The translations under genes and the position numbers were made by a program. Below are positions 1 through 64,000 of a DNA stretch of 64,000 nucleotides, piece after piece (positions within the stretch are counted from its first letter, which is position 1; each line of letters starts with the position of its first letter). The notes below the pieces were generated by a model. That model worked only from the letters and a program-made list of their open reading frames with translations, had not been told where the DNA came from and searched no databases. Source of the stretch: Verrucomicrobiota bacterium (GTDB taxonomy: Bacteria > Verrucomicrobiota > Verrucomicrobiia > Verrucomicrobiales > Akkermansiaceae); NCBI GenBank assembly GCA_004293445.1, contig RDYP01000002.1, positions 124,001-188,000 of the forward strand. The letters are read 5' to 3'.

Positions 1-1023
1 TTCCCCCACTTGATCGCCGGCCCGCTGATCCACCATCGGGAAATGATGCCGCAATTCGCCCGGAACCGAAATCGAGGCATTCGAGCCAATGATTTTTCAG
101 TCGGTATTACCCTCCTAGCGCTCGGGCTTTTCAAGAAAGTCGTGCTGGCCGACTACCTCGCCCGCAGCGCAAGCCCCATCTTCGACCTCGCAGCTGCCGA
201 CGGCCGACCTCCTACTTCAGGCGAAGCATGGGCCGGTGCCCTGGCTTACACCTTGCAGCTCTATTTCGACTTTTCCGGCTACTCCGATATGGCTCTCGGC
301 TCGGCTCGAATCTTTGGCATCCGCTTTCCCCTCAATTTTCACTCTCCTTACAAAGCAGCCTCTGTCATTGAATTCTGGCGACGTTGGCACATCACCCTTT
401 CACGCTTTCTCCGCGACTACCTTTATATTCCCCTGGGCGGTAATCGCAAAGGAAGCTCCCGCCGCTACGTCAATCTTTTCCTCACCATGTTACTGGGCGG
501 CATCTGGCACGGGGCCGGCTGGACTTTCATCCTATGGGGCGCGCTCCACGGAGGATTGCTGTGCATGAATCATGCTTGGTTGGAGATCCGCAAGCGCTTG
601 CGACTACCGCCCTTGGCAAAACCGATTGCCATCGGCTTGACGTTCCTTGCCGTGCTCTGTGGGTGGGTGCTTTTCCGCTCCGAGTCCTTCCCCGCCGCGG
701 CACGAATTTTTGCCGCAATGGCGGGACTCGATGGTTTTACTGGCTGGCCTCCCGATTCGGTTCAAGTCGTGAGGGATACACGAGCCATCCGCCCCATCAT
801 CATCGGACTTGGCATCTGCTGGTTCTTGCCAAATACCCAGCAACTCATGAAGCGCTATCTGCCCGCCCTCGGAATACGCGAATTCCCGGAGCTCCGACCC
901 GGACCATATCGCTGGTGGCACTGGCGACCAACTCTCCCCTGGGCTTTTTTCACGCTGGCAGTCCTCTACGGCGTCGGACGGGAATTCGACAAGGTCAGCG
1001 AATTCATCTACTTCCAGTTCTAA
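1..1023 (+). CDS. MBOAT-family O-acyltransferase, AlgI-like (5' end outside window)
   Basis: The frame is open from base 1 and ends at 1023, so the N-terminus lies upstream; 340 codons are visible. It is a polytopic inner-membrane O-acyltransferase of the MBOAT/AlgI family, which moves acetyl groups across the membrane to polysaccharide. Seen here are the family stretch FWRRWHITLSRFLRDYL and GGIWHGAGW, the latter carrying the conserved MBOAT histidine, followed by several hydrophobic helices. It is 21 bp upstream of a close paralogue, and both proteins end in the same SEFIYFQF tail, so this is a tandem duplication. The acceptor polymer cannot be read from the sequence. A cell-wall or exopolysaccharide substrate is inference. 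Confidence 0.9.
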   Translation, partial: FPHLIAGPLIHHREMMPQFARNRNRGIRANDFSVGITLLALGLFKKVVLADYLARSASPIFDLAAADGRPPTSGEAWAGALAYTLQLYFDFSGYSDMALGSARIFGIRFPLNFHSPYKAASVIEFWRRWHITLSRFLRDYLYIPLGGNRKGSSRRYVNLFLTMLLGGIWHGAGWTFILWGALHGGLLCMNHAWLEIRKRLRLPPLAKPIAIGLTFLAVLCGWVLFRSESFPAAARIFAAMAGLDGFTGWPPDSVQVVRDTRAIRPIIIGLGICWFLPNTQQLMKRYLPALGIREFPELRPGPYRWWHWRPTLPWAFFTLAVLYGVGREFDKVSEFIYFQF

Positions 1024-1044
1024 CCGAAACCGTCAGGTCAAAAA

Positions 1045-2601
1045 ATGCTCTTTAATAGCTATACCTTCCTAATTGTTTTCTTACCCTTGACGCTTCTCGT
1101 ATTTCAGCTGCTCCGTCGAGGCAGCCAGCGCGTCGCCATGGGATGGTTGGTTTTGTCCAGCCTCATCTATTACGGAGTGTGGAATCCGGACCCGGAGCGT
1201 CCCTGGACTCCTTTTTACTTGTTACTGATCTGCGGCTCCTGCCTCGCAAACTTTTTTATCGGCCGTCTTCTTGCCGCCAGAGCCGGAAGCTCCGAAGGAC
1301 GGAAAATCCTCGCCGTCGGCCTGATAGGAAATCTTTCCATTCTTTTCTATTTCAAATACATCGGCCTTTTCGAAAAAACGATGGCCGCCCTAACTGGAGG
1401 CCAATTCTTTTTACCCGAAGTCATCCTGCCACTTGGTCTTTCCTTTTTCACCTTTCAAAAGATCGCATTTCTGGTCGATGCCTACCGCGGCGAGACAAAG
1501 TCCTACAACTTTTTGGATTTCCTGCTTTTTGTCACCTTCTTCCCCCAGCTCATCGCCGGGCCTATCGTCCATCACAAGGAGATCATGCCGCAAATCCAGC
1601 GGAGGGTATCCCCATCTCGGCGATCGATCGATCTCTCGATTGGTCTGAGTTTGTTCGCCATGGGACTCTTTAAAAAGGTCGTCATCGCAGACAACCTCGC
1701 GCCGATCGCAACACGACTCTTCACCCTGGCGGCCCACGGGGACCGAGATCTCACCATGGCAGAAGCATGGGTCGCGGGCGTTACCTATGCATTACAACTT
1801 TACTTCGATTTCTCCGGCTACTCGGACATGGCAATCGGCGGCTCCAGGCTCTTTGGAATTCGATTACCGATCAACTTCCACTCTCCCTACAAAGCGACCT
1901 CGATCGTGGATTTCTGGAGACGCTGGCACATCACACTCTCGAGATTTCTTCGGGATTACCTCTACTTCTCACTCGGAGGCAATCGCAAAGGCCCCATCCG
2001 TCGTTACTCGAATCTCATCACGACCATGCTCCTGGGTGGCCTTTGGCACGGTGCTGGCTGGACCTACGTCATTTGGGGCGGCATCCACGGCGCCCTTCTT
2101 TGCATCAACCACGCGTGGTTCGGCATCCGCAAAAAATTCTCGATTCCCGCGGTCCCGAAGCCGTTAGCCATTCTCATGACCTTCTTCGTCGTTGTACTTG
2201 CGTGGGTCCCCTTCCGCGCAGGCGCTTTCGAACTAGGCGAGGGAGGCTCTACTCGCTCGGCACTCGATGCAACCCAATCCATATTCGCATCCATGTTCGG
2301 CTTGAATGGCTGGGCAAGTTGGCCAGACGCCAGCGCGATCTCAGTGGAGTTCCGTCACGCCATGCGGGCGGTCTCTTGCATCCTGATCGTCTGGCTACTC
2401 CCCAATTCCCAGGAAGTCCTCCGCCGCTATCGACCCGCCATGGGAGTCGAAGCATTGTCTGGCAGGAACCGCTCGCCAGGCCCTCGACGATTCTGGCACT
2501 GGCGCCCTACCGCGAGTTGGAGCGCATTGATCATTATCTTGTTTCTCGCAGCACTCTACGAATTCGACAAATTGAGCGAGTTCATCTACTTCCAGTTCTA
2601 A
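1045..2601 (+). CDS. MBOAT-family O-acyltransferase, AlgI-like (complete)
   Basis: 518 residues, the usual size for AlgI/PatA-type acyltransferases. Hydrophobic segments run along the whole length. The motifs FWRRWHITLSRFLRDYLY (about residues 290-310) and GGLWHGAGW (about 330) mark the MBOAT core with its conserved His. It is a close paralogue of the truncated gene just upstream and sits 6 bp before an SGNH-like gene, which suggests one operon. In characterised alginate and cell-wall systems, AlgI-type proteins export acetyl groups and an AlgJ/AlgX-type SGNH protein completes transfer in the periplasm. The pairing here fits that model. Why two copies are kept is unknown; different acceptors or a heteromer are possible. 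Confidence 0.9.
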   Translation: MLFNSYTFLIVFLPLTLLVFQLLRRGSQRVAMGWLVLSSLIYYGVWNPDPERPWTPFYLLLICGSCLANFFIGRLLAARAGSSEGRKILAVGLIGNLSILFYFKYIGLFEKTMAALTGGQFFLPEVILPLGLSFFTFQKIAFLVDAYRGETKSYNFLDFLLFVTFFPQLIAGPIVHHKEIMPQIQRRVSPSRRSIDLSIGLSLFAMGLFKKVVIADNLAPIATRLFTLAAHGDRDLTMAEAWVAGVTYALQLYFDFSGYSDMAIGGSRLFGIRLPINFHSPYKATSIVDFWRRWHITLSRFLRDYLYFSLGGNRKGPIRRYSNLITTMLLGGLWHGAGWTYVIWGGIHGALLCINHAWFGIRKKFSIPAVPKPLAILMTFFVVVLAWVPFRAGAFELGEGGSTRSALDATQSIFASMFGLNGWASWPDASAISVEFRHAMRAVSCILIVWLLPNSQEVLRRYRPAMGVEALSGRNRSPGPRRFWHWRPTASWSALIIILFLAALYEFDKLSEFIYFQF

Positions 2602-2607
2602 AACGGC

Positions 2608-3861
2608 ATGCCTCTCTTGAACCCTAAGCCTTACCGCCGATTCAACCGAGCCATCCTAGCCTCGGCCGGGGGAGTCGTGCTGCTTTTTGTTGCAGCAAAT
2701 ACTTGGACCAATCCGCTTTGGGTCACACCTGCACCTTGGACCAACGAAGACTTTGCGGACTTTCGTCCGATCTATCGGCATCAACGAACAGGCAAAGCTG
2801 GCTTGGTTCTCTCCCAACCATGGGAAGTTGGCTTTTTTGGTTCTTCCCGAATCGATATCGCCTACAACCCTCTCCATCCCCTTTGGGAGAACAAGCCCGC
2901 CGTCAATGTGGCGGTCAGCGCGGGTAGCCTGCCAGAAACCAGTGCGATCCTCCGGTACACTTTGGAACATTGCCCCCTAGACACGGCAATTGTAGGTATC
3001 GACCTCGGTGACATTACCGATGCCGGCTCGATCTATCGAACGACAGGATTCATGGAATCCCCCTTCAACCCCAAGAGAGATCGCTTCGAAAGTCAGCTTC
3101 GCTACCTTGGCGGAATTTCCACCTTCGAATCCGCCGTTCAGACCCTGCAAAACAAAGCTTCAAACAAGCTGCCGGAGTACACCCCTCAAGGGCACCGCTT
3201 GCGCCATCAAGACCAGCCGAACACAAGACAAATCATTTATCGCGATGCCATCCCGCACGCACTGCGTACGACAAGCCGACGCCAGCACTCGATGGCAGCG
3301 AGCGAATGGAAAACCAGTCTCGTCCGTCAGATACTCGCCGACACCAAGGCTCACGGAGCCCGTTTGATCGTCGTGATCCCCCCAAGCCATGCAACTTACA
3401 TCGGCGTCTTCCACCATTCAGGAGATCCCGATCCCGTTTTTTCTATCGACCGCAGCGTGCTTACGAGGCTGGTGGCGGAGTCAAACCGCGATCATCCCAA
3501 CTCTCCTCCTGCGGTCGTTTGGGACTTCAACGACTTTCATCCGTTGAATTGCGAAACCATTCCACCTGACGGAGTCCGGATGCACTGGTGGCTCGATGGC
3601 ACTCATGCCCGCAAGAGCCTCGGCGATATCATGCTCGCCCGCATCATGGGTTGGCCAATCACGGGCGCGGGTTCCGACTACGGCTACCTGTTGACTGAGG
3701 AAACCCTTCCAGCACGCCTCGGAGAGCTCAAATCCGGTTACCAGCGTTTCCAAAAGGAAAATGCAGACCAGTGGCGGTGGATGATCCAGAGCCTCGATAG
3801 CTACCAGGCTTCAGGCAGAGCCGCAAAGGGCTCGACGGATGAAGACTCGCGGGATTTTTGA
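2608..3861 (+). CDS. SGNH-hydrolase-like protein, probable AlgJ/AlgX-type acetylation partner
   Basis: 417 residues. An N-terminal membrane anchor or signal lies at about residues 14-31. After it comes a block resembling SGNH block I (GFFGSSR, about 76-81, candidate nucleophile Ser79/80), and near the C-terminus LDGTH (about 328-332) resembles the catalytic Asp-x-x-His of block V. This spacing matches periplasmic O-acetyltransferase partners of AlgI. The gene starts 6 bp after the second MBOAT gene and is therefore likely cotranscribed. I did not recognise a specific named family, so the role as acetyl-transfer partner rests on the motifs and on context. It ends 10 bp from the end of the convergent ABC transporter gene. 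Confidence 0.7.
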   Translation: MPLLNPKPYRRFNRAILASAGGVVLLFVAANTWTNPLWVTPAPWTNEDFADFRPIYRHQRTGKAGLVLSQPWEVGFFGSSRIDIAYNPLHPLWENKPAVNVAVSAGSLPETSAILRYTLEHCPLDTAIVGIDLGDITDAGSIYRTTGFMESPFNPKRDRFESQLRYLGGISTFESAVQTLQNKASNKLPEYTPQGHRLRHQDQPNTRQIIYRDAIPHALRTTSRRQHSMAASEWKTSLVRQILADTKAHGARLIVVIPPSHATYIGVFHHSGDPDPVFSIDRSVLTRLVAESNRDHPNSPPAVVWDFNDFHPLNCETIPPDGVRMHWWLDGTHARKSLGDIMLARIMGWPITGAGSDYGYLLTEETLPARLGELKSGYQRFQKENADQWRWMIQSLDSYQASGRAAKGSTDEDSRDF

Positions 3862-3871
3862 TAGCTCGCAA

Positions 3872-5752
3872 TCAATGCTGCTGGTGCTCTAACAAACTTC
3901 GGAAAAGTTCGTGATTTTGCTCGAGTTCCTCGAACGTGCCATCACCCACGATACGTCCATTTTCAAATACCAAAATTCGATCTGCCACTCGAATAGTACT
4001 GAAGCGATGTGCAATCAAAAAGGTTGTTCGACCCTTTGCCAGCCTGCCGAGTTCCTCTTGGATTTTTGATTCGGATTCCGAATCCAGCGCCGATGTCGCC
4101 TCATCAAGAATCAGTACCGGAGCATTTTTCAGAAAGGCACGCGCAATCGAAATTCGCTGCTTCTGCCCTCCTGACAATTGCGCGCCACGTTCACCCACCT
4201 CAGTATCGTAAGCTGCCGGAAGCCCGAGAATGAACTCGTCCGCATTGGCCTGACGCGCTGCCTCGCGAACCTCAGCATCGGACGCCTCCATCCGCCCCAG
4301 CCGAATATTTTCAGCGATGGTTCCTGAAAACAAAATCGCTTCTTGGGGCACGATCGTAATGTGGTCACGCAAATCCTTCAGCCGTAGATCGCGCAAATCC
4401 ACCCCGTCTAAAGCAATCGACCCCACCGAGGGATCATAAAACCTCGGCACCATACTTGCAAAAGTGGTCTTGCCCGCCCCTGAAGGCCCGACGAGCGCGA
4501 CGACCTGGCCCGCAGGCACCTCCAACGTGACTCTGTGCAAGGCAGGATGATCGCCATAAGCAAAACTGACATCCCGAAAACTCAATTGTCCACGAACACC
4601 ATCGATCCGCACTGGATTCGGAGGATCAACAACCCCCTCCTCTGCCTTGAGAATCACTTCAAGACGATCCAGCGAAGCCTCGCCTTGCTTGAATCGGTTA
4701 TGAATCTCTCCAAGCTTTTTGATTGGGTCGTAGCACATATAAAGCGCGACGATCAAGGGCAGGAATTTTTCCAAACTGAAACCGCGGGATGCAGCATAAC
4801 CCAATGCAACTGCCACGACGGCCGCAGAAATCATCTCAATCAAAGGAGGCGACAAATATCGATACTTGATCACCTTGAGATGAAATTTGGTCCAACGACC
4901 AATCCCATCTAGAAAGCGCCTGCCCATCATATCCTCTAGATTGAAAGCCCGGATCTCACGCGTCGCCCCAAGAGTCTCGGCGAGGACAGCTGAATTGTCA
5001 CCCGCCTCGCGCTGCATCGCTGCGGCCTTTCGCATCAACCGCTTGCCAAGCATCCGAATGGGCAAGACGGCCACCGGGATACTCAGCAAACAGGCAAGCA
5101 GGAAAAACGACTCCTGATTTTGCCAACTCTTGTATGTGAGGAACGAGAGAGCAAATAACAGCGTGAACGGTTGTTTGACCAAATCATTGGAGATCGTCGT
5201 TACGATCCCTTGTAGCATGTTAGAATCTGAAATCACGCGGCTGATCAGATCCCCTGTCTTGCGGCCACTAAAAAAACCAAGAGGCAAGCGCTGCAGCTTC
5301 ACGAAGACCGACTGCTGAATTTCACGAAGGACGTGCAAGCCCGCCGCAGTGATCCAGTAGACATTGAGAAATCCAGCAAGGCCGCGGAGAAGCGCCACGA
5401 TTGGAATCAAAGCACAAGCAGTGACAAGCATCGCCTGCCACGCCCGATCGGGTCCGACACGCGCGACAAACCATTGCCGCATGATCGCTGAGCTCTCCAA
5501 CTTGTCGACTTCCCCTGGAAAAGCCTTGGACAGCAGCAGATCAGCCTCAGCCGCACCCTTGCTTTCGACCAGCACGTCCCGAACTTCTTCGATTTTCGAG
5601 CCACTACTGAAAATAATCGGAAAAACCTTTTCGACCAGCATCGGCATCCCAAACCCGCTGGCCATTGCGAAGATCAAGCCTGCCGCAATTCCAGCAAAAA
5701 ACCGGGTCTTTACGCCCCCGAGATAGGCAAAATATGGATAGAAGCGCTTCAT
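3872..5752 (-). CDS. ABC exporter, MsbA-like (fused permease and ATPase)
   Basis: 626 residues: an N-terminal six-helix exporter domain (about 1-350) and a C-terminal ATPase. Walker A GPSGAGKTT is at about 420, signature LSGGQKQR at about 525, and Walker B LILDEATSALD at about 549, so all nucleotide-binding motifs are intact. The arrangement is that of type IV (B-family) exporters such as MsbA, which flips lipid A-core at the inner membrane. A hydrophilic insertion of about 60 residues between the first two helices is longer than in E. coli MsbA. The divergent neighbour is an LptF/G permease, consistent with lipid export, but substrate specificity of this family cannot be read from sequence and a multidrug exporter is possible. 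Confidence 0.85.
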   Translation of the reverse strand: MKRFYPYFAYLGGVKTRFFAGIAAGLIFAMASGFGMPMLVEKVFPIIFSSGSKIEEVRDVLVESKGAAEADLLLSKAFPGEVDKLESSAIMRQWFVARVGPDRAWQAMLVTACALIPIVALLRGLAGFLNVYWITAAGLHVLREIQQSVFVKLQRLPLGFFSGRKTGDLISRVISDSNMLQGIVTTISNDLVKQPFTLLFALSFLTYKSWQNQESFFLLACLLSIPVAVLPIRMLGKRLMRKAAAMQREAGDNSAVLAETLGATREIRAFNLEDMMGRRFLDGIGRWTKFHLKVIKYRYLSPPLIEMISAAVVAVALGYAASRGFSLEKFLPLIVALYMCYDPIKKLGEIHNRFKQGEASLDRLEVILKAEEGVVDPPNPVRIDGVRGQLSFRDVSFAYGDHPALHRVTLEVPAGQVVALVGPSGAGKTTFASMVPRFYDPSVGSIALDGVDLRDLRLKDLRDHITIVPQEAILFSGTIAENIRLGRMEASDAEVREAARQANADEFILGLPAAYDTEVGERGAQLSGGQKQRISIARAFLKNAPVLILDEATSALDSESESKIQEELGRLAKGRTTFLIAHRFSTIRVADRILVFENGRIVGDGTFEELEQNHELFRSLLEHQQH

Positions 5753-6009
5753 CCGTGGGCGCGAAGACTCCCCCCTCCATGGCCCCGGAGCAAGCCTTGA
5801 ACACGCGGCAAGGACGGTCTAGGGGCTGGCTCGATCGTTATCGGCCAGGCTGGTCACAGGCCGTTGGCCGGAAGCAGAGCGGCAAATGCCCAGTCCAAAC
5901 CACCAAACACCCCTCAGACGCGCCCAAATGCCGCGGCCATGCGACGACATCCCGAATTCTCTTTTCTTGCGCCTTGAAGTCTCACGACACGTGCCCAAGC
6001 TCATTGGCG

Positions 6010-7119
6010 ATGCGTCTATTCGACCGCTACATCGGCCGCCAAGTCCTCGTCGGAACGCTCTTCGCGATCGTTCTACTCAGCACGATTCTCGTCATGGGCA
6101 GCCTTTTCCAGAAGATTCGTCCCCTCCTTGTCGACTTCGGCGCCCCCGTCTCCATCGTTGGTGAATTCCTGCTGGGAATCGTTCCGTTTTCGCTCATTTA
6201 CACCATCCCCTGGGCCTTCCTCTCAGCAATACTGCTGGTCTTCGGTCGCCTTTCATCCGACCAGGAGCTCACCGGGTTTCGTGTCGCAGGCATAAGCCTG
6301 ACTCGCATCGCAGCACCGGTCTTTGTCATCGCCATTGGCCTTTCCGCGCTCTGCCTCTGGCTGAATGTCGAAATCGCCCCACGCTCGAACCAAAAAGCCG
6401 ACGGCATTTTCATCAAAGCGTTCTTCAAAGATCCCCGCAGCATGTTGAGCGCTGCCGCAGAACAGGACGGACTGGAACGGCTGGAGGAGTCACTGAGAGA
6501 CGTCCGAGCTTACATCGAGAAATCCGACGGCTCGACCATGGAAGGCATGCACCTCTTCAAAATCCACGACCGCAACGACCCTGAATCTCAAGACACCTAC
6601 GTTCATGCCATGCGGGCGGAGGCGGTCATCGATGACGCAAAGAAAGAATTCCGCTTCCACCTTTACGACGCCATCTTCGAAACGACCGATAACAGAGGTT
6701 TTCCGCAGATCGTTCAATCAAGCGAAGCGGTTCCTCTCGTGCTGCCATTTGACTTTACCCGACGGAAAGAACGCCCCGCCGCGAAGACGAACAAGGAACT
6801 GAGAGCCTTCATCGACGCAAACCCACAACTCCCTGCGAAATACCGTATCGGACGCTACTGGGCGGAAATCCATCGACGCTACGCTTCATCGTTCGCATGC
6901 CTCGCTTTCGCGTTCATCGGTATCCCACTGGGTATCAAAGCTCGTCGTAAGGACACTTCGACCGGTCTAATCCTCAGTCTAATGATCGGAGCCGCCTATT
7001 TTGTTTGCGGCATGATCGGAGGAGCGACCGAGCAAGCCGTACTGATCACCATCTGGGCTCCCAACGTCATTTGTGTTGCCCTCGGCCTCTACCTCCTCCG
7101 CCGCGCCCGCTTCCGCTGA
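6010..7119 (+). CDS. LptF/LptG-family LPS export permease
   Basis: 369 residues from ATG 6010, chosen because the family motif LFDRYIGRQVL begins there; the open frame extends further upstream but that part looks non-coding. The layout is typical of YjgP/YjgQ permeases: three N-terminal helices, a periplasmic beta-jellyroll domain (about 130-265), and three C-terminal helices with AFAFIGIPLGI. LptF and LptG join LptB2 to extract LPS from the inner membrane and pass it to LptC/LptA. Only one of the pair is present here, so the other must be elsewhere or this acts as a homodimer. Deciding between F and G is not possible from this sequence alone. Confidence 0.88.
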   Translation: MRLFDRYIGRQVLVGTLFAIVLLSTILVMGSLFQKIRPLLVDFGAPVSIVGEFLLGIVPFSLIYTIPWAFLSAILLVFGRLSSDQELTGFRVAGISLTRIAAPVFVIAIGLSALCLWLNVEIAPRSNQKADGIFIKAFFKDPRSMLSAAAEQDGLERLEESLRDVRAYIEKSDGSTMEGMHLFKIHDRNDPESQDTYVHAMRAEAVIDDAKKEFRFHLYDAIFETTDNRGFPQIVQSSEAVPLVLPFDFTRRKERPAAKTNKELRAFIDANPQLPAKYRIGRYWAEIHRRYASSFACLAFAFIGIPLGIKARRKDTSTGLILSLMIGAAYFVCGMIGGATEQAVLITIWAPNVICVALGLYLLRRARFR

Positions 7120-7134
7120 AGCAGTACTCTTTCC

Positions 7135-9006
7135 ATGATCCCGCATTTCCAGCCTCGCAGGATCTTCCGCCGCATCGGCCGATTTTTTGAAAGCGGAAGG
7201 CTCGACCCCCTGCCACTCCGCCACACGCTGCGCCGCTACTCCCGTGAAAAATTCAAGGCCGACGGACGCGCCGCCCTCAACGTCGCCCTGCTCGATATCC
7301 CTCAAGGAATCGCCTACGCCGCCATCGCCGAGCTCCCGATCGTCTTCGGCATCGCCTGCTCCGCCACGGCTTCCATCATCGCACCGCTTTTCGCCGGCTC
7401 CCGCCACACCATCCTCGGCCCTACCAACGCCACCGCCTTCATGCTCTTCGGCTTTTTCGCCATGGAGCCAGGACTCGCCGCGCGCGAAACCCAACTGGTC
7501 CCTCTCCTCGTCATGATGGTCGGACTCTTCTGTCTCGTTGGAGCGATCCTCCGCGTGGCCGACCTCCTCCAATACATCTCCCGCTCCGTTCTCGTGGGCT
7601 ACGTCTCCGGAGCCGCGGTTCTGATCATCACCAACCAATTCAAACACCTCCTCGGCGTCGCCGCAGAGGTCGACGCCCTTCGGCCCAGCACGTTTGTCGG
7701 CCTCGTCGAAGCGCTGGTTCGCTCCATTCCGGCGGCCTCCTGGCAACCACTCCTCATCGGAACCATCGCCTTCACCACTTTTCACTTCCTGAGAAAATGG
7801 AAACCGCGCTGGCCCAATCTCGCGATCGTCTTGGTGTTCGTCTCCGCCATTTTCGGAACCTTGGCGTTCCAGGAACAAGGCCCCTTCAGTCAGATCGCGC
7901 GTTTCAGCCCCTTCACCCCACAAGACCTGCTCCCCTCTCTGCCGCCACTGGCCCGCGCGGGGATCTTCGATGACATCTCCGCCCTCTTCGGTGTCGCTCT
8001 TGCCATTGCCTTCCTCGCCTGTCTGGAGAACACCCTGATGGCCAAAACCATCGCCTCGCGCTCCGGCGACCGCTCCGACGTCAACCAGGACATGTTCGCC
8101 GTCGGAGCCGCCAATTTCGCTTCATCCATCGCAGGCGGCATGCCCGCTTCCGGCTCGCTCCTCCGTTCCTCACTCAACTTCAGTTCCGGGGCTCGCACCC
8201 GGATGTCATCCATCTTCTCCGGCACCCTCGTCCTCTCCACCGCCCTCCTCATCGCCTGGCTGCCGAAAATCGGTATCGATCCCATCAGCCACGTCCCCAA
8301 GGCCGCCCTAGCCGCACTGGTGATCGGAATCGCCCTCGCACTCATCAATCGTCACAATCTCCGCGTCTGCCTCCGCTCCACTCCCGACGACGCCGCGGTA
8401 CTCGTCACCACCTTCGTCGCAACCCTGATCGCACCCCTCGACGTCGCCATTTTCATCGGCGTTGCGCTCTCGATCACCCTCTTCCTGAGAAAAGCGAGCC
8501 GCCCCCACCTCGTCGAATACGAGTTCAGCGACGCCGGCGAACTGCGACAGATCGGAGAAAGACGCCAGCGCCCCAATCCCGCGATCTCGATCGTCCACGT
8601 GGAAGGCGATCTCTTCTTCGGCGCGGCCGAACTCTTCCGCACGCAGATTCAGCGCACTGCAGCCGATCCCTCCCTGCGAATCCTCATCCTTCGTCTCAAG
8701 AACGCCCGCCACCTCGATGCCACCTCGGTCCTCGCCCTCGAAGACTTGATCAAATTCATGCGCGCCAATCAACGGCACGTCCTCATCTCGGGTGCCACCC
8801 GCGATGTTTACCGCGTGCTCAAGCACTCGGGCGTGCTCGCCACTATCCAACAAGGCAGCGACCGGCAAAGCGGCGAAAGCAACCTCTTCCTCAACCGACC
8901 CAGCAACCCGAACATCTCCACCCGCGACGCCCTCAAACGCGCCCAGCAACTCCTCGGCGGAGAGAAAGCGGAAGTCCGCATCTTCTACGACCCATCCCAG
9001 AAGTGA
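7135..9006 (+). CDS. SulP-family anion transporter with STAS domain
   Basis: 623 residues. An N-terminal transmembrane domain has the SulP signatures (LNVALLDIPQGIAYAAIAEL near residue 45 and GGMPASGSLLRSSLNFSSG near 340), followed by a cytoplasmic STAS domain at about 470-590. SulP proteins carry sulfate, bicarbonate or dicarboxylates by symport or exchange; the substrate is not determinable here. The gene follows the LptF/G gene by 15 bp and its stop codon lies just before the serine hydrolase, so cotranscription with both sides is possible. The length and domain order are normal for the family. Confidence 0.9.
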   Translation: MIPHFQPRRIFRRIGRFFESGRLDPLPLRHTLRRYSREKFKADGRAALNVALLDIPQGIAYAAIAELPIVFGIACSATASIIAPLFAGSRHTILGPTNATAFMLFGFFAMEPGLAARETQLVPLLVMMVGLFCLVGAILRVADLLQYISRSVLVGYVSGAAVLIITNQFKHLLGVAAEVDALRPSTFVGLVEALVRSIPAASWQPLLIGTIAFTTFHFLRKWKPRWPNLAIVLVFVSAIFGTLAFQEQGPFSQIARFSPFTPQDLLPSLPPLARAGIFDDISALFGVALAIAFLACLENTLMAKTIASRSGDRSDVNQDMFAVGAANFASSIAGGMPASGSLLRSSLNFSSGARTRMSSIFSGTLVLSTALLIAWLPKIGIDPISHVPKAALAALVIGIALALINRHNLRVCLRSTPDDAAVLVTTFVATLIAPLDVAIFIGVALSITLFLRKASRPHLVEYEFSDAGELRQIGERRQRPNPAISIVHVEGDLFFGAAELFRTQIQRTAADPSLRILILRLKNARHLDATSVLALEDLIKFMRANQRHVLISGATRDVYRVLKHSGVLATIQQGSDRQSGESNLFLNRPSNPNISTRDALKRAQQLLGGEKAEVRIFYDPSQK

Positions 9007-9068
9007 CGACGCCCCCTGCCCGCATCGCGGCTTGTTCTGGCGCTCCCGGCATCGTTTGCTGTGCTCTG

Positions 9069-10202
9069 ATGAAAACCCTTTGCCTCCTCGGCTTTCTCAC
9101 CGTCGCCCAGGCCCGCACGGTGCCCTCCATGAACGAAGCGATGGCTGCCGCCATCGCCGCGCAAGAAATCGCAGGTGCCGTCACCTTGGTGGCCAATGCC
9201 GACCGAACTCTTCACCTCGCCGCCCACGGTCACGCCGATCTCGAAACGCAAACTCCCATGCGTGACGACACGCTCTTCTGGATCGCCTCGATGACTAAGC
9301 CCATCACCGCCGCCGCCGTGATGATGATGCAAGACGCAGGAAAACTCTCCGTCGACGACCCCGTCTCCAAGTTCCTCCCCGAGTTCAAAGAACTCAAAGA
9401 CCACCGCGGCAAAAAAGTCATTATCACCCTCAAGCACTGCCTCACCCACAGCTCCGGCCTGCGCGAGGTCAGCTCCGAGGAATCCGGCGACATCACCACC
9501 CTCGCCGACCTGATGCCGCTCATCGTCGCCCAACCCCTCGAATTCGCTCCCGGGACGCGATGGCAGTATTCCCAAACTTCCATCAACACCGCCGCCCGCA
9601 TCGTTGAAGTGGTCTCCGGCCAATCCTTTCCCGACTTTCTCGAAAAGCGGCTCTTCGCCCCTCTGGGAATGAAAGACAGCACCTTTTATCCCAACCTCGA
9701 GCAAACGCGTCGTCTCGCCAATTCCTACACCCATACGCCAGACGGAAACTTGGAAAAAGCTCCCCTGATGTTCCTCGGCAAGGCCCCTCTCTCCAGCCGG
9801 GAACGATACCCCCGCGCCAACGGCGGACTGTTCTCAACCGCCTCCGACTACGCGAAATTCTCGCGAATGCTCCTTCGTGGCGGCGAGCTCGATGGCAAAC
9901 GCTACCTCTCCAAAAATGCCGTCCGCGAAATGACCCGTATCCAAAGCGGCGACCTGATCACCGGCTTCACCCCCGGAAACGGCTGGGGCCTCGGCTGCTG
10001 TGTCGTCCGCGAACCGCAAGGTCCCAGCGCGGCTCTTTCATCGGGCAGCTTCGGTCACGGCGGAGCCTATGGTACTCAAGCCTGGATCGACCCGGTAAAG
10101 CAACGCGTCCACATTCTTCTGGTCCAACGCGCCAATTTCCCCAATTCCGACGCCTCCTCGCTCCGCCAAGCCTTCCACGAGGCCGCCGCACTGCTGCCAT
10201 GA
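9069..10202 (+). CDS. Secreted beta-lactamase-class-C-like serine hydrolase
   Basis: 377 residues from ATG 9069, preferred because it begins a signal peptide (MKTLCLLGFLTVAQA); an in-frame ATG at 9003 overlaps the previous stop by 4 bp and would bury the signal. The SxxK motif is SMTK (Ser74, Lys77), and a GHGG motif near the C-terminus fits the third catalytic element. The second motif region reads YSQTS rather than the usual YxN. The family includes esterases, peptidases and beta-lactamases, so a precise substrate cannot be assigned. The stop overlaps the start of the next gene by 4 bp (ATGA), indicating translational coupling. Confidence 0.85.
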   Translation: MKTLCLLGFLTVAQARTVPSMNEAMAAAIAAQEIAGAVTLVANADRTLHLAAHGHADLETQTPMRDDTLFWIASMTKPITAAAVMMMQDAGKLSVDDPVSKFLPEFKELKDHRGKKVIITLKHCLTHSSGLREVSSEESGDITTLADLMPLIVAQPLEFAPGTRWQYSQTSINTAARIVEVVSGQSFPDFLEKRLFAPLGMKDSTFYPNLEQTRRLANSYTHTPDGNLEKAPLMFLGKAPLSSRERYPRANGGLFSTASDYAKFSRMLLRGGELDGKRYLSKNAVREMTRIQSGDLITGFTPGNGWGLGCCVVREPQGPSAALSSGSFGHGGAYGTQAWIDPVKQRVHILLVQRANFPNSDASSLRQAFHEAAALLP

Positions 10203-10867
10203 AAGTCACCACCACCCTCGCTTCATGCCTGACGCCCGACGGCGTCCCGATGGTCCTTCAAGAACACGATGGCCAGCATTACCTGAAAATCGGCGGCGTT
10301 GCCCTCATGAGCACCACCGCGTCGTTCTCCGAACAGAGAATGGCCGAACTCGCCTGCGCCGAACTGCCCGCCCGGCCCCACATCCTTATCGGCGGCCTTG
10401 GCTTCGGCTTCACCCTCCGCCGTGTGCTCGAACTTGCCCCACCCGACGCGATCGTTGACGTCGCCGAACTCCTACCCGAAATCGTCGACTGGAACCGCCA
10501 ACACCTGACCCACGTCAACGGCAGCCTGCTCGACGACCCGCGCGTCCACATTCACGTGCGCGACGTCGCCGAACTCATCGACCGCAGCGGCCACGACCGC
10601 TACCACGCCATTCTTCTCGACGTGGACAACAGCCCCGATCCACTCGTCCAACAAGGAAACGCCCGCCTCTACAATCGCGGCGGCATCACTCGGACCCGCG
10701 CGGCCCTCCACCCCGGTGGACGCGTCGTCTTCTGGTCCGCCAACCGCGACAAGCATTTCGCGGAGTCGCTCGCCCGGGTCTTCAAACAAGTCGAATCCGT
10801 TGGGGCGAAAGCCTACCCCCAAGCGAAGAAATTCACTCACACCCTCTTCGTCGCCGATCGCGATTGA
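10199..10867 (+). CDS. Spermidine-synthase-like methyltransferase-fold protein
   Basis: 222 residues. It has the Rossmann fold signature of spermidine synthases and related SAM enzymes: GGLGFGFTLRRVLE (about 62-75), an acidic strand end (DVAELLPEIVDWNR), and ILLDVDN (about 140). It is shorter than SpeE (about 280 residues) and lacks the N-terminal beta-strand domain, so aminopropyl transfer to putrescine is doubtful. Similar short proteins are usually annotated only as spermidine synthase-like. It is coupled by a 4-bp overlap to the secreted hydrolase upstream; that pairing gives no obvious clue to the substrate. Confidence 0.7.
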   Translation: MKVTTTLASCLTPDGVPMVLQEHDGQHYLKIGGVALMSTTASFSEQRMAELACAELPARPHILIGGLGFGFTLRRVLELAPPDAIVDVAELLPEIVDWNRQHLTHVNGSLLDDPRVHIHVRDVAELIDRSGHDRYHAILLDVDNSPDPLVQQGNARLYNRGGITRTRAALHPGGRVVFWSANRDKHFAESLARVFKQVESVGAKAYPQAKKFTHTLFVADRD

Positions 10868-10914
10868 GGGCGACCGCTTCGTCTCGATTCCAGTCTGCCA
10901 ACCCCGAAAAGGCG

Positions 10915-10946
10915 AAAGGCGCCAGCCGACTTGGACTGGCGCCTTT
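10915..10946 (-). terminator. Intrinsic terminator after tRNA-Asn
   Basis: A perfect 11-bp inverted repeat (arms 10915-10925 and 10936-10946, loop of 10 nt) starts 4 bp beyond the 3' end of the tRNA. On the minus strand it is followed by T-rich sequence. Its A/T ends make it usable in both directions, so it may also end the upstream plus-strand operon. Confidence 0.75.
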
Positions 10947-10949
10947 CAT

Positions 10950-11024
10950 TGGCTCCGGAGGTAGGGTTCGAACCTACGACCTAGTGGTTAACAGCCACCC
11001 GCTCTACCGCTGAGCTACTCCGGA
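10950..11024 (-). tRNA. tRNA-Asn (anticodon GTT)
   Basis: 75 nt on the minus strand. The acceptor arms TCCGGAG/CTCCGGA pair fully, the D-arm (GCTC...GAGC) and T-arm (GTAGG TTCGAAC CCTAC) are canonical, and the anticodon loop CTGTTAA presents GTT. The discriminator is G and the CCA end is encoded in the DNA (10950-10952). An intrinsic terminator follows directly. No partial tRNA copy was seen nearby, so there is no sign of an integrated element at this tRNA. Confidence 0.96.
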
Positions 11025-11114
11025 TCTACTTTACCCCGGCACGCGGGGCGGGCGGAAGATGCGACCGCTGCCGCTCACCTTGCAAGGGAAAAATCATTCG
11101 TGATCGACCGAAAT

Positions 11115-12428
11115 TCAATCCCGCCCGTACCGTTCGCGAAACTGCCTCAACAAACCTTCAATCCCATCGGACGCAGCCACCGACTCATCCTTTGCTGGCA
11201 CCGAAGGAGAAAGCTCAGGGTTGGCACCTGCGGCAGAAAATCCACCACCGCTATCAGCACTCGCCCCGGAGTCGGAGGAATGCACCTGCGTCTCGATGTC
11301 GCCAATCGCACGATCCCCCTCATCACAATCCGCGGAAACGCCCAGGCGACTCTCCCCCATCTCGGCGGCCAGACGCAACACTCGGCGGGCATGGAAATCT
11401 CCAGGCCCCAAGCCCAACCGATCGCGCAGTGCCCGACCACACCAAGGAGCGCGGACTTCCAACAAGGAGGCCAGCGCCGCTTCATCGAGAGCCTCCAAAC
11501 GAATCACCATCTCCGCCAAACGATCCTGCAAACCACCGCTCAAAGCTGGAGCAAAGGCGCTTTGCCAAATGTCATCATTGACCGAAACCACCACGTCCAC
11601 CCGCGGGGCCTCTTGACGAACCGATGCCAGAAAGCTTGCGAGGCGCAGGGCCGCTGCGGGATCCGCATGAATGCCTTCAAGATCATCCGCCACCAGCACC
11701 ACTCGACCGACCAGCGAGAGCAAGGCCACAAAGGTCGAAAAACGCTCGATGCCGGCATCGGCGACCGCAGCCTGAATGATCACTCCCGTCCTTCCTGGAT
11801 GCTCCGGCACGGTGGCAGCAAAACGAAACAGCGCGCCCAACCAAAACGAGCATTCACTCAAGGACGCACCCGTGCGCCGGTTGAGCTCAAGTGCCAAACG
11901 AGGACCCAGAACTTCAAAATTCTCTTTGGTCCAGTGCGCCGTGACCGCTTGGGCATGATGAAAATCGAAAGTCTCCACAGGACGCCGGACGAGCGCACCG
12001 AGCGCGGCCTCGCGGTCATAACAAGGCACCTCGCCCGAACTGACCAAAGGCTCCAAGGCCAAGGAAAAAAGGCGACGAGTCTGAAGGTCCAAGCCGGTCA
12101 AACCACCACCGGCCGGCAGCGGGCGAGTCAAACGCCTTAGCGCGGCCTCGATCGCGACAGCGGCATCGATCCTCGACCCGCCAAGCAGATGCAGCGGTAG
12201 AAATTCATGACTCCCCGCCAAGCGCTCCTGCAACCGCGCCAACAGATGCGACTTGCCGTAACCCGCGCGCGGAGCCCCAAGCAGGATTCCTCTGCCCGGA
12301 GCATCGATCGCCGCAGCGAGCAGTTTCTCCATCCGCGCTGTCGCAGCGGCGTTCACTCCGTCTGCGTGGGGAGCGCAGGCTTGACCCAATGAATCGAAAA
12401 ACGGCTGGATGGTGATGCTTTCTACCAT
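11115..12428 (-). CDS. Unrecognised P-loop (AAA-like) ATPase
   Basis: 437 residues. Near residue 47, ILLGAPRAGYGKSHLL is a Walker A-like loop with two extra residues compared with GxxxxGKS. Near residue 250, GRVVLVADDLEG is a convincing Walker B with paired aspartates, so ATP binding is likely. A later segment (VDVVVSVNDDIW) resembles the sensor-1 strand of AAA ATPases. The last 80 residues are low in complexity, rich in Ser, Ala, Gly and Asp, and end in a short basic helix (LLRQFRERYG). No partner gene is adjacent: a tRNA lies downstream, and rplM is divergent. I do not recognise the family. The long open frame on the opposite strand is judged to be its shadow. Confidence 0.75.
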   Translation of the reverse strand: MVESITIQPFFDSLGQACAPHADGVNAAATARMEKLLAAAIDAPGRGILLGAPRAGYGKSHLLARLQERLAGSHEFLPLHLLGGSRIDAAVAIEAALRRLTRPLPAGGGLTGLDLQTRRLFSLALEPLVSSGEVPCYDREAALGALVRRPVETFDFHHAQAVTAHWTKENFEVLGPRLALELNRRTGASLSECSFWLGALFRFAATVPEHPGRTGVIIQAAVADAGIERFSTFVALLSLVGRVVLVADDLEGIHADPAAALRLASFLASVRQEAPRVDVVVSVNDDIWQSAFAPALSGGLQDRLAEMVIRLEALDEAALASLLEVRAPWCGRALRDRLGLGPGDFHARRVLRLAAEMGESRLGVSADCDEGDRAIGDIETQVHSSDSGASADSGGGFSAAGANPELSPSVPAKDESVAASDGIEGLLRQFRERYGRD

Positions 12429-12593
12429 GGGGGATTCAGGTTGCGCGAAACATGGGCGACCTCACCTGACGTCACAAGGAAAGAAAGGCCGGTCCGCGGT
12501 TGCTTCAGCTCGATCAAAGACGGCTTGGACGCGAAACTCCCCCGCTGCCAAAACTTTTGAAGCAAAACGCCAAAATTCCCGTCGGATTTCCGA

Positions 12594-12622
12594 TTGACAC
12601 CTTTTTGCGGGCTCCTTAGCTT
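12594..12622 (+). promoter_or_regulatory. Candidate sigma70 promoter of rplM-rpsI
   Basis: TTGACA at 12594-12599 matches the -35 consensus exactly. A 17-bp spacer leads to TAGCTT at 12617-12622, a weak (3 of 6) -10 box. It lies about 65 bp upstream of the rplM start in an otherwise gene-free divergent region. It is predicted by pattern only. Confidence 0.45.
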
Positions 12623-12686
12623 GCGCGCCCCTCCGCCGCGGGCCGCCTCAGCAGCATCCGCGCCCGGGGGCCTTCCGTTCCATCTC

Positions 12687-13118
12687 ATGAAAACGTTTTC
12701 TGCAAAGCCGAGCGACGTCGAGCGCAAGTGGCATGTGATCGATGCTAAGGACAAGATCCTTGGCCAAGTTGCCGTCGAGGCTGCCCGCCTGCTGCGTGGC
12801 AAGCACAAGGTGATCTTCACCCCACACGTCGACACCGGCGATTTCGTGGTCGTGATCAATGCCGACCAAGTGGTTCTTTCCGGCACCAAGGAAAACGACA
12901 AGATTTACACCCGCTTCTCCGGTTACGTCGGTGGCAAGAAGGTCGAAACACCTCGTCTCCTCCGCAAGCGCCGCCCGGTTCTTCTCGTCGAGAACGCCGT
13001 CTGGGGCATGATCCCCAAGAATCGTCTCGGCCGCGCACAGTTCGGCAAGCTCAAGGTCTATGCCGGCGCCGAGCATCCGCACGAAGCACAGCAGCCTCAG
13101 GCTTACGAAATCGCCTGA
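12687..13118 (+). CDS. rplM: 50S ribosomal protein L13
   Basis: 143 residues, the normal length for L13. The start [20 protein letters not shown] and the motif [10 protein letters not shown] are characteristic. L13 is an early assembly protein of the large subunit that binds 23S rRNA. The start at ATG 12687 is set by the family N-terminus; an in-frame extension to 12594 lies over the candidate -35 box and is rejected. There is no Shine-Dalgarno sequence: the 10 bases before the start are pyrimidine-rich. rpsI follows 26 bp downstream, the common L13-S9 operon. Confidence 0.97.
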
Positions 13119-13144
13119 TCCGGCACCCACGAATTCCTTTTCCC

Positions 13145-13540
13145 ATGAGCGAAGCCAAAAATCTCAGCGCCACCGGCCGCCGCAAGAATGCCGTCGCCCG
13201 CGTCCGCATGACCGAAGGTAATGGACAGATCGTGATCAACGGTCGTTCCTTCGAAGAATACCTTCCCACCCTGCCCCTGCAGAACGCCGTGTTGGCTCCG
13301 TTCCAACACGCGAATCTGCTCAACAAGTTCGACGTGACCGTTACCGCCCATGGTGGTGGCGTTCACGGCCAAGCCGGGGCCATCCGTCTCGCTGTCGCCC
13401 GTGCGCTCACGATTTTCGAACCTGAGCTGCGCAAGGTCATCAAGCCACACGGTCTTCTTCGTCGCGACCCGCGCATGAAGGAACGGAAGAAGCCCGGCCG
13501 TCCAGGTGCCCGCAAGCGCTTCCAGTTCTCCAAGCGCTGA
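13145..13540 (+). CDS. rpsI: 30S ribosomal protein S9
   Basis: 131 residues with the S9 signatures TGRRKNAVARVR near the N-terminus and the basic tail ending RKRFQFSKR, which reaches the P-site tRNA in the assembled small subunit. It is the second gene of the rplM-rpsI operon. The start is preceded by the pyrimidine tract CCTTTTCCC rather than a Shine-Dalgarno sequence. A strong intrinsic terminator follows 16 bp after the stop. Confidence 0.97.
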   Translation: MSEAKNLSATGRRKNAVARVRMTEGNGQIVINGRSFEEYLPTLPLQNAVLAPFQHANLLNKFDVTVTAHGGGVHGQAGAIRLAVARALTIFEPELRKVIKPHGLLRRDPRMKERKKPGRPGARKRFQFSKR

Positions 13541-13556
13541 AGCTACTACCTCTTCG

Positions 13557-13589
13557 AAAAGCCGCACCCCGACCGGGTGCGGCTTTTTT
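13557..13589 (+). terminator. Intrinsic terminator of rplM-rpsI
   Basis: A 13-bp stem (arms 13557-13569 and 13575-13587, including four A-T pairs) with a 5-nt loop, ending in a run of six T (13584-13589). It lies directly after rpsI, so the downstream exonuclease gene probably has its own promoter or depends on read-through. Confidence 0.9.
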
Positions 13590-13626
13590 CTTGGCACTTT
13601 TCCACCCCTCGCCCTTTCTCGCCGTA

Positions 13627-14388
13627 ATGAAACTCGTCTCTTGGAACGTCAACGGGATCCGCGCCACCCTCGGCAAGGGCCTTCCCGAATTCATCGCCTC
13701 CGAACGACCGGAAATCCTTTGCCTTCAGGAGACCAAAGCCCGCGAAGAGCAGGTCTCGCTGCCATTGGAGTTCGCAGGCTACCACTCCTTCTGGAATTCC
13801 GCCCAAAAACCCGGCTACTCCGGGGTCGCCATCTTCACCCGCGAATCCCCGCTCTCCGTGCGTCATGGCATGGGGATCGAGGAACATGATCGCGAGGGCC
13901 GCGTCATCACCCTCGAATACGCGAATTTTCATCTCGTAAACGTCTACACTCCGAATTCCCAGGACGAACTCCGACGCCTCCCTTATCGCATGATTTGGGA
14001 TGAAGCATTCCGACTCTTTCTGCTCTCGCTCGAAACATCGGGTAAGCCCGTGATCTTCTGTGGCGACCTGAATGTTGCCCATCGCGAAATCGATCTCGCC
14101 CGCCCCAAGGACAACCGGAAGAGCGCTGGCTTCAGTGACGAAGAGCGGGCCGGCTTCGACCGACTTCTTGCCAGCGGCTTTCACGATAGCTACCGCCACC
14201 TCCACCCGGATCAAAGCGGTGCTTATTCCTGGTGGAGCTATCGCGCCAATGCCCGCGCCAACAACGTCGGCTGGCGTATCGATTACTTCGGCGTCTCGGA
14301 ATCCCTGCTGAAACGGGTCTCAGCAGCCGACATTCTTCCCCACGTGACCGGCTCCGATCACTGCCCGGTCTCGCTGGAACTGAGCTGA
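13627..14388 (+). CDS. xth: Exodeoxyribonuclease III (AP endonuclease)
   Basis: 253 residues from ATG 13627, where the family start MKLVSWNVNGIRA begins. All catalytic motifs of the ExoIII/APE1 family are visible: NVNGIR, LQETKA (metal-binding Glu), GDLNVAHREID (Asp and Asn), RIDYF and the terminal GSDHCPV (catalytic Asp-His). The enzyme cuts abasic sites in base excision repair and trims 3' blocking groups. It is preceded by the rpsI terminator and followed by a structured intergenic segment. Confidence 0.95.
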   Translation: MKLVSWNVNGIRATLGKGLPEFIASERPEILCLQETKAREEQVSLPLEFAGYHSFWNSAQKPGYSGVAIFTRESPLSVRHGMGIEEHDREGRVITLEYANFHLVNVYTPNSQDELRRLPYRMIWDEAFRLFLLSLETSGKPVIFCGDLNVAHREIDLARPKDNRKSAGFSDEERAGFDRLLASGFHDSYRHLHPDQSGAYSWWSYRANARANNVGWRIDYFGVSESLLKRVSAADILPHVTGSDHCPVSLELS

Positions 14389-14484
14389 TCGCCTCGAGCC
14401 CCCTACCCGGCCGCGCTTTTTTCCCAAAACGACGCCTCGCCTCGTCACGACAAGCACCGCCGTCGGGATCACGTCATTGCGTAA

Positions 14485-14643
14485 TGGCGAAACACCAGAC
14501 CCACTGACAGTATCGGAGTGTAAGGCGACTCGATCCCCCGATCAGGAACCTTGCACGACCCGTCCGCCCCCGCGGACTAAAAACATAAACCCTGCGGAAG
14601 GCCCGCTGCTCTGGTGATCACATCGCCAGGCCAGCGGGTTTTT
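14485..14643 (+). ncRNA. Candidate structured small RNA with intrinsic terminator
   Basis: This segment between xth and convergent glmS folds into an ordered structure on the plus strand. A closing helix pairs 14485-14490 with 14623-14628 and 14493-14499 with 14610-14616 (all Watson-Crick, internal loop 2/6). Inside are a hairpin 14518-14525/14549-14556 (8 bp, one G-U, with a GATC-CCCC-GATC tip), a perfect hairpin 14562-14567/14572-14577 with a CCCC loop, an A-rich single strand (14578-14590) and a small GCGG/CCGC hairpin (14594-14606). The 3' side of the closing helix is also the core of a terminator, so the two folds exclude each other. No reading frame follows on this strand. It could be a small RNA or simply the xth 3' UTR; I could not assign an Rfam family. 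Confidence 0.5.
14602..14643 (+). terminator. Intrinsic terminator of the structured RNA / xth
   Basis: Outer stem CCCGCTG/CAGCGGG (14602-14608 and 14632-14638), inner 7-bp stem (14611-14617 and 14623-14629) with one T-G pair, then TTTTT (14639-14643). The T run is on the plus strand only, so it serves transcription from the xth side and stops it 28 bp before the glmS stop. Confidence 0.8.
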
Positions 14644-14670
14644 CCCGTTTCAAGAGCGGCTCGCAGCGAC

Positions 14671-16512
14671 TCACTCAACCGTCACGCTTTTCGCCAGATT
14701 CCGGGGCTGGTCGATCTCACAGCCGCGTGCGTTGGCAATGTGATACGCAAGCAATTGCAATGCGACAACGGTCGGAATGGTGCTCACCAAAGGATCGCAG
14801 GCTGGAACCTCGATCACATCATCCATCGCTTCGGCAGCCTCGCGATCACCCTCAGTGACGACCCCGAGAATCCGCGCGCCACGAGCCCGGCATTCTTCAA
14901 CATTGCCCAGAGTTTTGTCCTTCCCGGGGATATCGTTTGCCAAGGCAATCACGGGAGTACCAGGAGTCAGGAGCGCAATCGGCCCATGCTTGAGCTCCGC
15001 AGCGTGGTAGCCCTCAGCGTGAATGTAGGAGATCTCCTTGAGCTTGAGCGCACCCTCCAGCGCCACGGGATAAAGAGGACCGCGACCGATGAAGAAGGCG
15101 TGTTCGTTCTCGGCGTAACGCTTGGCAATCCCGGCGATATGCTCGCTCTGGCCGATGACCTGCTGCACCAGATCCGGGATCGACTCGATCGCGCGGGCGA
15201 ACTTCATCCCATCCTCCCGCGAGTAACGACGGCCGCGGCCGAGCTTGAGGGCCATCATCAGCATCACCGCCACCTGACAAGTGAAGGCCTTGGTCGAGGC
15301 GACGGAAATCTCAGGCCCCGCGTGGAGATAGACCCCGCGACCGGTTTCACGCGCGATAGTCGACCCCACGACATTGCAAAGCCCCATCACAAAGGCACCC
15401 TTCTGATTGGCCTCACGCACGGCAGCAAGCGTGTCGGCGGTCTCTCCGGACTGCGAAATCGCGACCACCAGGTCGGTGCGACCGATGATCGGATTCCGGT
15501 AGCGAAACTCCGCCGCCTGCTGAACCTCGGCATGGATGTCCGCCATGTCCTCGAACGCATATTCACCGACCAAACCCGCATGCAACGAAGTGCCGCAGCC
15601 GACCAACACCACGCGCTGGATCTCCGCGAGATCGCGGGGCGAAGTGCCCATGCCAGACAGCACCGACGACCCGAGATTAAAGTCCAACCTCCCGCGGATC
15701 GCGTTGCGCAGGGAATCCGGCTGCTCGTGGATTTCCTTCAACATGAAGTGCTCGAAGCCGCCCTTCTCCGCCGCGGCGGCGTCGAAACCGAGCTCACTGA
15801 CCTCCCGCGCCACCGGCACCTGATGAAGATCACGGATATCCACGCTGTCGGCGGTCACCACCGCGATGTCGTTGTCCTCGAGATAAATCACCTGCCGGGT
15901 GTGAGCGATGATCGCAGAGGCATCCGAAGCCACGATCGTCTCTCCTTCGCCCACACCAATGACGATGGGGCTGCCGCGACGGGCGGTGATGATCTTGCCC
16001 GGCTCCTTCGCGGAAATAACGGCAATACCGAAAGTCCCCTCCACCTGGCTCAGTGCCTCGCACACCGCTTGGAACAGATCACCTCGGTATCGGTCGCCGA
16101 TCAGATGCGCCAACACCTCGGTATCGGTCTCCGAATGAAAATGATGGCCCTTGCCTTCCAGTCGGGCACGCAGCGAACGGTAGTTCTCAATGATCCCGTT
16201 GTGCACCAGCGCGATGTCGCCGGACTGGTCGAGGTGCGGGTGAGCATTGACCTCAGTCGGCGGTCCGTGAGTCGCCCAGCGGGTATGAGCGATCCCTGTC
16301 GAGGATTGCGTGAAACGCTCCACCGGCCAATCGGCACGGGCTTTTTCGTTGAGCGCCGCGACCTTGCCCGGTGCCTTGCTCACGACGATCGCTCCATCCT
16401 CAAGAATTGCCATGCCCGCGGAATCGTAGCCACGGTATTCGAGCCGACGTAGGCCGCCGATGAGAACGCTGGGAGCGGAGGCTTTACCGATGTATCCGAC
16501 GATGCCGCACAT
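14671..16512 (-). CDS. glmS: Glutamine--fructose-6-phosphate aminotransferase (isomerizing)
   Basis: 613 residues, the standard length. The N-terminal glutaminase domain starts with the nucleophile Cys (MCGIVGYIG, Cys2 before Met removal). Two SIS sugar-isomerase domains follow (about 290-430 and 460-600), and the protein ends in AKSVTVE, the typical C-terminus that closes the active site. It makes glucosamine-6-phosphate, the first step to UDP-GlcNAc for peptidoglycan and lipid A. It is downstream of an acetyltransferase-like gene and glmM on the same strand. I saw no glmS ribozyme pattern in the 152-bp leader. Confidence 0.97.
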   Translation of the reverse strand: MCGIVGYIGKASAPSVLIGGLRRLEYRGYDSAGMAILEDGAIVVSKAPGKVAALNEKARADWPVERFTQSSTGIAHTRWATHGPPTEVNAHPHLDQSGDIALVHNGIIENYRSLRARLEGKGHHFHSETDTEVLAHLIGDRYRGDLFQAVCEALSQVEGTFGIAVISAKEPGKIITARRGSPIVIGVGEGETIVASDASAIIAHTRQVIYLEDNDIAVVTADSVDIRDLHQVPVAREVSELGFDAAAAEKGGFEHFMLKEIHEQPDSLRNAIRGRLDFNLGSSVLSGMGTSPRDLAEIQRVVLVGCGTSLHAGLVGEYAFEDMADIHAEVQQAAEFRYRNPIIGRTDLVVAISQSGETADTLAAVREANQKGAFVMGLCNVVGSTIARETGRGVYLHAGPEISVASTKAFTCQVAVMLMMALKLGRGRRYSREDGMKFARAIESIPDLVQQVIGQSEHIAGIAKRYAENEHAFFIGRGPLYPVALEGALKLKEISYIHAEGYHAAELKHGPIALLTPGTPVIALANDIPGKDKTLGNVEECRARGARILGVVTEGDREAAEAMDDVIEVPACDPLVSTIPTVVALQLLAYHIANARGCEIDQPRNLAKSVTVE

Positions 16513-16664
16513 GGAGTTTTAGGAGTGAAAAGAGTGAATTGGGATTGCTCATCAGATCGCACACCCACTGCGCGACGCCGCGGCCTGTGGGGATGATCGT
16601 GGAATCCACATCGACGAAGTGCAAGAGCGGGAATTCGACGCCGGAAGCCCCTCGCATCGACGGG

Positions 16665-17483
16665 TCATAAGCTCCCCCGAACGTCCCGCTGCACGATCTC
16701 CCCCGGTCGCGTGCTCGTACCGGGCCACAATTTCCGGCCCGGATAAATCGCGGTGTTGATCCCGGTATGCACCCCGTCTCCCGCAATGCAGCCGAACTTC
16801 CTCCTCCCGGTGTCCACCAGCGCGCCAGCCACTTCCGACAGGTGATTCTTCCCATCGTGACGGAGATTCGAGGTCATCGTACCCGCGCCCAAATTGACCT
16901 TCTCGCCCAGGACCGAGTCGCCGACATAGCTCAGGTGACCGACGTTGGTGCCGGAGAGAATCAGCGAGTTCTTGATTTCCACCGCATTGCCAATGTGGCA
17001 ACGGTCGCCAATGGAGGTGGAGCCTCGAAGATAGCAGTTCGGACCAATCTTGCAGTTGGCCCCAATCACCACGTTGCCCTCGATAAAGACGCCCGGAAGA
17101 ATCCGCGAACCAGGCCCTAACTGGAGGACACCTTCAACAACGGCGTTCGGATGAATCTCACCCTCGATTCTCGTTTCATGCAAAGCCCCGACGTGGAGCT
17201 CATTCGCGCGGAGAAGATCCCAAGGATGAACGATCAGGAAAGAATGAGCCGCGAAGAGCTGCTTCCCGGCATCCGGTATCTCGCCGACCCAGGCCAGAGG
17301 CGTGCCTTCGGGATCGACCAGAGTAAGCGAGCCACTCGCGGAGAGCCGAGCCACATCCTCGCCAACCAACCACGCATGGGGATGAGTCCGGAGGCCCTGA
17401 CCGGCAAAGGCGGCATGATGATCACGGAGCAGGATGTTCCCGATGGCGAAATCCTCGATGGCACGAGTGGAGAAGAGTGGCAT
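16665..17483 (-). CDS. Left-handed beta-helix sugar acyltransferase-like protein (GlmU C-terminal half-like)
   Basis: 272 residues. The first 90 residues are of unclear fold, and the rest is a hexapeptide-repeat beta-helix (for example LGPGSRILPGVFIEG, VVIGANCKIGPNC, TSIGDRCHIG). The segment GAGTMTSNLRHDGKNH corresponds to the active-site turn of GlmU-like acetyltransferases, although the usual Lys and His arrangement differs. There is no pyrophosphorylase (GT-A) domain with the LAAGxGTRM loop, so it is not a full GlmU. Lying between glmM and glmS, it probably acts in amino-sugar activation, for example acetylation of glucosamine-1-phosphate. That function is inference from context and fold. 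Confidence 0.75.
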   Translation of the reverse strand: MPLFSTRAIEDFAIGNILLRDHHAAFAGQGLRTHPHAWLVGEDVARLSASGSLTLVDPEGTPLAWVGEIPDAGKQLFAAHSFLIVHPWDLLRANELHVGALHETRIEGEIHPNAVVEGVLQLGPGSRILPGVFIEGNVVIGANCKIGPNCYLRGSTSIGDRCHIGNAVEIKNSLILSGTNVGHLSYVGDSVLGEKVNLGAGTMTSNLRHDGKNHLSEVAGALVDTGRRKFGCIAGDGVHTGINTAIYPGRKLWPGTSTRPGEIVQRDVRGSL

Positions 17484-17683
17484 GGCTATCAGAAATTCAC
17501 AGGGAGCTCAATCGCCCTCGCGATCCACTGGCCTGAAAAACCTTGGCGACCGGATTTCTCAGTTGGAAAACAAGAGTCCTTCCATGCCGCTTCCGGCGAG
17601 AATACCGGAAGGAAGCAACAAGAACGGGGATGGTCTTCCTCAAACATCGCGTGACTGCAAAGCGCGCTCCGGAGATTCCGCCA

Positions 17684-19039
17684 TCAGGCCGGAACTCCGA
17701 TCTCTTCCTTGATGGCATCGGCGAATTTCGCCACCCACTCGTCGACCACATCCGCATCGGAATGCTCGACAAGGATGCGGATTTTGTTCTCCGTACCAGA
17801 GTAGCGGATCAACTGGCGACCGCCGTCGCCAAAGGCTACATCGGCTTCCTTCATCAGCTTTTGGAGACCCGGAAGTTCGATCAGCGGCGGCTTCGCGGCG
17901 ACCTTGAGATTGACCAATTCCGCAGGGAATTCGCGCATGCAGGCGGCAAGCTCGGCCAAGGTCGCCTTCTTCTCCTTCATCACCCGCAGCACCTGCAAAG
18001 CACTGAGAATCCCGTCACCCGTGGTGGCATGGTCGGCGAAAATCAAATGGCCCGAATTTTCTCCTCCGAAGGAACCACCCTGCTCGCGCAGCGCCTCGAT
18101 CACACTGCGGTCGCCCACCGGAGTGGTCAGCACCTGGATGCCTGCTCGACGCATCGCCTCGTGCAAACCGAGATTGCTCATGACGGTACAAGCCATCTTG
18201 CCGCCGCGAAGTTTGCCCTGCTCATGAAGGGCCAGTGCGGATAGCGCGAGAATCCGATCACCGGAAATGGGAGTGCCCGTCGCGTCGGTAAAAATCACCC
18301 GGTCGGCATCGCCATCGAAGGAAATCCCAAGATCCGCCCCGTGCTGGCGCACCAGCGCACCCGCGGCCTCGGGATGCAGCGCGCCGCAACCGGCGTTGAT
18401 GTTGATCCCGTCGGGATCACAGCCGTGTTTGATCACTTCCGCACCGAGTTCCTTGAAAATCAGAGGCGCGATGAACCAGGCGGCACCATGACCGCAGTCG
18501 ACCACGATCTTCAACCCATGCAGCGAAACGTTGTCGGCAGTGTGCTTGGCGAACTCGATGTAGCGGCCTCGCGCGTCATCGATCCGGTATGCCTTGCCAA
18601 TCCGCTCCGGAGCCATCGCACGCGGCTCGGGTTCGTCACCCAGGATATGACGCTCGATCACCTGCTCCAGCGCATCATTGAGCTTGTAGCCATCGGGCCC
18701 GAAGATTTTCAGCCCGTTGTCTTCATAAGGATTGTGCGAGGCGGTGAGCATGATGCCCGCCGCGCAGCCCATCGATTTTGTCAAATGGGCGATCGCCGGC
18801 GTGGGCAAGGGCCCGGGCAGCAGCACATCCATTCCCATCGATACCAAACCGGCGGTGAGCGCCGTTTCCAGCATGTAGCCCGAGATGCGGGTATCCTTGC
18901 CAATGACCACACGGTTCCGATTGTGACCCGAGGAACGCAACACTTGCGCAACCGCCTTGCCGGCACGCAACGCGACCTCCGGCGTGATCGGAAATTCATT
19001 CGCCCTGCCACGGATGCCATCGGTGCCGAAAAGCTTCAT
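17684..19039 (-). CDS. glmM: Phosphoglucosamine mutase
   Basis: 451 residues from 19039, where the family start MKLFGTDGIRGRAN begins; a 44-residue in-frame upstream extension is rejected. The phosphoserine loop is TASHNPYEDNG (Ser near 103), the Mg-binding loop is DGDADR, and the substrate loop GGENSGH is present. The enzyme turns glucosamine-6-phosphate into glucosamine-1-phosphate. With glmS and the beta-helix protein it forms a UDP-GlcNAc precursor cluster on the minus strand, although the 200-bp gap to the next gene leaves open whether they share one transcript. The divergent neighbour is gatB, 216 bp away. Confidence 0.96.
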   Translation of the reverse strand: MKLFGTDGIRGRANEFPITPEVALRAGKAVAQVLRSSGHNRNRVVIGKDTRISGYMLETALTAGLVSMGMDVLLPGPLPTPAIAHLTKSMGCAAGIMLTASHNPYEDNGLKIFGPDGYKLNDALEQVIERHILGDEPEPRAMAPERIGKAYRIDDARGRYIEFAKHTADNVSLHGLKIVVDCGHGAAWFIAPLIFKELGAEVIKHGCDPDGININAGCGALHPEAAGALVRQHGADLGISFDGDADRVIFTDATGTPISGDRILALSALALHEQGKLRGGKMACTVMSNLGLHEAMRRAGIQVLTTPVGDRSVIEALREQGGSFGGENSGHLIFADHATTGDGILSALQVLRVMKEKKATLAELAACMREFPAELVNLKVAAKPPLIELPGLQKLMKEADVAFGDGGRQLIRYSGTENKIRILVEHSDADVVDEWVAKFADAIKEEIGVPA

Positions 19040-19255
19040 ATCCCCGGAAAGGTGATCGCTTTGACACAAAATGGAAGCCCCGGCTGCGGCAGCCCGCAAA
19101 TCTAGGAACGACAGGAAATCGGCCATCCATGAAGAAACTGCCGGGCCTCGAGGACTTTGGTATCTGATCATCCGCCCTCACGCCCGTACGCACGACGCAT
19201 TCAGGGTTGGCCAGCGGGAATTCCTCCTTCACGCTCCGCCGCAGCCGCCTTTCCC

Positions 19256-20710
19256 ATGTCCTACCTCGTCACCATCGGCCTCGAAGTCCACTGCCAGGTC
19301 AAGACCCGCACCAAGATGTTCTGCGCCTGCGAAACATCCTTCGGCGGGGAACCGAACACCCGCACCTGCCCGGTCTGCCTCGGCCTGCCAGGCGCACTTC
19401 CCGTGCTCAACCGCCACGCGATCGAGAAAACCCTGCTCGCCGGACTGCTGCTCGATTGCGGTTCTCCCGAGATCTCGCAGTGGGACCGCAAAAACTACTT
19501 CTATCCGGACATGCCCAAAAACTACCAAACCACCCAGATGGACTCGCCGCTCTGTCTTGGTGGTGAAGTTCCGGTCTATGATTTCAACTACCCCACCGAC
19601 GCGCGGAAAAACATCCCACGGCCGGGGCTCAAGGTCCGACTCAATCGCATCCACCTCGAAGAGGACGTCGCGAAATCCACCCACCTCGGCACTTCGTCCG
19701 TCATCGACTACAACCGCGCCGGTACCCCGCTGATGGAAATTGTCACCGAGCCCGACATCGAGTCCTCCGCCGAAGCCTTCGCCTTTCTTCGTTCCCTGCA
19801 GATGATCCTTCAACAAGGGGGCATCTCCGATGCCGATATGGAAAAAGGCCAGCTCCGCTGCGACGTGAACATCTCCATCCGGCGACGGCCCGAAGACCCC
19901 TACGGCAACCGGATCGAACTCAAGAACCTTAACTCGATCTCCGCCGTCCGACGCTCCATCGACTACGAAATCGCCCGCCAGTCGGATGAACTCGCAATGG
20001 GCATCGATCAGATCCAATCGACCCGCCGCTGGGACGATGATCGCGGCGAATCCCAACTCCTGCGCACCAAGGAAGACGCCCACGACTACCGCTACTTCCC
20101 CTGCCCCGACCTGCTGCCCGTTCACACCGCGCCGCTGCTCGAAAAAGTCCGCCCGCTGCTCACCGAACGACCCCACGAGCGCGCCGCACGCTACGAGCAG
20201 GACTTCGGCGTGACCACCTACGACGCCTCCGTTTTCGCCGCCGACCTGCCCCTCGCTCACTACTTCGAAGCCATCCTCGGAACGGGCGCTCTCAACCCGA
20301 AGAAAACCTCCAATTTCCTGCTCAATACCCTCCTCGGCACCCTCAACGAGCGCTCCATTGCGATCGCCGACTCCCCACTCCCCGCAGCAAAAACCGCTGC
20401 CCTGCTGGGCTTGGTCGAGGCCGGAACCCTCGCCCTCAGCCAGGCGAAAGAAGTGCTGTCCATCCTCCTCGATGCCCCGGATCGCGACCCCGCCGCCATC
20501 GCCAAGGAACTCGGTTTCGAACCCGCCGACGCCGGTGAACTCGACGCCCTCTGCGATCAAGTCATCGCGGCGAACCCGGACAAGGTCGCCGAAATCAAAG
20601 CCGGCAACGAAAAGCTTCTCAACTGGCTTACCGGTCAGGTGATGAAAGCCTCCACCAGCAAACCCAACCCGAAACAGGTCACCGATCTGCTGAAGGGAAA
20701 GCTGGGCTGA
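19256..20710 (+). CDS. gatB: Aspartyl/glutamyl-tRNA amidotransferase subunit B
   Basis: 484 residues from ATG 19256, where the family start SYLVTIGLEVHCQ begins. The kinase-like (phosphorylating) domain holds the zinc cysteines CAC and CPVC, and DYNRAGTPLMEIVTEPD is a GatB hallmark. The helical and tail YqeY-like domains follow (about 330-484). GatB activates misacylated Glu-tRNA(Gln) or Asp-tRNA(Asn) for amidation together with GatA and GatC, neither of which is in the window. The tRNA-Asn of this window is one possible substrate. The start lacks a Shine-Dalgarno sequence and sits after CCTTTCCC. Confidence 0.97.
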   Translation: MSYLVTIGLEVHCQVKTRTKMFCACETSFGGEPNTRTCPVCLGLPGALPVLNRHAIEKTLLAGLLLDCGSPEISQWDRKNYFYPDMPKNYQTTQMDSPLCLGGEVPVYDFNYPTDARKNIPRPGLKVRLNRIHLEEDVAKSTHLGTSSVIDYNRAGTPLMEIVTEPDIESSAEAFAFLRSLQMILQQGGISDADMEKGQLRCDVNISIRRRPEDPYGNRIELKNLNSISAVRRSIDYEIARQSDELAMGIDQIQSTRRWDDDRGESQLLRTKEDAHDYRYFPCPDLLPVHTAPLLEKVRPLLTERPHERAARYEQDFGVTTYDASVFAADLPLAHYFEAILGTGALNPKKTSNFLLNTLLGTLNERSIAIADSPLPAAKTAALLGLVEAGTLALSQAKEVLSILLDAPDRDPAAIAKELGFEPADAGELDALCDQVIAANPDKVAEIKAGNEKLLNWLTGQVMKASTSKPNPKQVTDLLKGKLG

Positions 20711-20732
20711 TGCCCTGCAGCCACCACCGTCC

Positions 20733-21563
20733 ATGCCCGCCTTTCAGCTCCACCACGGCGATTGCCTCCAAGTCCTTCCCACCCTCCCGGACGCCAGCCT
20801 CGATCTGATCGTCACCTCACCGCCCTACAACCTCGGAATCCAGTACCGAAGCTTCGACGACAAAGCCAGTCGCAGCGACTTCCTCGACTGGTGCCAAGCG
20901 TGGGCCGCCGAACTGAAACGCACCCTCGACGACAAGGGATCCTTTTTCCTGAACGTCGGCGCTTCCCCATCGAACCCGCTGCTACCGCATCAGCTCGTCA
21001 TCGCTTTGACCGATGGCCACAATCCACTCTTCGTTCTCCAGAACACCTTCCACTGGATCAAATCGATCACCGTCGAGACCCGCGGCGGCGATCGGGTGAG
21101 CGCCGGTCATTTCAAGCCGATCAATTCTCCTCGTTACGTCAACGACTGCCACGAGTATCTGTTCCACCTGACAAAGTGCGGCAACGTGAAACTCGACCGC
21201 CGCGCTGCCGGGGTTCCCTATCAGGACAAATCCAATATCGACCGCTGGGGCCACAGCGGCGGGATCGACCGACGCTGCCGCGGCAATAACTGGTTCATTC
21301 CCTACGACACCATCGTCTCGAGGAACAAGGAACGCCCCCACCCCGCCAGCTTCCCCATCACCCTCGTCGAGCAGTGCATCCTCCTCCACGGCAAAGGGAA
21401 GGAGACCCGGCTGCTCGACCCCTTCCTCGGCATCGGCAGCTCCGCCCTCGCCGCGAAACGACAGGACATCGCGCAGTTCACCGGAATCGAGCTCGACGAC
21501 TACTACCTCTCGGTGGCCCGCTCTCGGCTCGAGGAAAAGCCGGAGCGGGATCTCTTCCTCTAG
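20733..21563 (+). CDS. Orphan site-specific DNA methyltransferase (TSPPY class)
   Basis: 276 residues. The catalytic motif IV is TSPPYN (about 28-33) and the SAM-binding motif I is DPFLGIGSSALAA (about 226-238). With IV before I this is a beta-class amino-methyltransferase, N4-cytosine or N6-adenine. No restriction endonuclease, specificity subunit or modification partner is adjacent, so it is probably a solitary regulatory or housekeeping methylase. Between the motifs is a target-recognition region with NNWFIPYDTI and PASFP, common to this group. The recognition sequence cannot be read out. It is 22 bp after gatB and may be cotranscribed with it. Confidence 0.88.
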   Translation: MPAFQLHHGDCLQVLPTLPDASLDLIVTSPPYNLGIQYRSFDDKASRSDFLDWCQAWAAELKRTLDDKGSFFLNVGASPSNPLLPHQLVIALTDGHNPLFVLQNTFHWIKSITVETRGGDRVSAGHFKPINSPRYVNDCHEYLFHLTKCGNVKLDRRAAGVPYQDKSNIDRWGHSGGIDRRCRGNNWFIPYDTIVSRNKERPHPASFPITLVEQCILLHGKGKETRLLDPFLGIGSSALAAKRQDIAQFTGIELDDYYLSVARSRLEEKPERDLFL

Positions 21564-21573
21564 CCGCGAGACC

Positions 21574-24500
21574 TCAAGGCGTCACCCGCTGAGGCGCGGG
21601 ACGCTTCTTCGGCGCAGGCTCTTTATCCTTTCGGGCCCCCAACCACGCGACCAAGTCCCGCAGTTCCGCGGCCGATAGCATCGCACCCATCGGCGGCATC
21701 GATGACACCGGCGGGGTCATCGATTCGATATCCCCGCGCAGGACTCGCAGCACCTTGCCGCTGCTATCGATGTCCACATGCTCCGGCGTGTCCGCCAGCA
21801 GGATTCCGGCGACGCTCTTCCCGCCTTTCAGCGTGACCGAGGAAATGCCGTAGCCGATCGCGACCTTGGCGCCTGGGTTGACCAGCGACTCGAGGAAAAA
21901 CTTGACGTCACCGCGCTTACCCACCGCTGCGAGACTAGGTCCGGCATCGCCACCGCCGTGCCCCCCACCCGCCGCATGGCAGCGCATGCACTGGCCGGAC
22001 GGATGAGATTCGAACAAAAGCCCACCCTTCGCCACGTCCCCGCCTTGCAGAGAAGGAAGATAGGGTGCCAATGGATCGGCGGACTGAGTGAAAGACGCCT
22101 TCACCGCAGCCAACAGCTCTTTGACCTCGGGTTCGGCACGCAACGCCGCCGCATCGAGCAACTCGAGCGCCGCCGGCGACACCCCCTTGCGATTTTTCAA
22201 CTCGTTCAAGCTCGCGACAAAAAGCTTGTCGACCCCGGGCGCTTTCAAACTCCCGGCGACCTTCCAAGCCTGCTGGCCACGGCGGACATTCGGATGCGCA
22301 ATCGCCGCCTTCACCGCGTCCAGAGCCGCTGCAGGATGACTCGCGGCGAGCCTCTTGATCGCACCAAGCGCCAAGTCATCATCCTTACCCCTCGCCAACT
22401 CCGACAGAAGCCCATCCAAACCAGCGGGCTTGCGCGACGCGTAAAGCTCCAATGCTTCCGACCTCGCAGCCCCGGGCAGCCCGGCATTCATCACCAGCGA
22501 CCTCAAGGTCGCGTCCTCAACAGGCGAAAGATCCAGTTTGTAACGAATCACCAATTCCAAGGCCGGCTCAGCAAGTTTGCCGGACAACTTCACCAAATCA
22601 CCAAGCGACTTGTTCAGCACCCCACGAACCAAGGCGGCATCCCGTTCCGGCAAAGGCGCCCAGCGCCCCAGCGATTGATCGACCGGATGCGGCTTGCTCC
22701 ACAAACCCACCAAGCGCAAACCCTCGATTCGAACGGCCTCCGGGACCTTCGGATCGACGATCACCGCAAGCACCCGCCGGAGGTTCGCCTCATCGCCGAG
22801 ACGGAAGGCGCTGTGCAGCAGACGACGCCAATCCATCTCACTCAAATCCTTCGGCGCCGCATCCAACAATGCCGCCACCATTGGCCGGGCCGACTCAATC
22901 CCAGCATCATGGATCGCCCGCAAAGCCTCGCGCGAGACGCTTCGATCCGAGTCTTTCAGAAAGCCTGACACCCAAGGATCTTTCAAACGACGCAGCGCGA
23001 CGACTGCCGAAAGCCGCAAGGCCGCATCCTCATGCTCCGCCAGGGCCGCGATCTCGCGAGGCTCTGCAATCAGCGACAGGGCATAGGCCCCCGCATGCCG
23101 CAGATAGGGCTCTTCATTGCCCAACAACATCCGTTGGATTCCGGCCAGAGCGGAGCGCGCCTTGCAGTGACCCGCGGCCAAAGCGGCAAAGGCTCTCACC
23201 CGCGAAGACTCGTCGGCCAGCAAGGACGCGAAATCGATCCCGTCTCCGGGCAAGCCACAATCCCCCAGCGCCTTGATCGCCTGAGCACGGACTTCCGCAT
23301 CTCCGTTAGCGAGCAAGGGCAGAAGCAAATCACGCGCCTTTTCCCGCAAGTGCTTGTCGGAACCCGCCGCGATTTTCTCGCTCCCCGTCGGCAGGGCCGC
23401 AGCGCCGCGACGCGCGATCACGCCAAGCCCCCACACCCCGTGCAAGCGCGTCCGCAGGCCTTTCCCTGTGGCCGCCGCCTTGCCCAGCAAGGCCAAGCCC
23501 TCCGCTTTGCGGGTTAATGCCAGGTGGGCACGGAGCCGAATGCGTAGGTCCGGGTGCGATAGCAAACGCTCCAGATCGGCAGCCGAACGCGCCTCGATGC
23601 CCGCCTCCATAATCGACGCGACTTCCGCCGCCTCTTTCGCACGCCACGGTTCGGCAGCCTCGAGCGAATACACCCGCCCGTCATCGTGCGCCGCCCATCC
23701 ACCGATGAAGTCACTCACCACCAGTTTGCCATCCCACGTGTATTCCACATCGGTGACGGCAGCACCCCAGTTCATCTGACGGGAATCCACCAGCTTCATC
23801 GCCGCGCCATCCGGCTCTACGCGAAACGACCAAATCCCCGAATTGGCAGCCCCGCCACGATAGTCACAAATCAGGAATCGACCCGCTTCCGATTCCAAGA
23901 AACCCGTTCCCGGATGATAGGTCAGCCCCGACGGGCCCGACGTGATGTTTGCCAAGGGCGGCACGATGTAAGCGGGCTGCGAATAATTGCGCGGCGACCA
24001 CATCCGCTCCGCCATCCAACGGTTTACCGGATGCTCCTCCAGACCGATCTGCCGGTGAAAGCTGTGCATCGCCTGATGGTCCATCGTCCAACCCGAGTCG
24101 GCTCCATCCATCACGTAAACCAAGCGCGCCTGATCCCCTTGGTCCGAATTGTTATCGACCGAAAAGGCGTTACCGAACTCATCGAAGGCAATCTCCTTCG
24201 GATTGCGCAAACCGCTGTGAACCACCTCGAAATTCGACCCGTCGGGATCGAAACGAAACACACAGCCCTGATCCGGCAGTTCATAATGCCGCCCCTCCGG
24301 CGTGGTGACGTTCATCCCGCGATCGCCCAAAGTCCCGTAGATCCGACCGTCCGGCCCCAGCGCGAAGCCATTCAGATCATGGCCGGAAAAGGAAACCCGC
24401 ACACCAAAGCCATCAAACAAGGCCTCGCGCTCATCCGCCCCCGTCGCCAAGCCGTCGCCATTCTTATCCCGCAAAGCCCAGATCTTGGGAATGCAGGCGA

Positions 24501-25491
24501 CATAAACGGTGCCCTCATACTCGAAAACCCCGGCGGCAGGCCCGTCCAGCATGTCCTTGAAATGACCGCCGAAAACCTTGCCCGATTCCGACCTGCCATC
24601 GACTCCAGGCTTGGAAAGAACCCGCACCACGTCCTCCTTCTCAGTCATCGACTTCAGCGATGTTTTCGCATCGTGATCCTGCCACTTCACGTGCAGCTTG
24701 CGTCGATCCTCCACACTGCGGGAAGCGATGTCATCGAGATACCAGTAAAGGTGATCCCGATTGTCAGTCACTCCGAAGCGGAAGCGCGGAGTCTCGGTCA
24801 CATAGATTTCCCCCTTCCGCCCGACCGTCAGGGCCGTCGGCGAAGTGACGCCACCCCTCTTCCGATCCGCCACCACCTTGGCACGCGTTCCCTCCGGGAT
24901 CGTCATCCCGGCCACCGCATCAGTCGCCACGAGTCCCGCAATGTAAGGCTTCCCGCCCTTCGTCGAAGCAGGAAACTTTTGGTTCGCGTAGTCGGTCATC
25001 AAAAAATGATCCGCTGCGATCCGCCCCCACTTCCCGCCCTCGTCATCGAGCAAGCGGATACGCGCCAACTTTCCCTTCAGGTCAGTCACATCCCAAACCT
25101 GTGTCCGTGCTTTCAGAGAATCATCCCCCGTCGCCTCGCGCACCACACGATCCTCGACCAGCAGCTGGACGACTGCCTTACCCGGATGCCGCCCGCCGGC
25201 GATGAGAAACGCGAGATAGTTCTCGGTGATCTTGATCTCGGGCGAAGTCAGCGACCCCTTCGAAGCATCACCCCCATGAATGGAAGCCGCCAAAGACTCG
25301 CCGGCATAGCCACTCCACTCACCCGACATGCCATCCACCCGCGCACCCGTCGGAGCTAAGCCAAAAGCCGCTCCCTCCACTTTCCAGTCGCCGTAGCCGT
25401 CTCCTTCAAACGCCTGAAGCAACTTCGTCGCCCCAAAAGTCGAGCCCGAGGCCAACAGGAGTCCGGAAACACAGATGCAGGAAATTTTCAT
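21574..25491 (-). CDS. Giant PVC-type dehydrogenase with HEAT repeats and C-terminal cytochrome c domain
   Basis: 1305 residues from 25491, where a signal peptide begins (MKISCICVSGLLLASGSTFG); an in-frame ATG at 25554 would precede it. Order: an N-terminal beta-sandwich domain (about 20-180), a beta-propeller dehydrogenase-like domain (about 200-590; for example GLRNPKEIAFDEFGN), many HEAT-like alpha repeats (about 620-1130), and a cytochrome c domain with the haem site CMRCH (about 1167). The C-terminal tail is Lys/Pro-rich. Such proteins are expanded in Planctomycetes and Verrucomicrobia and are thought to oxidise sugars in the periplasm, passing electrons to haem c. The substrate is unknown. 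Confidence 0.88.
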   Translation of the reverse strand: MKISCICVSGLLLASGSTFGATKLLQAFEGDGYGDWKVEGAAFGLAPTGARVDGMSGEWSGYAGESLAASIHGGDASKGSLTSPEIKITENYLAFLIAGGRHPGKAVVQLLVEDRVVREATGDDSLKARTQVWDVTDLKGKLARIRLLDDEGGKWGRIAADHFLMTDYANQKFPASTKGGKPYIAGLVATDAVAGMTIPEGTRAKVVADRKRGGVTSPTALTVGRKGEIYVTETPRFRFGVTDNRDHLYWYLDDIASRSVEDRRKLHVKWQDHDAKTSLKSMTEKEDVVRVLSKPGVDGRSESGKVFGGHFKDMLDGPAAGVFEYEGTVYVACIPKIWALRDKNGDGLATGADEREALFDGFGVRVSFSGHDLNGFALGPDGRIYGTLGDRGMNVTTPEGRHYELPDQGCVFRFDPDGSNFEVVHSGLRNPKEIAFDEFGNAFSVDNNSDQGDQARLVYVMDGADSGWTMDHQAMHSFHRQIGLEEHPVNRWMAERMWSPRNYSQPAYIVPPLANITSGPSGLTYHPGTGFLESEAGRFLICDYRGGAANSGIWSFRVEPDGAAMKLVDSRQMNWGAAVTDVEYTWDGKLVVSDFIGGWAAHDDGRVYSLEAAEPWRAKEAAEVASIMEAGIEARSAADLERLLSHPDLRIRLRAHLALTRKAEGLALLGKAAATGKGLRTRLHGVWGLGVIARRGAAALPTGSEKIAAGSDKHLREKARDLLLPLLANGDAEVRAQAIKALGDCGLPGDGIDFASLLADESSRVRAFAALAAGHCKARSALAGIQRMLLGNEEPYLRHAGAYALSLIAEPREIAALAEHEDAALRLSAVVALRRLKDPWVSGFLKDSDRSVSREALRAIHDAGIESARPMVAALLDAAPKDLSEMDWRRLLHSAFRLGDEANLRRVLAVIVDPKVPEAVRIEGLRLVGLWSKPHPVDQSLGRWAPLPERDAALVRGVLNKSLGDLVKLSGKLAEPALELVIRYKLDLSPVEDATLRSLVMNAGLPGAARSEALELYASRKPAGLDGLLSELARGKDDDLALGAIKRLAASHPAAALDAVKAAIAHPNVRRGQQAWKVAGSLKAPGVDKLFVASLNELKNRKGVSPAALELLDAAALRAEPEVKELLAAVKASFTQSADPLAPYLPSLQGGDVAKGGLLFESHPSGQCMRCHAAGGGHGGGDAGPSLAAVGKRGDVKFFLESLVNPGAKVAIGYGISSVTLKGGKSVAGILLADTPEHVDIDSSGKVLRVLRGDIESMTPPVSSMPPMGAMLSAAELRDLVAWLGARKDKEPAPKKRPAPQRVTP

Positions 25492-26015
25492 CGCGCCGAA
25501 ACTAGACGGGCCAACCCGTTTGGCAATCGCCCAAAAGGGTGGGTTTTTCTCCACACCTTATGCCGCCGCAGGCCCCTTCCCAGCGATTGTGAATAAGCTG
25601 CGAACATTGGGGAAAATCCTCACGGTTCCCGATCCGGACGAAGGCCGAAATCCCACATCCGAAGAACTCAGCCCCTCGAGCGCCCCACCCCAGGTCTCCG
25701 ACGGCCACCCGCTTTTATTCACGATTCCCTATCGGATCGCCGATTTCAAAAATTGGACAATTCACTCATCATCAGTGATTTGCAATCTTACGAAATCGTT
25801 ACCAACGAATTACCAACAACTTGTTCACAATCCACGCGCTGCGGCCCGAATTTCCCGACCTCGAGACGCCTCATGGCCGTGGAACAGCCGATTTTGGGGG
25901 ATTCGGACGATGTGAATAACCGGTGAATACTGGAGCTAGGGGGCAGACGCCCCCGCGTATCCCCCCTTTTTTTAACAGCTGCTCCCCGGGTAACCCGAAG
26001 CGCGCGTCGAAGCAT
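25492..26015. other. oriC: Candidate replication origin (DnaA-box cluster) in a 524-bp gene-free stretch
   Basis: No convincing gene lies here. Two exact DnaA boxes (TTATTCACA, minus strand) lie at 25588-25596 and 25911-25919. Three one-mismatch boxes lie on the plus strand: TTCTCCACA 25547-25555, TTATTCACG 25715-25723 and TTGTTCACA 25821-25829. A weaker copy is at 25922-25930. Between them, 25741-25830 is clearly A+T-rich against the GC-rich surroundings, as expected of an unwinding element. A G/C hairpin (25940-25955) and a T run follow. parA lies 3.8 kb away. No dnaA is present in the window, so chromosomal origin function is inferred from the box cluster. Confidence 0.6.
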
Positions 26016-26750
26016 TCAGGCACCACGCATGAGCGAGATCTCCGCCAAACTAACCAAGGAGCGGAACAAATCCTCGCGCGGCATGTTCTTGAGCTGATCC
26101 ACGCTGATCGCGCGCTCCAGGGTGAAGCGTCCCGACCGCGTCCGTCGCAGGGCGCTGAGATGCGCGCCACAACCCAGCTGTTCGCCGATGTCGTGAGCGT
26201 AGGTCCGGACATAAAATCCCTTCGAGCAATTCACCACGAAATCCACCTCCGGCAGCTCCATTCTACGGATCTCGTACTTCGAAACGGTGACCGGCCGCAG
26301 CGCGCGCTCCACCTCTTGGCCCTTGCGCGCCAATTTGTAGAGTGGCACCCCGTCTTTCTTGATTGCGGAAACCATTGGCGGCAATTGCTCGAAGGCACCC
26401 GTGAACGAAGCAAAGGCGGCATCGATCCTTTCAGCGGAGAAATCCGGAACCTCTTTTTCTTCCAGCACCTCGCCCTGACGGTCTTGGGTCGAGGTGGTCT
26501 TGCCCAGCATCAGCGTGCCTTCGTACTCCTTGTCCTCACTCATCAGCAAGTCTTGGATTTTGGTGGCTCGCTCGATGACAAGCATCAACAAACCCGTGGC
26601 CATCGGGTCGAGAGTCCCGCAGTGGCCAATTTTTTTCGTGCCCAGCGCGCGGCGGGCGATGGCGACCACGTCGTGCGAGGTCATGTCTGGGGCCTTGTCC
26701 ACCAGCAGCACGCCACTGGGAACCATCGGTCCGGGGATCGGTCGATTCAT
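26016..26750 (-). CDS. truB: tRNA pseudouridine(55) synthase
   Basis: 244 residues from 26750 (MNRPIPGPMVPSGVLLVDK); a further in-frame start at 26816 would overlap the upstream gene. The catalytic Asp is in GHCGTLDPMATGLL (about residue 50). The motif SKGFYVRTYAHDIG is also typical. It makes the T-loop pseudouridine 55 in most tRNAs. The C-terminal PUA domain of E. coli TruB is absent or very short, as in many bacteria. It follows the NrnA-type gene by 31 bp, keeping part of the common rbfA-nrnA-truB-ribF order; ribF is 17 kb away here. Confidence 0.93.
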   Translation of the reverse strand: MNRPIPGPMVPSGVLLVDKAPDMTSHDVVAIARRALGTKKIGHCGTLDPMATGLLMLVIERATKIQDLLMSEDKEYEGTLMLGKTTSTQDRQGEVLEEKEVPDFSAERIDAAFASFTGAFEQLPPMVSAIKKDGVPLYKLARKGQEVERALRPVTVSKYEIRRMELPEVDFVVNCSKGFYVRTYAHDIGEQLGCGAHLSALRRTRSGRFTLERAISVDQLKNMPREDLFRSLVSLAEISLMRGA

Positions 26751-26781
26751 GATCAATAAGAGGTCGGGCGAAAACCGCGAC

Positions 26782-27759
26782 TTATGAAAGGGGAAGGGCG
26801 CGCTCCACGGCAGCAATCACCTTGGCCTTCGCCTCGGCGAGCGGACCGTCCATCCGGATACCAGCCGCCAAAGCATGGCCGCCGCCGCCGAACTCCATGC
26901 ACACATGACAGGCATCCACCCGAGGATCCTTCGAACGCATCGAGACGCGGACCTTGCCTCCTGGGAGCTCTTCAAAAAAGAGAGCCACGGTCACCCCCTC
27001 GATGGCGCGGATGATGTCGATGAGCCCCTCGCTGTCCTCAGGCTTGAGACCGAGCGAGGTGTAGGTGGCCTGGGTCATTTCCCAATGCGCCACCCGACCG
27101 CCGCCAGCCAGTTCCAGTGTATTGAGCAGCGCACGCATCAACTCGACGCGGCGGAAGGGATGATTGTCGTAGGTCAGCGAATTGATTCTCCCGACATCCA
27201 CGCCGCGACGAATCAAGTCCGCGGCCATCAGATAGGTCTCCTCCGTGGTCGATGGATACTGAAAGGAACCCGTGTCGGTCGAAACCGCGACGTAGATCGA
27301 ATCCCGCGTCTCCTCCGGAAAAGGCATATCGAGCGCCGTGAGCAACTTGTAGAGGATCTGCCCCGTCGCCGGGCTTCCGGAATCGATGTGGTTGAAATCG
27401 CCGTAGCCGGGGTTCGACTTGTGGTGGTCGATGTTGACCCAGACCTTCGCCCGCGACGCAGCATGCAGCGCACCCGCGCCGAGTCGTGGCTTTACCGCGG
27501 TGTCGAGGGCGATCGCCACCTCCACCTCGAGCGGCTCGCTTGGCGGAGTCTCGATTCGCTCCGATCCCGGCAGGAAAGCAAGATTGTCCGGCAATCCATC
27601 CTCATTGATCAAACGGACTTTCTTACCCATCGCCAACAAGGAAAACCCGAGCGCGAGTTGCGAACCAATCGCGTCTCCATCAGGCCGAATATGGCTCATG
27701 ATGACGAAAGACTCGTGCCGCGCGAAGATTTCGCCGATTTCCTGAAAGCTTGAATTCAT
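26782..27759 (-). CDS. DHH/DHHA1 phosphoesterase, NrnA-type oligoribonuclease / pAp phosphatase
   Basis: 325 residues from 27759. The DHH domain has the metal motifs SHIRPDGDAIGSQ (about 22-33), IALDTA, and VNIDHHKSNPGYGD (DHH at about 105). The C-terminal DHHA1 domain shows GGGGHALAAG. NrnA degrades 2-5 nt RNAs and dephosphorylates 3'-phosphoadenosine 5'-phosphate. Its place directly before truB is the conserved neighbourhood for this enzyme. Start: the ATG at 27759 fits the family N-terminus better than the in-frame 27825. No Shine-Dalgarno sequence is present. Confidence 0.9.
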   Translation of the reverse strand: MNSSFQEIGEIFARHESFVIMSHIRPDGDAIGSQLALGFSLLAMGKKVRLINEDGLPDNLAFLPGSERIETPPSEPLEVEVAIALDTAVKPRLGAGALHAASRAKVWVNIDHHKSNPGYGDFNHIDSGSPATGQILYKLLTALDMPFPEETRDSIYVAVSTDTGSFQYPSTTEETYLMAADLIRRGVDVGRINSLTYDNHPFRRVELMRALLNTLELAGGGRVAHWEMTQATYTSLGLKPEDSEGLIDIIRAIEGVTVALFFEELPGGKVRVSMRSKDPRVDACHVCMEFGGGGHALAAGIRMDGPLAEAKAKVIAAVERALPLS

Positions 27760-27849
27760 AAGATGAAAGCAGTCCCGCCGCGGGGGGCGCGATCCTCCCG
27801 AGAATCTCCAAGCAGGCAAGGACAAAGGCGACGTTGAGGGAGCAAGCGC

Positions 27850-29604
27850 TCACGGCAACTCGACAAGCCCGGCAGGCTGTGCTTTGCCGACGAAAAAGGT
27901 CGCACCACCCGCCGGAACACCCTGCCGCTCGATCGAATACCGGCCGGGAAATCCGCGCCAGCGCAGCACGCCATCCTTGCCAGTCCGCGCGGTGAGTTTC
28001 GTCACCCAGCGACGACCCAGCCATTCTTCCAACACCTCACCGCGCTTGCGGATTGTCCAGTCGCGGCTCCACGACGCGGCTTCAGGCTTCCAGTGGCTGC
28101 CTTCCCAAAAACCCCAAAGCAAGAATCCGGTGTAGGACGGGTGACTGAAACAGGCAATCATCAGGTCGCGGGTGTAATCCGCAGCCAACTCCTCGTCATC
28201 GATGGTCGTGATATCGAACTCGCTGATCACTTGGTGCTGGACCAAACTCGCGAAACGATCACTCACCGCCAGGACGTGCTCTGGCGTCGGAAGGTAACTC
28301 TCGTCGACATGCGCCTGATTGCCCACGCCATCGACCCGGAAGCCTTCCTCCTTGAGCTTGCGAATGTATTCAAAAGTCCCGTCGCATTGAGCCCCGGGAC
28401 GAAAAAGTTGGTCCTCGTTCACATAGAACGGCAGCGGACTCACGCCTTGGGCCAAGGAATAGATTTCGCGATCGATCCTCTCCAAACCGGGACGCCGTGT
28501 CAGCAAATCGGCACCACCCCACGCCACCGGGTGATTGACCACATCCCACTCGCAGACCCGATCCCGGGCAAAGGCGAGCCGTTCACCTGCCGTCTGGATG
28601 AAGTGACGGCGAATCGCAGCCGCATCCTTGAGCTTTGCCAGATTCGGCGGCACCGCGTCCTGGATGAGGTAATGCCCACGAACCGCGATTCCCCGCTCGC
28701 CCAACCAATCGAAGGCACGATCCAGCTGCTTGAGCTTCTCCTCCTTGCCCCACGCGCGAGACTCCCAACCGAAATCCTTCAGGTCGTTCTCGAACACCAC
28801 GCGACTGAACCATCGATCGACGACCTCCCGATAGCGCCGGCCATCGGAACTATCGGCGGTCAGCAAGCCTGCCGTCACTGCGGAACCAAAGCCAAACTCG
28901 TGTCGGCGCAGGGTCAGCGTCACTTCACAATCCGCCAGCGGCTCGCCATTCGGCCCCTTCACCAACAACGAAAGATCGGCTTTGCGATGCCGCTCAATCC
29001 GCTCGAGAGCCGCCTTCCGCCAAGCCGCCTCGGGCTCGCGCCCCTCATAAGTCCGCCGAATCCGGGGAAAGCCGCGGGTATCCGTTCCGGCCGGATATCG
29101 AAAGGCCCGGATCGAAGCAATTTCGATCGCCTGATCCTGCCGGGCGCACATCAAGGTCAACGACGCAGTGCCCTTTCCCGCTGCCACCGTCACCGGAAAA
29201 AGCACCGGCAATTCCCGCCATTCCCGACTCAAATCGATCCCTACGGTATTGGCCAATGCCGTGTATGGCGCTCCTGCAAGCTGCAGCTTCGCCTCGATCC
29301 CCGGCGCTTCTCCACGAATTGCCCGAGCTCGGATCACTGCCAATACCCACTGGCCCGAAGCCAAATCCGCCCCCGGAAGACCGATCGAAACCTGGGCGAC
29401 GTAGGGCCGCGCGTCGTCCGGGCGGCTGATATCCACCCGCCAAATGCCATCCTCCGCATGGGCCTTCCCGTGCGCCGGATCGGAATACGCACTCAGCGAA
29501 GCCGCCTCGGTCAGCAACTCACCACCGGTGGGAATTTCCTGTTCAGCCGTCGCAGCAGATAGCGTGAACAGGGTAAAAATGGAGAAGAACAAGCGGGTTC
29601 TCAT
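27850..29604 (-). CDS. Secreted GH10-like protein (xylanase fold, acid/base Glu replaced)
   Basis: 584 residues from 29604, which begins a signal peptide (MRTRLFFSIFTLFTLSAATA). An N-terminal carbohydrate-binding-like beta domain (about 25-165) precedes the GH10 TIM barrel (about 230-520). Barrel motifs RGHYLIQD, EWDVVNHPV, YVNEDQLF and ISEFDITT align with GH10 enzymes. In canonical GH10 the strand-4 motif is WDVVNE, whose Glu is the general acid/base; here it is His. The strand-7 nucleophile Glu (SEFD) is retained. It may therefore be a binding protein or use another acid. It is probably periplasmic or secreted. Next to it on the divergent side is parA. Confidence 0.8.
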   Translation of the reverse strand: MRTRLFFSIFTLFTLSAATAEQEIPTGGELLTEAASLSAYSDPAHGKAHAEDGIWRVDISRPDDARPYVAQVSIGLPGADLASGQWVLAVIRARAIRGEAPGIEAKLQLAGAPYTALANTVGIDLSREWRELPVLFPVTVAAGKGTASLTLMCARQDQAIEIASIRAFRYPAGTDTRGFPRIRRTYEGREPEAAWRKAALERIERHRKADLSLLVKGPNGEPLADCEVTLTLRRHEFGFGSAVTAGLLTADSSDGRRYREVVDRWFSRVVFENDLKDFGWESRAWGKEEKLKQLDRAFDWLGERGIAVRGHYLIQDAVPPNLAKLKDAAAIRRHFIQTAGERLAFARDRVCEWDVVNHPVAWGGADLLTRRPGLERIDREIYSLAQGVSPLPFYVNEDQLFRPGAQCDGTFEYIRKLKEEGFRVDGVGNQAHVDESYLPTPEHVLAVSDRFASLVQHQVISEFDITTIDDEELAADYTRDLMIACFSHPSYTGFLLWGFWEGSHWKPEAASWSRDWTIRKRGEVLEEWLGRRWVTKLTARTGKDGVLRWRGFPGRYSIERQGVPAGGATFFVGKAQPAGLVELP

Positions 29605-29774
29605 GCAAATGAAGGCCAACGGCGCGGAAAACTACGCCGCCTGCCAACAATGACACGCCCAAAGCTCTGTCATCCTGCTTCAGAACAGACGCGCCGCCGA
29701 ATCGCTCGCGGTTTTGTTTGCCAGCAAGCCACCGGATCGGAAGACTCTCCCCCGCCTCAGTCCGATCGCGCCCG

Positions 29775-30560
29775 ATGAAAGTTGTCGCCATTGCCAATCA
29801 AAAAGGCGGCGTGGGGAAAACCACCACCGCGCTGAACCTCTCCGCCGCCCTCGCCCTGCGCGGGCAACGGGTCCTGCTTATCGATCTCGACCCGCAGGCA
29901 AATACTACCAGCGGACTCGGGCTCGATGTCGATGGCGAGGCCACCGTTTACCCAGCACTGCTTGGCCACGCGAATGTCCGCGACAAAATCATGCCGTCGG
30001 GCCGCGAAAATCTGTCCGTGATTCCGTCGCACATGGACCTCGCCGGCGTGGAAATCGAGCTCGCCCGAGGCGACGACCACTTGGAACGGCTGCGGGTCCA
30101 CCTTCAAGGATTGAAGCCCAACGACTTGTTCGACGTCTGCGTTCTGGACACTCCGCCCTCCCTCGGGGTCCTGATGACTTCCGCTCTCGCCGCCGCCGAC
30201 GAGATCCTGATCCCGCTCCAGTGCGAGTGGTTCGGCCTCGAAGGTCTCGCGAAAATCGTCCACGTCATCGATCAAATCCGGGAATCCGGGGCCAATCCAA
30301 ACCTCAGCCTCGAAGGCATCGTGATGACCATGTTCGACGGCCGGACCAATCTCGCCAAACAGGTCGTCGACGAAGTGGGCAACTACTTTCCCGAGCAGCT
30401 CTACCGCACCGTTATCCCCCGCACCATCCGCCTCGGCGAGGCACCCAGCCACGCCAAGACGATTTTCGAACACGACCCCGCAGGCATCGGAGCGGCCGCT
30501 TACTATTCCCTGGCAGAGGAGTTCCTTGCCCGCCACGCGGCGCCCGCCAAGGCGGTCTGA
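29775..30560 (+). CDS. parA: ParA/Soj-family chromosome partitioning ATPase
   Basis: 261 residues from ATG 29775 ([17 protein letters not shown]), the family start. The deviant Walker A KGGVGKTT (Lys12), [11 protein letters not shown], and the Walker B region VLDTPPSLG are intact, and the length is that of chromosomal Soj proteins. ParA moves origin regions using ParB-parS complexes. No parB follows; the next gene is mreB about 200 bp downstream. I found no exact parS palindrome (TGTTTCACGTGAAACA) by eye. The location 3.8 kb from the DnaA-box cluster fits an origin-proximal site. Confidence 0.93.
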
Positions 30561-30616
30561 TTCGGGCCCGGACCCGTGGAACTCCTTCGCTCTCTTCATG
30601 GAACGGGGATTCCGTC

Positions 30617-30646
30617 TTGACCCGCGGCGACTCGCCTCGCCATATT
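30617..30646 (+). promoter_or_regulatory. Candidate sigma70 promoter of the mre operon
   Basis: TTGACC (30617-30622) and CATATT (30641-30646) match 5 of 6 and 4 of 6 consensus bases with an 18-bp spacer. It lies about 120 bp upstream of the mreB start in the gap after parA. It is a pattern match only. Confidence 0.4.
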
Positions 30647-30766
30647 CCGCCACCTGCCCGATTGCCCGGGCTGGTCGGATTCCAAAGACTCTCAACCCTG
30701 CCACGGGTAGCGCGAAAAGCACCGGAAACCGCACCCATTTCCTTTTCCAATCCTTTCATCATCAGA

Positions 30767-31801
<1,035 letters not shown>

Positions 31802-31826
31802 CCGGCTCGCCCGGGCGCCCCTCGCC

Positions 31827-32627
31827 ATGAGGCCGCTCAATCTCCTCGCATTCCTGCTGTTCCTGAGCGGCGCCACCTGGGCGCTGACCCGCAGTGAGCG
31901 TACTGTCCGGGAGATCCAGAGCACCTACTACGCTTGGCTGAGGCCCTTCCTGAACGCCGGCTCGGAGCTCGAAATCAAAGCGCGCAGCTTCCTCGAGGAG
32001 GTCGAAGATTCAAAAAAATTGGAGGCCGAACTTGCAAGCATGCGCACCGAATACGACCGACTGCGCCAAATCGAAGCCCATTCGGAGGAAATCAACGCCG
32101 AAAACGCACGATTGCGACGCGCGCTCGACTTCCAAGAACGAACCGAGTTCAAAGCGACCGCCGCCCGCGTGATCCGCCGCCAACCGACAAACTGGTGGCA
32201 AACCGTGGAAATCGATCGCGGCAAGGAACACGGCATTTCCATCCACCAGCCGGTCGTTGCCGACGGCGGACTCGTCGGTAAGGTCGATCGCGTCGACAAG
32301 GACTTCTCCTCCGTCATTCTGCTGACCGACGAAGCCTGCCAAGTCTCCGTTCAAGTCGAAGGCACCCCCGAAGCTGGGATCCTCGGAGGACAACGCGGCC
32401 AATACGAGGATGGGCCCAAACTCCGACTCCGTTTCCTCTCGGTGAAAGCACAAATCGCCCCAGGCACTCGTGTCTTCACCAACGGCCGCGGCGGCATCTT
32501 TCCTGCCAACCTTCTCGTCGGCACCATCGAATCGGTCATCCCCGGCCCCCTCGATTCCGAAGCGCTGGTCCGCCCATCGGTCGACTTCACCGACCTAGGC
32601 ACCGTGTTCCTCCTCCCGAAGCAGTGA
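31827..32627 (+). CDS. mreC: Rod-shape determining protein MreC
   Basis: 266 residues. One N-terminal membrane helix (about 5-20), a coiled coil (about 55-100) and the periplasmic double beta-barrel domain (about 110-260) are in the expected order. Motifs ISIHQPVVADGGLVGKV and TNGRGGIFP are typical. MreC is the periplasmic partner that activates PBP2 in the elongasome. It is the second gene of the operon, followed after 4 bp by mreD. Confidence 0.93.
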   Translation: MRPLNLLAFLLFLSGATWALTRSERTVREIQSTYYAWLRPFLNAGSELEIKARSFLEEVEDSKKLEAELASMRTEYDRLRQIEAHSEEINAENARLRRALDFQERTEFKATAARVIRRQPTNWWQTVEIDRGKEHGISIHQPVVADGGLVGKVDRVDKDFSSVILLTDEACQVSVQVEGTPEAGILGGQRGQYEDGPKLRLRFLSVKAQIAPGTRVFTNGRGGIFPANLLVGTIESVIPGPLDSEALVRPSVDFTDLGTVFLLPKQ

Positions 32628-32631
32628 TATC

Positions 32632-33225
32632 GTGATTCGCTACACGCTCAGCCTCCTTCTCCTGATCCTGCTGGCCCTCGTGGTCCAGCAATTCATCCCC
32701 GCGCTGACCGGACTCTTCAATTCCCGCTTGCTCCTCGTCACCCTCGTTTTTCTCTGCGCATCCGTGACCGTCGGCCCGCCGGTCATGCTCGCCCTCGCCT
32801 TTACCTGCGGCTTCCTATGGGACGCGCAAAATGCCCTCGGCCCGCCCGGTGGCGATCCTACGATTTACCACAGCCCCGCGGAATCGCTCCGCTTCGGCTA
32901 CTCGATCGTTCTCTACGGCGTGATTGGCTACCTCATGCAAGGCATCCAACCCCTCTTCCGGGAGGGAAAATGGCAGCTCTCCACGTTCCTCGCAGGCATC
33001 TCAGTCTTCATCTACCTCGTTGCCGAATACCTCATCATCAACTTCGTCCGCGGCGGATTCATCTTCTCCCGCGCCACCCTTCTCCAAATCACCTTTACCT
33101 CGATCCTTACCACTCTGTTTTCCCCGCTGGTCTTCTGGATCCTATTCCAAATCGCCAGCCGCTTCGGCCACGAAATCCGCTTCGAAGGCTTGAAGAAGAA
33201 GCGCCGCCGCCGCGCCATCGCCTAA
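32632..33225 (+). CDS. mreD: Rod-shape determining protein MreD
   Basis: 197 residues starting with GTG 32632, four bases after the mreC stop, so translational coupling is likely. It has about six hydrophobic helices and a basic C-terminal tail (LKKKRRRRAIA), typical of MreD, an inner-membrane subunit of the elongasome. Sequence conservation in this family is low, so the call leans on length, topology and position between mreC and mrdA. Confidence 0.85.
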   Translation: MIRYTLSLLLLILLALVVQQFIPALTGLFNSRLLLVTLVFLCASVTVGPPVMLALAFTCGFLWDAQNALGPPGGDPTIYHSPAESLRFGYSIVLYGVIGYLMQGIQPLFREGKWQLSTFLAGISVFIYLVAEYLIINFVRGGFIFSRATLLQITFTSILTTLFSPLVFWILFQIASRFGHEIRFEGLKKKRRRRAIA

Positions 33226-33232
33226 CCAGTCC

Positions 33233-35386
33233 ATGGAACCCCGCCTCCGTCTCCGGCTCTACCTGCTGACCGCCCTCGTGCTGGTCGGCTTCGGGGCCCT
33301 ATTGACGCGACTCTACGAGTTCCAAATCCTGAAACAGGATTTCTACAAAGGACAAGTCCCCGGAAACCGCCAAATCACCGTCCGCGAGCCCGGAATCCGA
33401 GGCACCATCAAAGACCGCAAGGGCATCGAGCTTGCCCGGAACCGCCGCAACTACGAAGTCTCCTTCAACCTCGGCGAGATCCAACAAGCCTACCGCCTGC
33501 AGCGCGATGCGGACTCGAAATCCGACACCACGACCCGCGAAGACGGATCCGCCCGCAATGCCCCCGAGACCGACATCGTCGACATCGTCAAAGAACGCAT
33601 CATCCAGCCGCTGAAAAGTTTCGGGCTCGAGCGGAACTTCAACGCCAAGGCGCTCCGCAGCCACTACAAAACCCACGGCGGACTCGTCCCTTTCACCTAC
33701 ACGACGGACATCGACTACGATCAGTTCGCCCGCTTCGCCGAACGCTCACCCGAACTTCCCGGCGTCTATCTCAACGTCCGTCCCCAACGCGAATATCCCT
33801 ACCAAGCCCTCGCCTGCCACATCCTCGGCTATCTCCGCCAATGGTCCAAAGGGGACATCCCGGAAGACGCCATCCGCGAATACGGCTACCAATACATCGG
33901 CGAAGACAAAGGCGTGGCCGGTGTCGAAGCCACCCTCGACGACATGCTCCGCGGTCCAGAAGGCTGGACCGCCATCAGCAAAAGCGAAAAAGGCAAAGTC
34001 CTCGGGGTCTTCGACCGCCTCGACCCCGGCGTCGGCGCCGAAGTCACCCTCACCATCGACGCCGAAATCCAGTATCTCCTCTCCAAAGTACTCCGCCGCG
34101 CCGGCACCGCTTCAGGCGTCGTGATGGACGTGCGAACCGGCGAGATCCTCGCGATGGCGTCGATCCCGGACTACAACCCGAACGATTTCATCCCCAGTAT
34201 CTCAAAGCAACGGAACGAAGAATACGAGAAGGCCAAAATCAAACCCCTTATCGACCGCGCCATCAGCCCCTTTCCTCCGGGATCGACCTTCAAAATCCCC
34301 ACGTCCCTCGTCGGTGCGATGAAGGGTCTCGCCACCCGCACTTACAACTGCAACGGCTACGTTCCTTACGGGAACACCAAGGTGCGTTGCTGGATTGCAG
34401 CGAAAGGTGGCAGCCATGGCGGACTCAGCCTGTCCAAGGCCATCCAACAATCCTGCAATCCCTATTTCATGCAACTCGCCAATTCCGTCGGGCCAAAGGG
34501 CATGGCCGAAGGCTTCAGAATGCTGGGGCTCGGTGAAAAAACCGGCATCCCGCTCCCGGGAGAATATGCCGGCACCGTGATCGGTAGCCGCGAATGGCAA
34601 CGCAAGAACCCCAACGAACGGCCCACTCCCGTCAACATGGCCTTTCTTTCCATCGGCCAAGGCAACTCCCTAGCCACCCCGCTTCAACTCTGCGCCGTGA
34701 CCGCCTGCGTCGCCAACGGCGGCCGCTACTACCACCCACGCCTCATCAAAAAAGCCGTCGACCGCAACGGCACCGTGCTCGTCGAAGACAGCCCTCGACT
34801 CAAAGTCGACCTCGTCAAAGAAGGAGTGAAACCGAGCGACCTCGAACTCGTTCGCAAAGGCATGTGGATGGCCGTCAACGTCCCCGGCGGAACCGCCGGC
34901 CGCGCGAAAATCCCTGGCTACGAAGTCGCGGGGAAAACCGGTACAGCCCAAGTCAACCCGGTCCTCAAACTCCACAACGCCTGGACCATCGCCTTCGCTC
35001 CCTTCGAGCAACCCCGATATGCCGTTTGCATGCTGGTCGAAAACGGCAAGTCCGGCGGTGCCGTCTGCGGGCCACTCGTTCATCTCCTGCTCCGCGGCAT
35101 TCTCGCGCGCGATGAAGGCAAACATCTTCCACTCCAGCCACTCGAACCCGTGGTCGGCAATATGGACCCCATCGAGGAAATCCTACTCCCCGAAGACGTC
35201 CTCGCGTCCATCGATGTCACAGGCGAGACCGGCGATGAGGCTGCCGATGCGGCAGCAGCAGCCGGCATCGTCCCCGAAGACCCAACCCAAGCTCAACCTT
35301 CCGTAACACCACAACCGACCATCACTCCCGAAATCGATGAAGAAGGCACCGTCGCCCCGCGCCGCAAGCCATCTTCCAACCGCTAA
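33233..35386 (+). CDS. mrdA: Penicillin-binding protein 2 (elongation transpeptidase)
   Basis: 717 residues, somewhat longer than E. coli PBP2 (633). One N-terminal membrane helix (about 7-28) is followed by the dimerisation (pedestal) domain and the transpeptidase. Active-site motifs: PPGSTFK (Ser near 350, Lys three on), SCN (about 406), and KTGT (about 567). The C-terminal 70 residues are Pro/Ala/Asp-rich and probably disordered. PBP2 crosslinks new peptidoglycan during lateral growth with the glycosyltransferase RodA, which is not in this operon. The next gene is rng, 31 bp on. Confidence 0.94.
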   Translation: MEPRLRLRLYLLTALVLVGFGALLTRLYEFQILKQDFYKGQVPGNRQITVREPGIRGTIKDRKGIELARNRRNYEVSFNLGEIQQAYRLQRDADSKSDTTTREDGSARNAPETDIVDIVKERIIQPLKSFGLERNFNAKALRSHYKTHGGLVPFTYTTDIDYDQFARFAERSPELPGVYLNVRPQREYPYQALACHILGYLRQWSKGDIPEDAIREYGYQYIGEDKGVAGVEATLDDMLRGPEGWTAISKSEKGKVLGVFDRLDPGVGAEVTLTIDAEIQYLLSKVLRRAGTASGVVMDVRTGEILAMASIPDYNPNDFIPSISKQRNEEYEKAKIKPLIDRAISPFPPGSTFKIPTSLVGAMKGLATRTYNCNGYVPYGNTKVRCWIAAKGGSHGGLSLSKAIQQSCNPYFMQLANSVGPKGMAEGFRMLGLGEKTGIPLPGEYAGTVIGSREWQRKNPNERPTPVNMAFLSIGQGNSLATPLQLCAVTACVANGGRYYHPRLIKKAVDRNGTVLVEDSPRLKVDLVKEGVKPSDLELVRKGMWMAVNVPGGTAGRAKIPGYEVAGKTGTAQVNPVLKLHNAWTIAFAPFEQPRYAVCMLVENGKSGGAVCGPLVHLLLRGILARDEGKHLPLQPLEPVVGNMDPIEEILLPEDVLASIDVTGETGDEAADAAAAAGIVPEDPTQAQPSVTPQPTITPEIDEEGTVAPRRKPSSNR

Positions 35387-35417
35387 ATCACATCCAACCC
35401 CTTTTCCCATCCAATCC

Positions 35418-37007
35418 ATGATCCAGAAAATCAAACGCTTCCTCGGCATCGGCAAACCGAACCCCAAGGAAGGCAACACTGTCATCGTCAATGTCGAACG
35501 CCTCGAACGCCGGGTCGCCCTGCTCGACAACGGAGTGCTCGAAGAATACACCGTCGAGCGCGAGGGCGAACAAAACATCGTCGGAGGCATCTTTAAAGGC
35601 CGGGTGAAAAACATCGAGCAAGGCCTCAAGGCCATGTTCGTTGACATCGGCCTCGAAAAAAACGCCTTCCTCCACTTCTGGGACGCCATCCCCGCCGCCC
35701 TCGATGCAGGCCTCGAGGAAATCGAGCGCGCAGGCAGCCAAAAGAAGAAGCAGCAGCAAAAGATCAGCTCCAAGGACATCCCGAGCATCTACCCAATCGG
35801 CTCGGAGATCATGATCCAAGTCTCCAAGGGGCCGATCGGCACGAAAGGTCCGCGCGTCACCACCAACATCTCGCTCGCAGGCCGCTACCTCGTGCTCATG
35901 CCCTACACCGAGCAGTTCGGTATTTCACGCAAGATCGAGGATCCGAAGGAGCGCCAACGCCTGCGGAAAATCATGCAGAAGCTCAGCGTCCCAGAAGGCA
36001 TGGGCATCATCATGCGCACCGTCGCCCACGGCACTCGCGCGCGACACTTCGTCCGCGACCTCGCCATGCTGCTGGAACAATGGGAAGCCGTCGAAGACCG
36101 GCGCGACTCCGGCCCGGCACCCCTCTGCGCCTTCCAAGAACCCGGCCTGATCGAACGCACCGCACGCGATTTCCTCACCGATGAAGTCGACCAAGTGCTC
36201 TGCGACGATGCCCAAACAACCGAGATGATCCGCGAGATCGCAGGTAAAATCTCCCGCCGCGCGAAACGCCGCATCCACCACCTGCCCAGTACCCAACCGA
36301 TCTTCGAAGCGATCGGCATCCAAAAGCAAATCGACGAGGCCTTCTCACGCCAAGTCTGGCTGCCCTGCGGCGGCTACATCGTGATCGACGAAACCGAAGC
36401 CCTTATCGCCATCGACGTGAACACCGGCCGCAACCGCGGATCGAAAGACGTCGATAAGATGATCTTCGAAACCAATGTCGAGGCGGCTCAGGAAGTCGCC
36501 CGCCAACTCCGCCTTCGCAACATCGGCGGACTCGTCGTGGTCGACTTCATCGACATGCGCCACCGCAAGGACCAGCAGGCGGTTTACAAGGCGATGAAAG
36601 ATCGTCTCAAAAAGGACAAAGCCAAAACCCAAGTCCTCCAGATCTCGTCCATCGGCCTCATGGAAATGACCCGTCAGCGACTCAACGAGTCCCTGCGCGA
36701 CACCATGTTCGAACCCTGCCCCTACTGCCAAGGCCGCGGCCGGGTGAAAACGCCCATGACCATGAGCGTCGAAATTCAACGCCGCATCGTCACCGTGATC
36801 CACAAGTTCCGCGATCAAGCCGGCGATCTCATCGTAGTGGTCAACCCCGACGTCCTCACCCGCTTCAAGACCGAGGACAGCCGCCACCTGGTGGAACTCG
36901 AACGCCAACATTCCGGTCGCCTGATCTTCCGCTCCGATCCAGCACTCCACCGCGAACGCTTCACCATCATCGACGCAGCCACGGAGAAAACCATCGACCA
37001 AGGCTGA
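35418..37007 (+). CDS. rng: Ribonuclease G/E-family endoribonuclease
   Basis: 529 residues from ATG 35418. S1 RNA-binding domain (about 35-135, with a Lys/Gln-rich insertion ERAGSQKKKQQQK near 105), RNase H-like and catalytic regions with metal-binding Asp residues in AIDVNTGRNRG and VVDFIDM, and the zinc-link CPYCQGRG (about 435). The extra C-terminal scaffold arm of E. coli RNase E is absent, so RNase G-like is the better name. It matures rRNA and starts mRNA decay. Linkage to mreBCD-mrdA is a known arrangement (rng after mreD in E. coli). A strong terminator follows. Confidence 0.94.
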   Translation: MIQKIKRFLGIGKPNPKEGNTVIVNVERLERRVALLDNGVLEEYTVEREGEQNIVGGIFKGRVKNIEQGLKAMFVDIGLEKNAFLHFWDAIPAALDAGLEEIERAGSQKKKQQQKISSKDIPSIYPIGSEIMIQVSKGPIGTKGPRVTTNISLAGRYLVLMPYTEQFGISRKIEDPKERQRLRKIMQKLSVPEGMGIIMRTVAHGTRARHFVRDLAMLLEQWEAVEDRRDSGPAPLCAFQEPGLIERTARDFLTDEVDQVLCDDAQTTEMIREIAGKISRRAKRRIHHLPSTQPIFEAIGIQKQIDEAFSRQVWLPCGGYIVIDETEALIAIDVNTGRNRGSKDVDKMIFETNVEAAQEVARQLRLRNIGGLVVVDFIDMRHRKDQQAVYKAMKDRLKKDKAKTQVLQISSIGLMEMTRQRLNESLRDTMFEPCPYCQGRGRVKTPMTMSVEIQRRIVTVIHKFRDQAGDLIVVVNPDVLTRFKTEDSRHLVELERQHSGRLIFRSDPALHRERFTIIDAATEKTIDQG

Positions 37008-37028
37008 AACGACTCCAGTCGATCCGAC

Positions 37029-37059
37029 AACGCCGCCCTGCCCGAGGGCGGCGTTTTTT
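37029..37059 (+). terminator. Intrinsic terminator of the mre-rng operon
   Basis: An 11-bp GC-rich stem (arms 37029-37039 and 37045-37055) with a 5-nt loop, ending in six T (37054-37059). It separates the operon from the DUF1826-like gene that begins 26 bp later. Confidence 0.9.
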
Positions 37060-37084
37060 CGTGCCCGCCCAACCTCCCGAATCC

Positions 37085-37825
37085 ATGCCGGATCCCATCG
37101 TGCCCGAGAACTACAACCGCGTTCGCATCGTGCCCGAGAACTACAACCGCGTTCGCATCGTCAACAGCTTCGACGAACTCATCGCCACCCCGTTCTCCGG
37201 CGAGGTCAACGCCCTCTGCTGGCCACGCACCCTCCGCGGCGACTTCCACGAACTCGCCCATGCCCTTCCACGAGGAGAAGACGTCGAACCGATCGACGAA
37301 AACTTGCTCGAATCCCTGACGCTCAGCCCCGCTGGAAAAATCGCTGTGATGGAAATCCAAAACGACCTCCAGCTGCTTCAAGAACAAGGCCGAGACCCCA
37401 TCCTCAACCGGATCGAAGCATACCCGCGCGACGAAACACCCGGCGCTGTGGCGACCGATGTGATGTCCTTTCACGCCGACAGCGCACCGATCGAAGCCGA
37501 CACCTGGCTCTGCACCTACCACGGCGCATGCAGCGAGGGCCTTCGCAATGACCAGGCCACTCGCTACATCGAAGTCCCGGAAACCTGCGCCGCCCTGCTG
37601 CGTGAATTCGGCGGCGAGGACGATGCCTCCTTCCTCGATTTCCTTGCCGATCATTGCTACGACCTCCACTACGCTCCACTCCCCGGAGCCCAACCCTTTT
37701 CCTTCGGCCTCGGCGCACTCTGGCGCATCGCCATCGAGCACCCCACCAGCCTCGTGCCCCCCTGCATCCACCGCGCGCCCGATACCCGGCCCGGCGATCC
37801 TCCGCGCTTACTGCTGATCTGCTGA
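37085..37825 (+). CDS. DUF1826-like protein with duplicated N-terminal decapeptide
   Basis: 246 residues from ATG 37085; a GTG at 37061 would also be in frame but sits immediately after the terminator. The N-terminus contains a 10-residue peptide VPENYNRVRI twice in tandem, from a perfect 30-bp DNA duplication. The central segment (SFHADS, then LCTYHG) resembles DUF1826 proteins, which carry a similar His-x-Asp and TYxG pattern. Their function is not established, although some sit in zinc-responsive regions. In-frame GTG codons in each repeat copy are alternative starts. The gene stands alone between a terminator and a convergent HNH gene. Confidence 0.65.
   Translation: MPDPIVPENYNRVRIVPENYNRVRIVNSFDELIATPFSGEVNALCWPRTLRGDFHELAHALPRGEDVEPIDENLLESLTLSPAGKIAVMEIQNDLQLLQEQGRDPILNRIEAYPRDETPGAVATDVMSFHADSAPIEADTWLCTYHGACSEGLRNDQATRYIEVPETCAALLREFGGEDDASFLDFLADHCYDLHYAPLPGAQPFSFGLGALWRIAIEHPTSLVPPCIHRAPDTRPGDPPRLLLIC
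37096..37161 (+). repeat. Perfect 30-bp tandem duplication (2.2 copies)
   Basis: Bases 37096-37125 repeat exactly at 37126-37155, and the next six bases continue the pattern. It lies inside the coding frame and adds exactly ten residues. Perfect identity points to a recent slippage or unequal exchange. Confidence 0.97.
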
Positions 37826-37843
37826 ATACGGTGGGCCTTGTGC

Positions 37844-38455
37844 TCACCCCCCAAGCTCCGCCGCCATCCGCTCCGGCTCAAGAAAGGGTGCCCAACTCTC
37901 GTCCGACCCCACCCCACGCTGCAGCGCGAACGCCGGTCGCCAACGCGGAGCACGGGGTCGACGCAAGGGATGCATATTCGCCTCATGAGGTAATTTGTTG
38001 GCCTTCCGCGTGTTGCACCGAATGCACGAAGTGACGATGTTCTCCCAAGTGGTCCGCCCCCCTTTGTCGCGGGGCGTGACATGATCCAGGTTCAGATCCG
38101 CTTCGCCGAAAGTCCGAGTGCAGTACTGACAGGTATGCTGATCTCTCAAAAACACGTTCCGCCGATTGAAGCGAACCTCCATCCGCGGCCGACGCTCGCA
38201 GAACGACAAGACAATGATCTTCGGCAAACGAATCACCAACCTCACGCTGTGCAAAACCTCCCCCGCAGGACTGCTCGCCGAATGATCCACCCACGATGCA
38301 AGATCATGCGTCCGGAATCGATCCTCCCCCTCGGACTGCAACACTTGCGCATGCCCCAAACACAGCAACTTCAGTGCCCGCCGGACGCTACAAGTCTGAA
38401 CCGGTTGCCAGAACCGATTGAGCACGAGAACTGGACGGTCAAGAAACACCTCCAT
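37844..38455 (-). CDS. HNH endonuclease family protein
   Basis: 203 residues. The HNH core lies at about 108-160: CQYC (first zinc pair), LNLDHVTPRDKGG (the DHV metal/catalytic His), NIVTSCIRCN (second Cys pair and Asn) and the end HEANMH. The N-terminal 100 residues have a conserved start (VLVLNRFWQPVQTCSVRRAL) seen in the widespread chromosomal HNH proteins of cyanobacteria and PVC bacteria. The protein is not beside a phage, intein or toxin gene. Its physiological role is unknown; DNA repair or processing is possible. A start codon ATG at 38455 fits the conserved N-terminus. Confidence 0.88.
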   Translation of the reverse strand: MEVFLDRPVLVLNRFWQPVQTCSVRRALKLLCLGHAQVLQSEGEDRFRTHDLASWVDHSASSPAGEVLHSVRLVIRLPKIIVLSFCERRPRMEVRFNRRNVFLRDQHTCQYCTRTFGEADLNLDHVTPRDKGGRTTWENIVTSCIRCNTRKANKLPHEANMHPLRRPRAPRWRPAFALQRGVGSDESWAPFLEPERMAAELGG

Positions 38456-38567
38456 GCCTTTCCCCGACTTACAATTTCAGAGTGATCATCCTCAGCCCGC
38501 GCCGACAAGAAAAAGCTCCGCGCGGTGAGCAGGAGTTCCGGCTTGCCGAGCCCCATCGGACCGTCAC

Positions 38568-38582
38568 AGTTGTCAGACAACT
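38568..38582. repeat. Perfect inverted repeat at the start of the DUF1080 gene
   Basis: AGTTGTC-A-GACAACT, 7-bp arms around one base, ends 2 bases before the ATG at 38585. It could be an operator, or a short RNA hairpin over the ribosome-binding region. Confidence 0.7.
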
Positions 38583-38584
38583 CC

Positions 38585-39241
38585 ATGAAACTCCGATTGC
38601 TGACCGCTGTCATCGTATCCGCCCTGCCACTCTGCCAAGCGGCCGAATCCGGCTTTACTGAGCTCTTCAACGGCAAAGACTTGAGCGGCTGGAAAAAAGT
38701 CAACGGCAGCGGAGAATTCCGCATCGAAGGATCGGAAATCATCGGCTTCGGCAAAAACGTCCGAACCAACACTTTCTTGCGCACAGAGAAAACCTACGGG
38801 GATTTCGATTTCCGCTTCGAAATGAAGTTCGACGACCTCAGCGGGAACTCCGGCATGATGTTCCGCGCCTTGCAAAAACCCGGCACCGACGGACGCGTCC
38901 ACGGTTATCAATGCGAGCACGACAACCGGAAAGACCGTGCTTGGACCGCGGGGCTCTTCGACGAGGCACGACGCGGCTGGCTACAACCCAAGCAAGGTGA
39001 AACCAAGGCGGAGGCGGCATTCACCCGCCAAGGACACGAGATTTTTAAGTGGAGCGACTGGAACGAAATCCGAATCCTCTGCGAAGGCAAAAGGATCCAG
39101 ATCTGGCTCAACGGAACACAGCGAGTCGACTTCCACGATGAAGCCAAAGAATTCACCCCCGAGGGCTTCTTCGCGCTCCAAGTTCACGGCGGCAAATCCT
39201 GCAATGTCCGCTGGCGCAATCTGCGCGTGAAGGAACTCTGA
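38585..39241 (+). CDS. Secreted DUF1080 (3-keto-disaccharide hydrolase-like) protein
   Basis: 218 residues from ATG 38585, which starts a signal peptide (MKLRLLTAVIVSALPLCQA); the upstream in-frame start would hide it. The concanavalin-like beta-sandwich of DUF1080 covers nearly all of the mature protein, with typical motifs GFTELFNGKDLSGW, GNSGMMFR and GFFALQVHGG. The family includes hydrolases of 3-keto-glucosides and is greatly expanded in PVC bacteria. The substrate here is unknown. A perfect inverted repeat lies directly before the start codon. Start and strand are well supported. Confidence 0.9.
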   Translation: MKLRLLTAVIVSALPLCQAAESGFTELFNGKDLSGWKKVNGSGEFRIEGSEIIGFGKNVRTNTFLRTEKTYGDFDFRFEMKFDDLSGNSGMMFRALQKPGTDGRVHGYQCEHDNRKDRAWTAGLFDEARRGWLQPKQGETKAEAAFTRQGHEIFKWSDWNEIRILCEGKRIQIWLNGTQRVDFHDEAKEFTPEGFFALQVHGGKSCNVRWRNLRVKEL

Positions 39242-39266
39242 ATCGAATCAATGCCCTTCTCCCGGC

Positions 39267-40823
39267 CTAACGACTCTCCGGAGTCGTCAGGTCGCGAAAT
39301 GCATCTTCGACCGATTCCTCACCGCCGCTCATCGGGGCAACGGTGGTGTCAGCATCCGCAAGCTGCTGCTTCAAATCATCCATCGGCTGCCGACCTGTGC
39401 CCGAAATATTCACAGTTGCCCAGGCATAGCCTCCCTCACGACGCTGGAAAACAGATCGAAACGATGGCGATAGGTCGGAGATCGCGGCGACCGGCAAACC
39501 GACCTCGAGCTTGCCGGTGAGATTGCCATTGGCATCCGCCATCACACGACCCGCCAAGAAAAGCCGGCCGCGGGACTCCAGCCGCAATTCATCCACCCCG
39601 ACGTTGCCTGGGACAATCCCCGCCTCCCGAACCAAGACGCCCTGCGCCTCCGCATCGAAGCGCGGTGCCTGATACCAAGGCTCTTCCATCGCATCCGCTA
39701 GGATCGTCAAAAAGGGAAGCGATTGGGTCACGGAATTCGACGAAGCCGTGGCCCGGAAAGGAATTCGGAAAGAAAAGGCCGACGCTTCATCCGTCCGAAA
39801 ACGAAGACTCCCGTCCCCCTCCACCTCAGGACTCTCGATCTCTGCAGTCAACCACTCCCCAAAGGACGCTCCCAGCAAACGGGTAAGCGGCAGCTGCTGG
39901 ACCCGCAGGCCCAACTCTGAATGACCACCTGCGAGATCCAGGGTGCCCTGATCCCGATTGAGAATTTCAATCTCACCCCGCCCTTCCTTTGCGACGAGCA
40001 AGCGCGCTGTCCCAACCCTCACCCCACCGTTCTCAAATTGCAACGAAGCAAACTCCAAAGGAAAATCCCCCAAACCCACGAGGTTCAGAGTCCCTCCTTC
40101 AAGCTGAAGATTCGATGTGCCGGCAGCGGGATCGAGCACGATCAAGGATGCTTCGGAATCCTGCACGCGAAGCGCGGGACGATCCACCTCGCCCATCATC
40201 ACCGAGAACTTCGGAATCCGATAACGGAATTGAAATGGGCATTCACCCCGTTGCCCCCGATCCGCCGGTACCGCTCCGGCGACGGGACGCCGCAGGAGTA
40301 ATTTGCCAGAGGCACCCGTCATTTCCGACCCCTTCCACGCACCGCCAAAAATGCTCGAAAACTGCAAATCCGCAGCCACCGCATCGACCTTCAAATTCGC
40401 CAAGATGGAATTCTTCGGCCACGTCAGCTCGATCGCCCGGGCTGCGGCACCGACCGGAGAAACCCGAAATTGCGTGAGTTGCGGCTCAGCACCGGTCCAT
40501 GTGCGAATACGGCCGAGAACCACAGCGCGATAGGCGGAGCTATTGAGATAGATGACCCCACCCAGCACCCCCAGGCCTGCCAGCAGGATGATCGCTACAA
40601 CAAACACCACCTGGGCTACACGGAATCGCTGCTGACGCTTCTCTTTCTCCTTCTTCGGCTGCTCCGTGCGGCGCTTCCGCTTCCGCATCCGATACATCTG
40701 GCTGCCATCCTCACGAGTGACCAAACGCGGCTCGCCGTCGCGCGGCCCTTCGCCATGAGAGCGAAGCCGCTCCATCATGTCATCAATCGAGTAATTCTGA
40801 GGATCGGAGTCTTTTTGAGCCAT
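39267..40823 (-). CDS. Membrane-anchored AsmA-like protein of unknown function
   Basis: 518 residues. A charged cytoplasmic N-terminus (KRKRRTEQPKKEKEKRQQR) is followed by one membrane helix (about 68-92) and a long beta-rich periplasmic region with repeated DL/EL strands (for example FPLEFASLQFENGGVRVGTA). This resembles AsmA/TamB-type envelope proteins, but I recognised no exact family. It is 49 bp downstream of the secretin gene on the same strand and is probably cotranscribed. In Akkermansia the pilus gene set after the secretin is different (Amuc_1100 and so on), so this partner is not the standard one. Confidence 0.65.
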   Translation of the reverse strand: MAQKDSDPQNYSIDDMMERLRSHGEGPRDGEPRLVTREDGSQMYRMRKRKRRTEQPKKEKEKRQQRFRVAQVVFVVAIILLAGLGVLGGVIYLNSSAYRAVVLGRIRTWTGAEPQLTQFRVSPVGAAARAIELTWPKNSILANLKVDAVAADLQFSSIFGGAWKGSEMTGASGKLLLRRPVAGAVPADRGQRGECPFQFRYRIPKFSVMMGEVDRPALRVQDSEASLIVLDPAAGTSNLQLEGGTLNLVGLGDFPLEFASLQFENGGVRVGTARLLVAKEGRGEIEILNRDQGTLDLAGGHSELGLRVQQLPLTRLLGASFGEWLTAEIESPEVEGDGSLRFRTDEASAFSFRIPFRATASSNSVTQSLPFLTILADAMEEPWYQAPRFDAEAQGVLVREAGIVPGNVGVDELRLESRGRLFLAGRVMADANGNLTGKLEVGLPVAAISDLSPSFRSVFQRREGGYAWATVNISGTGRQPMDDLKQQLADADTTVAPMSGGEESVEDAFRDLTTPESR

Positions 40824-40872
40824 CGAGAGTCGGTGAAATCAATAAGGATAGTCAGACAGAGAAACCTGCCCG

Positions 40873-43356
40873 TCAATGTTCGCGGAAGGGCTTTCCGGTA
40901 GGATCGACCACCCTCACCGTAACAAAAAATACCACCGCGGTCCGCACTGGGGCGTAGGCATTGCTCTGGAACATTCGACCGACTCCAGGCAATCCACCAA
41001 GAACAGGAACACTGTCCTCCACCTTCTGTAGTTTCTCCTGCATCATCCCCCCAATCACCAAGGTCGCTCCCGATGCCACGGTGAGATTCGTCTCCGTGCG
41101 CATGACCGAAAAGACCGGCATCAAAATCGAGTTCGGCGTGATCTCGACCCGCTCGGAACGAGCGGCGGGCAGGCCAAGCTCATCAAGAGGTGTGGGCGAC
41201 TCACCGGTGATCGGGGTGCCGTAATTGATGAACCCGTCGAAATCCGTAACGCTCGGCTTCAGGGCAATATCCACGTAGTGACGATCGGCGCTCGCCGTCG
41301 GCAGAACATCCAGCACCACCCCCACCTCGCGCATGTCAAATGTGCTCGGAGATGACGGAGTGATAGGAGCGTTGCCACCCTGCCCATTTGAAACCTCGCC
41401 ATTGTTGAGATCGACGAACTGGTTATTACCAATGTTGTTCGGCAACTCGGGCGGTTCGTATTCGGTCGGATAAATGAACTCCCGCAAGACTTCGATGGTC
41501 GACTGCTGACCACTTCGGGTTGTGGTCGCAGGGCTGACCACCAGATCGACTCCCTTCTTCCGCTCGAAGCCACGCATCAGCATCGTCAGGTTGCTGTCAT
41601 TCAGCACACCGTTTGCCCAAAGAATCCCGGGCGCCCGCGCACTGCCACGTGCGAAACCCTGCTGTTGCTCGAGGATCAAATCGTCAATCGAATCCCCGAG
41701 AATCGCCCCATCTCCGCTTCGATTGCCTGCAGTCAATGCCTGCTGGTTCAGCTCACCGTTGGGCAAAACCACATCAAAGAAATTTTCGGGATTCCGCTGT
41801 CCACCACTCAAAACACCCGCAGGAACTCCCGGCGATGGCCCATCGCCACCCAAGCTGAACTCGCCGAGCAACCAATCAAAACCAAGCTCCTCGAGAACCC
41901 GCTCCTGTGTTTTCACCATCCGGACCTCAACCTCAACCATCGCAGGCTCGGCATTCGATGCGGCTTCGATGATCTGCTCGACCATCGCGTGATTGGCCGC
42001 CGTATTGATCACCCTCAAAGTGCTACTGGCGCTGCTGAAGCTGGCGCTTGCCCCCTTGGGAAAGGATATACCCTGCTGGGAAAGAACCTCCTGAGCGGTC
42101 AGAAGCTTGGGAATCAAGCCCTCCTCCGAATCACTTTCGGCAAAGGGATCCGACTCGTCCGCGGCACCCGCAGAGGCACCCCCACCGCTACTGAGGAAAT
42201 CCGGCGCCACGGAATAATTACGCGTGATCAAATCAACCGCATCACTCCCGGCGGGTCTCACCACCACTGCATATTCTTGAGGTGTCGAAGTTGTCCGGGT
42301 GATCTCGCCAATGTAGCGCAGCACCTCGACCATGGGGACATTCTTGAGTTGCAGGGTGATCGGACTTGCAAGGACCTGCCGACCCACCGGCGAATCTTCA
42401 CCGCCAATCTCGAGCACAAAATTGATCCCGCGCCGCGCCGGGTCCAGTTCGAGCACATCGAGCTCGATCGACTGCGCCCGCAAGAAATCCAAGGCTTCAC
42501 GGATGCTCACGCGATCGAAATCCACCACAGGGAGCACGATCTTCTCCAATTTACTGGCAAGCAACATCGCCCCGCTATCACTCGCTACACCGACCTCCAA
42601 ATCAGCAGGCAACTCATCAGATGGCCGCACTCTCAATTCCCACTCGCTATCAACCTCGGCGAGCATCGCCGCGCGGGTTTCGTCGTAGGCAGCCCGAGAA
42701 TAATCCGCCCGATGCTGGGCCAACCGCTCCAAACCACGGCGCGCCGCTTTGTTGGTAGGATCCACCCTCAGTGCTTCTTCGTACACCGAGTGCGCACGAT
42801 CGAAAGCGCCGCGGTCCGCGAAACCCTCTGCCTTGTAGAGGAGTATGCGAACCTTCTCGATATCCCCAGCCAAATCGGATGTCGCTGCCGGATTCGTACG
42901 AATGGGATCATCAAGCCGATCCCGAGCCTCCAGCGCTCGTGGATTCTCTGGAGCGACCCCTGGCTCCAAAACCCGGTCCACCGTCTCCGCCGCACCCGCA
43001 ACATCACCGAATTTGCCTTGCTTACGAGCCAGCTCGACCGAGGCCTGCACGAGGCGATCGGTAGCCGCATCTCGCAGTGCCGCCGTCGCCGGAGCGTTTA
43101 CGAGCAGTTCACGAGCACCACCATAGGCAGCAACGGCTTCTTCCCATCGACCTGCCTGATAAGATTCATCACCTTTTTTCAGGAGCTCAAGGGCCTCGGT
43201 CGCCGCCACTGAACGACGCTGAACTTCCACATCTGCCACGCTCGCAGGCTCCTGTGCGGAGAGGCTTGCACCGACCAAAACACAGGTCACCGGAGCCAGC
43301 GCTAAGGCTCGTAGGTGAGAGCCACCGGGAAAGTTGAAACAATCGAAGATCCGCAT
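40873..43356 (-). CDS. Secretin, Amuc_1098/PilQ-like type IV pilus outer-membrane protein
   Basis: 827 residues. A signal peptide (about 15-35) and TPR-like helical repeats (about 45-230) are followed by secretin N-domains (about 265-560, with FDRVSIREALDFLRAQ) and the C-terminal secretin barrel (about 600-815; GMMQEKLQKVEDSVPVLGGL is the classic secretin signature). The TPR-plus-secretin layout and length match the Amuc_1098-type pilus secretin of Akkermansia. It would form the outer-membrane pore for type IV pili or a related secretion system. No pilin, PilM/N/O or motor ATPase gene is in the window. A short-leader promoter candidate lies at 43371-43399. Confidence 0.88.
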   Translation of the reverse strand: MRIFDCFNFPGGSHLRALALAPVTCVLVGASLSAQEPASVADVEVQRRSVAATEALELLKKGDESYQAGRWEEAVAAYGGARELLVNAPATAALRDAATDRLVQASVELARKQGKFGDVAGAAETVDRVLEPGVAPENPRALEARDRLDDPIRTNPAATSDLAGDIEKVRILLYKAEGFADRGAFDRAHSVYEEALRVDPTNKAARRGLERLAQHRADYSRAAYDETRAAMLAEVDSEWELRVRPSDELPADLEVGVASDSGAMLLASKLEKIVLPVVDFDRVSIREALDFLRAQSIELDVLELDPARRGINFVLEIGGEDSPVGRQVLASPITLQLKNVPMVEVLRYIGEITRTTSTPQEYAVVVRPAGSDAVDLITRNYSVAPDFLSSGGGASAGAADESDPFAESDSEEGLIPKLLTAQEVLSQQGISFPKGASASFSSASSTLRVINTAANHAMVEQIIEAASNAEPAMVEVEVRMVKTQERVLEELGFDWLLGEFSLGGDGPSPGVPAGVLSGGQRNPENFFDVVLPNGELNQQALTAGNRSGDGAILGDSIDDLILEQQQGFARGSARAPGILWANGVLNDSNLTMLMRGFERKKGVDLVVSPATTTRSGQQSTIEVLREFIYPTEYEPPELPNNIGNNQFVDLNNGEVSNGQGGNAPITPSSPSTFDMREVGVVLDVLPTASADRHYVDIALKPSVTDFDGFINYGTPITGESPTPLDELGLPAARSERVEITPNSILMPVFSVMRTETNLTVASGATLVIGGMMQEKLQKVEDSVPVLGGLPGVGRMFQSNAYAPVRTAVVFFVTVRVVDPTGKPFREH

Positions 43357-43370
43357 CGGGGTTTCGACGT

Positions 43371-43399
43371 GTTATAAAGAGCGGATCGGGCCAGCGTAA
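43371..43399 (-). promoter_or_regulatory. Candidate promoter of the secretin gene
   Basis: On the minus strand, TTACGC (43394-43399) and TATAAC (43371-43376) are separated by 17 bp. The -10 box is close to consensus. The start codon at 43356 is only about 15 bases after it, so the mRNA leader would be under 10 nt. Confidence 0.4.
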
Positions 43400-43425
43400 G
43401 CCGAAAATCCGGGAAAATGCAGGAT

Positions 43426-44358
43426 TCACGGGGCATCCATGCCACGAAGTAAATACAAGGCATCGCGACAATCGCGCTCGATCCCCTGCCGGAGCTCCTC
43501 CAACGACCCGAATTTCTGTTCCCCCCTCAAACGGCTCACAAATTCCACTTCGAGCTCCTGCCCATAGAGATCGCCGCTGAAATCGAACCAATGAGCCTCC
43601 AGCACCCGCTCGCGATCCTCCAAAGTCGGACGCACCCCCAGATTCGCCACCCCGTCCAGCATCCTGCTACCCAAGCGACCGCGCACCGCCCAAACCCCAT
43701 CCGGAGGGAGTTGCTCATCGCCAGTCGCCATGTTCGCCGTCGGAAATCCCAGCCGACGCCCGAGTTTCCGCCCCTCCACCACGCTGCCAGAAACGGTGTA
43801 AGGCCGCCCGAGCATGCCCGCCGCATCCGCCAAATTCCCATCGCGGATCGCCTGCCGGATCCGAGTGCTGCTGATCCGCTCCCCATCCATCATCACCGGC
43901 GGCAGAGCTTCGACCCGAAAACCCAGCTCGGGAGCCAGTCGCGCCAACAAAGCGACATCGCCTCGCCGATCCCTGCCAAAACGCCAATCCTCCCCCACCG
44001 CAATCGTCCTCACTCCGACAGCTGCCAATTCCCGGACAAATTCCTCCGCATCCTGCCCCGCCCGATTCCGATCGAAGTTCAAGGCCAGCAGAAAATCGAC
44101 CCCCATGCCGGCCAACACCGCCGCTTTGTGATCCAGCGACGCCAACAAACGCCTCGGCGCTTTCTCCGGAAAGAGCACCCGAATCGGATAGGGATCGAAG
44201 GTCAACACCCCACAAGTCCCCCCCTCCCGCTCCCGGCCTGCCAAAGCCCGAGCGATCACCGCCTGGTGCCCACGATGAACGCCATCGAAAACACCCAACG
44301 CCAAATGATGCGGACCCGGAATCCGCGCCAGTTCGTCGATCGCCGTAAAACGCAACAC
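43426..44358 (-). CDS. ribF: Bifunctional riboflavin kinase / FAD synthetase
   Basis: About 310 residues from GTG 44358. The FAD synthetase domain shows GVFDGVHRGHQ and SSTRIRQAI; the kinase domain shows GRKLGRRLGFPTANM and the terminal RLRGEQKF. The enzyme phosphorylates riboflavin to FMN and adenylates that to FAD in the cytoplasm. The open frame continues 110 codons further upstream past the divergent gene's ATG, but the family begins near VLRFTAIDELARI, so GTG 44358 is chosen; this start is uncertain by a few codons. It lies away from truB, with which it is often linked. Confidence 0.9.
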   Translation of the reverse strand: MLRFTAIDELARIPGPHHLALGVFDGVHRGHQAVIARALAGREREGGTCGVLTFDPYPIRVLFPEKAPRRLLASLDHKAAVLAGMGVDFLLALNFDRNRAGQDAEEFVRELAAVGVRTIAVGEDWRFGRDRRGDVALLARLAPELGFRVEALPPVMMDGERISSTRIRQAIRDGNLADAAGMLGRPYTVSGSVVEGRKLGRRLGFPTANMATGDEQLPPDGVWAVRGRLGSRMLDGVANLGVRPTLEDRERVLEAHWFDFSGDLYGQELEVEFVSRLRGEQKFGSLEELRQGIERDCRDALYLLRGMDAP

Positions 44359-44476
44359 GCCGGAAACTTGAACCCGCAAGCCGCAAACCAGAAGCAAGAA
44401 ACCCCGGCAAGCCCACCAAAGCCTCGATTCTTTCGCTCGACCTCCCCCAGCGACCCATGGAATTTCCCGATCACAC

Positions 44477-45817
44477 ATGGCTGAAATCCTCCCATCCACC
44501 CCGCAGACTCCGGGCCTCCCCGAAACCCTCGCCACCGTGCTGAAATGGCGCGACGTGCCGATCCCACTCACCGAAGAGGATTTCAACACCGCCGTCACCG
44601 AACTCTCCGCCGCCATCGAGTTCCTCAAAGACCAAAGCGACCCCACCAGCCGCGCGACGCGTGCCATCGCTCTCGGTGTCGTCGCCAATCTCCACCGCGA
44701 CCATGGGCTACTCGCTCATGCGCTACCTCTCTACGACGCGGCACTCGCGGATACCCAAGACCTCGACGACGGCACGCCGCGCGGGAAATTCGAACTCGCC
44801 AACCTCCAGCTCCAGCGCGGTATCTGCCGCCTCTCCAGCGGACAGAGCGACCTCCTGCCTTCGGCGCTCGAAGACTTCGACGCCTCCATTTCCTTGCGAA
44901 ACGAACTCCCCCTCGACGACGAAACCCAGCGCTGGGGGCTCGCCACCGCCCTCCTCCACCGCGGCGACGTGCTCCACCGCAGCGAAGGTCGCGAGCAAGA
45001 CGCACGCGACGCCTTCGACGCGGCCATCAGCCAACTCCGCGAACTCCCTTATCAAAGCAATCCCTCCTATCTCCAGCGACTCGCCCTCGCCACCTCGAAC
45101 CGCGGCCTCGTCGCCCAAGACCCCGCCGAAGCGCGCCGCTGCTTTGACGATGCCATTGCGCTGATCCCCGAACCGCAAAATCCACCCCAGCTGCTCACCC
45201 TCTGCAGCGCCCTCCTCAACCGCGGCCGCCATTCGCTCCAAATCGCTGGCGATAGCGACGCATCCTCGTCCGACGCCCGCCAAGTCCTCACTTTGCTTTC
45301 GCCCCACGAAAAGCAACACCCTTCGCCCGCGGAACTGGCGCTTCAAGGACGTTTGCTCCTCAGCCACGCCCTCTGCACTTGGCTCGACGACTCCCGCCAA
45401 GGCCCCGGCGAAAAAGACGATTGGGTCGGCGACGCGACCGATGCGGTGGAAGATGCTCTCGCCCTCGAACGCCACTGGGAACAACTCGGCTACCAAGGCT
45501 TGCGCCCCGTCGCCCGCGAACTTTTTCAACTCGGCCTTCACGTCTATCGCGTCCGCCAACCCCACTTCTTCGCGGAATTCTTGGTTGAATCCATGGACCC
45601 CGAGATGTCCCCCGGCGCGCCCTTTGACGACCCCGGCTTCCAATCCGCCACGGGGCACGCCCTCCGCCAAGCTGTGGAGGAGACAGCCCGCCGCGCGAGT
45701 GCCGCAAGCCTCGATCCCCAAATCGCGGCGAAACAGCACGCCATCCTCGAGAGCCTCCGCGCCGCCGATCACCGACTTGCCAGTCTCCAGCAGGCACGGG
45801 CCGCCGCCAAAGGCTGA
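44477..45817 (+). CDS. TPR-like repeat protein of unknown function
   Basis: 446 residues, rich in Ala, Leu and Asp, almost wholly alpha-helical. Repeating helix pairs such as HALPLYDAALADTQDL, SALEDFDASISL and ARDAFDAAISQLRELP have the TPR spacing of about 34-40 residues between about 35 and 210. No signal peptide is visible, so it is probably a cytoplasmic scaffold. It is divergent from ribF. The opposite strand also has a long open frame (420 codons), but its composition is that of a shadow. I do not recognise a named family or partner. Confidence 0.7.
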   Translation: MAEILPSTPQTPGLPETLATVLKWRDVPIPLTEEDFNTAVTELSAAIEFLKDQSDPTSRATRAIALGVVANLHRDHGLLAHALPLYDAALADTQDLDDGTPRGKFELANLQLQRGICRLSSGQSDLLPSALEDFDASISLRNELPLDDETQRWGLATALLHRGDVLHRSEGREQDARDAFDAAISQLRELPYQSNPSYLQRLALATSNRGLVAQDPAEARRCFDDAIALIPEPQNPPQLLTLCSALLNRGRHSLQIAGDSDASSSDARQVLTLLSPHEKQHPSPAELALQGRLLLSHALCTWLDDSRQGPGEKDDWVGDATDAVEDALALERHWEQLGYQGLRPVARELFQLGLHVYRVRQPHFFAEFLVESMDPEMSPGAPFDDPGFQSATGHALRQAVEETARRASAASLDPQIAAKQHAILESLRAADHRLASLQQARAAAKG

Positions 45818-45819
45818 TA

Positions 45820-46116
45820 TCAACGCGGACCCGATCGAGCCAAGTCCACTCTGCCACCCAAACCCAGCAGTCGGCACACGGCACGGAAACCGCGCAGCAA
45901 CAGCCGCGACGTCAACCACAGAGCACCGAACGCAAAGACGAGACCGAGCAGCAACACGCCCAAAAGCACCCAGAGCGGCCACCACCTGCGGTCAAACTTC
46001 AGCAAGCGTCCGCGCAGCGCACTCCATTCCCCACCACCGCGCGCCCTTTCAGGCGCGGTAACCGGCGGCGGACCACCGTCGATTTCCAAAACTTCGGCTT
46101 CGATCGTGTCAGGCAC
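45820..46116 (-). CDS. Small single-pass membrane protein downstream of pyrC
   Basis: 98 residues if the in-frame GTG 46116 is used; an ATG at 46242 would overlap pyrC by 53 bp. After a hydrophilic, Pro/Glu-rich start there is one strong membrane segment, LWVLLGVLLLGLVFAFGALWL (about 53-73), followed by a basic, Arg-rich tail. No family was recognised. It follows pyrC on the same strand after 73 bp and ends 2 bp before the end of the convergent TPR gene. The gene call is moderate because the start is uncertain and the region is GC-rich. Confidence 0.45.
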   Translation of the reverse strand: MPDTIEAEVLEIDGGPPPVTAPERARGGGEWSALRGRLLKFDRRWWPLWVLLGVLLLGLVFAFGALWLTSRLLLRGFRAVCRLLGLGGRVDLARSGPR

Positions 46117-46189
46117 GCCAGCGAGCTTCGCGAATCCTCGCGACGCTGCAATTCGAAGTTCGGCCCGATCTTCGAAGCGCCCCTCAGCC

Positions 46190-47476
46190 TCAGCGCTCCA
46201 GCAAGATTTCGACACCGCGCACCACGAGATCGATACGCCCACGCAGGGTCTGATCCAAAAACGGCGTATTGCGACTCTTCGACTTCATGAATTCCGCCGT
46301 GAAAGTCGTCGAAGCCTCGGGATCAAACAGCAAAAACTCCGCAAAGCCCCCCTCGACCACCGGCACGGGATCCAAGCCCATCAAGCGCCGTGGCTCCGCC
46401 GAGTAACGCTTGACCAACTGATCCCACCCGAACTCGCCGCGCGCGATGAATCGGTCGAACATCGAGACCAGCGCCGTATCCAATCCCGTGATCCCGTTCG
46501 GCGCACTCGTGAAATCCTGAGCTTTTTCGAAAGGCGTGTGCGGCGCGTGATCCGTCGCCAGCAAATCGAACACCCCCGATTTGAGTCCTTCCAACAGAGC
46601 CACATTGTCCTCCGCCGTCCGCAAGGGCGGATTCATTTTGTAATGCGTGTCGTAATTCCCGATGTCCTCATCGCGGAACATCAGGTGATGCGGTGCCACC
46701 TCCGCGGTCACCCGGACATCGCCACGTTCCTTCCACCATCGGATCGTCTCCATCCCCAGTCGACTCGATACATGCTGAATGTGAATGTGAGCGCCGGTCG
46801 CATGAGCCAACCGAATGTCGCGGTCGATCATGATCTCCTCCGCGCAAGCCGGGCTGCCCTTGATCCCGAGACGATACGACATCGGCCCCTCGTTCAAGGC
46901 CCGCGGCCCGGCCAACTCGTGCACCTCGCAGTGACTCGCAAAAAACATCCCGAACTCCCCGGCATACTGCATCGCCCGATACAGCACCGCCGGGTCGCCC
47001 ACACCATCGCCATCGTCGGTCAACATCCTCACGCCCAGGGCCCGCATTCCATCGATCGCCGCAAGCTCCTTGCCCCCACGCCCCTTCGTGATGCAGCCAG
47101 ACGTGTAAACCGGAATCCGCGCGACCGCTTTCGCCTTGTCGAGCACCGCCTTCACCACCGTCGCCGAATCGATCGCCGGGGAGGTATTCGGCATCATCAC
47201 GACCCCGGTAATCCCTCCATTGATCGCAGCCTCAGTGCCACTCGCGATGTCCTCCTTCGCCTCGAAACCCGGCTCACGAAAATGCACGTGAGCATCAAAC
47301 ATGGCAGGCATCAACAGACGCCCGCGCCCTTCCACGACCTTCGCTCCCTCCGGTACCGGCAAATCCACAGCCACCGAGCGGATCACCCCGCCCTCGACCA
47401 ACACATCGACCTCGGCCGATAACGGCGAATCTTCAGCTACCACACGAACTTGGCGGATCAAAAGCGAGTCGGACAT
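46190..47476 (-). CDS. pyrC: Dihydroorotase (class I)
   Basis: 428 residues from 47476 (MSDSLLIRQVRVV). Zinc ligands are in DAHVHFREPG, with the HIHIQHVSS segment and the ATDHAPHTPFEK loop further on, all as in the long (class I, AllB/PyrC type) dihydroorotases. It makes dihydroorotate from N-carbamoyl-aspartate in pyrimidine synthesis. Such class I forms often bind aspartate transcarbamoylase (PyrB), which is not in the window. A 35-codon in-frame upstream extension is rejected because it overlaps the divergent lpxA start. Confidence 0.95.
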   Translation of the reverse strand: MSDSLLIRQVRVVAEDSPLSAEVDVLVEGGVIRSVAVDLPVPEGAKVVEGRGRLLMPAMFDAHVHFREPGFEAKEDIASGTEAAINGGITGVVMMPNTSPAIDSATVVKAVLDKAKAVARIPVYTSGCITKGRGGKELAAIDGMRALGVRMLTDDGDGVGDPAVLYRAMQYAGEFGMFFASHCEVHELAGPRALNEGPMSYRLGIKGSPACAEEIMIDRDIRLAHATGAHIHIQHVSSRLGMETIRWWKERGDVRVTAEVAPHHLMFRDEDIGNYDTHYKMNPPLRTAEDNVALLEGLKSGVFDLLATDHAPHTPFEKAQDFTSAPNGITGLDTALVSMFDRFIARGEFGWDQLVKRYSAEPRRLMGLDPVPVVEGGFAEFLLFDPEASTTFTAEFMKSKSRNTPFLDQTLRGRIDLVVRGVEILLER

Positions 47477-47546
47477 GCCCGCTTCATGCCATCCCACCCC
47501 GCCCCCGTCCAGCCCGGCGAACGCCGCACAGAGCTTGCCGCGCCCG

Positions 47547-48347
47547 ATGCCCGATCCTAAAAAGCACGCCGTGCCCGCCATTCATCCGACCGCCAGCGTC
47601 TCGCCCGATGCCAAACTCGCCGACGACGTCCGCATCGGCCCCTTCACTGTGATCGATGGTCCCGTAACCCTCGCCGCCGGTGTCCAGATTGGTGGCCACG
47701 CTTGGATCAGCGGCCACACCCACATCGCCGAAGCCTGCCAAATCGGCTGGGGCTCCATCATCGGAGCCGACCCCCAGGACCTGTCCTTCGATCCCGCCTG
47801 CGACTCAGGCGTCATCATCGGACCACGCAATACCCTCCGGGAATACGTCACCATCCACCGCGGCTCGAAACCCGGAACCCATACCACTCTCGGCGAGGGA
47901 AATTTTCTCATGACCGGCGTCCACCTCGCCCATGACGTATGCCTCGGTGACGGCAATATCCTCGCCAACAACGTTCTCCTCGCAGGCCACGTCCACGTCG
48001 GAAACAAGGCCTTCCTCGGTGGTGCCGCGGGCTTCCACCAGTTCGTCCACATTGGCGACCTCGCCATGATCCAAGGCCTCACCGCCGTGAGCCAAGACGT
48101 GCCACCCTACTGCACCGCCTACGGCATCAATACCCTCGCCGGCCTTAATACCGTAGGACTCCGCCGCGCCGGCTTCGACTCCGAAGAACGCGCCGCCATC
48201 AAACGCGCCTACCAACTCATCTTCCACTCCGGAAAACTCCGCGCCGATGCCCTCGCCGAAGCCGACACACTCGACTGGCCAGCCCCAGCCCGACGCTTCC
48301 TCGACGCCATCCAAAGCCCCTCGAAAAAGGGCATCATGAGCCCCTAA
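47547..48347 (+). CDS. lpxA: UDP-N-acetylglucosamine O-acyltransferase
   Basis: 266 residues from ATG 47547, close to E. coli LpxA (262). A left-handed beta-helix (about 9-195) starts IHPTASVSPDAKL and the catalytic-His region is HVGNKAFLGGAAGFHQFVHIG; the C-terminal helical domain ends the protein (ERAAIKRAYQLIFHS...). LpxA adds the first hydroxy-acyl chain of lipid A from acyl-ACP; acpP is in this window at 57 kb. The gene is divergent from pyrC by 70 bp. Lipid A synthesis marks the organism as having a classical outer membrane. Confidence 0.95.
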   Translation: MPDPKKHAVPAIHPTASVSPDAKLADDVRIGPFTVIDGPVTLAAGVQIGGHAWISGHTHIAEACQIGWGSIIGADPQDLSFDPACDSGVIIGPRNTLREYVTIHRGSKPGTHTTLGEGNFLMTGVHLAHDVCLGDGNILANNVLLAGHVHVGNKAFLGGAAGFHQFVHIGDLAMIQGLTAVSQDVPPYCTAYGINTLAGLNTVGLRRAGFDSEERAAIKRAYQLIFHSGKLRADALAEADTLDWPAPARRFLDAIQSPSKKGIMSP

Positions 48348-48360
48348 CCCCAGCCCCAGT

Positions 48361-48541
48361 CTCTCTTTCTCTCTCTCTCTCTTGGACTGCTGCAGCCTGC
48401 TGCAGCTTTCCCGGAGCCAGCCTGCTGGCCGGGACACATCCCCGCCCACAAATCCCCAACCCCCACATCTACTTCAACCACCCGATCCTATCGGGTGCGA
48501 TCGAGGCACATCCCCGCCCACAAATCCCCAGCCCCCACATC
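48361..48541. repeat. Intergenic repeats: CT tract, 10-bp tandem repeat, 35-bp direct repeat
   Basis: A CT-rich simple tract (48361-48382), a tandem pair of CTGCTGCAGC (48387-48406), and a nearly perfect 35-bp direct repeat (48435-48469 and 48507-48541, one mismatch, 72 bp apart) fill the 198-bp gap between lpxA and pssA. A hairpin without a T run (CCCGG...CCGGG) lies at about 48410-48433. No gene is visible here. Confidence 0.85.
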
Positions 48542-48545
48542 CCCC

Positions 48546-49406
48546 TCACGCCGGGCCGCTACCCGCATCATCATCTCCATCCGCATCGGCGTTCTCAGCC
48601 TCCAACTCCCTTTGTACACGCACCGGCAGAAATGGCCGCACCACAAGACCATACAGGAGATAAGAGCTGAACAAAACCGCCGGCATGATGTGGTGATGTC
48701 GCACGGTGATGATCAACACAAACGCCGCCGCCACGATCAGCAGCGGTGTCCCTCGGGTCCGCCATCCAACTTTCTTAAAGCTTGGATACTTCACCTTGCT
48801 CACCATCAAAAGCGACAGCCCGAGCATCGCGCCACCCAACACGTATTTCCAGGCCCCCAGATTGCGGTCAGTCTCATTGAAATAGATCACCAGATAGGTC
48901 AGCGATGAGATAAAGCCCGCTGCCATCGGAATCGGTAGGCCGGTGAAATCACTCGTCCGCCCAGGCCTCGGGGGCATCGCGGCGATGCAATTGAAACGTG
49001 CCAGACGGATCGCCCCACAGAGGACGTAGATGCATGCCAGCCACCAGCCGATGTCTCCCTCCAACTCGAACACCACCGCCTTCGCCATCAACATCGACGG
49101 TGCCATCCCGAAGGAAATCACATCGGCCAATGAATCAAACTCCCGCCCGAACGGTGACTCCTGCCCTCCGAATCGCGCCAAACGCCCATCCAACAAATCA
49201 AAAATGCAGGAGGCAAAAATTAACAAAATCGCCTTCTCATAATAGGGCTGCGCCGCCTCGAACACATAGCCGCTCTGGGTCGTCGCCACGAGAATCCCAT
49301 TAAAAATCGTCAGCACCGCGAAGAAGCCGCAGGCAAGATTGCCAGCCGTCATCAGGTTCGGCAGCAGGTAGATTCTCGGCTCGTCAGGATCGCGCTCGCG
49401 GGGCAT
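48546..49406 (-). CDS. pssA: CDP-diacylglycerol--serine O-phosphatidyltransferase
   Basis: 286 residues with about eight membrane helices. The CDP-alcohol phosphatidyltransferase motif runs D-x2-D-G-x2-A-R-x8-G-x3-D-x3-D: DLLDGRLARFG, then GREFDSLAD, about 66-91, all catalytic Asp residues intact. It makes phosphatidylserine, the precursor of phosphatidylethanolamine, in the inner membrane. No psd gene is adjacent. The acidic C-terminal tail (NADADGDDDAGSG) is an add-on. It faces the end of lpxA across a repeat-filled gap and is divergent from the rhodanese-like gene. Confidence 0.93.
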   Translation of the reverse strand: MPRERDPDEPRIYLLPNLMTAGNLACGFFAVLTIFNGILVATTQSGYVFEAAQPYYEKAILLIFASCIFDLLDGRLARFGGQESPFGREFDSLADVISFGMAPSMLMAKAVVFELEGDIGWWLACIYVLCGAIRLARFNCIAAMPPRPGRTSDFTGLPIPMAAGFISSLTYLVIYFNETDRNLGAWKYVLGGAMLGLSLLMVSKVKYPSFKKVGWRTRGTPLLIVAAAFVLIITVRHHHIMPAVLFSSYLLYGLVVRPFLPVRVQRELEAENADADGDDDAGSGPA

Positions 49407-49480
49407 GCCCGAAGACAGTGGCCCAAAATCCGCCGCTGAAACAGTGGAAAATCCCCAGCACCCTCGCTACGCTGTTACGG

Positions 49481-50029
49481 ATGAGCAGCCCGACGATCAC
49501 GACCGCGACCCCCATGGGCGAAATCATGTCCGCCCTGCCCGGCGCACGGCGCGCTCTTTTCTCCGCCTACCACCTCGGCGGTTGTCAAAGCTGCGGCTTC
49601 GCTGACAACGAATCCCTCGCCCAACTTTGCTCCCGTGCCGGCGGGCTCGACCCCTCCGAAGTCCTCTCCCACTTGCTCGCCAGCCACGCTCACGACGAAT
49701 CCATGCTGATCAGCCCCACCGAGCTCCGCACCGAACTCGATTCACCTGCAGCGCCGATCTTGCTCGATACCCGGACCCGCGAAGAACATGAGGCCGTCAG
49801 TATCCCCGGTGCCGTTTTCATGGAGCAGTCACTCCAACAGCAGCTCTTCGCAGGCGACCCGCAACGCCGCATCATCCTCCACGATCACGCCGGAAAGCAC
49901 GTCCTCGACACCTGCGCTTGGTTCCATGGCCACGGCCTGAAAAATACCCGAGCACTCCGCGGCGGCATTGACGCCTGGAGCCTCGAAATCGACCCCAGCC
50001 TCCCCCGCTACCGACTCGAGCTCGATTGA
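49481..50029 (+). CDS. DUF1858-like plus rhodanese-like protein without catalytic Cys
   Basis: 182 residues from ATG 49481. The N-terminal module (about 12-65) has a Cys pair, LGGCQSCGF, followed by SLAQLC and HLLASH, as in DUF1858-type domains. The C-terminal rhodanese fold (about 75-180) has LLDTRTREEHE and GAVFM, but the active-site loop reads ILHDHAGKHV, where an active rhodanese has Cys (CxxGxR). Persulfide chemistry at that site is thus not possible; it may be a binding or regulatory module. The gene sits between divergent pssA and a convergent ACT-domain gene. Confidence 0.75.
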   Translation: MSSPTITTATPMGEIMSALPGARRALFSAYHLGGCQSCGFADNESLAQLCSRAGGLDPSEVLSHLLASHAHDESMLISPTELRTELDSPAAPILLDTRTREEHEAVSIPGAVFMEQSLQQQLFAGDPQRRIILHDHAGKHVLDTCAWFHGHGLKNTRALRGGIDAWSLEIDPSLPRYRLELD

Positions 50030-50039
50030 TCCGCTCAGC

Positions 50040-50495
50040 TCAGCGACTCAGTTCCTCTTGGCAGATGAGACGAAAACCGGCCTGATTCAGCACGCTAACG
50101 GCGAATTCGTAATCCTCGACATGCAGGGCCAGCATCGAATGCCCCTTCGGCGACGGCATCAAGGCATAGGCGAAGTCGATATTGGTCTCCGCTACCATCA
50201 AGGTATCCAAAACCGGCAGCAACTCGGGCCCCGACTCACGCAGTGAAATCACCACCACCTCGCAGGTCGTGTGAGGGATCCCTTTCTCGACGAAAATCTG
50301 CTCGGTCGTCTCCGGATCCGTCACCACCAGACGGGCAATTGTCGCATCGCGCGAATCCTGCACACTGATTCCCACGACCTCGATCGCCGAGGTCCGCAAG
50401 AGCTTCACCAAGGATGCCAGAGCCCCAGCCCGGTTCGGCAACAGCACGGAGAATTGCCGCACGGGATTTCCCGGCTCGATCGTTTTGGCTGCCAT
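50040..50495 (-). CDS. Tandem ACT-domain protein
   Basis: 151 residues with two ACT-like halves: RQFSVLLPNRAGALASLVKLL (about 13-33) and NIDFAYALMPSPKGHSM (about 105-121), each with the loop that usually binds amino acids. No catalytic domain is fused, so it is probably a free-standing sensor of an amino acid, as in many Verrucomicrobia and Planctomycetes. Partners are not evident. The gene ends 11 bp from the rhodanese-like stop and starts downstream of trmO on the same strand, a gap of 111 bp. Confidence 0.8.
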   Translation of the reverse strand: MAAKTIEPGNPVRQFSVLLPNRAGALASLVKLLRTSAIEVVGISVQDSRDATIARLVVTDPETTEQIFVEKGIPHTTCEVVVISLRESGPELLPVLDTLMVAETNIDFAYALMPSPKGHSMLALHVEDYEFAVSVLNQAGFRLICQEELSR

Positions 50496-50606
50496 ATTCG
50501 CAAAAAAGTTCAGTCCTGCTTCCCGCAGACCCGCGCCGTTCTTACCTCATCTACCGCCCTCTTCTCAATCACCATTTCCCGCGCTCGCCAACCCGACATC
50601 CCACGC

Positions 50607-51308
50607 TCACGCCCCCAATCCCGAACCCTCCGCGGGCTCGACCGATACCACCTCGCAGCGCCTTCCCTCGACCCGAAACTTGACCTCAAGCCCGCACAGA
50701 CCCGCCCCATGAACACGACCCACCTCTTCCCGCGCTGCCGGCGGACGAGGATCCAGCGCCAGAGCCTCACCAATCAGACGCCGGGAACGCTCCGGCAAAT
50801 CGTCGAAACCCGCCACGCCCGCCGTCGAAACGTCCAATCTCTCCGGCTCCCCGGGCGCGAAGCCACCACGCGCGTCCAACACCGCCTCGGCATAAGGAAG
50901 ATACGGCTTCACATCATACACCGGCGTCCCATCCACCAAATCCAAACCACCCAGCAGCAACACCCCACCCTCGCCCGATCGCCACTCTACCCCGTCCAAA
51001 CGCACCAAGGACAAACCCAATCCATTCGGCCGAAACGTCGAGCGACTCGCAAACACTCCAACCCGCTCGTTCCCGCCCAACCGCGGCGGCCGCACCGTCG
51101 GCTTCCAACCCGCATCGACCGTCAAATGGAACCCGAACACCAGCCACAGATGCGAAAAGCCCTCAATGCCGCGCAAGGCCTCCGCCTGCCGAAACTCAGG
51201 CTCAAACACCAGTTCCCCCCAAGCAGAGGGACAGAGGCCAGGTTGGCGAGGAACGGCAAACTTCCCCCCAAAACACGAGCGCACGATTCCCACGGGCCGG
51301 ATTTCCAT
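50607..51308 (-). CDS. trmO: tRNA-Thr (t6A37) methyltransferase TrmO
   Basis: 233 residues from 51308 (MEIRPVGIVRSCFGGKFAVPRQPG), nearly the length of E. coli TsaA/TrmO (235). The family motifs SCFGGKFAVPRQPGL, RSTFRPNGLGLSLVRL and DGTPVYDVKPYLPYAE are clear. It N6-methylates threonylcarbamoyladenosine at tRNA position 37 using SAM. The in-frame extension to 51362 is rejected as it would overlap the divergent ORF region. The gene is divergent from the acetylesterase-like gene by about 110 bp. Confidence 0.92.
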   Translation of the reverse strand: MEIRPVGIVRSCFGGKFAVPRQPGLCPSAWGELVFEPEFRQAEALRGIEGFSHLWLVFGFHLTVDAGWKPTVRPPRLGGNERVGVFASRSTFRPNGLGLSLVRLDGVEWRSGEGGVLLLGGLDLVDGTPVYDVKPYLPYAEAVLDARGGFAPGEPERLDVSTAGVAGFDDLPERSRRLIGEALALDPRPPAAREEVGRVHGAGLCGLEVKFRVEGRRCEVVSVEPAEGSGLGA

Positions 51309-51418
51309 GGCGCGATCATCAGCCCCAGCCCGCCACTTTGCCAACACCGCAGCGACCTCCAACGCACGGAATCATCGCCGCAGATGACAAAACCCGCCCC
51401 CACTGTCAGCCTCACCCT

Positions 51419-52642
51419 GTGACCCGATCCCGCACCCTCTTCACCCTCCTTGCGATCACCCTTTCCGCCAACGCCACTTCTATTTGGAAATTCGACTTCG
51501 GTAGCAACCCACCTGCTTCAGGCTTCACCGCCGTCCGCGCCGCCGACCGCTTCACCCCCGCACACGGCCACGGTTTCGACCTCGACCGCCCCGTCACGGA
51601 AAACGCCACCCACGTGACCGGCAGCGGAGGCTTCTACTTTTCCCTCGGCGTCCCCGAGGGTTGCTACGAAATCCTCGCCACCCTCGGCGACGACACCGAC
51701 AGCTCGGATACCACCATCAAAGCGGAATCCCGGCGACTCATGATCGACCACTTCACCACCCTTCCAGGTCAAGCCCGGGAAGCACGCTTCACGGTTCATA
51801 TCCGTCGCCCCAGCATTCCGGGAGCGGGCGCGGTTCGACTCAAAGCCCGCGAAAACCACTACCTCCACTGGGACGACAAACTGACGCTCGAATTCAACGG
51901 TCCCGCACCACGCATCGACCGCCTCGAAATCCGCCGCGTCGAAAAGACCACCGTCGTCCACCTGCTCGGCGACTCCACCGTCGCTGACCAAGCTTACGAA
52001 CCCTGGAATTCGTGGGGCCAAATGCTCCCCCGATTCTTCACCCATCATATCGCGGTGGCCAACCACGCCGAATCCGGCGAATCCATCCGTAGCTCCCTCT
52101 CCGCCCGCCGGGTCGACAAGCTCTACCACTCGCTGGCACCAGGTGATCACGTGTTGATCCAGTTCGGGCACAACGACATGAAAGATCGCTCGCCCGATGC
52201 CCTTTCAACCTACCGCCGAAATCTATCGTCCATCGTGCACGAAATCCGGAAACGCGGAGGAAACCCGACACTCGTCACTTCGATGGAACGCAAACACGGC
52301 CTCCACAAAGACAGCCTCGGTGCCTACCCAGACACCGTCCGCTCCATCGCCCGCGAACTCAAGGTTCCCCTGATCGACCTCCACAAAAGCAGCCGCACTC
52401 TCTACCAAGCCCTCGGCCCCCGGCTCGACCTCGCTTTCCAAGACGGCACCCACCACAACAACTACGGCAGCTACCAACTCGCACGCTGCATCGTCGAAGG
52501 CATCCGCGACCTTCACCCCGACCTCGCCCGCCACCTGCGGCCCGAAACCGGCCGCTTCGACCCAGAACAGCCCGACGATCCCCTCCGCTTCGAAATTCCC
52601 GCCAGCCCCCTGCGAGACCCCGCCAAGCCCGACGGCGATTAA
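51419..52642 (+). CDS. Secreted SGNH hydrolase, rhamnogalacturonan acetylesterase-like
   Basis: 407 residues from GTG 51419, where a signal peptide starts (TRSRTLFTLLAITLSANA). An N-terminal beta domain (about 22-175) precedes the SGNH hydrolase. Its blocks are HLLGDSTVADQ (nucleophile Ser), NHAESGESI (Gly), QFGHNDMKD (Asn) and QDGTHHNNYG (Asp and His), matching CE12 rhamnogalacturonan acetylesterases. It would remove acetyl groups from pectic polysaccharide outside the cytoplasm. A GTG start is inferred from the signal peptide; in-frame starts upstream would overlap trmO's promoter region. Confidence 0.85.
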   Translation: MTRSRTLFTLLAITLSANATSIWKFDFGSNPPASGFTAVRAADRFTPAHGHGFDLDRPVTENATHVTGSGGFYFSLGVPEGCYEILATLGDDTDSSDTTIKAESRRLMIDHFTTLPGQAREARFTVHIRRPSIPGAGAVRLKARENHYLHWDDKLTLEFNGPAPRIDRLEIRRVEKTTVVHLLGDSTVADQAYEPWNSWGQMLPRFFTHHIAVANHAESGESIRSSLSARRVDKLYHSLAPGDHVLIQFGHNDMKDRSPDALSTYRRNLSSIVHEIRKRGGNPTLVTSMERKHGLHKDSLGAYPDTVRSIARELKVPLIDLHKSSRTLYQALGPRLDLAFQDGTHHNNYGSYQLARCIVEGIRDLHPDLARHLRPETGRFDPEQPDDPLRFEIPASPLRDPAKPDGD

Positions 52643-52644
52643 TC

Positions 52645-53820
52645 TCAGCCACGCGGCGAGACCATCGCCGCGTCGCTCGCCACCTGACGATCACGCAGCG
52701 AATCCAGACACGCATCCACCAAACCCTCGTCCAAAACATGGACGTCTTGGCCGACCCCCGCCTCCCGCAATAGGAGAACGGTCAACTCCCCCCCTAGGTG
52801 CTCTCGGAATTCCTCCAATCCCTCGTGCACACGCCTCCGACCCGCGGCATCGCGAAGCTCCAAAGCCGGATGCCACAAAGGCAGACGCAACCCCGCCACC
52901 ACATCGATCACCCTCTCCGCCACACACTCGCGCAACAGCCCGTAGCGCGCCGAATACAGAGTATCAAGGGCCAATCCCACTGCCACCGCATGAGCATGGC
53001 TCAGGGCGAAACCGCTCAACTGCTCAAGCTTGTGCGCCGCCCAATGACCGAAGTCGAGCGGGCGACTGCTGCCTGTCTCAAAAGCATCTCCACCCTCCGA
53101 GATATGACGCGCATGCAACAAGGCCGAGCGCTCGACACATTCCTCCAGCGCGTCCGCCTCCAATGCCGCCAAACGCTCCACCTGCTGCTCGATCCACTCG
53201 AAAAAAGTCCCGTCTTTCACCAACGAAACCTTCACAGCCTCGATCAAGCCGGCACGCCGGGTCTCCTCATCCTGACTGTGCAGGAACTCGAAATCATTGA
53301 TGACCGCGAACGGCACCGCAAAGGCCCCGATCCAATTTTTTTTGCCAAACCCGTTGATGGCACACTTCACCCCCACCCCACTGTCGTCCTGAGACAAAGT
53401 GGTCGTAGGAAAACGCACCAGGCGCACGCCCCGATGCGCCGTCGCCGCAGCATAGCCCACCGCATCGAGGAAAGCCCCGCCGCCGATTGCGATCAGATAG
53501 GAGTGCCGGTCGATCCGCCCACGATCGATCGCTTCCCAAATCCGCCGCACCAGCAGGTCGTCCACCTTCACCGCCTCGCCCCCCGGCAAAACGTGCAAGC
53601 CACGCCAATCGAAACCCAAATCCGCGAAATACGACTCCACCCGCCGCGTCAGCTCCGGCCACGCCCGCGCGACACTTTCCTCCACCGCTACTAGGACCCG
53701 CCGTCCGCCGCCCTCGGCGAGGATCTCCGACAATAAGGAGTTGCCAGCAGCGAAAGCCCCCCGGGTGAAACAAACGCGGTGCTTGAAGGAAACGGGAATC
53801 TGGAAATCGTGGCGCGACAT
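52645..53820 (-). CDS. Dehydroquinate-synthase superfamily enzyme (divergent, EboD-like)
   Basis: 391 residues. The AroB-like NAD and substrate motifs are present: AIGGGAFLDAVGY, PTTTLSQDDSGVG, GLIEAVK (metal-ligand Glu) and DFGHWAAHKLE (His). The third metal-site region reads SHAHAVAVGL where AroB has LHGEAVAxGM, and KTG of AroB is KCA. These changes and the start (FKHRVCFTRGAF) resemble the EboD/sugar-phosphate cyclase branch rather than shikimate-pathway AroB. No other ebo genes or aro genes are adjacent. Cyclase chemistry on a sugar phosphate is likely, the substrate unknown. Confidence 0.72.
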   Translation of the reverse strand: MSRHDFQIPVSFKHRVCFTRGAFAAGNSLLSEILAEGGGRRVLVAVEESVARAWPELTRRVESYFADLGFDWRGLHVLPGGEAVKVDDLLVRRIWEAIDRGRIDRHSYLIAIGGGAFLDAVGYAAATAHRGVRLVRFPTTTLSQDDSGVGVKCAINGFGKKNWIGAFAVPFAVINDFEFLHSQDEETRRAGLIEAVKVSLVKDGTFFEWIEQQVERLAALEADALEECVERSALLHARHISEGGDAFETGSSRPLDFGHWAAHKLEQLSGFALSHAHAVAVGLALDTLYSARYGLLRECVAERVIDVVAGLRLPLWHPALELRDAAGRRRVHEGLEEFREHLGGELTVLLLREAGVGQDVHVLDEGLVDACLDSLRDRQVASDAAMVSPRG

Positions 53821-53876
53821 CGTGACGAGCGGAAACTGCCCTTGTTACGACCGTTCGCCAACCATTCTTCCCACCA

Positions 53877-54395
53877 ATGATCGAAGCCGAGACCCTTTAC
53901 CAAACCCGATGGCTCGGACTTTACCGCATCGGCCACTGGGACTTCACCAGACGCCCCCACTCCGACTCTTGCGTGGGCATCCTCGCCATCACCGAGAAAG
54001 ACGAGATCGTCCTGATCGAGCAATTCCGCATCCCAGTTCAGCGCCAGGTCATTGAGATCCCCGCCGGACTCGTCGGCGACGAAGAAGAATTCCGCGGCGA
54101 AGCCCTCGCCGAAACCGCCGCCCGCGAACTGCTTGAGGAGACGGGATACCGGGCGGGAAAAATCGAGCCACTGCTCGACTCGCCCACCTCCGCGGGCATG
54201 ACGGCGGAAATCACCCACCTTTTCCTCGCCCGCGACCTCGTCCGAGAGACCACAGGTGGCGGAACCGGTAGCGAAAAAATTGAAATCCACCTCGTCCCGC
54301 GCCGGGAACTGCGGGGCTGGCTGAAAGCCAAGGAAACCCAAGGCTACCTTATCGACTTTAAGATCCTAGCAGCCCTCTGGGCTGCAGGGATCTAG
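53877..54395 (+). CDS. Nudix hydrolase, ADP-ribose pyrophosphatase type
   Basis: 172 residues. The Nudix box is GEALAETAARELLEETG (about 77-93) preceded by IPAGLVG, with all Glu ligands, and the fold is short as in NudF-like enzymes. LIEQFRIPVQRQVIEIPAG is the usual family start. ADP-ribose or another nucleoside diphosphate-X is the probable substrate; exact specificity cannot be assigned. It is divergent from the dehydroquinate-synthase-like gene by 56 bp, and convergent with accA. Confidence 0.88.
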   Translation: MIEAETLYQTRWLGLYRIGHWDFTRRPHSDSCVGILAITEKDEIVLIEQFRIPVQRQVIEIPAGLVGDEEEFRGEALAETAARELLEETGYRAGKIEPLLDSPTSAGMTAEITHLFLARDLVRETTGGGTGSEKIEIHLVPRRELRGWLKAKETQGYLIDFKILAALWAAGI

Positions 54396-54433
54396 GAGAA
54401 ATCACCAAGGGAGCCACCTGCCCCCACCGAGCG

Positions 54434-55387
54434 TCATTTGCCTTCCCATTCGCCAAAGGCGCGGAATTTTGCGTAACGCGCGTCCCGGAGCTCATCCACC
54501 GACAGCTTTCCAAGCTCGTCCAGATGCGCCAAAATCCCATCGCGCAGCGCGACGGCCGTCGCCGCATGATCATGATGCGCACCGCCCACCGGCTCGGCGA
54601 TCACACCATCGATCAATCCCAACTTCAAAAGATCCGGTGCCGCCAACTTCATCGCCTCCGCCGCCTCCGGCGCATGCTTGCGATGCTTCCAAAGGATCGC
54701 CGCGCAACCCTCGGGACTGATCACCGAATAGTACGCGTTTTCAAGCATCAGCACCCGGTCGGCCACTCCGATCCCAAGGGCCCCGCCGGAACCGCCCTCG
54801 CCGATCACCACTGCGACCACTGGCACCTTCAGCAGCATCATCTCACGCAGGTTGTAGCCGATCGCCTCCGCGATGTTCCGCTCCTCAGCTCCGATCCCCG
54901 GATAGGCCCCCGGCGTGTCGATCAAAGCCACCACCGGCAAACCAAACTTCTCAGCCAGCTTCATCAGACGCATCGCCTTGCGATACCCCTCCGGATGCGC
55001 ACTGCCGAAGTTCCGCATCAAATTGTCCTTCGTATTCCGACCCTTCTGGTGGCCGATCACCACCACCCGGCGCCCGCCGATGCGCGCAAAACCACCAGGC
55101 ATGGCATGATCGTCCCCGATCCGCCGGTCGCCATGCAACTCGCAGAAATCCGTGAAAGCATGTGCGATGTAATCGAGCATGAATGGCCGCTGAGTGTGGC
55201 GGGCGATCTGAACCCGCTGCCACGGTGTCAGGTTCTCGTAAATCCGCTGGCGGGTCTCGGCAAGTTTACCCTCCATACTCGCAATGTCGCCCGACATGTC
55301 GATGTCTTGGGAAACGGACTTGGCGCGAAGTTTTTCGACTTCACGTTCGAGATCGGCGATTGGCTTTTCGAATTCGAGCAGTTGCAT
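54434..55387 (-). CDS. accA: Acetyl-CoA carboxylase carboxyltransferase subunit alpha
   Basis: 317 residues, the usual length. An N-terminal helical region (FEKPIADLEREVEKLRAK) leads into the crotonase-fold domain with PEGYRKAMRLM, LIDTPGAYPGIGAEERN and GEGGSGGALG. AccA with AccD transfers the carboxyl group from biotin-BCCP to acetyl-CoA, the first step of fatty acid synthesis; accD is not in the window. acpP, also of this pathway, is 1.6 kb upstream on the same strand, separated by a LysM gene and a conserved hypothetical gene. The start lacks a Shine-Dalgarno sequence. Confidence 0.96.
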   Translation of the reverse strand: MQLLEFEKPIADLEREVEKLRAKSVSQDIDMSGDIASMEGKLAETRQRIYENLTPWQRVQIARHTQRPFMLDYIAHAFTDFCELHGDRRIGDDHAMPGGFARIGGRRVVVIGHQKGRNTKDNLMRNFGSAHPEGYRKAMRLMKLAEKFGLPVVALIDTPGAYPGIGAEERNIAEAIGYNLREMMLLKVPVVAVVIGEGGSGGALGIGVADRVLMLENAYYSVISPEGCAAILWKHRKHAPEAAEAMKLAAPDLLKLGLIDGVIAEPVGGAHHDHAATAVALRDGILAHLDELGKLSVDELRDARYAKFRAFGEWEGK

Positions 55388-55428
55388 GCGTCTGGGAAAA
55401 TGTGGGATGAAGCGTTGCTGGGAAAAAC

Positions 55429-56334
55429 CTAGGGTGACGTCGCACGGATTTCCACCTCATTCCCGGGGCGGAGGAGAAGGGCGAGCTCTTCGATGTCCTC
55501 AACCGAGAGGTGGAAGCCCGCACCCGGGGAAAGATCCGCCACATTGTCCGCGTCGCGGACCGGAGCCAAGGCCCGAATCTGCAATGAGGAAGCCTCCAGC
55601 GCGAACACCTTGGAGGCACCGCGATACGCCCTCACACCCGGACTCACCCGACGTTCCCCCACAAATCCCGACTTGGACGCGATCCTCGTCCGCACGCCCC
55701 CCTTCAGCCCCGCCAAATCCAGCGACAGCAGAGGATAGTCCTTCACGAAACGCCCCCCATCCCACAGCGAAAGGACTTTGCGCCCGGGCTCAATCATCAC
55801 TCGTAGGTCGAGCGGCATCACGACCAGCTCCTCACCCGGATGCAAGCCCTTGAGCTCCAACAAGCCATTCAGGTGCATGATGCAGTCGAGCGTGGTGTTA
55901 TGCTTCGCCGCAATCCCCAGGAAAGACTCGCCTCCACCGACCACATGGATCGTCTTGCCCTCCATGCGAGCCGCCGACAGGAGATCATCGAGATTCATCT
56001 CACCAACGATCCGCCGCGCCTCAGGTGCCGCCTTCGAACGGGGATAAATGCTGACCACCGTCCGCAATCTCTCACGAGCCCCCGCCAAATCACCCACCGC
56101 AATCATTTCCATCGCCCGCTGGAAAACCTTCGCTCCGGGATCGATCTCCGGCAGAGCGGAGTTCGCCTGAGGCAAGCTCTCTACCGGCTTCGCATCGCCA
56201 ACCACCGGAACCCACTGCGCAAAAAATCCTCCCAAAGGCTCCTTCCGAACATGCCACACCAGCATCACGGTGAAAACACTCACCCCGAACACCGCAGCCC
56301 CCGCCACCAACTTGACCAATGTCCAAAGTCGCAT
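55429..56334 (-). CDS. LysM protein with degenerate L,D-transpeptidase (YkuD) domain
   Basis: 301 residues. A signal anchor (about 6-28) and a TPR-like helical part (about 70-115) precede a LysM domain (about 128-170; ESFLGIAAKHNTTLDCIMHLN). The rest (about 175-300) resembles YkuD: RVMIEPGRKVLSLWDGGRF at the start and HLSVEDIEELALLLRPGNEVEI at the end, the latter aligning with the HGxxxx-SxGC-IRLxxxDxxxL region. The catalytic Cys and His are replaced (GAGFHL in place of SxGCIRL). It is probably a peptidoglycan-binding scaffold without crosslinking activity. It lies just before accA on the minus strand. Confidence 0.75.
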   Translation of the reverse strand: MRLWTLVKLVAGAAVFGVSVFTVMLVWHVRKEPLGGFFAQWVPVVGDAKPVESLPQANSALPEIDPGAKVFQRAMEMIAVGDLAGARERLRTVVSIYPRSKAAPEARRIVGEMNLDDLLSAARMEGKTIHVVGGGESFLGIAAKHNTTLDCIMHLNGLLELKGLHPGEELVVMPLDLRVMIEPGRKVLSLWDGGRFVKDYPLLSLDLAGLKGGVRTRIASKSGFVGERRVSPGVRAYRGASKVFALEASSLQIRALAPVRDADNVADLSPGAGFHLSVEDIEELALLLRPGNEVEIRATSP

Positions 56335-56350
56335 GCGTCCACAGTGTTGG

Positions 56351-56887
56351 TCAGATCAGCCCCCGCCGATGCAGATCGAAACGATTCGTCGGCCAGGATT
56401 GCTGGATCAGCTCGAAGGCGAATTTGAAAATCGAAACCTCCCACGCATCATCCACGCCCTCGATCACCGCGAGCGCCGGATTTCCGACCCGTCGAGCCTC
56501 CTCCAGCACGCGCTCGCGAACCGAATCCATCGTGTCGTGCACAATCTCCTCGTTCACACGACCACTGCGAAAACGAAATCCATAGCGCAGAAAGGCGAGA
56601 TCCCGACCTTCCGACTTCAGCTTCGCGATGATCGCATTCATCCGTTCCCGAGCCTTCTCGCCGAATCCCTCTAGCTCGATCTCCTGCATCGATTCCGGCC
56701 TCAAAATGAGCGGCCGCATCGCCTCGACCTCACCCGTCCGCACCCGCACCTCCCCCGCCCGATCCATCAACTCGCTCAGCAGTTGGAACTCAAAACGGGT
56801 ATCGCCAAAGGTGTCGATCCTCCGATCCGGCTCAAGCAGGACCCGAGTGGTCTCCATGGCATACTGAATGTTGTCGGGCGAGTGCAT
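56351..56887 (-). CDS. Conserved hypothetical protein
   Basis: 178 residues from the ATG at 56887 (MHSPDNIQYAMETTRVL), chosen because it gives a regular N-terminus after a terminator; an in-frame start at 56926 also exists. The protein is soluble, helical and acidic, with the blocks FGDTRFEFQLLSELMDR, LAFLRYGFRFR and VDDAWEVSIFKFAFELIQQSWP. No known motif or membrane segment was recognised. It is 16 bp upstream of the LysM gene and may be cotranscribed with it and accA. The acpP terminator lies between acpP and this gene. Confidence 0.7.
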   Translation of the reverse strand: MHSPDNIQYAMETTRVLLEPDRRIDTFGDTRFEFQLLSELMDRAGEVRVRTGEVEAMRPLILRPESMQEIELEGFGEKARERMNAIIAKLKSEGRDLAFLRYGFRFRSGRVNEEIVHDTMDSVRERVLEEARRVGNPALAVIEGVDDAWEVSIFKFAFELIQQSWPTNRFDLHRRGLI

Positions 56888-56924
56888 GACAAACGACGTT
56901 CCCTCGTTCCAGCGGGCAGACGAC

Positions 56925-56956
56925 AAAAAAGGGCAGACCCGCTCGGAGTCCGCCCT
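56925..56956 (-). terminator. Intrinsic terminator of acpP
   Basis: A 9-bp stem (arms 56930-56938 and 56948-56956, one G-T pair) with a 9-nt loop, followed on the minus strand by a run of six T (56925-56930). It lies 32 bp after the acpP stop. Confidence 0.82.
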
Positions 56957-56988
56957 GTTGAAAGAAAGCTCAAACGAGCGGCAAAATC

Positions 56989-57228
56989 TCAGCTCTGGCT
57001 GGTGATGTAGGTCACCACGTCGCCAACCGACTGAAGCTTTTCAGCCTCTTCGTCGGGGACTTCGATTTCAAATTCTTCCTCGAAGGCCATCACGAGCTCG
57101 ACCGTGTCCAGGGAGTCAGCACCGAGGTCTTCGATGAACTTGGCTGCCAGGGTCACCTGGTCGGCGTTGACGCCGAGCTGGTCGACGATGATGTCCTTTA
57201 CGCGGTCTTCGATGCTCTTGTCAGACAT
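56989..57228 (-). CDS. acpP: Acyl carrier protein
   Basis: 79 residues, acidic and helical. The phosphopantetheine attachment motif [10 protein letters not shown] (Ser about 39) is intact, and the sequence follows the standard ACP pattern throughout. ACP carries growing acyl chains for fatty acid, phospholipid and lipid A synthesis (the substrate of LpxA in this window). A possible promoter lies upstream on the minus strand: TTGCCA (57284-57289) and TAATCC (57261-57266), 17 bp apart, with a weak -10. The start is preceded by CACATCCAAC, not a Shine-Dalgarno sequence. Confidence 0.96.
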
Positions 57229-57317
57229 GTTGGATGTGCTTGGTGGTTGAAGCTGCCGAGGGATTACCGCCCACGCCGGAGCTTGGCAACCCCGAAAAGT
57301 GCGAGGCCCTCACCACT

Positions 57318-58136
57318 TCAGGAAGCAGGCGTAGCGGGAGCTCCGGAGTCCCCATCATCGATCGCGTAATCGATCACCTCTCCCGAAAAGTTTTCCCGCA
57401 GCACCCTCATCAAGCGCTCCGCAGGCTCTCCCTGCTCGAGCTTGAAGCCACCATAGGTCAAGCCGTCGATCCGAAACTTACGCTCCGCACCACCGGCGGT
57501 CCTCGCCCAGACGAAGGCCAAACCTTTGGTCGACCATTTGCGCAAATCCAAACGCACCAGATCCCCGAAGGGCACCCGCCCCCCACCCGCCGGATAAATT
57601 GCCTCCCCATCGATCGCCACACTGCGCCCCATCGTGCGCAGAAGCACCATCAACGCGCCGATCGTCAGCACCAAGCACACCCAGAAGACCACCCACTGCT
57701 CAAAAATTTTTCGTCCCGAGTAGTCCTTCGCCGGCGCCTCCTTCTTGATCCCCGCCAGCAAACGGTAGTCGTCGAACAGCGGATTGGGCTGCTGGTCCAA
57801 AGACGCCTTGATCCGTTCGTAATCGTGCAACATCTCCGGCCACGCCATCGGCATCGGCGTTCCTTCAGGAAGCAGGCTCGCATCCTCCGGCAGTTCGACC
57901 ACCTGCCGCCCCGCATGAGAGCGCCAAGCCTCCGGACTCATGTCCGCGTGAGTTGCCTTGAACTCGCCGATCGCCTGCTCGAAAGCCTTCGACACAAAAT
58001 ACGAGAGATTTTTCTCCCGATAGCCCCATTTGCCATCGACGAAAAACATCACGGAAAACACCCCGAACATCAGCAGCATCGCAGCTGCACGGAGAAGAAA
58101 CCAAGGAGTGGGCTTGCAGGTGATCCTTTCGCTCAT
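57318..58136 (-). CDS. Two-helix membrane protein with PH-like C-terminal region
   Basis: 272 residues from 58136 (MSERITCKPTPWFLLRAAAML); a longer in-frame reading to 58394 overlaps the divergent thiH and is rejected. A membrane helix lies at about 13-36 and a second at about 145-170. Between them is a soluble, charged region (about 40-140). The C-terminal part (about 175-260; RVPFGDLVRLDLRKW, KGLAFVWAR) looks like a bacterial PH-type domain. No function is known. It is divergent from thiH and upstream of acpP on the same strand, but the 89-bp gap has its own promoter candidate. Confidence 0.7.
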   Translation of the reverse strand: MSERITCKPTPWFLLRAAAMLLMFGVFSVMFFVDGKWGYREKNLSYFVSKAFEQAIGEFKATHADMSPEAWRSHAGRQVVELPEDASLLPEGTPMPMAWPEMLHDYERIKASLDQQPNPLFDDYRLLAGIKKEAPAKDYSGRKIFEQWVVFWVCLVLTIGALMVLLRTMGRSVAIDGEAIYPAGGGRVPFGDLVRLDLRKWSTKGLAFVWARTAGGAERKFRIDGLTYGGFKLEQGEPAERLMRVLRENFSGEVIDYAIDDGDSGAPATPAS

Positions 58137-58242
58137 ACGGGTCAGGGCGTAGGCAAAGAAAAGCCGCCGCGACGCCGATTGGCAAGCTCCGCGGGATCGT
58201 GCTTTGACGGAGCGCCGCCTCCACTCCAAGCTCCCCCCACCC

Positions 58243-59376
58243 GTGAGTTTCTCCACTCGTTTCAACGCCGCCCTCGATGCGAAGTCAGCCCTGCTCCGCC
58301 GCTTCGAAAGCCTCATCGCGCCCGCCTCGGATCGCGAGCTCGAAGCCCTCGCCCGCGAGAGCCAACAACTGACTCGCCGCCACTTCGGCCGCACGATGCG
58401 ACTCTTCGCACCGCTCTATCTGTCCAACGAATGCGTCAACAACTGTTCCTATTGCGGATTCTCCCGCGATAACGCGATTTTCCGCGTCACCCTGAGCGTC
58501 GACCAAGTCGTCCGCGAAGCCCGCCACCTGCACGAACTCGGCTTTCGCAATCTGCTGCTCGTCGCTGGCGAACACCCGAAATTCGTTTCCGATGGCTATC
58601 TCCAGGACTGCCTCGACGCCCTGAAACGCTTCATCCCCACCCTCGCCATCGAGGTCGGCCCGATGGAAGACCACCAATATTCCGAGATCGTCCGCCACGG
58701 CGCCGAAGGCTTGGTCGTTTACCAAGAAACCTACCACCGGGAAACCTACCAACGCCTCCACACCGCCGGCCCGAAAAAAAACTTCGATTGGCGCCTCGAC
58801 TGCCCCGAACGGGCCTATGCCGGAGGATTCCGTAGGATCGGCATCGGTTCCCTCTTCGGTCTCGCCGACTGGCGACACGAAGCCCTCGCCCTCGCCGCCC
58901 ACCTCGAACATCTCTACAAACACTGCTGGAAAGCCCAGTTCACCATCGCATTCCCACGGATGCGACCCTACGCCGGAAACTATCAATACCAGCCCGATCC
59001 GGATCTCTTCCTCTCCGATCGCGCACTCGTCCAACTCGCCTGCGCCTTCCGCAGCTGTTTTCCACAGGTCGGCATCGTCCTCTCGACCCGCGAACCCGGT
59101 CCGCTGCGCGATGCCCTCGCGCCTCTCGGCGTCACCCACATGTCCGCGGGAGCCCGCACCGAACCCGGCGGCTATACCGGGGCAGGCAGCGACGACCTCC
59201 ATCTCACCGTCAAAGGCCGCCGCGTCGAACTCTCGGAAAGCACCGGCTGCGAAAAAGCCACCGAGCAATTCAAAATCGACGACACCCGCTCTGCCGCACA
59301 AGTCGCAGCCATGCTCCGCAGCAAACAACTCGACCCCGTCTGGAAAGACTGGGATCCAGCCATCCTCACCCCATGA
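58243..59376 (+). CDS. thiH: 2-iminoacetate synthase ThiH (radical SAM)
   Basis: 377 residues from GTG 58243, the same length as E. coli ThiH; a TTG at 58204 would add 13 residues. The radical-SAM cluster motif is CVNNCSYCGF (CxxxCxxC, about 65-75), and further blocks (LLVAGEHP, IEVGPM, GIGSLFGLADWR, STREPG) match the family, including the C-terminal half with GCEKATEQFKIDD. It cleaves tyrosine to give dehydroglycine for the thiazole of thiamine. It overlaps thiS by 4 bp. ThiG, which uses its product, is not in the window. Confidence 0.93.
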   Translation: MSFSTRFNAALDAKSALLRRFESLIAPASDRELEALARESQQLTRRHFGRTMRLFAPLYLSNECVNNCSYCGFSRDNAIFRVTLSVDQVVREARHLHELGFRNLLLVAGEHPKFVSDGYLQDCLDALKRFIPTLAIEVGPMEDHQYSEIVRHGAEGLVVYQETYHRETYQRLHTAGPKKNFDWRLDCPERAYAGGFRRIGIGSLFGLADWRHEALALAAHLEHLYKHCWKAQFTIAFPRMRPYAGNYQYQPDPDLFLSDRALVQLACAFRSCFPQVGIVLSTREPGPLRDALAPLGVTHMSAGARTEPGGYTGAGSDDLHLTVKGRRVELSESTGCEKATEQFKIDDTRSAAQVAAMLRSKQLDPVWKDWDPAILTP

Positions 59377-59576
59377 CCCTTCAGCTCAACGGCGAAAGCC
59401 GGACCTTCAGCCCAGGCATCGCCACCGTCAGCGAGCTGCTAGCCGCACTCGATCTCACCGGCAAACCTTTGGTGGTCGAACTCGACCACGAACCGGTCTT
59501 CCCCGCCGACTACGAGCAACGCGCGCTGCACGACGGTGCCATTCTGGAAATCGTGGTGATCGCTGCCGGTGGCTGA
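59373..59576 (+). CDS. thiS: Sulfur carrier protein ThiS
   Basis: 67 residues, the normal ThiS length. Ubiquitin-like fold, with LNGESRTFS at the start and the C-terminal -IAAGG whose final Gly-Gly becomes thiocarboxylate. It gives sulfur to ThiG for thiazole synthesis. The start overlaps the thiH stop by 4 bp, indicating a coupled thiH-thiS pair; usually thiG would be in this operon but is absent. The next gene is convergent and begins 8 bp after the thiS stop. Confidence 0.95.
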   Translation: MTLQLNGESRTFSPGIATVSELLAALDLTGKPLVVELDHEPVFPADYEQRALHDGAILEIVVIAAGG

Positions 59577-59583
59577 ACCCGGC

Positions 59584-61524
59584 TCACGCCGGTAGCATCA
59601 CCTCGCGCAATGCAGGCCGGACCTCGGCCGCGAGATCGGCCATGAACTCACCATGACGGATCAATTCCAGACGACCATCGCGATGCTCGACGATTGCGGT
59701 CAAACTCTCCACCCAGTCCCCGGAATTCAGGTAGCGGATCTCCCCCACCTGCTTGTCCTCCGGCGTGTGAATGTGACCACAAATAATCCCGTCACAGCCC
59801 TTCTTCCGAGCCAACTCCTGTAGCTGCAACTCGTACTCGCCGACGAAGCTCACGGCCGACTTGACCCGCGCCTTGATCGCCTTGCTCACCGAATAATATT
59901 CCTTGCCGCGCCAGGCGCGGTAACGGTTGTAAAGACGGTTCACCCCCAGCAAAAAGTCGTAGCCGATTGACCCGAGCTGAGCGACCCACTTGTGATCGGT
60001 CGACACGCTGTCAAAGCCGTCGCCATGCACTACAAGATAGCGCTTGCCGTCGACGCCCGGGTGAATGTGCTCCTTGACGAAGCGTAGCTTCCCGAAAGCC
60101 AAGGGGAGAAAGCGCTCCAGGATGTCGTCGTGATTGCCACGCAGGTAAATCACCTCCGTGTCGTCTTTTTCCATCTTCTTCAAAACCGTGCGGATGAAAC
60201 GGCTGTGACGCTTGCGCCACTTCGCGCCGCGTCGCAAGGCCCAGCCATCGATGATGTCCCCGTTGAGAACCAGCTTGTCACACTTCGTGTGTTTCAGGAA
60301 CTCGATCACTTCCAGCACCTTCGCGTCCGGCGTTCCGAGGTGGATGTCCGATAGGAAAATCGTCCGGAAGTCCCGCTTCGGCCGACTCTTCTTTTCCTTC
60401 AGTGTCAGCAGCATGGGCCCGCGTCCGTCGGACGCCTCACGCAGATGCCCCTCAAAAGCATCGACCACCTGATCCCAGCCAAGCCGCTCTGCCGTCGCCC
60501 TCGCTTCCAGGCGCATCGCCTCGTCACGCCAACGCTCCAAGGCCGCGAAACACTCCCCGAGATAAGCTGCCCGATCCCCCTTCGCCGCCTTCAAACCATT
60601 GACCTCCTGCTTCAGATGCAAGGCTGCCGCCGCGTAATCATGGCCCACCACGACCAAACCACTCGCCATTCCTTCCAATAGCACATTGCCAAAAGTCTCC
60701 GTCTCACTGGGAAACAACAAAATGTCCGCCGAGGCATAGTGCCGCGCCAAATCCTCGCCACCACGCATCCCCGCGAAATGCACGAAGGAATGCTCCGCCG
60801 CCAATTTCTCACGCAGCGGACCATCACCCACCACCACGCAGCGCAAATCCGGCAACCGCTCCCGCATTTTCCGGAAACATTCCATGGCGAAAGCGAGATT
60901 TTTCTCCGCCGCCACCCGACCGACCACGATCGCCACCGGCGACTCGTCGCGCGCGCCCCACGACGACCGCAAGGCCGCATCCCGCTTCGCCGGATCAAAC
61001 AAAACCGTGTCCACCCCGCGCCCCAACAATCGGACCTTGTTGAATCCCTCACGCGTCAGCATCTCGACCACATCGGCACTCGGTGCCATGGTCAGATCCG
61101 CCCGCTTGTGAACCCGCTTCAGATACGCCATCGCCGCTGGCTGCAGGCTGCCCAGACGATACTGCTCCATGTACTGGTGGAAATTCGTGTGAAAGCCCGC
61201 CGCCACCGGAATCTGCAAGGAATTCGCCGCCTTGATCGCCGAATACCCCAAGGGGCTCTCCGTCGCCACATACACCGCATCCGGCCGCCGCTTCAACCAG
61301 CGCTTCCGAAGCTTGAACGAACCCGGCAAACCCACACGGACTTCTTTGTAACCCGGCAATGGCAAGGACGCCGCACGCGTCTCTCCCGGCCCGCCCCCAT
61401 CACCCGTCCGAATCACATGGACCCGATGGCCCTTGACCCGCAGACCATCGCAGAGTCGCCCCAAAGTCATGGCCACGCCATTCACGTCCGGAGCGAAGGT
61501 ATCGGTGACAATGTCGATTCTCAT
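59584..61524 (-). CDS. Fusion: GT4 glycosyltransferase and LpxH-like metallophosphoesterase
   Basis: 646 residues from 61524 (MRIDIVTDTFAPDVNGVAMTL). The N-terminal half (about 1-365) is a GT-B glycosyltransferase of the GT4 type, with VNGVAMT, GVDTVLF, VGRVAAEKNL and the nucleotide-binding ILLFPSETETFGNVLLEGM. A short linker (KEKKSRPKRD) leads to a calcineurin-like phosphoesterase (about 380-630): SDIHLG, NGDIIDGW, GNHDD, VVHGDGFD and GHIHTP, i.e. all five metal motifs. The second domain is of the UDP-2,3-diacylglucosamine hydrolase type of lipid A synthesis. The combination suggests a glycolipid enzyme; its substrate is not known. An 18-bp palindrome lies upstream. Confidence 0.88.
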   Translation of the reverse strand: MRIDIVTDTFAPDVNGVAMTLGRLCDGLRVKGHRVHVIRTGDGGGPGETRAASLPLPGYKEVRVGLPGSFKLRKRWLKRRPDAVYVATESPLGYSAIKAANSLQIPVAAGFHTNFHQYMEQYRLGSLQPAAMAYLKRVHKRADLTMAPSADVVEMLTREGFNKVRLLGRGVDTVLFDPAKRDAALRSSWGARDESPVAIVVGRVAAEKNLAFAMECFRKMRERLPDLRCVVVGDGPLREKLAAEHSFVHFAGMRGGEDLARHYASADILLFPSETETFGNVLLEGMASGLVVVGHDYAAAALHLKQEVNGLKAAKGDRAAYLGECFAALERWRDEAMRLEARATAERLGWDQVVDAFEGHLREASDGRGPMLLTLKEKKSRPKRDFRTIFLSDIHLGTPDAKVLEVIEFLKHTKCDKLVLNGDIIDGWALRRGAKWRKRHSRFIRTVLKKMEKDDTEVIYLRGNHDDILERFLPLAFGKLRFVKEHIHPGVDGKRYLVVHGDGFDSVSTDHKWVAQLGSIGYDFLLGVNRLYNRYRAWRGKEYYSVSKAIKARVKSAVSFVGEYELQLQELARKKGCDGIICGHIHTPEDKQVGEIRYLNSGDWVESLTAIVEHRDGRLELIRHGEFMADLAAEVRPALREVMLPA

Positions 61525-61597
61525 GAAACATCGCAGGCTGCAAAACGCCCGCCGCCCGCAACTAGCACGCAGCCAAGGACGCCATTGCCGGCTTTCA

Positions 61598-61615
61598 TGT
61601 GTCGATATCGACACA
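61598..61615. promoter_or_regulatory. Perfect 18-bp palindrome, candidate operator
   Basis: TGTGTCGATATCGACACA reads the same on both strands. It is 74 bp upstream of the glycosyltransferase-phosphatase start and in the gap after dinB. It is the longest perfect palindrome I noticed in an intergenic gap here. Confidence 0.6.
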
Positions 61616-61688
61616 AAACCGGAGCACCCACCTCGACCCGCCCGATCCCAGTGCCCCCGCCAGTCTGGGGATGCCCGCCTTTCCCATG

Positions 61689-62753
61689 TCACAGCAGCTC
61701 CAGCTGCGACACCACCACGGGATCCCGAAAGCGCACCCCCACTCCCAACAAGCGCACTGCTTGGCCGCCACCACGACGCCACGCTTCTTTTAACAAATCC
61801 CGAAACACCCCTCCATCCCACGACGGATGGGCCCTCTCCGCCGTCGTCCGACTGAAATCCGCAAACTTCAACTTCAGGACCAACGAGCGGATCTCCCGAC
61901 CTTCGTGTCCCACCAAATCCTCGCCGAACGACTCCAACATCTCTTCCAACTCCAAAACCAAAGCCTCCTCCGACGCGATGTTTTCGCGAAAAGTGCGCTC
62001 ACTCCCAGAGGACTTGCGGACTCGCTCCGTCCGCACTTCCCGCCCGTCCACGCCGCGACACAATTCCCACAATTCCAGACCCCATTTGCCGAAACGCCGC
62101 GCCATCTCGAGCTTGTCAAAGCCTTGCAATTCCCCGCAGGTGCGCACACCCAGCCTCTCCAAATTCGCCCGCATCTTCGCCCCTACTCCCCACAGGCGGC
62201 CCACCGGTAGGCCGGCCATAAAGTCCTCCACAGCATCCTCCAGCACCTCATGCTGACCGTCGGGCTTGTTCCAGTCGCTCGCGATCTTCGCGATCAACTT
62301 GTTCGGCCCGATCCCGGCCGATGCGCTCAAGCCCGTTTCCTCGCGAATCTGGTGGCGGATCTCCCGCGCCACCGCCCCCGCCGATGTCTGCAAATGCGAC
62401 ACGTCTAGATAGGCCTCGTCCAGTGACAGGGGCTCGATCTTCTCCGTGAACCTCCCGAAAATCGCACGAATGCGCGCGCTTTCCGCACGATACAAATCGA
62501 AGCGCACCGGCACCAAAACCAAGTCGGGACACAAAGCCAAAGCCTGGAAAACCGGCATCGCCGACCGACACCCGAACTTCCGCGCTTCATAATTCGCCGT
62601 CGTCAAAACCCCACGCCGACGACTCCCCGCCACCCCCACCGGACGACCCCGCAGGGACGGATTCTCCCGCTCCTCGATCGCCGCGTAAAAGCAATCCATG
62701 TCGATGTGCACGATCCTCCGCACCACGTCTTCACCCTGCCACGACGCCACCAA
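61689..62753 (-). CDS. dinB: DNA polymerase IV (Y-family)
   Basis: 354 residues, standard length. The palm motifs are HIDMDCFYAAIEE (catalytic Asp pair, about 15-28) and SLDEAYLDV (about 108), with YEARKFGCRSAMP and SAGIGPNKLIAKIASDWNKP between. The little-finger domain ends in QLELL, which fits the beta-clamp binding motif. It bypasses DNA damage with reduced fidelity. No LexA-type box that I could identify lies in the 56-bp gap to the divergent nuclease gene. The start ATG at 62753 gives a family-typical N-terminus. Confidence 0.95.
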   Translation of the reverse strand: MVASWQGEDVVRRIVHIDMDCFYAAIEERENPSLRGRPVGVAGSRRRGVLTTANYEARKFGCRSAMPVFQALALCPDLVLVPVRFDLYRAESARIRAIFGRFTEKIEPLSLDEAYLDVSHLQTSAGAVAREIRHQIREETGLSASAGIGPNKLIAKIASDWNKPDGQHEVLEDAVEDFMAGLPVGRLWGVGAKMRANLERLGVRTCGELQGFDKLEMARRFGKWGLELWELCRGVDGREVRTERVRKSSGSERTFRENIASEEALVLELEEMLESFGEDLVGHEGREIRSLVLKLKFADFSRTTAERAHPSWDGGVFRDLLKEAWRRGGGQAVRLLGVGVRFRDPVVVSQLELL

Positions 62754-62809
62754 CTGACAACCCCGCGTTTCCCCTTGGAATACCGCGCGCCACGGGATGG
62801 AATCCAGCC

Positions 62810-63268
62810 GTGTACGATCTCGTTCGCGTCGAACCCATCGCCCTCCTCCCCACGCCCGCCGGCTGCGCCGTCTTCCTCGGCGATGGGAACAAGGTCATCG
62901 TCTTCTACATCGACCTCGCCATCGGAGCCTCGATCAATGCCGCTCTCGCCGGCGAAACCCCACAGCGCCCTCTCACGCACGACCTCTACCTTCTCACCCT
63001 CCAAGCCTTCGGTGCCAAGGCCAGCCGTGCGGTGATCGTCGCCTTCGAGAACGAAATCTACTACGCGCGGCTCATCCTCGAGGCCGAAAACGAAATCATG
63101 GAACGAAAGATCGTGGAAATCGACGCCCGCCCCAGCGACTGCATCGCCATCGCCGTCCGCGCGGAAGCACCCCTCTTTGTCGTCCGCGAATTGTGGGACC
63201 GACTCGAAGACATGTCGTCCACCCTGCAGGACATGCGCGACAAGGGCATGGACTTCGGCGCCCTCTGA
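62810..63268 (+). CDS. Bifunctional nuclease family (DUF151) protein
   Basis: 152 residues from GTG 62810. The DUF151 fold is clear, with LGDGNKVIVFYIDLAIGASI, LTHDLYLLTLQAFGA, IDARPSDCIAIAVRAEAP and a C-terminal helical tail. Some members have RNase and DNase activity, others regulate; activity here is not proven. It is divergent from dinB. The start codon GTG has no alternative in-frame ATG upstream in the window region, so it is likely correct. Confidence 0.88.
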   Translation: MYDLVRVEPIALLPTPAGCAVFLGDGNKVIVFYIDLAIGASINAALAGETPQRPLTHDLYLLTLQAFGAKASRAVIVAFENEIYYARLILEAENEIMERKIVEIDARPSDCIAIAVRAEAPLFVVRELWDRLEDMSSTLQDMRDKGMDFGAL

Positions 63269-63317
63269 CACAAAACTCACCTTGCGCGATTCCCTCCCGC
63301 TCCTAGCCTTCGTTATC

Positions 63318-64000
63318 ATGCCAACTGCCAGCCTCCCTGCCTACCTCGCCGAAGACATTCTTCTCCACCCGGAGAAACGCGATTTTCCCGCCTTCGATCT
63401 CGTCCGCCTCCTCGGCACCGTATTCAAGCCGACCCTAGGCTGCCGCGTCTGCATCCTCACCGATTTTGACCAACCGGCCGCACTGTTGAAGGACTTCGCC
63501 TTCCTCAATCACGAGGGTTACCCCATCCAGAAAAAGGCCCACGAGGTCTTCTACCGCGGCCTCCGCGATGGAGCCCTCGACGAACTTGGCATGAGCGGCG
63601 GCGAAATGTTCGCTTACAAAATCACCGGCGGCTCGAACCTCGACCTCGCCGACGAAGTCTGGGACAGCTCGGGTCACCAGCTTTCCCTCGAAAAGGACAT
63701 CTACCCCGTCTACGACCTCATCCTTTGCGTCTCCACCTTCTCGGCCACCGCACCGCTCACCGCCAAGTGCAAGGTCCACGGCTTCCGCGGAGCCACCCTT
63801 CACGGGCTGAACGATGTGATCCTCAACTCCGGCCTCGCCGTCGATTATCACGAGGTCTCCGCCGACGCCGAAAAACTCCGCCTCGCGATGGATCGGGCGG
63901 ATGAGATCGAGATCGACTTCGCCCTCGAAGACGGCCGCATCCTCACCGCCTGGCTCGGACTCGGCGGCCAAAAGGCCCAGAAGTCCCACGGCCTCTGCCA
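63318..64000 (+). CDS. Unrecognised protein, partial (runs off window end)
   Basis: An open frame begins at ATG 63318 (MPTASLPAYLAEDILL) and continues without a stop to the last base, 227 complete codons. It shows regular blocks (FDLVRLLGTVFKP, FAYKITGGSNLDLADEVWD, FRGATLHGLNDVILNSGLAV and RADEIEIDFALEDG) that look like a globular enzyme. The pattern recalls aminopeptidase-T/M29-like proteins, but I cannot confirm this without the C-terminal metal ligands. It starts 49 bp after the DUF151 gene, on the same strand. The open frame on the other strand is judged to be a shadow. Confidence 0.75.
   Translation, partial: MPTASLPAYLAEDILLHPEKRDFPAFDLVRLLGTVFKPTLGCRVCILTDFDQPAALLKDFAFLNHEGYPIQKKAHEVFYRGLRDGALDELGMSGGEMFAYKITGGSNLDLADEVWDSSGHQLSLEKDIYPVYDLILCVSTFSATAPLTAKCKVHGFRGATLHGLNDVILNSGLAVDYHEVSADAEKLRLAMDRADEIEIDFALEDGRILTAWLGLGGQKAQKSHGLC

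Follow-up and report, generated by a model that had tools for sequence, protein, structure and literature searches.

The interval studied here lies between two convergent genes, xth and glmS, in a window of 64,000 nt (the whole stretch of DNA that was analysed). The genes and the features recognised or predicted between them are as follows.

13627-14388, + strand: xth, encoding an Exo_endo_phos domain.
14471-14650, + strand: predicted complete small-RNA gene, comprising the box, the -10 element, an RNA of ~125 nt and an intrinsic terminator.
14471..14485, + strand: upstream box ACGTCATTGCGTAAT, matching 15 of the 15 positions of the consensus MCGYSATKRCGTRAT.
14508..14513, + strand: predicted -10 element CAGTAT, aligned with the CATGAT/CATTCT of relatives.
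About 14519-14643 (start +/- a few nt), + strand: predicted small RNA, placed by the -10 spacing, the position of GTAAG and a covariance model.
14518..14556, + strand: 5' hairpin, with the stem 14518-14525/14549-14556 (from the fold and pairing probabilities).
14562..14577, + strand: second hairpin, GTCCGC-CCCC-GCGGAC, with the stem 14562-14567/14572-14577 (from the fold and pairing probabilities).
14596..14644, + strand: intrinsic terminator hairpin, with the core CCCGCTG (14602-14608) / CAGCGGG (14632-14638) and a T run at 14639-14643.
14671-16512, - strand: glmS, encoding SIS and glutamine amidotransferase domains.

The sequence at 14485-14650 folds with an energy of -66.2 kcal/mol (z = -4.57), which none of 200 dinucleotide shuffles reached. 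Together with the terminator hairpin and its T run, this bears out the original prediction of a structured, terminator-ended RNA, and two inner helices of the kind it had described are present in the fold. In this predicted fold, the inner stem of the 5' hairpin carries a run of five cytosines (C5, 14535-14539) and the second hairpin carries another (14567-14571), each with four of its five residues unpaired. As had also been claimed, no gene follows on the + strand: the ORF list holds no good candidate between the element and glmS, and the + strand ORF at 14614-16452, which overlaps the end of the element, runs antisense to glmS. A simple consensus scan of 14000-15000 found neither a sigma-70 promoter nor a -35 hexamer, and it did not list the terminator at 14596-14644, its sole terminator-like site being on the - strand. 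Searches against Rfam returned only one tRNA at gathering score in the whole 64-kb window and, at E<=10 in 14380-14680, two matches far below their thresholds that we regard as chance. The loci of six relatives (types A and C, see below) gave two sub-threshold matches, both outside the elements. 6S RNA, against which the multi-branched fold had already been held to argue, can be set aside, as the hairpins are separate, do not form a single long rod with a central bubble, and have no match to it in Rfam.

A BLAST search of 38 genomes with 14400-14700 retrieved the window itself and otherwise only the ends of glmS genes and matches at chance level. Since it returned no relatives of the element, glmS loci were located across the genus instead. 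The sample consisted of 18 genomes of the genus (G000 being the genome of the window) and 288 genomes of the order. glmS was located in 17 of the 18 genus genomes, G000 included. Directly downstream of it, six of the 16 loci from relatives carry an element in which a 5' hairpin and C-runs are combined with a terminator hairpin, and one of the six carries two. Counting that of the window, the element adjoins glmS in 7 of 17 loci. A covariance model built from seven glmS-adjacent copies (R1, body type C) matched 31 of the 288 order genomes at E<=0.01, some of these matches being weak and left uncounted, and led to further body types within the genus. R1 itself gave no match to the window copy. 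The elements most like that copy, designated type A, have the layout CGTAAGCRACGCCGATCCCCCC ... CCCGCTG...CAGCGGG followed by a T run.

Membership of the window copy in type A was examined with models from which it had been excluded. A profile of eight type A elements matched 14464-14644 with E=1.4e-7, the next hit in the 64 kb having E=15; its score of 26.4 bits on the window copy compares with 8.5 for the best match in first-order random sequence totalling 3.2 Mb. The type A covariance model R2, built from 11 of 13 copies (two longer copies from the tandem locus L065 were omitted), matched 14505-14650 with E=1.2e-6, followed by a next best of 0.4. When parts of the profile were searched separately in the 64 kb, first place went to the promoter at E=0.0075, to the whole 5' half at E=0.037 and to the terminator at E=0.03, while the RNA body alone, that is, the part from promoter to terminator, was unrecognisable (E=17, rank 3). 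Homology is therefore carried by a promoter and a terminator at the right distance, to which the body adds little, and by this comparison the window copy has a diverged RNA body. The GTAAG motif (14520-14524) lies at offset 15, as in relatives. The six terminator core pairs 14602-14607/14633-14638 are identical in all 12 aligned type A sequences, and the outer stem GUAAG/CUUGC of the 5' hairpin is kept in 91.7% of cells among type A. Several relatives have a counterpart of the second hairpin with a C-run loop. Against the type A anatomy, the window copy has kept its two C5 loop runs, whereas its terminator loop does not carry the C-run found in that of its relatives.

The promoter region was also compared across copies. 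Each of the 23 type A rows matches the box consensus, itself derived from these very rows, at 13-15 of 15 positions; of 2000 random 85-mers from genome G009, eight score 13 and none higher. In 22 of the 23 rows, the end of the box lies 18-19 nt from the -10 block (19 nt in the window), and in the one exceptional row the script took a more distant box match. Scores of the six type C rows range from 12 to 14 and make a weaker case, because 66 of the 2000 random stretches reach at least 12; by eye, their box lies at a fixed spacing from a hexamer resembling a -10. Among type B elements, a box is visible by eye in L167, L168 and contig C45 of G000, and not clearly in L161 and L066. Some copies appear by eye to have a second box-like site about two helical turns further upstream. 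We consider the 15-nt box, centred ~40 nt before the predicted start, a probable activator site. Its position, combined with a promoter that has no -35 element, suggests that the promoter is under activator control.

It had been proposed that a functional RNA should be conserved and covary in relatives. Homologues were indeed found, and the seven type C copies behind R1 do covary: both partners had changed in 10 of 26 pairs, a count reached by only 2 of 500 shuffles, and the covariation score of 0.332 compares with a shuffled mean of 0.153 (reached by 0 of 500) and with 0.05-0.10 for slid partners. Covariation within type A did not rise above shuffles, 138 of 500 reaching its score, because these copies are much alike.

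Across the genus, the family is both widespread and multicopy. R2 gave 55 rows in 14 of the 18 genomes at E<=0.01, a few weak ones being antisense, partial or wrong, and 44 rows in 10 genomes at E<=1.1e-9. With the type B model R3, all but one of the 18 genomes gave a match at E<=0.001, with 26 rows in 15 genomes at E<=1.1e-14, and R1 matched 15 of 18 at E<=0.001, with nine rows at E<=8.4e-11. Taking R1, R2 and R3 together, a strong row of body type A, B or C is present in 16 of 18 genomes; training copies match by construction, and five of the 16 (G000, G001, G005, G006 and G007) contributed none. G004 and G010, which are 61% and 72% complete, yielded weaker rows only. One locus, L065 (G011:C3), holds six tandem copies, each with its own box and terminator, that carry one to several small CUCCCC hairpins. 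The genome of the window also encodes two better-preserved siblings, a type A copy at C38:22354-22494 (L178), scoring 81.8 bits with R2 as against 32.3 for the window copy, and a type B copy at C45:10853-10962 (L232; R3 E=1.9e-16). The ORFs beside ten copies away from glmS are varied and, by eye, include no common gene. Outside the genus, R2 matched three genomes of the 288-genome order sample at E<=0.001, and genus g19 has R1 elements with a box, as judged by eye. Among 80 named-genome glmS loci, no element was seen beside glmS in the 10 inspected by eye or in the 19 scanned with R1, a model poor at type A.

C-runs recur throughout the family. The 29 elements counted (23 type A rows and six of type C, with type B left out; 4344 nt in all) contain 127 runs of at least five cytosines (C5+, 29 per kb) against a single G5+ run, compared with a background of 225 C5+ (0.56 per kb) and 249 G5+ (0.62 per kb) runs in 400 kb of G009. 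Most of the C-runs of the elements lie in loops of hairpins, the terminator hairpin included, or in single-stranded stretches. Taken alone, the two that the window copy carries are weak evidence, since the window is strongly C-skewed (GC skew of -0.14 to -0.24 throughout its + strand, with 113 C5+ and 10 G5+ runs). A search for the RNA chaperone Hfq (PF17209) detected it in none of the 18 genus genomes and in five of 14 control genomes.

Taken together, we consider it probable that 14471-14650 is a stand-alone gene, a diverged copy of a multicopy genus family, that specifies a trans-acting, activator-controlled, C-rich small RNA. The proposal of an undescribed small RNA thus gains support from homologues elsewhere in related genomes, which share the box, the 5' hairpin and the terminator, and from the lack of an Rfam family. 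Sequence comparison shows the homology, the common box, the -10 element, the terminator, the copy number and the C-runs; transcription, the activator, mRNA pairing and repression we infer. Against this reading stand the unrecognisable body of the window copy and its mere two C-runs in a window that has many, the type A covariation at the level of shuffles, and a crude test in which G-runs did not outnumber C-runs near predicted starts. A regulator would bind the box ~40 nt upstream of the start and thereby activate the promoter, in which a -10 but no clear -35 element can be recognised. The resulting transcript of ~125 nt, stopped by its own terminator, would keep short C-runs open in its hairpin loops, and sibling copies would expose further C-runs in the terminator loop and in stretches left single-stranded. 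The most likely partners of the C-runs would be G-rich sequences at ribosome-binding sites or close to them, and pairing there would, by analogy with LhrC and sX13, block translation in trans, here without Hfq.

Rfam includes LhrC, and the element matched it neither at gathering score in the window nor at E<=10 in 14380-14680. LhrC of Listeria monocytogenes, in the sections of the two papers drawn on here, has UCCC motifs in loop A, a single-stranded stretch and the terminator loop, is turned on by the regulator LisR and pairs with ribosome-site sequence that is rich in G (PMC4132741, PMC5880928). On that account, LhrC1-5 resemble the family in being multicopy and in placing CU-rich motifs in a 5' loop, a single-stranded stretch and the terminator loop. 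They differ in having UCCC motifs where the family has C5-C7 runs, and in belonging to another phylum, so the likeness is one of anatomy, with no sequence relationship shown. The cited portions of PMC3771888 describe sX13 of Xanthomonas as an RNA of 115 nt with C-rich apical loops that acts without Hfq and targets mRNAs with G-rich (4G) motifs near their start. Its size is about the same, and it too displays C-rich loops on stable stems (in the window copy, four of five cytosines are predicted to be unpaired in both loops). In contrast, sX13 is described there as having three stable stem-loops and a 5' region without structure, whereas the family is multicopy and its siblings have a C-run in the terminator loop. 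This comparison, too, is one of descriptions, with no sequence relationship shown. Cuckoo RNAs, by comparison, carry CCUCCUCCC loops. Several such RNAs (CcsR1-4) lie side by side in Rhodobacter and, as far as the cited part of PMC10253847 describes them, are released by RNase E cleavage of a single precursor, which encodes CcaF1 as well and has one RpoH promoter and one terminator. The tandem copies of L065 differ, as each of the six has its own box and terminator and they would not form one precursor.

Two alternatives would confine the element to its own locus. The original prediction envisaged a transcription-control RNA with two exclusive folds, in which a 13-bp helix would close the structure, or a regulated xth 3' end; we regard such a cis-acting switch or attenuator as scarcely credible. 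The alternative helix can be drawn, at -60.6 kcal/mol, but it is actually two pieces of 6 bp (14485-14490/14623-14628) and 7 bp (14493-14499/14610-14616), and forcing 12 of its 13 pairs breaks the terminator hairpin and is 5.6 kcal/mol worse than the -66.2 kcal/mol fold. It also requires promoter DNA: 14485 is the last base of the box, upstream of the -10 element at 14508-14513, so that the bases of the 5' strand are probably untranscribed. The boundaries of 14485-14643 first proposed accordingly shift to about 14519-14643 for the predicted RNA and 14471-14650 for the gene. Moreover, the + strand offers no gene to be controlled downstream, the RNA would stop at its terminator, and none of the 16 loci from relatives has xth in the 1.5 kb that follow glmS (some of these loci are shorter), yet six of them have the element. 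A mere bidirectional terminator region shared by glmS and xth, folded by chance, would fit the place of the element between two convergent genes and the lack of an Rfam family. This reading is nevertheless highly improbable, given that homologues with the same box lie far from glmS and that the glmS strand has no T run after the hairpin.

Two further alternatives accept the family and concern what its members do. It is conceivable, though we rather doubt it, that the window copy is a functionless decaying paralogue and that the siblings in G000 do the work. Its low score relative to the C38 copy and the loss of the C-runs in the single-stranded part and the terminator loop point that way; the perfect box at the right spacing, the strong fold and the intact terminator point the other. 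RsmY and RsmZ titrate CsrA via repeated GGA loops, and the family RNAs could likewise be protein sponges, whose repeated loop C-runs titrate a protein that binds single-stranded C. This is consistent with C-runs being kept across three different bodies and multiplied at two levels, through small hairpins repeated inside one RNA and through tandem genes. In addition, a test too crude to be telling showed no excess of G-runs near starts: the 30 nt before predicted starts contain G5 in 7 of 298 genes and C5 in 7 of 298, and the gene calls gave no clear ribosome-site signal. We consider sponging unlikely, as the C-rich loops of LhrC and sX13 work through base-pairing.

Extending the preferred reading of a trans-acting small RNA, we tentatively speculate that one activator drives a regulon of small RNAs with A, B or C bodies, retained for the C-runs they expose and amplified as tandem copies. 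Such a dose-tunable set, in genomes where no Hfq was found, may mask many G-rich start regions or titrate a C-binding protein. The family comes from a part of the tree where the catalogue of known small RNAs is sparse: a table in one review lists eight distinct small RNAs in Planctomycetes, Verrucomicrobia and Chlamydiae together versus 345 in Proteobacteria (PMC9029176), and no paper on a C-run family of this kind was found in the open-access literature. It would test how often C-rich loops directed at G-rich starts arise independently and how such RNAs act where no Hfq is found, and the common box provides a handle on the inducing signal.

Several candidate matches were judged by eye. Weak R1 matches left uncounted, some of which may be real, comprise L062, L063, L067, L068, L069, L071, L072, L074, L075, L076 and L077 outside the genus and L164, L165 and L166 within it. 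Two others are not members, namely G000:C28:87338-87448 (R1, E=5.6e-4) and L182 of G017 (R2, E=0.009). L063 (G261, genus g3) has C8 and C6 runs just before a terminator hairpin, with no box seen, and is possibly a remote relative of the family. Among the glmS loci, two come from contigs labelled Akkermansia muciniphila: the GlmS of L084 is 69% identical to that of the window, while the C-terminal part of GlmS in L095 is 92% identical to it, and the species name of the latter looks wrong.
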